Shown here: in pieces, positions 1 through 33,359 of the stretch
How positions within the stretch are numbered: position 1 is the first letter of the stretch
Layout: each line of letters starts with the position of its first letter
NCBI GenBank assembly: GCA_017446685.1
Contig: JAFSQI010000029.1
Coordinates: 1-33,359, forward strand
DNA from: Butyrivibrio sp.
Lineage (GTDB): Bacteria; Bacillota; Clostridia; Lachnospirales; Lachnospiraceae
Reading direction: 5' to 3'
Length of the DNA: 33,359 bases
The notes under the pieces: generated by a model
What the model was told of the DNA's origin: nothing
Database searches by the model: none
The model's input: the letters and a program-made list of their open reading frames with translations, nothing else
Translations under genes and position numbers: made by a program

Positions 1-280
1 CATAATCTGTCTGTACTTTTGCTCTGAGGTTTTCTGTTATCTCGCTCACTGTTTCGTACAAAGGAGTGAGAGCAAGATTTCCTACAACTCCCTTTAAAGC
101 ATGTGCATCTTCAAACGCGCCATCAAGATCGCCCTCTTCCAAAGCCTTTCCCAAAGCTTCAAAACGGTCATCTGAAAGTCCAAGTTCTATCATTTCCAGA
201 TAAAAGTCCTCCATGCCCATACATCTTTCCAAACCTTCATCAACATTCGCTCCCAATTCTCTTAATTTCTCAATATTCAT
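1..280 (-). CDS. Hpt-domain phosphotransfer protein (partial, C-terminus cut by window edge)
   Basis: Translating the minus strand from the ATG at 280-278 gives at least 93 residues beginning MNIEKLRELGANVDEG. The segment around residues 57-69 reads EDAHALKGVVGNL, the classic histidine-phosphotransfer signature, with His60 as the expected phospho-acceptor. Such proteins shuttle phosphate between a histidine kinase and receiver domains in the cytoplasm. The protein is helical, has no membrane segment and starts with the Hpt domain, so it is either a free-standing Hpt or the front of a longer protein beyond the edge. A CheY-like receiver lies just upstream on the same strand, which makes a phosphorelay pair plausible. 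That gene ends in its own terminator, so this one probably has its own promoter; TATAAT-like bases (ATTATA on plus, 332-337) are a weak -10 candidate. The family call is firm; partners are inferred. Confidence 0.85.
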   Translation of the reverse strand, partial: MNIEKLRELGANVDEGLERCMGMEDFYLEMIELGLSDDRFEALGKALEEGDLDGAFEDAHALKGVVGNLALTPLYETVSEITENLRAKVQTDY

Positions 281-453
281 ATTTCTGCATCCTCGATAAA
301 AAGAATATTTATTATTTGACAGATCAAGATAATTATACACAATTCAGACGACAAAATGCGTTATTTTAGTTAAAATATATACTTTTTATAGATAGTTTTT
401 ATTTTGTTCTAATAGAATTTTCATATGGAGGTCGAGGATATTTATGGCAAAAT

Positions 454-484
454 AAAGTGCCAATTCATCACGAATTGGCACTTT
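454..484 (-). terminator. Intrinsic terminator of the receiver gene
   Basis: A perfect 13-bp inverted repeat (arms 454-466 and 472-484, 5-nt loop) overlaps the last codons and stop of the receiver gene. Read on the minus strand, the stem is followed by a U-rich ATTTTG stretch. It should end receiver transcription before the Hpt gene. Confidence 0.75.
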
Positions 485-839
485 CTACACATCTTTTTAT
501 GGCTTCAAGAATGGCAGTCTTGGTATAGGGTTTAGTAACATATTCATCAGCTCCGTGCTGGGCTGCTTCCCTGACTTTTTCGCTCTCGGAATTTGCGGAT
601 AGCATTATAACTTTTGCCAAAGGGTCCTGACTTTTGATAAGCCTTAGCAAATCTATGCCGTTAAGCTGAGGCATGGAAATGTCCAAAATGGTTATTAATG
701 GTGATAAATCAAGGAATTTGTCATATCCTTCTTTGCCATTTTCTGCTTCACCGACAACTTCGTAGCCTTCCATTTCGAGCATGTTTCTCAATAAATTCCG
801 GTTAACAGGCGAGTCATCCACAATAAGTATTCTTGCCAT
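468..839 (-). CDS. Stand-alone CheY-like response regulator receiver
   Basis: The product is 123 residues, exactly one receiver domain with no output domain. The signature residues are present: the acidic pair Asp8-Asp9 (ILIVDDS), phospho-acceptor Asp53 (TILDISMP), Ser81 in the switch position and Lys103 before Pro (VTKPY). It would act by phosphorylation-dependent binding to a partner or as a phosphate relay or sink. A GGAGGG ribosome site sits about 4 nt before the ATG. The next gene on the strand encodes an Hpt protein, the usual partner class. No histidine kinase is in the window, so the input signal is unknown. A second receiver of the same size lies at 14143. Confidence 0.93.
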   Translation of the reverse strand: MARILIVDDSPVNRNLLRNMLEMEGYEVVGEAENGKEGYDKFLDLSPLITILDISMPQLNGIDLLRLIKSQDPLAKVIMLSANSESEKVREAAQHGADEYVTKPYTKTAILEAIKRCVESANS

Positions 840-888
840 TTGATCCCTCCAGCCGCTAAGGCCTCAACAGAATTAGAATTCTCTATTT

Positions 889-918
889 ATTATACCAGAA
901 AAAGCGCCTCAAGCCCAA
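889..918 (-). promoter_or_regulatory. Sigma-A-type promoter for the receiver gene
   Basis: On the minus strand, TTGGGC (918-913), an 18-nt spacer and a perfect TATAAT (894-889) lie 50-80 bases upstream of the receiver start codon. The -10 is consensus; the -35 matches only in part. Confidence 0.5.
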
Positions 919-946
919 ATAAATACTGAGTTTCCGGCACTTTTAT

Positions 947-975
947 AAAAAAAAATCCACGGCAGATGCTGTGGA
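947..975 (-). terminator. Intrinsic terminator downstream of the HU gene
   Basis: Arms 956-963 and 968-975 pair over 8 bp (one G-T wobble) around an AGAT loop. Read on the minus strand the stem is followed at once by nine T (the A run at 947-955). This is a textbook intrinsic terminator for leftward transcription from the HU gene. Confidence 0.8.
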
Positions 976-991
976 CTTTGTCTACAGTCTG

Positions 992-1014
992 AGGACCACG
1001 GAAACCGTGGTCCT
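992..1014 (+). other. Perfect 10-bp stem-loop with a plus-strand T-rich tail
   Basis: Arms AGGACCACGG (992-1001) and CCGTGGTCCT (1005-1014) pair perfectly around an AAA triloop. The T-rich tail (TTCTGTTTTT) follows on the plus strand, the wrong side for the leftward HU gene, which already has a terminator at 947-975. It may be a 3'-end stabiliser of the HU mRNA, or the end of an unseen rightward transcript. No convincing plus-strand gene precedes it. Confidence 0.55.
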
Positions 1015-1089
1015 TTCTGTTTTTATTCATTCGAAAATGAATTGCTGTCGGCATAACCAAATTTATTGGTTATTTCCAGAAAATAAAGA

Positions 1090-1374
1090 TTATTTCTTCT
1101 TTCCGTTTACAGCATCCTTAAGAGCCTTACCAGCCTTGAACTTAGGAACTACAGCAGCAGGAATCTTTATAGCGTCGCCTGTCTGAGGATTTTTACCTGT
1201 TCTAGCTGCTCTCTTAGCAGTCTCAAATGTACCAAACCCAACAAGCTGTACCTTACCCTTTTTCTTAAGTTCCTTAGAAACAGCATCTGTGAGAGCCTTA
1301 ACAGCCTTCTCAGAATCTTTTTTTGAAAGACCGGTCTCTTTTGCAATTGCATCAATGAGTTCTGTCTTATTCAT
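1090..1374 (-). CDS. hup: HU-family histone-like DNA-binding protein
   Basis: The product is 94 residues, the normal length for HU. It starts MNKTELIDAIAKETGLSKKD, has the core GFGTFE turn near residue 46, and carries the DNA-binding arm with ARTGKNPQTGDAIKIPA followed by the FKAGKALKDAV tail. These mark the bacterial HU/IHF family. It acts as a homodimer that bends and compacts DNA in the nucleoid. The ribosome site GGGAGG lies at an ideal distance before the ATG. The gene appears monocistronic, with its own promoter and terminator. The C-terminal KKK is slightly more basic than usual. HU is far more likely than IHF in this lineage. Confidence 0.96.
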   Translation of the reverse strand: MNKTELIDAIAKETGLSKKDSEKAVKALTDAVSKELKKKGKVQLVGFGTFETAKRAARTGKNPQTGDAIKIPAAVVPKFKAGKALKDAVNGKKK

Positions 1375-1418
1375 GGTTTAAAACCTCCCGCAATATAAAT
1401 TTTTAACTACCAAAAAAG

Positions 1419-1447
1419 ATTTTACACCCATTTTATGCACCATACAA
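1419..1447 (-). promoter_or_regulatory. Probable sigma-A-type promoter of hup
   Basis: On the minus strand TTGTAT (1447-1442), a 17-nt spacer and TAAAAT (1424-1419) lie about 45 bases upstream of the HU start codon. Each hexamer has one or two mismatches to consensus. Confidence 0.45.
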
Positions 1448-1528
1448 GTATAAACAAACGTAAAAATAGGAAAAACAACGTGATATTCAGTATTTAAAAA
1501 TATAAATCATATAATTTAAAAATATTAA

Positions 1529-2878
1529 TCACATAGTAGAAACGGTGGATTTGTAAAGCTTTTTAAAAAACAGCGTGGACAATACAAGTGAAACCATTTC
1601 TGCAATAGGAAAAGCAAACCAAACATTTGAAAGAACTCCAGTCTGCGCAAGCAAGTAGGCTGCAGGAATCAAAACAACAAGCTGTCTTCCAACTGAAATA
1701 ATAAGAGAATAAATACTCTTGGAAAATGCCTGGAAGATTGATCCCATAGCAATACAACATCCTGCTAATGGAAAAGATAATGAAATGATTCTAAGGGCAG
1801 GAGAACCAATTTTAATCATTTCATCTGAAGCATTAAAGAAACTAAGTAAAGTACCGGGTATGGTGATAAAGCAGATAGTTCCGGCAACCATAATTGTAAC
1901 GGCAAGAATCAGAGCGAACTGCAATGCTTCTTTAATTCTATCCTTTCTACGAGCGCCATAGTTGTAAGCAAGTACAGGAATCAAACCATTATTGAGTCCG
2001 AATACAGGCATAAAGAAAAAGCTTTGTAATTTGAAATAAACTCCAAATACAGCAGTAGCAGTAGAAGAAAAAGTACCCAAAATAAGGTTCATTAAATAAG
2101 TCATAATAGAGCCAATAGACATCATTAAAATAGATGGAATACCAACATAATAAATACTTTTAACAATATATGCATCGGGGTGAAGAACTCGTTTGATATC
2201 AAGTTTAATGTCAGTATTATATTTTAAATTACAAAATAATCCGATAAAAGAAGCAATTACCTGACCAAATATTGTTGCATAGGCAGCACCTGCAACCCCA
2301 AGCTCAGGAAAAGGTCCTATACCGAAGATTAGAAGAGGATCAAAAATAATATTGATAACAGCACCGGAAACCTGAGAAATCATGCTAAAAAAGGTTTTTC
2401 CGGTAGATTGTAAAAGTCGCTCAAATGTAATCTGAAAAAATACACCAAAAGAGAGGCAACAGATAATTGTAAGATAGCTGGAGCCAAGTGAAGTGATTTC
2501 AGAATTTGAAGTCTGAGTAGCTATAAAGCTCCCTGCAAAAAAAATACCAATAATCAGAAAAATTAAATAATTGAAAAAAGTAAGAAGAAGACCGGTATTT
2601 GCAGCACCATCAGAGGTTTCAAATTTCTTTTCACCAAGAGAACGCGATAATAGGGCATTAATACCTACACCAGTACCGGAACCAAGCGCTATCATCAAAT
2701 TCTGCATTGGAAATGCCAGAGTAACTGCAGTAAGAGCATTTTCACTTATTCTTGCAACAAATATGCTGTCAACTACATTATAAAGAGCCTGAACAAGCAT
2801 TGAAATCATCATTGGAAGTGACATTGTGATAATCAGTTGTTTTATAGGCATGACGCCCATTTTGTTTTCAGTATTCAT
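1529..2878 (-). CDS. MATE-family multidrug efflux transporter
   Basis: From the preferred start the product is about 449 residues, the normal MATE length. It is almost wholly hydrophobic with about 12 membrane segments. The opening region (LIITMSLPMMISMLVQALYNVVDSIFVA) is the typical first MatE helix, and the motif pattern recurs in the second half (IPSILMMSIGSIMTYLMN). MATE proteins export drugs, dyes or metabolites in exchange for Na+ or H+. An upstream ATG at 2893 exists, but only the ATG at 2878 has a well-spaced AAAGGGA ribosome site, so the shorter form is chosen. The gene follows a MerR-family regulator on the same strand by about 76 bases, the usual drug-sensing pump arrangement. The substrate cannot be read from sequence. 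No clear terminator was seen after it. Confidence 0.93.
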   Translation of the reverse strand: MNTENKMGVMPIKQLIITMSLPMMISMLVQALYNVVDSIFVARISENALTAVTLAFPMQNLMIALGSGTGVGINALLSRSLGEKKFETSDGAANTGLLLTFFNYLIFLIIGIFFAGSFIATQTSNSEITSLGSSYLTIICCLSFGVFFQITFERLLQSTGKTFFSMISQVSGAVINIIFDPLLIFGIGPFPELGVAGAAYATIFGQVIASFIGLFCNLKYNTDIKLDIKRVLHPDAYIVKSIYYVGIPSILMMSIGSIMTYLMNLILGTFSSTATAVFGVYFKLQSFFFMPVFGLNNGLIPVLAYNYGARRKDRIKEALQFALILAVTIMVAGTICFITIPGTLLSFFNASDEMIKIGSPALRIISLSFPLAGCCIAMGSIFQAFSKSIYSLIISVGRQLVVLIPAAYLLAQTGVLSNVWFAFPIAEMVSLVLSTLFFKKLYKSTVSTM

Positions 2879-2954
2879 AAAAATCCCTTTCATTGGTGAA
2901 AAATAGAGTCGAAAAAAAAGTATATCATGAAATATATATATTATCCAGTATCAA

Positions 2955-3806
2955 CTATTCAAGTGGCTCAACACAAATAATCATATATTTGGAGTAAGTG
3001 TGTTGCTCCTCTTTTCCGTACAAATTAATAAGGCTTATTACATATAAATCAGAACAGGCTTTTAGTCTGTTCTTTTTTATAAATGAAACAATTTTTTTGT
3101 AAAACTTATCAATATCAGTAGCTGAGCTGTCAACATAGCAGCAGATAGCAGTAATACCTGGGAGTTGGAAGGTGTCGACATTATCAGCAGGAAGAAGAGA
3201 GAGACTTACAATGCTGTTATAGACATAGTGTCTTTTTAGAAGATCATCATAGCTGATTGTTATACCTGTTGGAAAGGCAGAAAGACTTGCCTGCTCGCGG
3301 GATTTCGAAAGATGTATGGAAAGATCTTTGGCGATATCAGCAGTGTGATGGGCATGATCTTTATCTTTTATCATAGTCTGGGTGACACTTATAACCGGTA
3401 TCTGATCGATGAAAGGAACGCCCATTTTGTGCAGCTCAAATTTTCCCAAAAACCACATTCCCAGATGAAGAGCACTGATTTTCTTGTTGATAAGATATAG
3501 CTCTTGCTGCATTTCAAGAATTTTTGAATTGGCGAGTTTTTCTATGCTTTCCCTGGATGAATTATGAATAAGATCACTGATTTCTTTAATAGAGCAGCCA
3601 GCCTGTCTCATTGTGCTGATAAAGAAAAATGAACTTATCTGAGAGGCGGAATAGTAATGATAGCCATTATTAGGATCAATTCTTGGCGCAATAATGTTTT
3701 GCTCATAATAAAAACGAAGAGTATCCCTAGTGGTGCCACATAGTTTTGCAAACTGACTGACGGTGAGGGTATATTCTTTTTCCTGATTTCTAAAATCTTC
3801 TGACAT
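2955..3806 (-). CDS. MerR-family transcriptional regulator with ligand-sensing C-terminal domain
   Basis: The product is about 283 residues. Residues ~12-80 form a MerR winged helix: TLTVSQFAKLCGTTRDTLR, then YYEQNIIAP and NGYHYYS. A short coiled coil (~88-115) leads to a C-terminal half that resembles small-molecule-binding GyrI/BmrR-type domains. No conserved metal-binding cysteine pattern is seen, which argues for an organic ligand. The ATG at 3806 sits 11 nt after GAGG; a TTG at 3815 is only 2 nt from it and was rejected. The gene precedes the MATE pump on the same strand and is divergent from the fatty-acid operon. The intervening DNA carries a MerR-style promoter facing that operon. Whether it controls the pump, lipid synthesis or both is unresolved. 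Confidence 0.9.
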   Translation of the reverse strand: MSEDFRNQEKEYTLTVSQFAKLCGTTRDTLRFYYEQNIIAPRIDPNNGYHYYSASQISSFFFISTMRQAGCSIKEISDLIHNSSRESIEKLANSKILEMQQELYLINKKISALHLGMWFLGKFELHKMGVPFIDQIPVISVTQTMIKDKDHAHHTADIAKDLSIHLSKSREQASLSAFPTGITISYDDLLKRHYVYNSIVSLSLLPADNVDTFQLPGITAICCYVDSSATDIDKFYKKIVSFIKKNRLKACSDLYVISLINLYGKEEQHTYSKYMIICVEPLE

Positions 3807-3843
3807 TGTTTTCAAAACCTCTGAAATAGAATGAATTTATATA

Positions 3844-3874
3844 TTGACATGGGGGTAAGCCCCAAGTTTATTGT
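3844..3874 (+). promoter_or_regulatory. Rightward promoter with MerR-type 19-bp spacer and dyad, upstream of the fatty-acid operon
   Basis: TTGACA (3844-3849) and TATTGT (3869-3874) are separated by 19 bp. Ordinary promoters prefer 17; MerR-family regulators bind and untwist promoters with 19-20 bp spacers. Inside the spacer is a dyad TGGGG-N5-CCCCA (3850-3864), where MerR dimers bind. It points toward acpP, whose ATG is about 60 bases on. Binding is inferred. Confidence 0.6.
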
Positions 3875-3897
3875 AACAAAGAAAAGTAATTTGACAA
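3870..3897 (-). promoter_or_regulatory. Leftward promoter for the MerR-MATE operon
   Basis: On the minus strand TTGTCA (3897-3892), a 16-nt spacer and TACAAT (3875-3870) make a good sigma-A promoter. Its -10 overlaps the -10 of the opposing rightward promoter, and its start would fall near the dyad. RNA polymerase could not easily occupy both at once, so the two operons may be switched against each other. Confidence 0.55.
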
Positions 3898-3934
3898 GCC
3901 AAAAAAAGTATATAAAACAAAGGAGAAAAAGAAA

Positions 3935-4162
3935 ATGAAGGACATTAAAGGAACAATTGTAAGAATAATTGCAGAATATCTTGATAAGGAAGAGTCTGAA
4001 ATTTCATCAGCCAGTACATTTACAGAAATAGGACTTGATTCTTTGGATATTATGGAGCTTGTAATGCAGATGCAGGAAGAGCTTGATTGCAAGATTGAAC
4101 TTTCTCAGGAAATTACAACAATAGATAAGCTTGTAGAGCATATTCAGCAGAGCAACAGCTAA
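3935..4162 (+). CDS. acpP: Acyl carrier protein
   Basis: The product is 75 residues, acidic and helical, with the invariant phosphopantetheine site GLDSLD; Ser36 is the attachment residue. ACP carries the growing acyl chain between the enzymes encoded downstream. AAAGGAG lies about 9 nt before the ATG. It is the first gene of the fatty-acid operon and is followed after 38 bases by fabK. The SxFxEIGLDSLDIMELVMQMQEE context matches primary-metabolism ACPs rather than carriers of peptide synthetases. No ACP synthase is in the window. Confidence 0.96.
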   Translation: MKDIKGTIVRIIAEYLDKEESEISSASTFTEIGLDSLDIMELVMQMQEELDCKIELSQEITTIDKLVEHIQQSNS

Positions 4163-4200
4163 TATCCTTGCTTTAAGCATAAAACGGTGGAGGAGATAAG

Positions 4201-5136
4201 ATGAGTAATAACGTAATATGCGAAATGCTGGGAATACGTTATCCGGTCTTTCAGGGAGGAATGGCCTGGATTGCAGATGCTGAACTGGCAGCTGCTGTCT
4301 CTAATGCAGGAGGACTTGGACTTATTGCTGCGATGAATTCAAATGGCGAGCAATTAAGAGAACAGATAAAAAAGGCAAAAGAACTTACAGATAAACCGTT
4401 TGGAGTAAATCTTATGCTTATGAGCCCCTACATTGAAGAAGCAGTACAGGTTGTATGTGAGGAAAAAATAGCAATAGTTACAACAGGAGCCGGCAATCCG
4501 GCACGATTCATGGAACAGCTCAAGCAGGCAAATGTCAAGGTAATATGCGTGGTTGCAAGTGTTGCACTTGCCATTATGGTTGAAAGAATGGGAGCAAGCG
4601 CTGTAATCGCGGAAGGATGTGAATCAGGGGGGCATGTAGGCGATACAACAACTATGGCACTGGTGCCTCAGGTCGTTGATGCTGTAAAAATTCCTGTAAT
4701 TGCTGCAGGTGGTATAGCTGACGGAAGAGGAATGGCTGCTGCTTATATGCTTGGTGCAAAGGCAGTGCAGATGGGAACAAGATTCCTTACAGCCAAAGAA
4801 TGCAATGTACATGAGAACTACAAAAAGAAGGTTTTGGCAGCTAAAGACCGTGACACTATTGTTACCGGAAAAAGTCTTGGTCATCCCGTAAGAGCTCTTA
4901 AAAACCGTATGACAAGGGAATTTCAGGAAAAAGAAGCTTCACCTTTAACAACTCCTGAAGAACTTGAAAAAATGGGGGCAGGAGCTTTAAGAAAAGCGGC
5001 AATTGAGGGAGATGTGAAATACGGTTCATGTATGTGTGGGCAGATTGCCGGTCTTGTTAATAGTGAAAACACATGCAAAGAAATAATTGAAGGAATCTGT
5101 AGAGATGCTGAAAAAATCATGACTTCTTGCGGGTAA
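4201..5136 (+). CDS. fabK: Enoyl-ACP reductase II (FMN-dependent)
   Basis: The product is 311 residues, normal for FabK. It begins with the nitronate monooxygenase-like TIM-barrel signature (GIRYPVFQGGMAWIAD, then NAGGLGLIA), and has the flavin phosphate-binding loops IAAGGIADGRGMAAA and GAKAVQMGTRFL. ESGGHVGD places His145 where FabK has its catalytic histidine. It reduces trans-2-enoyl-ACP with NAD(P)H, the last step of each elongation cycle. FabK replaces FabI in many Firmicutes and is insensitive to triclosan. Position between acpP and fabD supports FabK over other nitronate monooxygenase relatives. Its stop codon lies inside the first of four hairpins. Confidence 0.95.
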   Translation: MSNNVICEMLGIRYPVFQGGMAWIADAELAAAVSNAGGLGLIAAMNSNGEQLREQIKKAKELTDKPFGVNLMLMSPYIEEAVQVVCEEKIAIVTTGAGNPARFMEQLKQANVKVICVVASVALAIMVERMGASAVIAEGCESGGHVGDTTTMALVPQVVDAVKIPVIAAGGIADGRGMAAAYMLGAKAVQMGTRFLTAKECNVHENYKKKVLAAKDRDTIVTGKSLGHPVRALKNRMTREFQEKEASPLTTPEELEKMGAGALRKAAIEGDVKYGSCMCGQIAGLVNSENTCKEIIEGICRDAEKIMTSCG

Positions 5137-5233
5137 AGGAGAAACTTGCCCGCAAGAATCTGGCTTCGCCAGATACGCTTTTATCTATAGATAAAAGCTA
5201 GTCCAGTACGGTTTTAAAGAAAACTGATTTTTT
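5124..5233 (+). other. Four consecutive stem-loops filling the fabK-fabD gap
   Basis: Hairpin 1 has arms 5124-5136 and 5146-5158 (13 bp, one wobble) and contains the fabK stop codon. Hairpin 2 spans 5158-5174 (7 bp, TTC loop). Hairpin 3 is a perfect 22-base palindrome at 5177-5198. Hairpin 4 pairs 5209-5215 with 5220-5226 (one wobble) and is followed by TTTTTT at 5228-5233, the form of a weak intrinsic terminator. The fabD ribosome site follows directly. This could be a partial terminator, an RNA processing site or a stabiliser that sets different levels of upstream and downstream genes. Confidence 0.7.
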
Positions 5234-5255
5234 AGAAATTATTGAGGAGAGAGGA

Positions 5256-6191
5256 ATGGGAAAAATCGCTTTTTTGTTTGATGGACAAGGGAGTCAGTAT
5301 CCCGGAATGGGAAAAGAGCTTTTTGAGTCTGTTGATAATATACATAATTTCTACGGAGTGGCAGAGGCTATAAGACCGGGGACACTTGGACAGATGTTTG
5401 CCGGAACGGAAGATGAATTAAAGCAGACTGATAATGCTCAGCCCTGCCTCTTTCTTGCAGATCTTGCAGGGGCAATGGCACTTGAAAAAAATGGAATAAA
5501 ACCTGATGCGGTTGCAGGTTTTTCTCTTGGAGAGACTGTGGCGTTAACAGTTGCAGGTGTTCTTGAAAAAGAACAGGCGTTTAAGCTTGTATGCAAGCGC
5601 GGAGAGCTGATGCAGAATGCTGCAAAAAAGCATGCCGGAAAAATGCTTGCAGTTCTAAAAACGAACCCTGAAGAATTAAAAAAATATTGCGATGAAACTG
5701 AAGTTTACCCGGTTAATTACAACTGTCCCGGACAGATAGTAGTTTCCGGTGAAGAAGAGAATATAAACAAGCTAAAAGATCTTTTGACAGAAAAGAAAAT
5801 CAGATTTATGGAGCTTGCAGTAGGTGGGCCTTTTCATACGCCATATATGAAAGAGGCATCAGCAGAACTAAAAAAGGAGCTACAATTAAATAAGCTATAT
5901 AACATAAATAAAACATATATACCGTTATATTCAAATAAAACCGCAAAACCCTATTCTGAAGACGTAGAAGAGATGATTGATGTCTTTTCTGAGCAGATTT
6001 CAAACAGCGTCAGATGGGAAGAAACCCTGCTTAACATGGCAAAAGACGGAGTGGATACATTTATAGAATGCGGCCCCGGTAAGACTTTAGCAGGATTTGT
6101 AAAACGAACTGTCGAAGGCGCGAAAATTTACAATGTAAGTGATAACAAATCATTACAGAAAGCTATTGAGGAACTGAAAAAAGATGCTTAA
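5256..6191 (+). CDS. fabD: Malonyl-CoA:ACP transacylase
   Basis: The product is 311 residues, typical for FabD. It has the opening GQGSQ (residues 10-14), the nucleophile elbow GFSLGE with Ser90, and GPFHTPYM with His194 completing the catalytic pair. It transfers malonyl from CoA to ACP, feeding every elongation round. A GAGGAGAGAGG ribosome site precedes the ATG after the hairpin cluster. The gene overlaps the start of fabG by 8 bases, so translation of the two is probably coupled. Confidence 0.96.
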   Translation: MGKIAFLFDGQGSQYPGMGKELFESVDNIHNFYGVAEAIRPGTLGQMFAGTEDELKQTDNAQPCLFLADLAGAMALEKNGIKPDAVAGFSLGETVALTVAGVLEKEQAFKLVCKRGELMQNAAKKHAGKMLAVLKTNPEELKKYCDETEVYPVNYNCPGQIVVSGEEENINKLKDLLTEKKIRFMELAVGGPFHTPYMKEASAELKKELQLNKLYNINKTYIPLYSNKTAKPYSEDVEEMIDVFSEQISNSVRWEETLLNMAKDGVDTFIECGPGKTLAGFVKRTVEGAKIYNVSDNKSLQKAIEELKKDA

Positions 6192-6924
6192 CGGAAAAAA
6201 TGCTGTGATCACGGGGGGAACAAGGGGAATCGGCAAGGCTATTGCACTGGAATTTGCCGAAAATGGAGCAAATCTTGCGATAATTGCGACAAAAGACAAC
6301 GAAAATGCAAAAAATACAATTAAAGAACTTGAGAGCATTGGAGTTAAAGCAGAGTTATTTGTATGTAATATAAGAAATTCGCAGGATGTTGAAAAAACAA
6401 GCGAAGAAATTTTAAAAGAATTCGGGAAAATCGATATTCTTGTTAATAATACAGGGGTAACAAAAGATAATCTTTTACCAAACCTTAGCGTTAGTGACAT
6501 AGATGATGTCATAGACATAAATCTTAAGGGCTGTATGTTGATGACAAGGGCTTTTGTGAGAAACTTCGTCAGAAACAGGAGTGGAAATATTATAAATATA
6601 AGTTCAGTTGTGGGGCTTATGGGGAATAAGGGACAAACAAATTATGCAGCATCCAAGGCAGGAGTTGTAGGCTTTACCAAGGCAGTTGCAAAAGAATACG
6701 GAAGAAAAAATATTAGATGTAATGCCATTGCACCGGGGTATATTGCTACAGAGATGACGGATGCACTTACTAACGAGCAAAAAGAGGAAATACAAAAGCA
6801 AATTCCTCTTTGCAAATTAGGAAGTGCTGAGGATGTAGCAAAGCTTGCAGCTTTTTTGGCTGATGATGCATCAAGATATATAACCGGCGAGGTAATCAAG
6901 GTTGATGGAGGAATGTATGTGTAG
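6184..6924 (+). CDS. fabG: 3-oxoacyl-ACP reductase
   Basis: The product is 246 residues, a classical short-chain dehydrogenase. The NADPH-binding TGGTRGIGKA is at residues 10-19, and the catalytic set is Ser140/141, Tyr154 and Lys158 (YAASK). The usual NNAG motif reads NNTG here (88-91), a mild change. It reduces 3-oxoacyl-ACP to 3-hydroxyacyl-ACP. It overlaps fabD by 8 bases and fabF by 8 bases, placing it inside a translationally coupled block. The operon context separates it from the many similar sugar and steroid dehydrogenases. Confidence 0.96.
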   Translation: MLNGKNAVITGGTRGIGKAIALEFAENGANLAIIATKDNENAKNTIKELESIGVKAELFVCNIRNSQDVEKTSEEILKEFGKIDILVNNTGVTKDNLLPNLSVSDIDDVIDINLKGCMLMTRAFVRNFVRNRSGNIINISSVVGLMGNKGQTNYAASKAGVVGFTKAVAKEYGRKNIRCNAIAPGYIATEMTDALTNEQKEEIQKQIPLCKLGSAEDVAKLAAFLADDASRYITGEVIKVDGGMYV

Positions 6925-8149
6925 GGTAGTTGTAACCGGAATGGGAGTTATTTCTCCCGTTGGAAATGATGTTGAAACATTTTGGGGAAATCTGAAAGAT
7001 GGAGTATGCGGAGTAGATAAAATAAACCGTTTTGATGCATCAAATCTGAAAGTAAGTCTGGATGCTGAAGTCAAAGATTTTGAACCCAAAAAATATTATG
7101 ATACCGTTCAGGAAATCAGAAAATCAGATCTTTATATGCAATACGCAATGGCGGCTTCAAAGCAGGCTGTTGAACAGAGCAAAATTCTTGAATCAGACAT
7201 TGATAAAGAGCGACTTGGAGTTTATATCGGTTCTGGAATAGGCGGAATTAATTCCACAATAAAAGAGACAAAAAAGCTTATTGATAAAGGACCGGAAATG
7301 GTTTCACCTTTTTTTGTTCCAATGATGATAAGTAATATGGCTGCCGGAGCAGTTTCGATAAAGTTCGGAGCCAAAGGGCCAACGCTTCCTGTTGTAACAG
7401 CTTGTGCGACATCAACTCATACTTTGGGAGAAGCGTACAGAGCGATTAAACATGGATATGCAGACGCAATAATAGCCGGTGGAAGCGAGGCATCTATAAA
7501 TGAGCTTGCAATGGCTGGTTTTATCAATTGCCAGGCGCTAAATTTATCAGAAAATCCAGAAGAGGGAAGCCTTCCTTTTGATAAAAGAAGAGGAGGCTTT
7601 GTTATGGGAGAAGGCGCAGGAATACTTATTCTTGAAGAATATGAGCATGCAAAAAAACGTGGCGCAACAATATATGCAGAAGTTGTAGGCTACGGTAATA
7701 CAGCGGATGCGTACCATATTACTGCGCCCGATCCGGAGGGAAGCGGAGCAATAAGAGCAATTAAAGCTGCTGTCAAAGAAGCGGGAATAAATCAGGATGA
7801 TGAGATTTATATTAATGCTCACGGGACAGGCACACATCTCAACGACGCTATGGAGACAAAGGCAATAAAGGCTGTTTTTGGTGAAAAAGCATATGATTTG
7901 CATGTAAGTTCAACAAAGTCGATGACAGGCCATATGATGGGGGCTACAGGAGCAGTTGAAGCTATTGCATCGGTGCTGGCGCTTAAGGATGGAACAATTC
8001 CGCCAACAATCAATTACAAAGTACCTGATGAAGAATGTGATCTTAATTACACAGCAAATAAATCAGTAAAAGCAGATATTAAATATGCGCTTAGTACTTC
8101 ACTTGGATTTGGCGGACACAATGCCTGCATAGCATTTAAGCGTGTTTGA
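6917..8149 (+). CDS. fabF: 3-oxoacyl-ACP synthase II
   Basis: From the ATG at 6917 the product is 410 residues and begins MCRVVVTGMGVISPVGND, the normal FabF N-terminus. GGAGG at 6907-6911 lies 5 nt before this ATG, so an in-frame TTG at 6902 was rejected. The catalytic Cys-His-His triad is present: Cys163 (TACATSTHT), His302 (NAHGTGT) and His339 (TGHMMGATG). It condenses malonyl-ACP with the growing acyl-ACP. As the only ketosynthase in the window it must do the elongation; FabH-type initiation is not encoded here. Confidence 0.96.
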   Translation: MCRVVVTGMGVISPVGNDVETFWGNLKDGVCGVDKINRFDASNLKVSLDAEVKDFEPKKYYDTVQEIRKSDLYMQYAMAASKQAVEQSKILESDIDKERLGVYIGSGIGGINSTIKETKKLIDKGPEMVSPFFVPMMISNMAAGAVSIKFGAKGPTLPVVTACATSTHTLGEAYRAIKHGYADAIIAGGSEASINELAMAGFINCQALNLSENPEEGSLPFDKRRGGFVMGEGAGILILEEYEHAKKRGATIYAEVVGYGNTADAYHITAPDPEGSGAIRAIKAAVKEAGINQDDEIYINAHGTGTHLNDAMETKAIKAVFGEKAYDLHVSSTKSMTGHMMGATGAVEAIASVLALKDGTIPPTINYKVPDEECDLNYTANKSVKADIKYALSTSLGFGGHNACIAFKRV

Positions 8150-8181
8150 GAAGTTGCTAAAGAGTAGCCGAAATTAGTCTT

Positions 8182-8214
8182 TATTATGTCAGGATTTTTA
8201 CGCCTGACATAATA
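8182..8214 (+). other. Perfect 12-bp stem-loop directly upstream of the accB ribosome site
   Basis: Arms TATTATGTCAGG (8182-8193) and CCTGACATAATA (8203-8214) pair perfectly around a 9-nt loop. The accB site AGGAAGGAAG begins at the foot of the stem. There is no T tract after it, so RNA stabilisation, processing or translational gating is more likely than termination. Confidence 0.65.
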
Positions 8215-8226
8215 GGAAGGAAGAAG

Positions 8227-8676
8227 ATGAATTCTTTAGAGGAGTATGGAAATCTTTTTCAGAAGCTTGGTCTTACTGAACTGGTTGTTGAGGAAAATGA
8301 TTTCAAATTAAAGTTAAAAAAAGAAATTCCCGTAACTTACCTTAGTTCTAACACAGTCGCCCCCACAGTAAGTACACAGAATGTGGTGCAGGATAACAAT
8401 ATACAGAGTTCTACTGACTTTCAGAAGCAAGCAGAAGAAAAAACTGAGGGTAAAGAAATCAAAGCACCTCTTCTTGGAATCTTTTATGGAAAAATCGCAG
8501 ACAAGGAGTCTTTGAAAGAAGGAGATGCTGTAAAAGAAGGAGATATTCTTTGCACAATCGAAGCAATGAAGATGATGAATGAAGTAAGATCTCCGATTGA
8601 TGGAATTGTAAAAAAAGTCCTGGCTTCAGAAGGTGATCTTGTGGAATATAATCAGGTTCTTTTTGTAATTGGTTGA
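8227..8676 (+). CDS. accB: Biotin carboxyl carrier protein of acetyl-CoA carboxylase
   Basis: The product is 149 residues. The C-terminal biotinyl domain (~78-149) carries EAMKMMNEV, with Lys115 as the biotin site, and the flanking PLLGIFY and GDILCTIEAMK strands. Residues ~40-75 are a flexible linker rich in T, S, Q and N. The N-terminal segment is short and typical of bacterial AccB. Biotin on this protein is carboxylated by AccC, and the carboxyl is moved to acetyl-CoA by AccAD. The gene follows fabF by 77 bases that hold a hairpin. Its stop codon lies inside the first degenerate unit of the tandem array. Confidence 0.95.
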   Translation: MNSLEEYGNLFQKLGLTELVVEENDFKLKLKKEIPVTYLSSNTVAPTVSTQNVVQDNNIQSSTDFQKQAEEKTEGKEIKAPLLGIFYGKIADKESLKEGDAVKEGDILCTIEAMKMMNEVRSPIDGIVKKVLASEGDLVEYNQVLFVIG

Positions 8677-8994
8677 GATAAAAAAGAAGTTAAAGTGACT
8701 AAAAAGGGAAGACAAAGTAGCTAAAAAGGGAATGGATGGTGTACAAAAAGGGAACCTAAGGTAGTGAAAAAGGGAACAGAAGGTGTACAAAAGGGGAATT
8801 AAGAGAAGATAAATAGGGATCCACCCTAAAATGACTCAAAAGTGTACAAAAAGGGAATAAAAAATAACGAAAAAAGGGTGAAAGGTGCAGTAAAAGGGAA
8901 TTAAGGGTTACTAAAAAGGGAACGTATAGTGCATGAAAAGGGAATGCGAAGTGTACAAAAAGGGAACTTAAGGTGACGAAAAAGGGAATGAAAA
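8673..8994 (+). repeat. Direct tandem array of ~15 degenerate 22-bp units filling the accB-fabZ gap
   Basis: The consensus unit is GTGnnnAAAAAGGGAA plus six variable bases. Clear units start at 8695, 8717, 8739, 8761, 8783, 8842, 8885, 8907, 8929, 8951 and 8973. Degenerate ones start at 8673 (over the accB stop), 8805, 8827 (only 15 bp left) and 8864 (21 bp). The most repeated hexamer is GTGTAC, in four units. All units have one orientation and the 22-bp register is kept nearly throughout. The last unit ends at the base before the fabZ ATG, so that ATG occupies the position of the next unit's GTG. Each unit thus resembles a ribosome site, spacer and start codon. Reading from the GTGs gives very short ORFs beginning Met-(Tyr/Thr)-Lys-Lys-Gly. 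The function is unknown. Confidence 0.9.
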
Positions 8995-9429
8995 ATGAAT
9001 CGTGAAGAGATAAAAAATATACTGCCACACAGAGAGCCAATGCTGCTTGTGGATGAGGTTTATTTAAATGAAGATGGCAGTGCAACAGGATTTTACACTG
9101 TAAGAGGAGATGAATTTTTCTTGCAGGGACATTTTCCGGGAAATCCTATTGTTCCCGGAGTAATTCAGTGCGAAATGATGGCGCAGTCAGCGTGCATAAT
9201 GTTTCAGGATAAAATGAAACAGGAAGGCTGTATTCCGGTATATACGGGGCTGGACAAGGTAAAATTCAGAAATATGGTAAAACCGGGAGACAAAGTTCAA
9301 ATTGATACGAAACTGCAAAGAGCCATGCACCCGATGTACATGCTTCATGGAGAGTTAAGTGTTGACGGAAAGAGGTGTATGAGTGGCGATTTTTCCTTTG
9401 TGATCACATCAGAAAGCGAGAAAAAATAA
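8995..9429 (+). CDS. fabZ: 3-hydroxyacyl-ACP dehydratase
   Basis: The product is 144 residues with the hot-dog fold signature GHFPGNPIVPGVIQCEMMAQ. His46 and Glu60 are the catalytic pair. The start MNREEIKNILPHREPMLLVD matches the family. It removes water from 3-hydroxyacyl-ACP to give the enoyl-ACP used by FabK. Its ribosome site, AAGGGAA, belongs to the last unit of the 22-bp tandem array, so its translation may depend on that array. A mini-ORF starting at GTG 8973 runs 11 bases into the gene before stopping at 9003-9005. fabZ is followed with no gap by accC. Confidence 0.96.
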   Translation: MNREEIKNILPHREPMLLVDEVYLNEDGSATGFYTVRGDEFFLQGHFPGNPIVPGVIQCEMMAQSACIMFQDKMKQEGCIPVYTGLDKVKFRNMVKPGDKVQIDTKLQRAMHPMYMLHGELSVDGKRCMSGDFSFVITSESEKK

Positions 9430-10758
9430 ATGTTTTCAAAGATACTTATTGCAAACAGAGGTGAAGTTGCAGTCCGTGTAATCAGGGCGTGCAAGGAGAT
9501 GGGAATAAAAACAGTTGCTATTTATTCAGAGGCGGACAGGGCAGCTCTTCATGTGGAAATGGCAGATGAGAGTTATTGCATAGGAGGCCCTCTTGTCAAG
9601 GACAGCTATCTTAATATGGATGTGATAGTGACACTTGCCAAACGAGTAGGAGCAGAGGCTATCCATCCGGGATACGGGATGCTTTCTGAAAACTGTGAAT
9701 TTGCAAAACTATGTGAGGAAAATGAAATAGTTCTCATTAGTCCCGGGGCTGAAGTAATGAGTAAAATGGGGCAAAAGGAAGTTGCAAGAAAAATAGCTGT
9801 TTCTGCCGGTGTTCCAGTTACTCCGGGAAGCCCTATCCTTGAAAGCGTAGAAGATGTAAAAAGATGGGCTGAAAAAATAGGATATCCGGTGATACTGAAA
9901 GCGAGAGCCGGAGGCGGAGGAAAGGGAATTCGAATTGTCAGAGAAGAAAAGCAACTTTTAAGCTCTTTTGATCAGGTAAAAAAAGAAGCTGCGAGCTCTT
10001 TTGCTGATGATGGGATATTTATGGAAAAATATCTTGAAAACGTAAAACACGTTGAAGTGCAGATAATTGCAGATTCATTTGGAAAAGTGCTGGTTCTTGG
10101 TGATAGAGACTGTTCAGTTCAGCGAAAGAATCAGAAGCTTATTGAAGAATGTCCCGCTCCGGTATTACCGGACGAAATGCGCAAAAAAATGCATCTGGCA
10201 GCAACTGAACTTGCAAAAGCAGTGGGATACGTAACTGTTGGAACAGTAGAATTTCTGGCACATAAGGACGAATTTTTTTTCATGGAAATGAATACAAGAC
10301 TGCAGGTTGAACATTCCGTTACGGAGATGGTATGCGGAATAGATATTGTCGAGTGGCAGATAAGAACAGCGGCAGGAGTTGCACTTCCTTTTAAGCAGGA
10401 AGAAATTGCACATTCAAGGCATGCCATTGAATGCAGGATATGTGCAGAAAATGCAAGGAATTTTGCGCCTTCTACAGGGAAAGTTGAGCTATTACACATT
10501 CCAGGAGGCGTTGACGTAAGATTTGACTCAGCACTTTACCAGAGCTATGAAGTAACTCCGTTCTATGATTCGATGCTTGGGAAACTCATTGTTTGTTCTG
10601 ATACAAGAGATGGGGCAATCAGAAAAATGAAAAGTGCATTGTCGGAGTTTGTGCTTGTCGGAGTTGATAACAACAGAGATATGCATATGAAGTTTATGGA
10701 TAATATGAAGTTTGTGCTTGGAAATTATGATACAGGCATTTGTCGGAAGGTTTTGTAA
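9430..10758 (+). CDS. accC: Biotin carboxylase subunit of acetyl-CoA carboxylase
   Basis: The product is 442 residues, typical for AccC. In order it has the N-terminal biotin-carboxylase domain (FSKILIANRGEVAVRVIRAC), the ATP-grasp domain with the glycine loop GGGGKG at 161-166, RDCSVQRKNQK near 230, and EMNTRLQVEHSVTE near 285. The C-terminal domain ends in GVDNNRDMHMKFM. It carboxylates the biotin on AccB using ATP and bicarbonate. The ATG touches the fabZ stop codon, so translation is likely coupled. It is short for pyruvate or propionyl carboxylases, which supports the AccC call. Confidence 0.96.
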   Translation: MFSKILIANRGEVAVRVIRACKEMGIKTVAIYSEADRAALHVEMADESYCIGGPLVKDSYLNMDVIVTLAKRVGAEAIHPGYGMLSENCEFAKLCEENEIVLISPGAEVMSKMGQKEVARKIAVSAGVPVTPGSPILESVEDVKRWAEKIGYPVILKARAGGGGKGIRIVREEKQLLSSFDQVKKEAASSFADDGIFMEKYLENVKHVEVQIIADSFGKVLVLGDRDCSVQRKNQKLIEECPAPVLPDEMRKKMHLAATELAKAVGYVTVGTVEFLAHKDEFFFMEMNTRLQVEHSVTEMVCGIDIVEWQIRTAAGVALPFKQEEIAHSRHAIECRICAENARNFAPSTGKVELLHIPGGVDVRFDSALYQSYEVTPFYDSMLGKLIVCSDTRDGAIRKMKSALSEFVLVGVDNNRDMHMKFMDNMKFVLGNYDTGICRKVL

Positions 10759-10761
10759 ATT

Positions 10762-11625
10762 ATGAAATTAAGCGATTTATTTATAAAAGCGAATAATGAG
10801 CTTGAAAAAGACGGATTGAGACCACGAAGCAGAAAGATAACCTGTAAAAAATGTCAAAATCTGGTATCGGTGTCAAAAATCAGGAAAAATAACTTTATTT
10901 GTCCGGAGTGCGGATATTATTTTTCGGTCAGGGCAAGAAGAAGAATCTTGATGCTCACTGATAAAAGGAGCTTTGTCGAAATTGATGCCGAAATGGAGTC
11001 CAGAAATATTCTTGATTTTCCGGGATATGAAGAAAAAATATCTGCCGCTATTGAAAAAAGCAGGGAAAAAGAGGGAGTTATCTGCGGGACAGCAACCATT
11101 GATGGGAGAAAAATTTGTATTTTTTCGATGGACTCTAATTTTATGATGGGGTCAATGGGTGCAGTTGTAGGGGAGAAAATAACCAGACTTTTTGAGTATG
11201 CGACACACAACAGTCTTCCTGTACTTGGAGTAACTGTTTCGGGCGGAGCAAGGATGCAGGAGGGCATGATATCGCTTATGCAGATGTCCAAAGTATCTGC
11301 AGCGGTAAAAAGACATAGTAACAAAGGAAACCTGTATATAGTTCTTTTGACAAATCCCACTACAGGAGGCGTGGACGCAAGTTTTGCCATGCTTGGGGAT
11401 ATTACGCTGGCAGAGCCTGGGGCAAGAGTTGGTTTTGCAGGACCCAGAGTAATAGAAAAAACTCTTAATCAGAAATTGCCTGAAGACTTTCAGAGAGCAG
11501 AAAAAGTCCTCGAATGTGGATTTATTGACTCAATTGTACCAAGAGACGAGCAAAAAGATTTTATTAGCAAAATTCTGGAGCTTCATACTTTTGGAAATGC
11601 AGGAAGAGAGGTTTTCAATGGATGA
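10762..11625 (+). CDS. accD: Acetyl-CoA carboxylase carboxyltransferase subunit beta
   Basis: The product is 287 residues. It opens with a four-cysteine zinc ribbon (Cys28, Cys31, Cys47, Cys50), as in bacterial AccD. The carboxyltransferase core includes VSGGARMQEGMISLMQM and TNPTTGGVDASFAMLGD, which build the oxyanion and CoA sites. With AccA it moves the carboxyl from biotin to acetyl-CoA. It starts 3 bases after accC and overlaps accA by 8 bases, ensuring near-equal subunit synthesis. Confidence 0.96.
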   Translation: MKLSDLFIKANNELEKDGLRPRSRKITCKKCQNLVSVSKIRKNNFICPECGYYFSVRARRRILMLTDKRSFVEIDAEMESRNILDFPGYEEKISAAIEKSREKEGVICGTATIDGRKICIFSMDSNFMMGSMGAVVGEKITRLFEYATHNSLPVLGVTVSGGARMQEGMISLMQMSKVSAAVKRHSNKGNLYIVLLTNPTTGGVDASFAMLGDITLAEPGARVGFAGPRVIEKTLNQKLPEDFQRAEKVLECGFIDSIVPRDEQKDFISKILELHTFGNAGREVFNG

Positions 11626-12373
11626 TTATGAGATAGTTCTTGGTGCCAGAGGTGAAAACAGGCTCACAGCTTTAAATTTTATAGATCTTGTTGTTACCGA
11701 TTTCATTGAGCTTCACGGAGACAGACTTTACGGCGATGACAAGGCTATAGTTGGCGGTATCGGAAAGGTTGGAAATATGCCTGTTACCGTCATAGGTGTA
11801 GAAAAAGGGAAGAGTCTGGAGCAGAGAATAGAGCACAATTTTGGAAGCGCGCAACCGGAAGGCTACAGAAAGGCGCTGCGACTTATGAAGCAGGCTGAAA
11901 AGTTTCACAGACCGATTTTGATCTTTGTCGATACTGCCGGAGCTTTTTGCGGAATTGATGCTGAAGAGCACGGGCAGGGCAGAGCAATTGCGGATAATCT
12001 TTTTGAAATGTCAGATCTTAAAACACCAATTTTATCCATTGTAATTGGAGAAGGCGGAAGTGGTGGAGCACTTGCTCTTAGTCACAGCGACAGGATTTGG
12101 ATGATGGAAGATGCGTATTTTAGCGTGGTTTCTCCGGAAAGTTGTGCCAATATTTTATGGAAGACAACAGACAGAGCTTATGAAGCTGCAAATGCACTCT
12201 CGCTTACTGCGCCCAAATTGTATCAGCTTGGGATAATAGACAGAATCTGCAGGCAGGATAGTGTGGTAAATCTTCCCGAAGAGATTTTTGCAGAACTTGA
12301 AGAACTAAGAAAAAAGCCAGTGTCAATGCTTGTGGAAGAAAGATATATGAAATTCAGGAAAATAGGGTATTGA
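11618..12373 (+). CDS. accA: Acetyl-CoA carboxylase carboxyltransferase subunit alpha
   Basis: From the ATG at 11618 the product is 251 residues, starting MDDYEIVLGARGENRLTALN. An AGGAAGAGAGG ribosome site inside the end of accD sits just before it; longer in-frame extensions upstream lie within accD and are not supported. The carboxyltransferase signature appears as FVDTAGAFCGIDAEEHGQG and IGEGGSGGALAL. It is shorter at the N-terminus than Proteobacterial AccA (over 300 residues) but normal for the compact Firmicute form. It pairs with AccD in the carboxyltransferase complex. Confidence 0.95.
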   Translation: MDDYEIVLGARGENRLTALNFIDLVVTDFIELHGDRLYGDDKAIVGGIGKVGNMPVTVIGVEKGKSLEQRIEHNFGSAQPEGYRKALRLMKQAEKFHRPILIFVDTAGAFCGIDAEEHGQGRAIADNLFEMSDLKTPILSIVIGEGGSGGALALSHSDRIWMMEDAYFSVVSPESCANILWKTTDRAYEAANALSLTAPKLYQLGIIDRICRQDSVVNLPEEIFAELEELRKKPVSMLVEERYMKFRKIGY

Positions 12374-12380
12374 GTGGAAA

Positions 12381-14042
12381 ATGTCAAATATATATGAAGA
12401 TTTTTATCATGAAATAAAAGATGAGAGTGGCAAAATTACAGAAATAAAATTCGAGTATGAAGATAATTTTAATTTTGCTTATGATGTAATGGATAGATAT
12501 GCCAGAGAGTGTCCGGGTGCTGTTGCACTTGTTCATAAGAGCGCTGAAGGAGAAAAAAATGTCTACACATTCTCGGATATTAAGCGCCTTTCGGACAAAA
12601 CAGCTGTTATGTTAATGAATCTCGGCATCAAGAAAAGTGATTCTGTTATGCTCATTTTAAAGCGCCGCTTTGAATTTTGGATAAGTATTCTGGCGCTTCA
12701 TAAGATCGGAGCAGTTGCTATTCCCACCTCGCACATGGTTTCAGCAGAAGATATAAGGGAAAGGGCTGAGCTTGCCGGGGCTAAAGCTGTAATCTGCGTA
12801 AACAATGACGGAATATGCGAAAAAGTTGAGAATGCGATTAAAGGACTCAAAATGCTTCAGATTGTAGTCGGAAGGGAATATAAAGCTTTTCCTTCTTTTG
12901 ACAGGCTTATGGAGGCTTCTGAGAGTTTTTTTGACAGGGTTCAGACCAAAGTAAGTGACGATATGTTATATTATTTCACTTCCGGCACCAATGGAGCACC
13001 TAAAGCTGTGATCCATGATTATTCCTATCCGCTTGCTCATATATTTACAGCCAAAAACTGGCATGGAGCAAGAAAAGGCGGACTTCATCTTACCGTTGCA
13101 GATTCAGGATGGGCCAAGTCAGCCTGGGGAAAGTTATATGGGCAGTGGTTTGTAGGTTCAGCAATCATGGTATATGACTACGAACAATTTTATGCAGGAG
13201 ATATGCTAAAGCTTGTCGAGGACGAGAAAATCACCTCATTCTGTGCCCCGCCAACTATCTATAAATATTTTATTCTTGAAGATTTTTCCAAATATGATCT
13301 AAGTTCACTTGAAAATGTAACAACAGCCGGTGAGCCGATGCCTGCAAAAGTGTCAGAGAAGTTCCAAGAGATGACAGGCCTATCCATTCGTGAAGGCTTT
13401 GGACAGACAGAAACTGCACTTCAGATCTGTACAAGCATAGGAAAAGAGCAGATTATGGGTTCAATTGGGTACAGCTCACCTCTTTATAATATGAAGATTG
13501 TTGATGATAACTTAGATGAAGTAGCTGACGGTGAGATTGGAGAGCTTGTGATTGTTCCAAAAGATGGAAAAAAACCAATTGGCATATTCAAAGGATATCT
13601 TGGGGATGAGGAGCAGTACAGGGAAGTATGGAGTGGTGGAATTTATCACACAAAGGACCGTGCGTGGAAAGATAAAAACGGCGCCTTCTTTTTTGTAGGA
13701 AGAAATGATGATGTCATAAAATCGAGCGGATACCGTATCGGACCTTCTGAGGTTGAGGATATACTGATGAGACACCCTGCGGTTTTTGAGTGTGCAGTGA
13801 CCGGATACCCAAGCAAAAACCGCGGTGCTATTGTAAAGGCAAGCATAATTTTGAAGGAAAATTATAAACCTGACAATAAGCTTGTCACAGAGCTTCAGGA
13901 GTTTGTAAAAAAGAGAGCTGCGATATATAAATATCCTAGAAAGATAGTTTTTGTGGATAGTCTTCCAAGGACAGCCACCGGAAAAATAAGCAGAGCAGTC
14001 ATCAGAAATAATGATTATAAAGAATTTGGTATTACAAAATAA
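12381..14042 (+). CDS. AMP-forming acyl-CoA synthetase, medium-chain/acetyl type
   Basis: The product is 553 residues of the ANL superfamily. The phosphate loop is at ~200-208 (FTSGTNGAPK), the adenine/substrate motif reads GFGQTET, and the C-terminal domain carries PRTATGKISR with catalytic Lys535. These make an acid, ATP and CoA into an acyl-CoA. The overall shape (YARECPGAVALVH, DSGWAKSAWGKLYGQW) resembles medium-chain and acetyl-CoA synthetases more than long-chain FadD. It starts 7 bases after accA, so it is very likely cotranscribed with lipid synthesis. Possible roles are salvage of exogenous acids or supply of primer CoA; the substrate cannot be read with confidence. The ribosome site is weak. 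Confidence 0.88.
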   Translation: MSNIYEDFYHEIKDESGKITEIKFEYEDNFNFAYDVMDRYARECPGAVALVHKSAEGEKNVYTFSDIKRLSDKTAVMLMNLGIKKSDSVMLILKRRFEFWISILALHKIGAVAIPTSHMVSAEDIRERAELAGAKAVICVNNDGICEKVENAIKGLKMLQIVVGREYKAFPSFDRLMEASESFFDRVQTKVSDDMLYYFTSGTNGAPKAVIHDYSYPLAHIFTAKNWHGARKGGLHLTVADSGWAKSAWGKLYGQWFVGSAIMVYDYEQFYAGDMLKLVEDEKITSFCAPPTIYKYFILEDFSKYDLSSLENVTTAGEPMPAKVSEKFQEMTGLSIREGFGQTETALQICTSIGKEQIMGSIGYSSPLYNMKIVDDNLDEVADGEIGELVIVPKDGKKPIGIFKGYLGDEEQYREVWSGGIYHTKDRAWKDKNGAFFFVGRNDDVIKSSGYRIGPSEVEDILMRHPAVFECAVTGYPSKNRGAIVKASIILKENYKPDNKLVTELQEFVKKRAAIYKYPRKIVFVDSLPRTATGKISRAVIRNNDYKEFGITK

Positions 14043-14142
14043 ATTTATTGATATTTTATATTGTTTTTATTTGTATTTCGATGATGATTGTAGTCATAAT
14101 ATAAGTGATAGGCATGTATTTTTTAAATGAGGGAGAACTAAC

Positions 14143-14514
14143 ATGAAAAAAAAGATACTTTTAGCCGATGACACTGCATTTATGAGAGAGATGCTTAAGT
14201 CTGCCCTTGATCCTGAGAAATATCAGATTATTGGTGAAGCAACTGACGGAGCCCAGGCTGTTGAGTATTATAAAGAGAAAAAGCCTGATCTTTTGATTTT
14301 GGATATAAATATGCCCAAAATGAACGGAATCGATGCTCTTACAGAAGTAATAGCTTACGATCCGGAGGCGAAAGTTATTATGTGCTCTGATCAGAAATAT
14401 GAGAATATGATAGTAATGGCAATAAAACGAGGAGCGAAGGACTTTGTAATCAAGCCTTTTTCTGCTTCAGATGTAATACTTGCCGTAAAAAAAGTATTTA
14501 ATGAAGAAGATTAA
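14143..14514 (+). CDS. Stand-alone CheY-like response regulator receiver
   Basis: The product is 123 residues, a single receiver domain without an output domain. Asp9-Asp10, phospho-acceptor Asp54 (LILDINMPKMNG), Ser82 and Lys104 (VIKPF) are all present. The sequence MKKKILLADDTAFMREMLK is close to CheY. GAGGGAGAA lies before the ATG. No intrinsic terminator was seen in the 100 bases after the synthetase gene, whereas a strong one follows this gene, so read-through from the fatty-acid operon is possible. No kinase lies nearby. Confidence 0.92.
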   Translation: MKKKILLADDTAFMREMLKSALDPEKYQIIGEATDGAQAVEYYKEKKPDLLILDINMPKMNGIDALTEVIAYDPEAKVIMCSDQKYENMIVMAIKRGAKDFVIKPFSASDVILAVKKVFNEED

Positions 14515-14546
14515 GTGCTAATAATATTTTTACAAAAAATGATTAT

Positions 14547-14588
14547 AACCGGAAAGCTTGTGCGCAGGCTTTCCGGTTGTTTGTTTCT
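14547..14588 (+). terminator. Intrinsic terminator after the receiver gene
   Basis: Perfect 11-bp arms AACCGGAAAGC (14547-14557) and GCTTTCCGGTT (14568-14578) enclose a 10-nt loop and are followed by the T-rich tail GTTTGTTTCTT. It likely ends the fatty-acid/receiver transcript. Confidence 0.85.
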
Positions 14589-14616
14589 TGACGCTTTTGG
14601 AGAAAAGGGGCATACT
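14588..14616 (+). promoter_or_regulatory. Candidate promoter for the GH3 gene
   Basis: TTGACG (14588-14593), a 17-nt spacer and CATACT (14611-14616) lie just after the terminator. The -35 and spacing are good and the -10 is imperfect. The leader to the GH3 start would be about 160 bases. Confidence 0.4.
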
Positions 14617-14650
14617 CATTAGGCAATCCGAAAGGAAATTTTTTAGAAGA

Positions 14651-14691
14651 TGTCTTTTGTAAAAGACATAAAAAGCAAATGATGATACAAT
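14651..14691 (+). promoter_or_regulatory. Operator-like palindrome over a second GH3 promoter candidate
   Basis: TGTCTTTTGTAAAAGACA (14651-14668) is an 18-bp palindrome, 8-bp arms with GT at the centre. It overlaps an AAGACA that could serve as -35 with a 17-nt spacer to TACAAT (14686-14691). Such placement suggests a repressor site for sugar-dependent control of the beta-glucosidase. The binding protein is unknown; it does not match a standard CcpA cre box. Confidence 0.35.
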
Positions 14692-14785
14692 ACCTAAATG
14701 GAAACTTCATAAGGAAAAGATGAGGTGACCTGTATATATGTTAGAGGATGTCAGAGTGTATCTGACAAGCATTAAGGAGATAATT

Positions 14786-17563
14786 ATGGGGAAAATTTGG
14801 AACATTGAAGAATTTAAGAGGACTGCAAGAGCTGCAGCAGCAGAGGGTATTGTTTTACTGGAAAACAATGATAATGCTCTTCCGCTTAATAAGGGTACGA
14901 AAGTGGCAGTTTTTGGCAGAAGCCAGATGAACTATTATAAGAGCGGTACCGGTTCAGGCGGAATGGTTAATGTTGACTATGTGGTAGGAATATATGAAGC
15001 CATTGAAGCATGCAAGGAACTTACAGTTAACAAGGAAGTCAGAAAGGCTTACGAGGAATTTGTAAAGGAAAATCCTTTCGATACAGGTGCCGGATGGGCA
15101 TCAGAGCCATGGTTTCAGAAGGAAATGCCTCTTACGGATGAACTGGTAAAAAAGGCTGCGAAGGACTCGGATGCAGCTATTTTCATTATCGGAAGAACAG
15201 CCGGTGAGGATCAGGACAATAAGAACGAGCAGGGCAGTTATCTTTTGACAGATGAAGAAAAGGATTCTCTTAAGAAGGTGTGTGAGTTCTTTAAGCGCAC
15301 TATAGTTCTTTTAAATGTCGGCAATATAATCGATATGAAATGGGTAAAAGAGATTGGACCTTCAGCCGTTTTGTACGTTTGGCAGGGAGGGCAGGAAGGC
15401 GGAAACGCAGTTCTTGATGTAATTACTGGCGTTGTCAATCCGTCAGGAAAGCTGACAGATACTATAGCTGCAAATATTGAAGATTATTCTTCAACAGATA
15501 ACTTTGGCTCTGAAGAGCAGAATATCCAGTCGGAGGATATCTATATTGGATATCGCTATTTTGAGACCTTCGACAAAGATAGCGTTTTATATCCTTTCGG
15601 ATTTGGACTTTCATATACAGATTTTACTATAGAAAGCAGTTCTTTTGCCTATGATTCAGAAACCGGAGTAAGGCTTGAAGCGAAGGTCACAAATACTGGT
15701 TCAGTACCGGGAAAAGAGGCTGTTCAGGTATATGTACAGGCGCCTCAGGGAATTTTGGGTAAACCTGACAGAGTTCTTTGCGCCTTTGGAAAAACTGACC
15801 TACTGGAACCGGGAAAAAGTCAGGTAATTAAATTTACAATCCCGAAATACTGGATTTCATCCTACGATGACGGCGGAGTTACCGGATATAAGTCCGCATA
15901 TGTGTGTGAAGAAGGAGAGTATGTATTCTTTGTTGGAAGTGATGTCAGAAGCGCTTCTGAGGCAGGAAAATTTACTCTTAATGAAACTGAACTGATTGAA
16001 CAGTGCGAGGAAGCATATGCACCTGTTCAGGAGTTTGACAGACTTGTTCCCGGATACAATAACGGAAGTTATATAAAAGTTTACGAGGATGTGCCTACAA
16101 GGACGCTTGATCCAAATAAGAAGAGACAAAAGAATCTTCCGAAGGTAAAGAAATACACCGGCGATAAGGGATTTAAGTTAAAGGATGTTGAGGATAAAAA
16201 GATTTCTTTGGAGGACTTTATTGCTCAGCTATCTGATAAAGATCTGATTACAATGACAAGAGGCGAGGGAATGTGCTCACCAAAGGTTACTGCCGGTATA
16301 GCTGGAGCATTTGGTGGCGTGACAGACAGTCTTAAGGAATTTGGAATTCCTGTAGGCGGATGCGCTGACGGACCAAGCGGAATTCGTATGGACTGCGGAA
16401 CACATGCATTTTCTCTTCCAAACGGAACCTGCCTTGCCTGCACCTTTAATGAAGAGATAAATGAGCAGCTCTTTAAATGGGAGGCCCTTGATCTTAGAAG
16501 ATACAGAATTGATGCACTTTTAGGACCGGGAATGAACATTCACAGAAGCCCACTTAACGGAAGAAACTTTGAGTATTTTTCTGAGGATCCTTTCCTTACA
16601 GGTAAGCTTGTAGCAGCGCAGCTTAAAGGTCTTCATAAATATGATGTTACAGGTGTTATTAAACACTTTGCCGGAAATACTCAGGAATTCAATAGAAATA
16701 CTGTTAATAATGTGATGTCTGAAAGGGCACTCAGGGAGATTTACTTAAAGGCATTTGAGATTGCTGTTAGAGAAGGCAATGCAAGGGCAATAATGAGTAC
16801 TTATGGCCCTGTAAATGGCATCTGGACTGCCAGCAGCTATGACCTTTTAACTACAATCCTTAGAGGAGAGTGGGGATTTGAAGGTATAGTAATGACAGAC
16901 TGGTGGGCTATGGGCAATGACGAAGCAGGCGCACCGGGAGATTATGCTAATGTTGCAGCTCAGGTAAGGGCTCAGAATGATCTTAACATGGTCAACAGTA
17001 GCTCGGAGAACAACTCTAATGAAGATAACCTTGAAAATGCGCTCAAGGAGGGAACTCTTACCAGAGCTGAGCTTGCAAGGAATGCAGCTAATATCCTTAC
17101 ATTCCTTCTTAAAACACCGGTTTACAGACATATGCTTGGTGAGGAATCAGAACTTGATAAAGAGCTAAAGGATGCTGTATCAGCTGAGGATGCCAAGCTT
17201 CAGGATATGATCAAGGTCAAGATGAATAATGATGTCACTGAGCTTGATGTAAAGAAAATTGTGGTTGAAAAAGGTGAAAATACAACATTTGTGCTTTCAG
17301 CTCCGGGAAAGTGCGAGATGGAGCTTGAAGTTGTGGTACGAGCTGATAATCAGCCGGATGTTGCACAGCTTTCGATGTCTGTTTTCCAGGACAAGGCACT
17401 TTTAAAAACTGTTACATTAACCGGAATGGACAAGGAGTGGCAGACACTGAAAATAGATCTTTTCCCGTCATTTATCGGAAATTTCTATTTGAAGTTTTAT
17501 TTTGCCCAGGGAGGACTTGAATTTAAGTCTGCTAAAGTAATAGTAACAGAACACATACAATAA
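14786..17563 (+). CDS. Glycoside hydrolase family 3 beta-glucosidase with reversed domain order, intracellular
   Basis: The product is about 925 residues from the ATG at 14786, which has an AAGGAG site; an upstream ATG at 14738 is in frame but less well placed. In the order seen, residues ~10-275 are the GH3 C-terminal alpha/beta sandwich (EGIVLLENNDNALPL, KVAVFGRS), ~290-360 a fibronectin-III-like domain, and ~475-780 the TIM barrel normally found first. The barrel has GPGMNIHRSPLNGRNFEYFSE cut short here as GPGMNIHRS then NFEYFSEDP, the KHFAGN motif, and VMTDWW with nucleophile Asp705. A beta-rich, possibly sugar-binding domain fills ~810-925. No signal peptide is present, so it would act on imported cello-oligosaccharides. 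Such permuted GH3 enzymes are known from rumen Butyrivibrio and Ruminococcus. Confidence 0.93.
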   Translation: MGKIWNIEEFKRTARAAAAEGIVLLENNDNALPLNKGTKVAVFGRSQMNYYKSGTGSGGMVNVDYVVGIYEAIEACKELTVNKEVRKAYEEFVKENPFDTGAGWASEPWFQKEMPLTDELVKKAAKDSDAAIFIIGRTAGEDQDNKNEQGSYLLTDEEKDSLKKVCEFFKRTIVLLNVGNIIDMKWVKEIGPSAVLYVWQGGQEGGNAVLDVITGVVNPSGKLTDTIAANIEDYSSTDNFGSEEQNIQSEDIYIGYRYFETFDKDSVLYPFGFGLSYTDFTIESSSFAYDSETGVRLEAKVTNTGSVPGKEAVQVYVQAPQGILGKPDRVLCAFGKTDLLEPGKSQVIKFTIPKYWISSYDDGGVTGYKSAYVCEEGEYVFFVGSDVRSASEAGKFTLNETELIEQCEEAYAPVQEFDRLVPGYNNGSYIKVYEDVPTRTLDPNKKRQKNLPKVKKYTGDKGFKLKDVEDKKISLEDFIAQLSDKDLITMTRGEGMCSPKVTAGIAGAFGGVTDSLKEFGIPVGGCADGPSGIRMDCGTHAFSLPNGTCLACTFNEEINEQLFKWEALDLRRYRIDALLGPGMNIHRSPLNGRNFEYFSEDPFLTGKLVAAQLKGLHKYDVTGVIKHFAGNTQEFNRNTVNNVMSERALREIYLKAFEIAVREGNARAIMSTYGPVNGIWTASSYDLLTTILRGEWGFEGIVMTDWWAMGNDEAGAPGDYANVAAQVRAQNDLNMVNSSSENNSNEDNLENALKEGTLTRAELARNAANILTFLLKTPVYRHMLGEESELDKELKDAVSAEDAKLQDMIKVKMNNDVTELDVKKIVVEKGENTTFVLSAPGKCEMELEVVVRADNQPDVAQLSMSVFQDKALLKTVTLTGMDKEWQTLKIDLFPSFIGNFYLKFYFAQGGLEFKSAKVIVTEHIQ

Positions 17564-17575
17564 TCCATAAAAAAA

Positions 17576-17621
17576 TATACTTCTCACTAAAAACCGTTTA
17601 AAATTATTAGTGAGAGGTATA
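17576..17621 (+). other. 15-bp stem-loop between the GH3 and CPBP genes
   Basis: Arms 17576-17590 and 17607-17621 pair over 15 bp with one G-T wobble around a 16-nt loop. No T tract follows. The CPBP ribosome site AAAAGGA begins at its foot, so it may be a weak terminator or gate that CPBP's translation. Confidence 0.6.
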
Positions 17622-17634
17622 AAAGGAATAGTAT

Positions 17635-18561
17635 ATGTCTAAACAGAATAGTTCTTTTAATGAATTTTTCAAAAAACTTCACACGGAAAAATATAAATGG
17701 TATGATTTTTTTCTTTTTCCTCCTATAATAGCAATTGTTCTTTTAATTGCCGGTCAGATATGTGGCGAGTTGATCATTGAACTAGTAATTCAGCCCTTAG
17801 TCAATGAAAGCAATAATGATTTTTTAAGCGTCTTTTCATTTTATTTCATTTTCTTATTTGTATGGATTGTATCGCTTTTATATTTTTATCTGGTAAAAAG
17901 AAACAGACCGATTTTTAATGCTATTACGCCGGTATGTAAGGGAAATACTATAAAGTACCTGTTGCTTGGATTTATTGTGGGATTTATCCAAAATACAATT
18001 TGCGTAGTAGTAGCTCTTATGCATAAAGATATTTATATTGAATTTGCTTCAATAAATGTAATTCAGACTGTGGCATTGTTTATAGTGGTTTTTATACAGT
18101 CAGGAGCAGAGGAACTGTTATGTAGAGGCTTTATATATCAAAGGCTTAGAAAAGCTTATAGAAATCCGGCTATTGCAGTTATTGGAAATTCAGTTTTATT
18201 TTCTATTGTTCATGTGTTTAATCCAGGAATAAAACCGCTTGCACTGCTTAATATATGTCTTGTTGGTATTTGTTATTCGCTGTTTGTGTACTATTTTGAC
18301 AGCATCTGGATGGCTATGGCGGCGCATACAGCCTGGAATTTTACTCAAAACATAATCTTTGGACTTCCTAATAGTGGAAATGTTCTTCCGTTTTCAATAT
18401 TTAAACTGGATGCGTCAACTGCCACAGATAGTTTTGCGTATGATGTGGAATTTGGTGTGGAGGCGACTTTAGTAGCAGCAATTGTGATTATTTTTTCCTC
18501 AATTTTAGTATATTTGTGGGGGAAAAAGAATAATAAAATACCAACTGATATTTGGAACTGA
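17635..18561 (+). CDS. CPBP-family (CAAX protease / bacteriocin-processing) intramembrane metalloprotease
   Basis: The product is 308 residues with about eight hydrophobic segments. The family's diagnostic motifs are present: EELLCRG (Glu159-Glu160, Arg164), then IVHVFNPG and AHTAWNF, whose glutamates and histidines form the metal site of Abi/CPBP proteases. Members process prenylated or secreted peptides, or confer self-immunity to bacteriocins; many have no known substrate. No peptide precursor or bacteriocin transporter is nearby. A hairpin separates it from the GH3 gene. Family assignment is secure; the role is not. Confidence 0.88.
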   Translation: MSKQNSSFNEFFKKLHTEKYKWYDFFLFPPIIAIVLLIAGQICGELIIELVIQPLVNESNNDFLSVFSFYFIFLFVWIVSLLYFYLVKRNRPIFNAITPVCKGNTIKYLLLGFIVGFIQNTICVVVALMHKDIYIEFASINVIQTVALFIVVFIQSGAEELLCRGFIYQRLRKAYRNPAIAVIGNSVLFSIVHVFNPGIKPLALLNICLVGICYSLFVYYFDSIWMAMAAHTAWNFTQNIIFGLPNSGNVLPFSIFKLDASTATDSFAYDVEFGVEATLVAAIVIIFSSILVYLWGKKNNKIPTDIWN

Positions 18562-18585
18562 AGATATAGTGTTACTGTTCAGACA

Positions 18586-18617
18586 GAAATGCGCACTAAG
18601 CTGCGCATTTCGTGAGA
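18586..18617 (+). repeat. Stem-loop element, copy 1 (related copy between gltB and gltD)
   Basis: Arms GAAATGCGCA (18586-18595) and TGCGCATTTC (18602-18611) form a perfect 10-bp stem with a 6-nt CTAAGC loop, just downstream of the CPBP stop. The block 18587-18617 matches 29008-29038 at about 24 of 31 positions, including AAATGCGCAC and TTCGT. It could be a REP-like dispersed element or an RNA-level signal. Confidence 0.6.
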
Positions 18618-18664
18618 ACCTGATGCAGAATTAAAAGTAAATGTATAATTGTATACAAAAACAC

Positions 18665-18693
18665 TTGACAGCCGAAAAATTATGCTTTAGAAT
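18665..18693 (+). promoter_or_regulatory. Strong sigma-A-type promoter of the amt leader
   Basis: A consensus TTGACA (18665-18670), a 17-nt spacer and TAGAAT (18688-18693) give transcription starting near 18700. That start is only about 15 bases before a strong terminator, so full-length amt mRNA from this promoter needs read-through. A weaker second candidate, TTGACG-N16-TAAAAA (18759-18786), lies between the two terminators. Confidence 0.7.
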
Positions 18694-18713
18694 TCATACT
18701 CATAAAGACAAAG

Positions 18714-18750
18714 GCGTCTTAGAAAGTGATACTTTCTAAGGCGCTTTTTT
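18714..18750 (+). terminator. First terminator in the amt leader
   Basis: A 14-bp stem (arms 18714-18727 and 18731-18744, one wobble) with a 3-nt GAT loop is followed by TTTTTT. Lying about 20 bases downstream of a strong promoter, it would yield an RNA of roughly 50 nt. It is either an attenuator or the end of a small RNA. Confidence 0.8.
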
Positions 18751-18791
18751 GTTTCTGTTTGACGTCAAAAGAACATTGAATAAAAAATTTT

Positions 18792-18851
18792 AAGCGGTGC
18801 AATGGGGCATCATGCTACGTATCAGCGTAGCGTGCCATTGCGCCGCTTTTT
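18792..18851 (+). terminator. Second terminator / attenuator immediately before the amt ribosome site
   Basis: Outer arms 18792-18805 and 18835-18848 pair over 14 bp (one wobble), and an inner stem GCTACG/CGTAGC (18814-18819, 18826-18831) holds a 6-nt TATCAG loop. TTTTT follows, then the GAGGAGAAAG site of amt. A terminator within the 5' leader of a nitrogen gene points to conditional antitermination. Confidence 0.75.
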
Positions 18852-18870
18852 GTTGCAGAGGAGAAAGTAT

Positions 18871-20640
18871 ATGAGTGAAGAAATCTTAAGTGCTATAGAC
18901 AGTAGCGTATTTGGTGTTTGGTTTCTGATTGGCGCAGCTTTGGTGTTCTGGATGCAGGCAGGTTTTGCAATGTGTGAGGCAGGCTTTACCAGGGCCAAGA
19001 ATACAGGAAATATCATAATGAAAAATCTTATGGATTTCTGTATTGGTACAGTTGTTTTCATTCTGATTGGTTTTGGTCTGTTTCTTGGCGAAGATATGAT
19101 GGGAATCATCGGAAAGCCGGGATTTGACATTTTTACAGATTATGCCAATTTTGACTGGTCAAATTTTGTTTTTAACCTTGTGTTCTGTGCTACAACAGCA
19201 ACTATTGTTTCAGGTTCTATGGCAGAGAGAACCAGGTTTTTATCCTATTGCGTGTACTCGGCAGTTATTTCAGCAATTATTTATCCTGTAGAAGCTCATT
19301 GGACCTGGGGCGGTGGCTGGCTTTCACAGATAGGCTTTCATGATTTTGCAGGTTCTAACTGCATTCACATGGTAGGTGGTATTTCAGCTCTTATTGGTGC
19401 AGCATTCCTTGGAGCAAGAATCGGTAAGTTTGAAAGAGACAAGGATGGAAAGGTTACAAAAGTAAACGCATTTCCCGGACATAACCTTGTGGCAGCTTCT
19501 CTTGGTGTATTCATTCTGTGGCTTGGCTGGTACGGATTTAACGGAGCAGCTTGTACTTCAGTTGAACAGCTTGGCTCAGTATTTGTAACTACAACAATTG
19601 CACCTGCACTTGCAACAGTGACATGTATGATTTTCACATGGATCAAATATGGAAAACCTGATGTTTCAATGTGCCTAAACGCTTCACTTGCAGGGCTTGT
19701 TGCTATTACAGCCCCATGTGATGTAACAGATGCCTTCGGAGCAATTGTTATCGGTATTGTAGCAGGACTTCTTGTATGTTTTGGTGTATGGCTTTTGGAT
19801 TACAAGCTTCATATTGACGATCCTGTAGGGGCAGTTGCAGTTCATTGTCTTAACGGTATCTGGGGAACACTTGCAGTAGGTCTTTTTGCTACAAATTCAG
19901 CTCCCGGTTATTCAATTGCAGATGCAGCAGGAAATGAGATGACAGGACTTTTCTATGGAGGAGGACTTAAACTTCTTGGAATCCAGCTTGTAGGAATGGG
20001 GGCAACAGCTGCCTGGACAGCACTTGCTATTACAATTACATTCCTTGGAATAAAGGCAATCTTTGGACTTAGAGTTTCAGAAGAAGAGGAAATTCTTGGA
20101 CTTGACTCAACAGAACATGGTCTTGCATCAGCTTATTCAGGCTTTGCTATCATGGATGTTTCCAACACACTTAACATGTCAGTAAATGAAAATACCGACC
20201 TTGGAGTAAGCGATTACGAAGAGGCTTCTGAAATACAAAAGAGGGCTTCAGTGCCTGTTGTATCGGCTCCTGTACATACAGAGTCAGGTATTCATAAAGT
20301 TGTTATTATCGCAAAGTTGTCCCGCTACGACAAGCTTAGAAGAGCTATGAACGAGCTTGGAGTAACCGGAATGACAGTTACTCAAGTCATGGGTTGTGGC
20401 GTCCAGAAAGGTTCCGGCGAGATGTATCGTGGAGTTGAGATGGATGCCACTCTCCTTCCTAAAATTAAGCTGGAAGTTGTTGTCAGCAAGATTCCGGTTG
20501 AAGATGTTATAGAAGCAGCAAAGAGAACTCTTTATACAGGCCACATCGGAGATGGAAAGATTTTCGTATACAGTCTTGATAACGTGGTTAAGATCAGAAC
20601 CGGTGAAGAAGGCGCTGCAGCACTTGCTGACGTTGAATAG
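18871..20640 (+). CDS. amt: Ammonium channel Amt fused to a C-terminal PII (GlnK-like) domain
   Basis: From the ATG at 18871 (GAGGAGAAAG site) the product is 589 residues. Residues ~10-425 are an Amt/Rh channel with about 11 membrane helices and the twin pore histidines His166 (CIHMVGG) and His325 (VAVHCLNGIWG). After a ~45-residue linker, ~474-583 is a full PII domain: GMTVTQVMGCGVQKGSGEMYRG, then LLPKIKLEVVV and TGHIGDGKIFVY, ending in the KIRTGEEG signature. PII normally blocks Amt as a separate trimer set by ATP/ADP and 2-oxoglutarate; here it is tethered. The T-loop keeps the Tyr46 equivalent (Tyr519) but has Met524 where Tyr51 is uridylylated in E. coli. An in-frame start at 18802 would translate the terminator hairpin and was rejected. 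It heads the nitrogen cluster. Confidence 0.93.
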   Translation: MSEEILSAIDSSVFGVWFLIGAALVFWMQAGFAMCEAGFTRAKNTGNIIMKNLMDFCIGTVVFILIGFGLFLGEDMMGIIGKPGFDIFTDYANFDWSNFVFNLVFCATTATIVSGSMAERTRFLSYCVYSAVISAIIYPVEAHWTWGGGWLSQIGFHDFAGSNCIHMVGGISALIGAAFLGARIGKFERDKDGKVTKVNAFPGHNLVAASLGVFILWLGWYGFNGAACTSVEQLGSVFVTTTIAPALATVTCMIFTWIKYGKPDVSMCLNASLAGLVAITAPCDVTDAFGAIVIGIVAGLLVCFGVWLLDYKLHIDDPVGAVAVHCLNGIWGTLAVGLFATNSAPGYSIADAAGNEMTGLFYGGGLKLLGIQLVGMGATAAWTALAITITFLGIKAIFGLRVSEEEEILGLDSTEHGLASAYSGFAIMDVSNTLNMSVNENTDLGVSDYEEASEIQKRASVPVVSAPVHTESGIHKVVIIAKLSRYDKLRRAMNELGVTGMTVTQVMGCGVQKGSGEMYRGVEMDATLLPKIKLEVVVSKIPVEDVIEAAKRTLYTGHIGDGKIFVYSLDNVVKIRTGEEGAAALADVE

Positions 20641-20674
20641 ATCAATAAATAATTAGTAGGAGGAAGAAAACAGT

Positions 20675-22258
20675 ATGTGCGCAATACTAACATACGCAAG
20701 AGAATCGGTGAGAGAGGAGTTTTTTAAGAAAATTCTGGAAAAAACTCATTCCCGAGGTCCGGATATGTCTGCGGTACAGAAGGTTGAAGGAGGATGGATG
20801 GGGTTTAACCGCCTTTCCATCATGGGGCTAAATGAGACAGGAATGCAGCCCTTCAATCTTGGAAAGAACAGCGTGGTATGTAACGGAGAAATGTATGGTT
20901 TCAAGAATTTAAAGAGCTATCTTACGGGTCTTGGCTATACTTTCAAAAGTGAAAGCGATTGCGAAATACTGCTTCCTCTTTATGAAGTTCTTGGCACTAA
21001 GATGTTTGCACTTTTAGATGCGGAATTCGCCTGCGTGATCTATGACGGAGAAAAACACAAGTTTATCGCAGCCAGAGATCCGATAGGCATAAGACCTTTG
21101 TACTATGGTTATGACTCTGAGGGCTATATAGTTTTTGCCTCAGAGCCAAAAAACCTGGTAGATGTATGTAGCGAAATAAAGCCTTTTCCTCCTGGACACT
21201 ACTACGAGGATGGCGAGTTTATCTGCTACAGAAATATGTCACAGGTAAAAGAAATATCTTTTGACAATTTAGAAACGATAACAACCAAGATACATGACAA
21301 GCTTATAAACGGAATAAAAAAGCGGCTTGATGCAGATGCACCTGTGGGATTTCTTTTATCAGGAGGTTTGGATTCGTCTCTGGTATGCGGTGTTGCAGCA
21401 AGTATTTCGGATAAGCCACTTGAAACCTTTGCAATCGGCATGGATATAGATGCCATTGACCTAAAGTACGCCAGAGAAGTAGCGGATTTCATTCACAGCA
21501 ATCATCATGAGGTCATAATTACCAGAGAAGATGTTTTGGAAGCTCTGGATCCTGTTATCCACGCTCTTGGAACTTATGATATTACGACAATAAGAGCTTC
21601 CATAGGCATGTATCTTTTATGTAAATGGATTCATGAGAATACTGATATAAAGGTTGTTCTTACCGGAGAAATATCTGATGAGCTGTTTGGTTATAAGTAC
21701 ACTGATTTTGCTCCAAATGCGGAAGCTTTTCAGGAGGAGGCAGCTAAAAGAATCAGAGAAATCCATATGTACGATGTTTTAAGAGCAGACAGGTGTATAA
21801 GTGTAAATTCTTTAGAGGCAAGAGTACCGTTTGGTGACCTTGATTTTGTTGATTATGTAATGAGCATAGATCCTGCGAAAAAACTAAATACCTATGGAAT
21901 TGGTAAATTTCTTTTGCGCCATGCCTTTGAGAAAGATGAATTTATACCAAAATCGATTTTAATGAGAGAAAAAGCTGCATTCTCAGATGCTGTCGGGCAC
22001 TCTTTGAGAGATGATTTGATGGAATATGCGCAGAGTAGGTATACAGATGATGAGTTTGGTAAAAGAAGGTGGAACTACGAACATGCTACCCCATTTACCA
22101 AGGAATCTCTTTTATATAGAGAAATATTTGAAAAATATTATCCGGGACAATCAGATATGGTCATAGATTTCTGGATGCCAAATAAAAGCTGGAAAGGGTG
22201 CGACGTTAACGACCCGTCAGCAAGAGTTTTATCAAACTATGGTGCAAGCGGAAAATAA
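20675..22258 (+). CDS. asnB: Glutamine-hydrolysing asparagine synthetase
   Basis: The product is 527 residues. Met-Cys-Ala-Ile at the start exposes Cys2 as the class II amidotransferase nucleophile, with RGPD, CNGEMYG and SESDCE motifs in the ~1-190 glutaminase domain. The synthetase domain has the PP-loop SGGLDSS at 229-235 and GEISDELFGY near 335. It uses ATP and glutamine to make asparagine from aspartate. AGGAGGAAG lies before the ATG, 34 bases after amt. Size and end (DFWMPNKSW) match E. coli-type AsnB. In this cluster it consumes glutamine made by the next gene. Confidence 0.94.
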   Translation: MCAILTYARESVREEFFKKILEKTHSRGPDMSAVQKVEGGWMGFNRLSIMGLNETGMQPFNLGKNSVVCNGEMYGFKNLKSYLTGLGYTFKSESDCEILLPLYEVLGTKMFALLDAEFACVIYDGEKHKFIAARDPIGIRPLYYGYDSEGYIVFASEPKNLVDVCSEIKPFPPGHYYEDGEFICYRNMSQVKEISFDNLETITTKIHDKLINGIKKRLDADAPVGFLLSGGLDSSLVCGVAASISDKPLETFAIGMDIDAIDLKYAREVADFIHSNHHEVIITREDVLEALDPVIHALGTYDITTIRASIGMYLLCKWIHENTDIKVVLTGEISDELFGYKYTDFAPNAEAFQEEAAKRIREIHMYDVLRADRCISVNSLEARVPFGDLDFVDYVMSIDPAKKLNTYGIGKFLLRHAFEKDEFIPKSILMREKAAFSDAVGHSLRDDLMEYAQSRYTDDEFGKRRWNYEHATPFTKESLLYREIFEKYYPGQSDMVIDFWMPNKSWKGCDVNDPSARVLSNYGASGK

Positions 22259-22302
22259 AGCTTAAATTACCCGCTTAGGACAAATTTCAGGAGGAAAAAG
22301 GA

Positions 22303-24411
22303 ATGATTGAAGCAAGTAAACTTACAGAAGAATTTGGGAGTCTTGTATTTAACGATAAGGTGATGAAAGAGCGCCTTCCAAAGGACATATATAAAGCAGT
22401 TCATAAGACGATTGAAAAGGGCACACATCTTGAACTTGATGTGGCTAACTGCGTAGCAGCTACGATGAAGGAGTGGGCTGTAGAAAACGGTGCAACCCAC
22501 TTTACTCACTGGTTTCAGCCTATGACAGGACTTACAGCTGAAAAGCACGACAGCTTCATTTCTCCAACGGAAAATGGTGGAATCATCATGGAATTTTCAG
22601 GAAAAGAGCTGGTTAAAGGTGAGCCTGATGCGTCAAGCTTTCCGTCAGGAGGTCTGCGTGCAACCTTTGAAGCAAGAGGCTATACAGCCTGGGATCCTTC
22701 TTCACCGGCTTTTATTAAAGATGGATCTCTTTATATTCCTACAGCGTTTTGTTCATATGGCGGAGAAGCTTTGGATAAAAAGACACCTCTTTTAAGGTCT
22801 ATGGAAGCTCTTTCTGCAGAAGCCGTAAAAATGCTGCATTTACTTGGCTATGAGGACGTAAACCGCGTAAATACCACAATCGGTTCAGAGCAGGAGTATT
22901 TCCTGATTGATAAAGATTATTACAAGAAGAGAAAAGATCTTCTTTTTACAGGAAGAACTTTGATAGGCGCACCAGCCACAAAAGGTCAGGAGATGGAGGA
23001 TCATTACTTTGGAGTTATTAAGCCAAAGGTTTCTGCCTATATGCATGACCTCGATGAAGAGCTTTGGAAGCTTGGAATTCCGGCTAAAACCAAGCATAAC
23101 GAGGTTGCTCCTTCACAGCATGAGCTGGCACCGGTATTTGAGACAGCAAATGTAGCCGTGGATCACAACCAGCTCACAATGGAAGTGATGAAGAAGGTAG
23201 CTGATAAACACAATTTTGCATGTCTGTTGCATGAAAAGCCCTTTGAGGGAATTAATGGTTCCGGAAAACATAACAACTGGTCAATTTGCACTGACACAGG
23301 CTTAAATCTCCTTGATCCCGGTAAAAAACCAGGTGAAAACATTCCATTTCTTGTTTTCCTCATGGCTGTAATTGCTGCTGTTGATGATTATGCACCAATT
23401 TTAAGACTTTCTGTAGCATCTGCCGGAAATGATCACAGACTTGGAGGTAATGAGGCACCGCCAGCTATTATCTCAATATTTGTAGGTGACGAGCTTGCAG
23501 AGGTATTAAAAGGCGTTGAAGAAGGCTCTGCTTATCAGGGTTCCGGCAAGGTTCAGATGGCTATGGGGGCTACAGTTCTTCCTCATTTTACCAAGGATAA
23601 TACCGATAGAAACAGAACTTCACCATTTGCATTTACAGGAAATAAATTTGAGTTCCGTATGCCCGGATCTGCTGTTTCTGTAGCAAATGCAAATATTGTT
23701 CTTAATACAGCAGTTGCAAGAGAAGTTGCAAAGTTGTATGAGAAGCTTTCAACATTTGGTGCTGATGAGCTCAAAGACAAAATTATGGACGTTTTAAGAG
23801 AGACACTTCTTGAGCATAAGAGAGTTCTTTTCAACGGTAACGGATATACAGATGAGTGGGTACAGGAGGCTGAAAGAAGGGGACTTCCTAACCTTAAGTC
23901 ATTGCCTGATGCTATGCCTTACTGGATTTCAGATGCCTCGATCGATCTTTTTACCGGTCATGGAATATTTACCAAGGAAGAACTTCAGTCAAGATATGAG
24001 ATTCTTCTTGAGAATTATTCTAAATCAGTTCATATTGAGTCACTTACTATGCAGGAAATGGTAAGGAAAGACTTAACAGAAGGAATTGTTGCATATCAGA
24101 AGGATTTAAGCAAAGAAGCAGTTCAGAAAAAGAGTCTTCTTGGCGAGAACAGTGGTGCTTTGGAGTGCGGAATATTAAAAGAACTTGATAGCGCTTCCGC
24201 AAATATGTGCTCAGCACTTTTAAAGCTTTATGAAGATACAAAAACAGCAGAAAGCAAGACTGATGCGCTTGATACAGCAAAGTTTTATCAGGAAACTGTC
24301 CTTGCTGATATGGAGGAGCTTAGAAGGTATGCCGATCAGGCAGAAGCACTGATTCCGGAGAAATATCTCAGCTATCCGACATACGGACAGATGCTGTTCT
24401 CGCTTAGATAA
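22303..24411 (+). CDS. glnN: Type III glutamine synthetase
   Basis: The product is 702 residues, typical of GSIII and much longer than GSI (~470). GSIII hallmarks include THWFQPMTGLTAEKHDSF, the FPSGGLRATFEARGYTAWD stretch, the metal-binding IGSEQEYFLID, KHNEVAPSQHELAP and HEKPFEGINGSGKHNNWS, plus NRTSPFAFTG. It condenses glutamate and ammonia with ATP. GSIII is common in Bacteroides, Butyrivibrio and Ruminococcus relatives. No adenylylation site is recognised. AGGAGG lies before the ATG, 44 bases after asnB, so it is probably in one operon with amt and asnB and feeds glutamine to AsnB and GltB. Confidence 0.96.
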   Translation: MIEASKLTEEFGSLVFNDKVMKERLPKDIYKAVHKTIEKGTHLELDVANCVAATMKEWAVENGATHFTHWFQPMTGLTAEKHDSFISPTENGGIIMEFSGKELVKGEPDASSFPSGGLRATFEARGYTAWDPSSPAFIKDGSLYIPTAFCSYGGEALDKKTPLLRSMEALSAEAVKMLHLLGYEDVNRVNTTIGSEQEYFLIDKDYYKKRKDLLFTGRTLIGAPATKGQEMEDHYFGVIKPKVSAYMHDLDEELWKLGIPAKTKHNEVAPSQHELAPVFETANVAVDHNQLTMEVMKKVADKHNFACLLHEKPFEGINGSGKHNNWSICTDTGLNLLDPGKKPGENIPFLVFLMAVIAAVDDYAPILRLSVASAGNDHRLGGNEAPPAIISIFVGDELAEVLKGVEEGSAYQGSGKVQMAMGATVLPHFTKDNTDRNRTSPFAFTGNKFEFRMPGSAVSVANANIVLNTAVAREVAKLYEKLSTFGADELKDKIMDVLRETLLEHKRVLFNGNGYTDEWVQEAERRGLPNLKSLPDAMPYWISDASIDLFTGHGIFTKEELQSRYEILLENYSKSVHIESLTMQEMVRKDLTEGIVAYQKDLSKEAVQKKSLLGENSGALECGILKELDSASANMCSALLKLYEDTKTAESKTDALDTAKFYQETVLADMEELRRYADQAEALIPEKYLSYPTYGQMLFSLR

Positions 24412-24471
24412 TTTACAGCAGCAAATGGCATAAATGCTGTGTCGATTATTAAAAAAGGAAGGAAGCCCGAA

Positions 24472-27400
24472 ATGGAAGAATGGATGAAGGAGCACGATGC
24501 CTGTGGCATTGGTGCAGTAATAAATATAGATGGTAAACCGGACAATAAAGTACTTGACGATGCTCTTTCCATAGTTGAAAAGCTTGAGCATCGTGCCGGC
24601 AAGGATGCCACAGGAAAAGTAGGTGACGGTGTAGGAATTCTGCTTCAGATTTCTCATAAGTTTTTTTCAAAAGAAGCTCAAAAACTTGGTATTACTTTAA
24701 GAAATGCCGGAGATTATGGCATAGGAATGTTCTTTTTTCCTACAGATTCCATGAAAAGGATGTTTGCCAAAAGACTCCTTGAAGTAATAGCAGAAAAAGA
24801 GAACCTGAAAGTTCTTGGTTGGAGAGATGTTACTACACATCCCGATATTCTCGGTGAAGTGGCGCGAGAGTGTATGCCGCATATTTCACAGTGTTTTATT
24901 GAAAGACCTGATGATGTGCCTGCGGGAGCGGAATTTGACAGGCGACTTTACTGCCTTAGAAGAGAATATGAAAAATCTTCAGAGAATACCTATATTTGTT
25001 CGCTTTCATCCAGAACCATTGTTTATAAGGGCATGTTTCTTGTTGGGCAGCTTCGTAATTTCTATGAAGATCTGCTCTCACCTTCCTATGAGACGGCTAT
25101 TGCTATGGTTCACAGCCGATTTTCGACCAATACAACACCTTCATGGCAAAGAGCTCATCCATATAGAATGATAGCCCACAACGGCGAAATAAACACAATT
25201 CGAGGTAACAGCGACAGAATGCTTGCCCGTGAAGAGACAATGTCTTCAGATATGTTCGGAGATGAGCTTTCAAAGGTGTATCCTGTCATAGCTTCATCAG
25301 GCTCAGATTCAGCAATGCTTGATAATACTCTTGAATTTTTGTATATGAACGGAATGGATCTGCCTCTTGCAATGATGCTTACAATACCTGAGCCCTGGAA
25401 GCACAATGACTTTATGGCTCAGGACAGAAAAGATTTTTATCACTACTATGCAACCATGATGGAACCCTGGGATGGTCCTGCGGCAGTTCTTTTTACTGAT
25501 GGTGAGGTTTTCGGTGCAACTCTGGACAGAAACGGGCTAAGACCATCCAGATATTACGTAACCAAGGATGGACGCCTTATCCTGGCTTCAGAGGTAGGGG
25601 TACTTGATATTCCGGAGGAGATTATAGAGAAGAAATCACGTCTTTCACCAGGGCATATGCTTTTGGTTGATACGAAAGAGGGAAGAATAATCTCTGATGA
25701 GGAGATTAAGGAGAGGTATTCCAAGGCAAAGCCTTACGGCGAGTGGCTTGACAGATATCTTTTGCACCTTTCAAATCTTAAGATTCCAAATAAAAAGATT
25801 CCTACACATACTCAGGAAATGAGGGATAAGCTCTACAAGGTATTCGGTTACACCTATGAGGATGTTAAAAATCAGATAATGCCTATGGCAATGACCGGGG
25901 TGGAGCCCACTGTGTCAATGGGTACTGATGTGCCGCTTGCAATGTTATCTGACCATCATCAGATGCTTTTTTGCTACTTTAAGCAGCTTTTTGCACAGGT
26001 TACCAATCCGCCTATTGATTCGCTGAGAGAAAAGGTTGTTACTGATACAACTGTATATATTGGGTCAGACGGAAATCTTTTGACATTAAAATCAGATAAC
26101 TGCAGAGTGCTGGAGGTTAACAATCCTATCCTTACAGGAGTTGACCTTATGAAGATAGAAAATCTGGATGAGCCCGGATTTAAGGTAAAAAAGATTTCTC
26201 TTTTGTACTATAAGAATACTCCTGTAGAGAGGGCACTTGAGCAGCTTGATGTGTCTGTTGACAGGGCTGTTGCGGACGGCGTAAATATCATTATTCTCTC
26301 TGACAGAGGAGTTGATGAAAACCACATGCCGATTCCGTCCTTGCTCGCGGTTTCTTCAGTTGAACAGCATCTTGTCAGGACCAAGCAGCGCACTGCGGTT
26401 TCACTTATCCTTGAGAGCGGAGAGCCAAGGGATGTTCATCAGATTGCAACACTTCTTGGTTTTGGCGCAAGAGCAATTCATCCATACCTTGCCCAGGAGT
26501 GCATTGCAGAGCTTATTGATATAGGAATTCTTGACAAAGATTATCATACAGCAATTGCTGATTACAATAATGCACTGCTTGGCGGTGTTGTTAAGATTGC
26601 TGCAAAAATGGGAATTTCAACTTTGCAGTCTTATCAGTCTGCAAAGATTTTTGAGGCAGTCGGCTTGTCAGCAGAAGTGATAGATAAATATTTTACCGGA
26701 ATAATCAGCAGAGTCGGCGGTATCGGGATAAATGAGATTGGAGAGGATGTGGAATACAGGCATAATAAGGCGTTTGATCCGCTTGGCCTTTCCACTGATA
26801 CAACGCTGGATTCCACAGGCTTTCATAATCTAAGGAGCGGTGATGACAAAGAGGATCATATGTACAATCCCAAGACAATTGTTACACTCCAGAGAGCTGT
26901 AAGAGAAGGGGATTACGAGAAGTTCAAGGAATACACCAAAATGGTGGATGATGAGAACAGGCCGCATACACTCAGAGCTCTTTTGTCGTTTGTTCCTGCC
27001 AAAGAGAAGATTCCGCTTGAAGAAGTGGAAAGTGAAGAGAATATAGTGAAACGATTCCAGACAGGAGCAATGAGTTACGGTTCTTTGTCAAAAGAGGCGC
27101 ATGAAACCCTTGCTACAGCGATGAACAGGCTTGGAGGCAAGTCAAACACCGGAGAAGGCGGAGAGGATACAGACCGCTTTGGAACAGAGAGAAACAGCGC
27201 GGTTAAGCAGGTGGCATCAGGTAGATTTGGTGTTACAAGTCAGTATCTTTTAAGTGCAAAAGAGATACAGATAAAAATGGCTCAGGGCGCAAAGCCGGGT
27301 GAAGGTGGCCATCTTCCGGGGAAAAAGGTATACCCTTGGGTTGCCAGTACAAGATTTTCAACTCCGGGTGTTGCACTGATTTCTCCGCCTCCTCACCATG

Positions 27401-28992
27401 ATATTTATTCAATCGAGGACCTGGCACAGCTTATTTATGACCTAAAAAATGCCAATGACAAGGCAAGAATATCAGTTAAGCTTGTTTCAGAGGCGGGCGT
27501 TGGAACAATAGCCTCCGGTGTAGCAAAAGCCGGCGCTTCTGTAATCCTTGTTTCAGGCTATGATGGAGGAACAGGCGCAGCACCGTCATCTTCAGTACAT
27601 CACGCCGGACTCCCATGGGAGCTTGGCGTAAGTGAAGCCCATCAGGCGCTTTTGGACAGCGGACTTAGAAGCCGGGTAGTTCTGGAGACAGATGGAAAAC
27701 TAATGACCGGAAGAGATGTGGCTATAGCAGCACTTCTTGGTGCGGAGGAGTTTGGGTTTGCCACAGCGCCACTTGTATGTATGGGCTGCATGATGATGAG
27801 AGTCTGTTCCAAGGACACCTGCCCTGTGGGAATAGCTACTCAGAACGAGGAGCTTCGCAAGAGATTTAAAGGAAAACCTGAGCATGTCATGAATTTCATG
27901 CTTTTTGTTGCAAGACAGCTACGTGAGATCATGAGCGAGCTTGGATTTCGGACTGTTGAAGAGATGGTAGGAAGAACAGACTGCCTTAAGATGAGAAGCT
28001 ATGACAAATCGGAAAAGAGTATCTCTCACCGCAAAAATGCTGCTGATTTAAGCAGAATATTGGCAGGAGGTTATGTTTCAGGCCAAAAGAATCACTTTGA
28101 TCCTAAGGATTTATATGACTTTGGACTTGAAAAGACACTGGACTTTACTTTGCTTATACCGGAGTATGAAGCAAATAAAAAGCAGATCAATAATAAACAG
28201 ATAAAAATATGCGCTGAAGTTTCAAGTACTGACAGAAGCTTTGGAACACTTCTTGGAAGCAGAGTTACCGCTGATTTTAAAGATACATTAAAAGAAGATT
28301 CTGTTCTTGTCACAGTAAAAGGAGGTGGAGGCCAGTCCTTTGGCGCATTCCTTCCTAAAGGTGTGACACTTAAATTGTACGGTGATGCTAATGATGGTTT
28401 CGGAAAGGGATTGTCAGGCGGAAAAGTAGTTGTAAGACCTTCAGATAAAGCAACCTACAAAGCTCATGAAAATATAATCATCGGCAATGTGGCACTATAT
28501 GGAGCTACTTCTGGAAAGGCGTATATCTGCGGCGTGGCCGGAGAAAGATTCTGTGTCAGAAATTCCGGAGCAGTCGCTGTTGCAGAGGGCTGTGGAGATC
28601 ATGGACTTGAATATATGACCGGAGGAAGAGCCGTAATCCTTGGAATGACCGGAAAAAATTTTGCTGCAGGTATGAGCGGCGGAATAGCTTATGTTCTTGA
28701 TAGAGAGCATACTCTTTATCTTAGAATGAACAAGGATATGGCGTCTTTATATGAAGTTACAGATAAGTACGATATGGCTGAGCTAAAGAGTATCCTGGAG
28801 GATTATGTAAAAGAGACTGATTCGGAATTCGCTAAGGAAATCCTTGATAACTTTGAAAGCTTTATTCCTGATTTTAAAAAGATTGTTCCAAGTGACTATC
28901 AGAAAATGCTAACCGCAATAGGAAGATACGAGGAACAGGGAATCAGTCATGAGCACGCAGTGCTTGAAGCATTCAAAGAAATAGCCGGATAA
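24472..28992 (+). CDS. gltB: Glutamate synthase large (alpha) subunit
   Basis: The ATG at 24472 has an AAGGAAGGAAG site and gives 1506 residues; a GTG at 24439 upstream of that site was rejected. A ten-residue propeptide precedes Cys11 (HDACGIG), the amidotransferase nucleophile. In order come the glutaminase domain (~11-420), the central domain, the FMN-binding synthase domain (TGAMSYGSLSKEAHE, GAKPGEGGHLPG), the 3Fe-4S cysteines in MRVCSKDTCPVG, and a C-terminal beta-helix with repeated glycines (GGGGQSFGAF, LSGGKVVV). It converts glutamine and 2-oxoglutarate to two glutamates, with electrons from GltD. It follows glnN by 60 bases. Confidence 0.96.
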   Translation: MEEWMKEHDACGIGAVINIDGKPDNKVLDDALSIVEKLEHRAGKDATGKVGDGVGILLQISHKFFSKEAQKLGITLRNAGDYGIGMFFFPTDSMKRMFAKRLLEVIAEKENLKVLGWRDVTTHPDILGEVARECMPHISQCFIERPDDVPAGAEFDRRLYCLRREYEKSSENTYICSLSSRTIVYKGMFLVGQLRNFYEDLLSPSYETAIAMVHSRFSTNTTPSWQRAHPYRMIAHNGEINTIRGNSDRMLAREETMSSDMFGDELSKVYPVIASSGSDSAMLDNTLEFLYMNGMDLPLAMMLTIPEPWKHNDFMAQDRKDFYHYYATMMEPWDGPAAVLFTDGEVFGATLDRNGLRPSRYYVTKDGRLILASEVGVLDIPEEIIEKKSRLSPGHMLLVDTKEGRIISDEEIKERYSKAKPYGEWLDRYLLHLSNLKIPNKKIPTHTQEMRDKLYKVFGYTYEDVKNQIMPMAMTGVEPTVSMGTDVPLAMLSDHHQMLFCYFKQLFAQVTNPPIDSLREKVVTDTTVYIGSDGNLLTLKSDNCRVLEVNNPILTGVDLMKIENLDEPGFKVKKISLLYYKNTPVERALEQLDVSVDRAVADGVNIIILSDRGVDENHMPIPSLLAVSSVEQHLVRTKQRTAVSLILESGEPRDVHQIATLLGFGARAIHPYLAQECIAELIDIGILDKDYHTAIADYNNALLGGVVKIAAKMGISTLQSYQSAKIFEAVGLSAEVIDKYFTGIISRVGGIGINEIGEDVEYRHNKAFDPLGLSTDTTLDSTGFHNLRSGDDKEDHMYNPKTIVTLQRAVREGDYEKFKEYTKMVDDENRPHTLRALLSFVPAKEKIPLEEVESEENIVKRFQTGAMSYGSLSKEAHETLATAMNRLGGKSNTGEGGEDTDRFGTERNSAVKQVASGRFGVTSQYLLSAKEIQIKMAQGAKPGEGGHLPGKKVYPWVASTRFSTPGVALISPPPHHDIYSIEDLAQLIYDLKNANDKARISVKLVSEAGVGTIASGVAKAGASVILVSGYDGGTGAAPSSSVHHAGLPWELGVSEAHQALLDSGLRSRVVLETDGKLMTGRDVAIAALLGAEEFGFATAPLVCMGCMMMRVCSKDTCPVGIATQNEELRKRFKGKPEHVMNFMLFVARQLREIMSELGFRTVEEMVGRTDCLKMRSYDKSEKSISHRKNAADLSRILAGGYVSGQKNHFDPKDLYDFGLEKTLDFTLLIPEYEANKKQINNKQIKICAEVSSTDRSFGTLLGSRVTADFKDTLKEDSVLVTVKGGGGQSFGAFLPKGVTLKLYGDANDGFGKGLSGGKVVVRPSDKATYKAHENIIIGNVALYGATSGKAYICGVAGERFCVRNSGAVAVAEGCGDHGLEYMTGGRAVILGMTGKNFAAGMSGGIAYVLDREHTLYLRMNKDMASLYEVTDKYDMAELKSILEDYVKETDSEFAKEILDNFESFIPDFKKIVPSDYQKMLTAIGRYEEQGISHEHAVLEAFKEIAG

Positions 28993-29007
28993 GTTACAGT
29001 TTAGGCT

Positions 29008-29038
29008 AAATGCGCACGTATCTGTGCGATTCGTTAGA
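29008..29038 (+). repeat. Stem-loop element, copy 2, in the gltB-gltD gap
   Basis: AAATGCGCAC (29008-29017), a GTATCT loop and GTGCG (29024-29028) form a 5-bp core stem extended by AAT/ATT with one bulged G. The block matches 18587-18617 at about 24 of 31 positions. It sits between the gltB stop and the gltD ribosome site, where it could set the gltB:gltD ratio. Confidence 0.55.
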
Positions 29039-29059
29039 AAAAGTTCAAGGAGAATAGAA

Positions 29060-30553
29060 ATGGGAAAAGAAACAGGTTTTCTTGAATATACCAGGAAAAA
29101 TAATAAGGACGTGCCGGTAGAAAAGAGAATTTTGACATTTGAAGAGTTTCATACCCCTCTTGATAACGAGGAGAGAAAGCAGCAGGCATCAAGGTGCATG
29201 AACTGTGGTGTGCCTTTTTGCCAGTCCGCAATGAATCTGGGCGGAATGGTGACAGGATGCCCTTTACATAATCTTATTCCTGAGTGGAATGATGAAATAT
29301 ACAAGGGACATGACGGACATGCTTTTGCAAGACTTCATAAAACAAGCAATTTCCCGGAATTTACCGGAAGAGTTTGCCCGGCACTTTGCGAAAAAGCGTG
29401 TATGTGCGGTCAGAACGGAGATTCTGTAACTGTTCATGACAATGAACTATATCTGGTTGAGACTGCTTTTTCAAACGGCTACATTAAACCGGTAAAGCCT
29501 TCAATAAGGAGCGGTAAAAAAATTGCTGTAATAGGTGCAGGTCCTTCGGGACTGGCTACAGCAGATGATTTAAACCACAGAGGGCACCTTGTAGAAGTGT
29601 TTGAGAGAGAGGATGAGATTGGCGGCCTATTGATGTATGGTATTCCAAATATGAAGCTTGATAAAAGCATTATTAAGCGCAGAAGAAAGCTAATGGAAGA
29701 TGAGGGAGTTGTTTTTCATACAAGTGCTGATATTGGTAAGTCAGAAAATGATGTAAAGAAGCTTATGGAGGACTTTGACGCAGTGGTTCTGTGCTGCGGA
29801 GCTAAAAAGCCAAGACCTTTGGCAGCTGCAGAACCCGGAAAGGTCCAGGGAGTCTATTATGCAGTTGATTTCCTCACAAAGACCACAAAAGCACTTATGA
29901 ACGCTGAAGACAGAACTGTTGATGCCCTTAGGAAGAAAGGCGGCTTTATTGATGCAAATGGCAAAAATGTAGTGATTGTGGGCGGCGGAGATACCGGAAA
30001 TGACTGCATTGGAACAGTAATAAGAATGGGTGCCAAATCTGTGACTGCCATTGAAATGATGCCAAAACCACCGGTAGAAAGGACACCTTCAAATCCTTGG
30101 CCGGAGTGGCCAAAAGTTTTAAAAACTGATTACGGCCATGAAGAAGCTATCAGTGTATATGGACAGGACCCCCGAATCTATGAAACTACTATTAAAGGCA
30201 TAACCACCGATAAAAAAGGTCATATCAAGCAGGTAGAAACTGTCAAAGTAACGTTTAAGGACGGCAAGCTTACTGAGGTAGCAGGAACAGAGAAGACTCT
30301 TAAATGCGACATCCTCCTTATAGCCGCTGGCTTTATCGGCTGCGAAGATTATGCAGCAGATGCTTTTTCTTTAAAAAGAACTAACAGAGGTGTTATTGCA
30401 ACCGGAGAAGGAAGCTATCATATCGATGGTACTAAGCTTTTTTCAGCAGGAGATATGCATAGAGGACAGTCTCTTGTAGTCTGGGCAATTGCAGAGGGAA
30501 AAGCTTGTGCCAAAGAAGTTGATGAATATCTGATGGGATATACGAATATGTAA
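29060..30553 (+). CDS. gltD: Glutamate synthase small (beta) subunit
   Basis: The ATG at 29060 with an AAGGAG site gives 497 residues; a GTG at 29024 lies within the hairpin and was rejected. The N-terminal cysteines (ASRCMNCGVPFC, GCPLHN, VCPALCEKACMCG) bind the 4Fe-4S clusters. Two Rossmann motifs follow: FAD-binding VIGAGPSGLATAD near 158 and NADPH-binding VIVGGGDTGNDC near 305. It takes electrons from NADPH and passes them to GltB. The C-terminus has the usual SAGDMHRGQSLVVWAI. It is the last gene of the nitrogen cluster. Confidence 0.96.
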   Translation: MGKETGFLEYTRKNNKDVPVEKRILTFEEFHTPLDNEERKQQASRCMNCGVPFCQSAMNLGGMVTGCPLHNLIPEWNDEIYKGHDGHAFARLHKTSNFPEFTGRVCPALCEKACMCGQNGDSVTVHDNELYLVETAFSNGYIKPVKPSIRSGKKIAVIGAGPSGLATADDLNHRGHLVEVFEREDEIGGLLMYGIPNMKLDKSIIKRRRKLMEDEGVVFHTSADIGKSENDVKKLMEDFDAVVLCCGAKKPRPLAAAEPGKVQGVYYAVDFLTKTTKALMNAEDRTVDALRKKGGFIDANGKNVVIVGGGDTGNDCIGTVIRMGAKSVTAIEMMPKPPVERTPSNPWPEWPKVLKTDYGHEEAISVYGQDPRIYETTIKGITTDKKGHIKQVETVKVTFKDGKLTEVAGTEKTLKCDILLIAAGFIGCEDYAADAFSLKRTNRGVIATGEGSYHIDGTKLFSAGDMHRGQSLVVWAIAEGKACAKEVDEYLMGYTNM

Positions 30554-30572
30554 ATCTAAAAAAATGACACCG

Positions 30573-30599
30573 TTTCAAAATTTAGATAATTTTTTGAAA
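30573..30599 (+). terminator. Weak AT-only hairpin downstream of gltD
   Basis: Arms TTTCAAAA (30573-30580) and TTTTGAAA (30592-30599) pair perfectly, with six T entering the second arm. It lacks G-C pairs at the base, so it is at best a weak terminator for the nitrogen operon; no better one was seen. Confidence 0.4.
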
Positions 30600-30608
30600 T
30601 AAGATGCC

Positions 30609-30654
30609 CTCCTATAATTTAAGCATAAACACAAACGTGCTTTTATTATAGGAG
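30609..30654. repeat. Long imperfect inverted repeat after gltD
   Basis: The 17-nt arms 30609-30625 and 30638-30654 share CTCCTATAAT/ATTATAGGAG and AGCA/TGCT, with a central mismatch run, around a 12-nt loop. It immediately precedes the AraC-type relic and could be a leftover terminus of a mobile element or an old operator. Confidence 0.5.
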
Positions 30655-30657
30655 AAG

Positions 30658-30750
30658 GTGGGGTATGATAACGATAAGCATTTCATGAAGATTTTTAAAG
30701 CTATGTGCGGAGTATCTCCAAGGGAGTACAGAAAGAATATGACTTCGTGA
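30658..30750 (+). pseudogene. Remnant of an AraC-family regulator (C-terminal recognition helix only)
   Basis: The frame from 30658 reads VGYDNDKHFMKIFKAMCG then VSPREYRKNMTS and stops. This is the end of an AraC/XylS DNA-binding domain (pattern GYxDxxYFxxxFKxxxGxSPxxYR). A stop lies only three codons upstream, and nothing upstream encodes the rest of the domain or a sensor domain. It is a broken relic, about 30 codons long, that overlaps the start of the next relic by 8 bases. Confidence 0.75.
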
Positions 30751-31324
30751 ATCAAAATTCAGAGAAACTATAAGCATAATATCCAAGCGAGAAGTCTTTG
30801 AGGGAGAATGTATTCTTGAAGAACTTGAAAAAACTGTATCAATGTTTAGGGATTATTACAAATATGAAGAAATACAGGGAATGGAAAGAAAAACGAAAGA
30901 AACAATTCCTGAAATGGCTTTCAGAGAATCAATCGCAAATGCACTAATGCATAGAACATGGGACATCAATGCCCGGATAAGAGTAATGATGTTTGATGAT
31001 AGAGTAGAAGTATATTCCCCCGGTGGTCTTCCTACCGGTTTGTCAAAGGAAGAATATCTTAAGGGAAATGTTTCAGTACTAAGGAATCCAATTGTTGGCA
31101 ATATACTATATAGGCTCCATGTAGTAGAAATATTAGGAACAGGTGTTAGAAGAATTTTGGAAGCATATGGTTCAAGCATAAGAAAACCGGTTTTTGAAGT
31201 ATTTGAAAATTCTATTAAGGTTACATTACCGACAGTAGCAAGCTTAGAAATGACCAAAGATGAAAATGTTGTGGCACAATTGCTTGCATCATCTGGTTAT
31301 AGGTTATATTATCATAATTGGTAA
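30743..31324 (+). pseudogene. N-terminally truncated RecG-like / AlbA_2-type ATP-binding regulator fragment
   Basis: The open frame begins after a stop at 30740 and reads LRESKFRETISIISKREVF, with an internal ATG at 30842 giving a 160-residue product. FRESIANALMHRTW, then VMMFDDRVEVYSPGGLP and LRNPIVGNILYRL and EILGTGVRRI, match the ATPase-like C-terminal half of the large 'putative DNA-binding' AlbA_2 family. The N-terminal AlbA_2 domain is missing, and the end (YRLYYHNW) stops before the winged helix normally found there. No ribosome site was seen at the ATG. A relic is likeliest, though an expressed fragment cannot be excluded. Confidence 0.7.
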
Positions 31325-31364
31325 AAGAAAATTCAACACACCATCAAAAAAAGAAATTAAGTGA

Positions 31365-31392
31365 TTTGAAACCAGAGTAATATCAATATAAT
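31365..31392 (+). promoter_or_regulatory. Candidate promoter for the 72-residue protein
   Basis: TTTGAA (31365-31370), a 16-nt spacer and a perfect TATAAT (31387-31392) lie about 48 bases before the ATG at 31440. A short TCAGG/CCTGA stem lies in the leader. Confidence 0.5.
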
Positions 31393-31439
31393 GTTGCTCA
31401 GGGGTTAGCACCTGAAAAAATGATTTTTAGGAGGGAAGG

Positions 31440-31658
31440 ATGGCAGACATTACAACAATTATCAAACAGGTAAGTGAGAACAAGGAACTGATGGCACAGA
31501 TTGCCAAGGTTGATCCGAATCAGGCAAAGGAACTGCTTAAAAAAGCCAATATTGATGTTGATGAAGCCGACATCAGAAAGGTTCAGGCTGCTGTTTCAGA
31601 TGGAAAGCTTGATTTAAATGATTTTAAGGATATTGCTGGGGGATTATTTAAAAAATAA
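31440..31658 (+). CDS. Small acidic helical protein of unknown function, 72 residues
   Basis: A strong AGGAGGG site, a good promoter and a downstream hairpin show that this is a real, probably monocistronic, gene. The sequence begins MADITTIIKQVSENKELMAQ and alternates charged and hydrophobic residues in three predicted helices. It has no membrane segment, signal peptide or cysteine. The end reads LDLNDFKDIAGG-LFKK. The hydrophobic-Asp-x-x-x-Ala-Gly-Gly pattern recalls double-glycine leader sites of Nif11-type peptide precursors, but only four residues follow it. Similar short proteins ending in GG-L-F-K/GK are common in Lachnospiraceae with no assigned role. I do not assign a function. Confidence 0.8.
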   Translation: MADITTIIKQVSENKELMAQIAKVDPNQAKELLKKANIDVDEADIRKVQAAVSDGKLDLNDFKDIAGGLFKK

Positions 31659-31663
31659 TGAGA

Positions 31664-31699
31664 AAAGCCCTTTGGTGCTGAAAAGTCCCAAAGGGCTTT
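31664..31699. terminator. 12-bp stem-loop after the small protein
   Basis: Arms AAAGCCCTTTGG (31664-31675) and CCAAAGGGCTTT (31688-31699) pair perfectly around a 12-nt loop. Only the TTT within the arm serves as a tail on the plus strand, so termination efficiency is uncertain; AAA at the other end could act on the minus strand. Confidence 0.65.
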
Positions 31700-31724
31700 C
31701 CGATTAATAGGGAGAGAGAAAAGT

Positions 31725-33359
31725 ATGTTGTGGCTAAATAAGGTAAGAGATAATGCAAAGGATATTGTTAGAGAGCATCCCGCCTCTATTGTTTCTGTGC
31801 TTTTTTTTGTTGTTTGTTCTGCACTTCTTGAGGATATTATCGGATATTCAGATAAATCATACAGACGCAGTGTTTTTGAGTTTATTCAGGTTTTGTCACT
31901 TGGTATGACCTTTGGCTTTTTGCTTTGTGAATCTAATTACAGTTACCGCAGGCATATGGGAAAGCTTCGTAGTATTCGGGAAATAAAGAAGTCTTTTGTA
32001 TACATAATTGCAGTAATTGTTTCGTTTGCGTTTAGCTGCATAAATGGATATAAGAGTGTATTTCTTAAGCAGGATAATACATATTTTTATGATATATTTA
32101 ATCGTTTTTTCTGGGTGTATTTAGCGGCAGGTGCTATAGGTTCGCTATATTACATGTATAAAAGAACTGACGAAACGTTTGAGAAATATTGTGTAAAAGC
32201 TTTTCTGGGATGTCTTAAAGGCATTTTGGTATATGGGGTTATTAGTGTTGGAACGCTGTGTATTCTGGCGGTATTTAATACACTGATTATGAACTTCGAT
32301 TATTTTTTAGCTGTGGAAATGATAATAGCAGGAGTAATCGGATACCCGGCGATGCTGGTAGGGCTGACTAAAATGGGTGACAAAATAACTCATTTTTCAC
32401 GAATTATGGTTGGTTATGTATTCACAGGAATACTGGCTGTTGCCACAACTATCGTATATGCCTATATTGTAAAGATTATTTTTACCCGTACTTTTCCGTC
32501 AAATGAGGCATATTCCATTATGACCTCACTTTTTGCAGTGGGAATTGTTGTCTGGACCATGGCACATGGATGCACAGAGGGTAGAATGCAGACAATAGTG
32601 AGCTTTTTGCCTATGCTTTATTCACCGTTTATTATTGTTCAGTGCATGTGTCTTTTCCTTAGAATAGGGCAGTACGGTATCACGGCAAAGAGATATTTTG
32701 GAATAGTGTTTGTTATTTTTGAAATTACTTATCTTATTTACTACTTTATTAGAATGAAGCGTCATGAAAGCATTGGAGGATTTCTTTTTCCGTTTGTTTT
32801 GATGATTGTTATTGTCTGCCAGCTTGTACCGGGAATAAATGTTTATGCTGCAATAACTCAATCTCAAAAAGGTAAGGTCACAAGCTATATCAGAGAGATT
32901 TCCAAAGGAAGTGAGCCCTCCGGCAAGGACAAAAACAATGCTGCTTCGGCTTATGTACAGATTTATATCGATGGAAATGTCGAGGGGAAAATTTTCATAA
33001 ACAGACTTAAAGAAGACTATCCTGAGCTTGATATTGATGAGCTTTTGGGCTATGTATCAGACCGCGTTTATGACTATGATGAAATTACTGCAGAAAAGTC
33101 AATTTATGCCTATGACAATCTGGAAGAATTGGATATTTCAGGATATGACCATATGGCTGTAATCAGCATATACAGGTCTGCTGATGAAGGAAACATTGAT
33201 GTTACAAAATTTGAGCTTGAAGCCGGGGAAGGAGATAACTATCACAATTTTGGCACGGTAGATTTTTCAAATCTGGTAAAAGAGCTTGAGAGTACTTATG
33301 ATGAAGGAGGTTCCCCGGAAGCTTTCACAAAAATAATCAGAAAATATTTTGCAATATCG
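31725..33359 (+). CDS. DUF4153-family membrane protein (partial, C-terminus cut by window edge)
   Basis: The frame from the ATG at 31725 stays open for 545 codons to the edge. GGGAGAGAGAAAAG provides the ribosome site. The first ~375 residues contain about ten hydrophobic helices, starting with HPASIVSVLFFVVCSALL. The segment FLRIGQYGITAKRYF, with its RIGQYGxTxxRY motif, is the mark of DUF4153 proteins. After ~375 the chain turns hydrophilic and acidic (for example ISGYDHMAVISIYRS), probably an extracytoplasmic domain. The family's function is unknown; some relatives sit near cell-envelope or regulatory genes. The gene may be preceded by a partial terminator and no promoter was evident. Confidence 0.85.
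   Translation, partial: MLWLNKVRDNAKDIVREHPASIVSVLFFVVCSALLEDIIGYSDKSYRRSVFEFIQVLSLGMTFGFLLCESNYSYRRHMGKLRSIREIKKSFVYIIAVIVSFAFSCINGYKSVFLKQDNTYFYDIFNRFFWVYLAAGAIGSLYYMYKRTDETFEKYCVKAFLGCLKGILVYGVISVGTLCILAVFNTLIMNFDYFLAVEMIIAGVIGYPAMLVGLTKMGDKITHFSRIMVGYVFTGILAVATTIVYAYIVKIIFTRTFPSNEAYSIMTSLFAVGIVVWTMAHGCTEGRMQTIVSFLPMLYSPFIIVQCMCLFLRIGQYGITAKRYFGIVFVIFEITYLIYYFIRMKRHESIGGFLFPFVLMIVIVCQLVPGINVYAAITQSQKGKVTSYIREISKGSEPSGKDKNNAASAYVQIYIDGNVEGKIFINRLKEDYPELDIDELLGYVSDRVYDYDEITAEKSIYAYDNLEELDISGYDHMAVISIYRSADEGNIDVTKFELEAGEGDNYHNFGTVDFSNLVKELESTYDEGGSPEAFTKIIRKYFAIS

Follow-up and report, generated by a model that had tools for sequence, protein, structure and literature searches.

A candidate off-origin array of Rep_3-type iterons between accB and fabZ in a Butyrivibrio fatty-acid operon

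Results

Gene content of the window and layout of the repeat array

The window, that is, the whole stretch of DNA analyzed here, is the entire contig C114 (33,359 bases) of a Butyrivibrio MAG that is 88.75% complete and consists of 137 contigs, and its best-matching related loci belong to Butyrivibrio and other Lachnospiraceae. MatE and MerR genes on the minus strand (1529..3815; Pfam) are followed on the plus strand by the series acpP-fabK-fabD-fabG-fabF-accB-fabZ-accC-accD-accA (3935..12373; NCBIfam matches), an AMP-binding ligase gene and others. The array lies within this series, between accB, coding for the biotin carboxyl carrier protein (8227..8676, plus strand; TIGR00531, E 6.3e-26, a match under the curated cut-off of the model), and fabZ (8995..9429, plus strand; NF000582, E 5.8e-35). 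Farther along the window we also observed a GH3 protein whose C-terminal domain precedes the N-terminal domain (14738-17563) and an ammonium transporter fused to a P-II regulator domain (18802-20640), the latter adjoined by genes for asparagine synthase, type III glutamine synthetase and glutamate synthase.

Using a matrix derived from 26 regions upstream of rep genes in other genomes (see below), we found 11 units of at least 8 bits on the plus strand of the accB-fabZ gap, starting at 8690, 8712, 8734, 8756, 8778, 8837, 8880, 8902, 8924, 8946 and 8968 and scoring 11.1 to 28.6 bits. Together they make up the candidate off-origin iteron array (8690..8989), with an approximate consensus AAR-GTG-nnn-AAAAAGGGAA-Y. 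Tandem Repeats Finder reported period-22/44 rows within 8701-8819 and 8913-8988, and the array announced by the original prediction, which had been made from the sequence alone, is indeed found at this place. Furthermore, a search of the window for GTGnnnAAAAAGGGAA at up to three mismatches gave 38 matches where 21.8 ± 4.4 would be expected, and 11 of the 38 fall at 8695-8988 on the plus strand, each with no or one mismatch.

Eight of the ten steps between units are exactly 22 bp, and the remaining two, of 59 and 43 bp, are found in mid-array (8800..8880, plus strand), where degenerate slots at 8800 (-3.2 bits with the rep-upstream matrix), about 8826 (-8.1) and about 8859 (-5.1) flank the good unit at 8837; the proposed 22-bp register therefore holds for most steps but is broken in the middle. 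Another degenerate slot (8668..8689, plus strand, -7.7 bits) lies in 22-bp register over the accB stop codon and is possibly a decayed iteron copy. The array had been described as about 15 copies beginning over this stop codon, a count and a starting point that are reached only if the four degenerate slots, all below 0 bits, are included, whereas the clear units number 11 and the first of them begins 13 bp past the accB stop. At the other end, the fabZ ATG (8995) occupies the position of the next expected GTG, as predicted, and the last iteron core, AAAAAGGGAA at 8979-8988 (plus strand), is at the fabZ Shine-Dalgarno position; because the iteron is purine-rich, the last unit may double as the fabZ Shine-Dalgarno. 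Column by column the core is nearly invariant and the flanks vary, in line with the earlier description, yet GTG is absent from 3 of the 11 units, and a base bias is seen at positions -3 to -1 and +16 as well.

The repeat unit resembles the iterons of a Rep_3 replicon

The exact word GTGNNNAAAAAGGGAA is present in 51 of 79 genomes of the genus. In five loci (G003, G008, G022, G028 and G068) a dense motif cluster lies directly upstream of a 388-aa gene (405 aa in G022 when counted from its first start codon). The DNA that contains the cluster has no ORF reaching 100 aa, and the units point to this gene, save one reverse copy in G008. The protein beside the G003 cluster contains Rep3_N (E 1.5e-19) and Rep3_C (E 4.7e-15), and a ParA gene is found on the far side of clusters of this type. 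The assignment as a Rep initiator rests on these Pfam domains and on a RepM match of 64 bits against an NCBIfam cut-off of 250 bits; a PDB sequence search with Rep gave no match at E 0.01. A motif cluster, a putative initiator gene of the Rep_3 family and ParA are the hallmarks of an iteron origin.

Near-full-length Rep, at 70-100% identity, is found in 26 of the 79 Butyrivibrio-group genomes, including B. proteoclasticus B316, and all 26 carry at least three exact motif copies, clustered upstream of rep. B316 has 36 matches with no or one mismatch genome-wide, 11 of them on a replicon of 302,358 bp, the size given for the chromid BPc2 in PMC2914790, and all 11 are within the last 860 bp of this replicon, right before rep at base 1. 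Among the other 53 genomes the highest exact count is that of the source MAG, with 7 copies (five in the array, one in accA and one on contig C77), followed by G016, G017 and G018 with 3 each; one copy viewed from G018 and the copies viewed from G014, G019 and G025 fall in one conserved, coding-looking stretch.

The 26 rep-upstream regions contain 272 forward and 2 reverse sites at no or one mismatch, which define the extended unit AAAG-GTG-[AT][CA][TC]-AAAAAGGGAA-T, and these regions (22 of 4 kb and 4 shorter), with the window excluded, were used to train the matrix. In the window it finds 12 sites of at least 8 bits, of which 11 are the units of the array and the twelfth, at 11791, falls within accA, against an average of 0.22 (maximum 2) in 50 base shuffles of the window and none in the reversed sequence; the training sites had been gathered with the core pattern of the original prediction, so that the match at those 13 positions is partly built in. 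Two unseeded checks gave the same picture. The most repeated 10-mers in five rep-upstream regions are fragments of the same motif. When only the nine columns not covered by the pattern are scored, the 11 units total 12.2 bits, although four of them are individually below 0; positions picked at random in the window gave -94 ± 19, with none of 20,000 reaching the total of the units, and letters drawn from the gap gave -75 ± 18, with none of 5,000 reaching it.

Rep_3 iterons are short direct repeats of the same orientation, about 17-22 bp apart, and of the same kind as the repeats adjoining rep; the 11 units are all on the plus strand and agree with the rep-adjoining repeats, unseeded columns included. 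From these sequence comparisons we consider it very probable that the units of the accB-fabZ array are Rep_3 iterons. Among the options in the original prediction, the protein-binding array with a period of about two helical turns would then be the right class, and since related replicons have the motif at their origins, it is not a meaningless repeat. A Rfam search of the window and the five rep loci gave nothing at the gathering score, and the exact two-unit pattern had no match in viral contigs.

Divergent Reps and the replication genes of the source MAG

No Rep of the chromid type was found in the 88.75%-complete source MAG, where the best Rep is 34% identical and has different repeats; DUF815 and LarC were not found in it, and its best ParA is also 34% identical. 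This second Rep_3 gene (C50:12477-13622, L247) is accompanied by its own AAGTRGTGTARAAAA repeats, some of them 22 bp apart, which suggests another replicon with a different iteron. On contig C77 (position 67553; L248 4549) the exact iteron word, scoring 24 bits with its flanks, is found outside ORFs of at least 100 aa and about 3 kb from a ParA-like gene.

In the other genomes, 18 of 21 regions with divergent Reps (34-63% identity) have no site of 14 bits; in the other three, such sites number 6 (pCY360), 2 (G054) and 1 (one of the pCY186 reps). On visual inspection, pCY360, pCY186 (C4:83), G007 C32 and G054 have repeats that resemble the chromid motif; no clear repeat was seen in four divergent regions (the second rep of pCY186, G012 C9, G013 C12 and G041). 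Related repeats are found beside some Reps of only 44-56% identity, and the motif is therefore not strictly diagnostic of one Rep.

Position of the fab locus relative to the chromid origin

In seven genomes (loci L192, L196/L207, L197/L208, L204, L206, L253 and L260) we found the order Rep - iterons - ParA - ParB-like - MatE - MerR - acpP-fab-acc, with MatE and MerR between the fab operon and ParA/origin; there, 10-12 kb separate the accB-fabZ junction from the closest iteron of the origin. The MatE - MerR - acpP...accA part of this order recurs in the window; to the left of MatE comes a response-regulator gene, after which the contig ends, without the origin segment. Between rep and ParA, three loci have long, very AT-rich DNA (about 2-5 kb) in which no ORF reaches 100 aa (L200 5619-10403, L194 12081-15527, L192 13710-15996).

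In a four-protein tree of 29 taxa (8 of 37 were dropped, L031 among them), the window is sister to L002, L006 and L010 with a support of 1.0, and the wider clade also includes L016 and L027; the chromid Rep is present in the genomes of L006, L010, L016 and L027. We infer that the window lies on a Rep-bearing chromid, a location that rests on synteny, the initiator being absent from the assembly. The simplest reading of this absence is that the origin segment was missed through failed assembly or binning, and loss is the alternative.

Among 80 other fabZ loci, none has more than one match (no or one mismatch) within 500 bp upstream of fabZ. The original prediction had named plain gap DNA in relatives as one of several conditions that together would speak against a functional role, and for the fabZ gap this one is what the 80 loci show. 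Its proposed search of related genomes with the motif had two outcomes: the motif was recovered, at rep origins, but no array was seen in the fabZ gap of relatives. The comparison of fabZ loci gives no sign of selection on the accB-fabZ array itself.

Off-origin sites elsewhere on Rep-bearing replicons

Over the 26 genomes, the rep-bearing contigs (3.09 Mb) carry 21 exact off-origin sites and all remaining contigs (94.7 Mb) carry 19, that is, 6.8 against 0.20 per Mb (about 30-fold), a plain ratio with no test attached, orthologous sites being counted per species and genome sizes rounded. Ten rep-bearing contigs (766,259 bases) contain 20 off-origin sites of at least 14 bits, plus the INlla18 site at 20002, and 18 of the 20 are oriented away from the origin, a bias that may be passive, the motif being purine-rich. 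A chromosome control of 364,871 bases had 2 sites of at least 14 bits, one stretch (L344) having a previously known exact match, and the enrichment claim relies on the whole-genome exact counts and not on this small control. BPc2 has no off-origin copy at no or one mismatch, and extra sites are therefore not required by every such chromid; X503 and the G012 contig have no off-origin site of 14 bits.

When 26 off-origin sites were viewed, 20 were in an ORF of at least 100 aa and 18 in clear genes, two sharing a doubtful 103-aa ORF upstream of acpP, and the genic sites were read in two frames, as VxKKG or GxxKG. The exact word also occurs in a 346-aa sugar-permease-like gene of three genomes, in the VxKKG frame, at L194 1207, L195 16277 and L254 4857. 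MC2021 and AE3009 have a pair of iterons spaced 22 bp directly upstream of acpP (L016 408-451; L027 298-341), and in each of them accA contains two further iterons and the AMP-ligase gene one, with another copy in accB in MC2021.

An iteron word within accA

The accA coding sequence of the window contains a single iteron (11791..11812, plus strand; 20.5 bits), translated as IGVEKGK. By motif search, the homologous position was located in 51 of the 80 loci, with Ile in 45 and Val in 6, the window being the seventh Val; the Ile loci score at most 10.5 bits and the six Val loci 20.8-29.7 bits. In a codon alignment of 33 sequences (7 Val and 26 Ile), the seven Val species have identical third positions at 28 of 251 accA codons, and the longest uninterrupted stretch of them coincides exactly with the six iteron codons, the next longest being 3; at that rate a run of six is expected, by our own arithmetic, about 5e-4 times per gene. 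This argues for an iteron word held at the DNA level, together with the Ile-to-Val change. Furthermore, the tree groups the Val species into a single clade (support 0.913), which points to a single event that was retained, and not to repeated gains.

Discussion

The explanation that we regard as probable is that the accB-fabZ gap carries off-origin iterons of a Rep_3 chromid that restrain initiation. Its basis in the sequence is the identity of the motif, the association with this replicon in relatives, the off-origin enrichment and the conservation in accA; the array itself is known from one MAG's assembly. Binding of Rep to iterons, titration and handcuffing are established for iteron replicons. 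The chromid Rep would bind the accB-fabZ array, and because the array would lie near the origin and be duplicated soon after initiation, it could soak up free Rep, pair with origin-bound Rep by handcuffing, or both, and re-initiation would thereby be restrained. As a side effect, array-bound Rep may impede transcription into fabZ-accCDA. For the main role of the array our analysis leans toward titration or handcuffing.

A neutral or selfish expansion, in which one iteron-like seed was amplified by slippage or by recombination with an origin array, and in which Rep may bind although the repeats have no selected role, seems to us unlikely, but it accounts for the absence of the array from 80 other fabZ loci, for a 44-bp higher-order period suggestive of recent duplications and for four degenerate slots that resemble decay; it does not sit well with core columns that are near-invariant between variable flanks, nor with the raised density of off-origin sites on these replicons and the conserved site in accA. 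That the array might be the chromid replication origin itself, relocated into the fab operon, is very improbable. Its 11 units would be a usual number for an origin array (8-17 per genome), and origin spacings no longer than 110 bp tend to be multiples of about 11 bp, with which 22 agrees (R 0.52, n=255, the related genomes not being independent). We rejected this origin because the array has no AT-rich unwinding element beside it (the highest AT content of any 100 bp in 8500-9100 is 70%, against maxima of 82-95% in the 26 rep-upstream regions), the window has no rep gene, and the spacing differs, steps being mostly of 22 bp where only 39 of 303 origin spacings are of 21-23 bp. DnaA boxes, searched as TTWTNCACA, are absent between 333 and 25989, and so within 8 kb of the array, a weak argument as 13 of the 26 rep-upstream regions also have none.

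The original prediction had seen in the units ribosome-site-like elements, which might form a ladder of translation starts or standby sites tuning fabZ, and the position of the last unit at the Shine-Dalgarno, the purine-rich repeats and a predicted RNA fold somewhat more stable than shuffles (z -1.82; 3 of 100 shuffles as stable) are in keeping with it. However, rep is preceded by the same motif where the DNA contains no ORF of 100 aa, sites within genes are read in two different frames, GTG is missing from 3 of the 11 units, and no plus-strand ORF of at least 60 aa starts within the array; these observations speak against a ribosome ladder, which we rejected and to which we give scarcely any chance. 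Control of the fab genes by Rep, with array-bound Rep repressing fabZ-accCDA or coupling its expression to chromid copy number, would suit an array that occupies a gap inside the operon and the iteron pair of MC2021 and AE3009 before acpP, the first gene of the series, and it has a precedent in RctB, which represses its own promoter via a bound site according to PMC6090056. We nevertheless think it improbable, given that 18 of the 26 viewed off-origin sites are in clear genes and not in promoters, and that INlla21 and X503, with fab and rep on the same contig, have no operon site of 14 bits. More speculatively, the chromid initiator might double as a regulator of membrane-lipid synthesis through Rep sites recruited into the fab-acc operon (the array ahead of fabZ in the window, the pairs ahead of acpP in MC2021 and AE3009, and the sites within accA, accB and the AMP-ligase gene), coupling chromid copy number to fatty-acid production under selection strong enough to alter AccA residues, an idea that we consider decidedly doubtful.

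Iteron arrays apart from an origin are known from the incA/incC-type control iterons of the P1 and F plasmids, which limit copy number and adjoin rep. The accB-fabZ array would likewise be an extra iteron array and not the origin, but whereas incA/incC lie beside rep, a distance of 10-12 kb separates the origin iterons from the accB-fabZ junction in the seven syntenic relatives. With the chromid-type origin arrays of Butyrivibrio it shares the motif, a consistent orientation and a similar copy number; in those arrays, however, the spacing is irregular, and rep and very AT-rich DNA lie next to them, while the fab array is mostly 22-bp periodic and has neither neighbour.

PMC3937223 and PMC6090056 describe sites outside the origin of V. 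cholerae chrII that bind RctB and inhibit chrII replication, and a cloned fragment that had no origin activity. On the reading proposed here, the array would resemble these sites in belonging to an iteron-type secondary chromosome, in lying outside but fairly near the origin and in a proposed titration. The RctB sites are 11/12-mers and 29/39-mers with demonstrated binding and inhibition, whereas the array is made of units of about 21-22 bp, of Rep_3 type, in a Firmicute and in dense tandem within an operon, with a predicted role. The E. coli datA locus is described in PMC3937223 as an off-origin cluster of DnaA sites near the origin that promotes DnaA-ATP hydrolysis. On this description the array would be similar to datA as an off-origin cluster of initiator sites close to the origin, and unlike it in that datA binds DnaA and acts through DnaA-ATP hydrolysis. 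We know of no nucleotide-hydrolysis chemistry of this kind for Rep_3 proteins.

BPc2 is presented in PMC2914790 as the first chromid identified in Firmicutes, a review (PMC6090056) places iteron chromids in beta- and gammaproteobacteria, and the origin of a B. fibrisolvens chromid was placed near repA by GC skew, as given in PMC6249431. In the literature searched, mostly without subscription papers, we found no description of Butyrivibrio iterons, which may have been described elsewhere.

Together, these results provide Butyrivibrio chromids with a specific candidate origin motif and a candidate initiator, and a site for this initiator is apparently held within an essential coding gene, accA. 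If the proposed explanation is true, these replicons would be a Gram-positive case of an iteron chromid, off-origin control of a second chromosome would be predicted outside Vibrio, and an essential metabolic operon would carry a hidden replication-control element.
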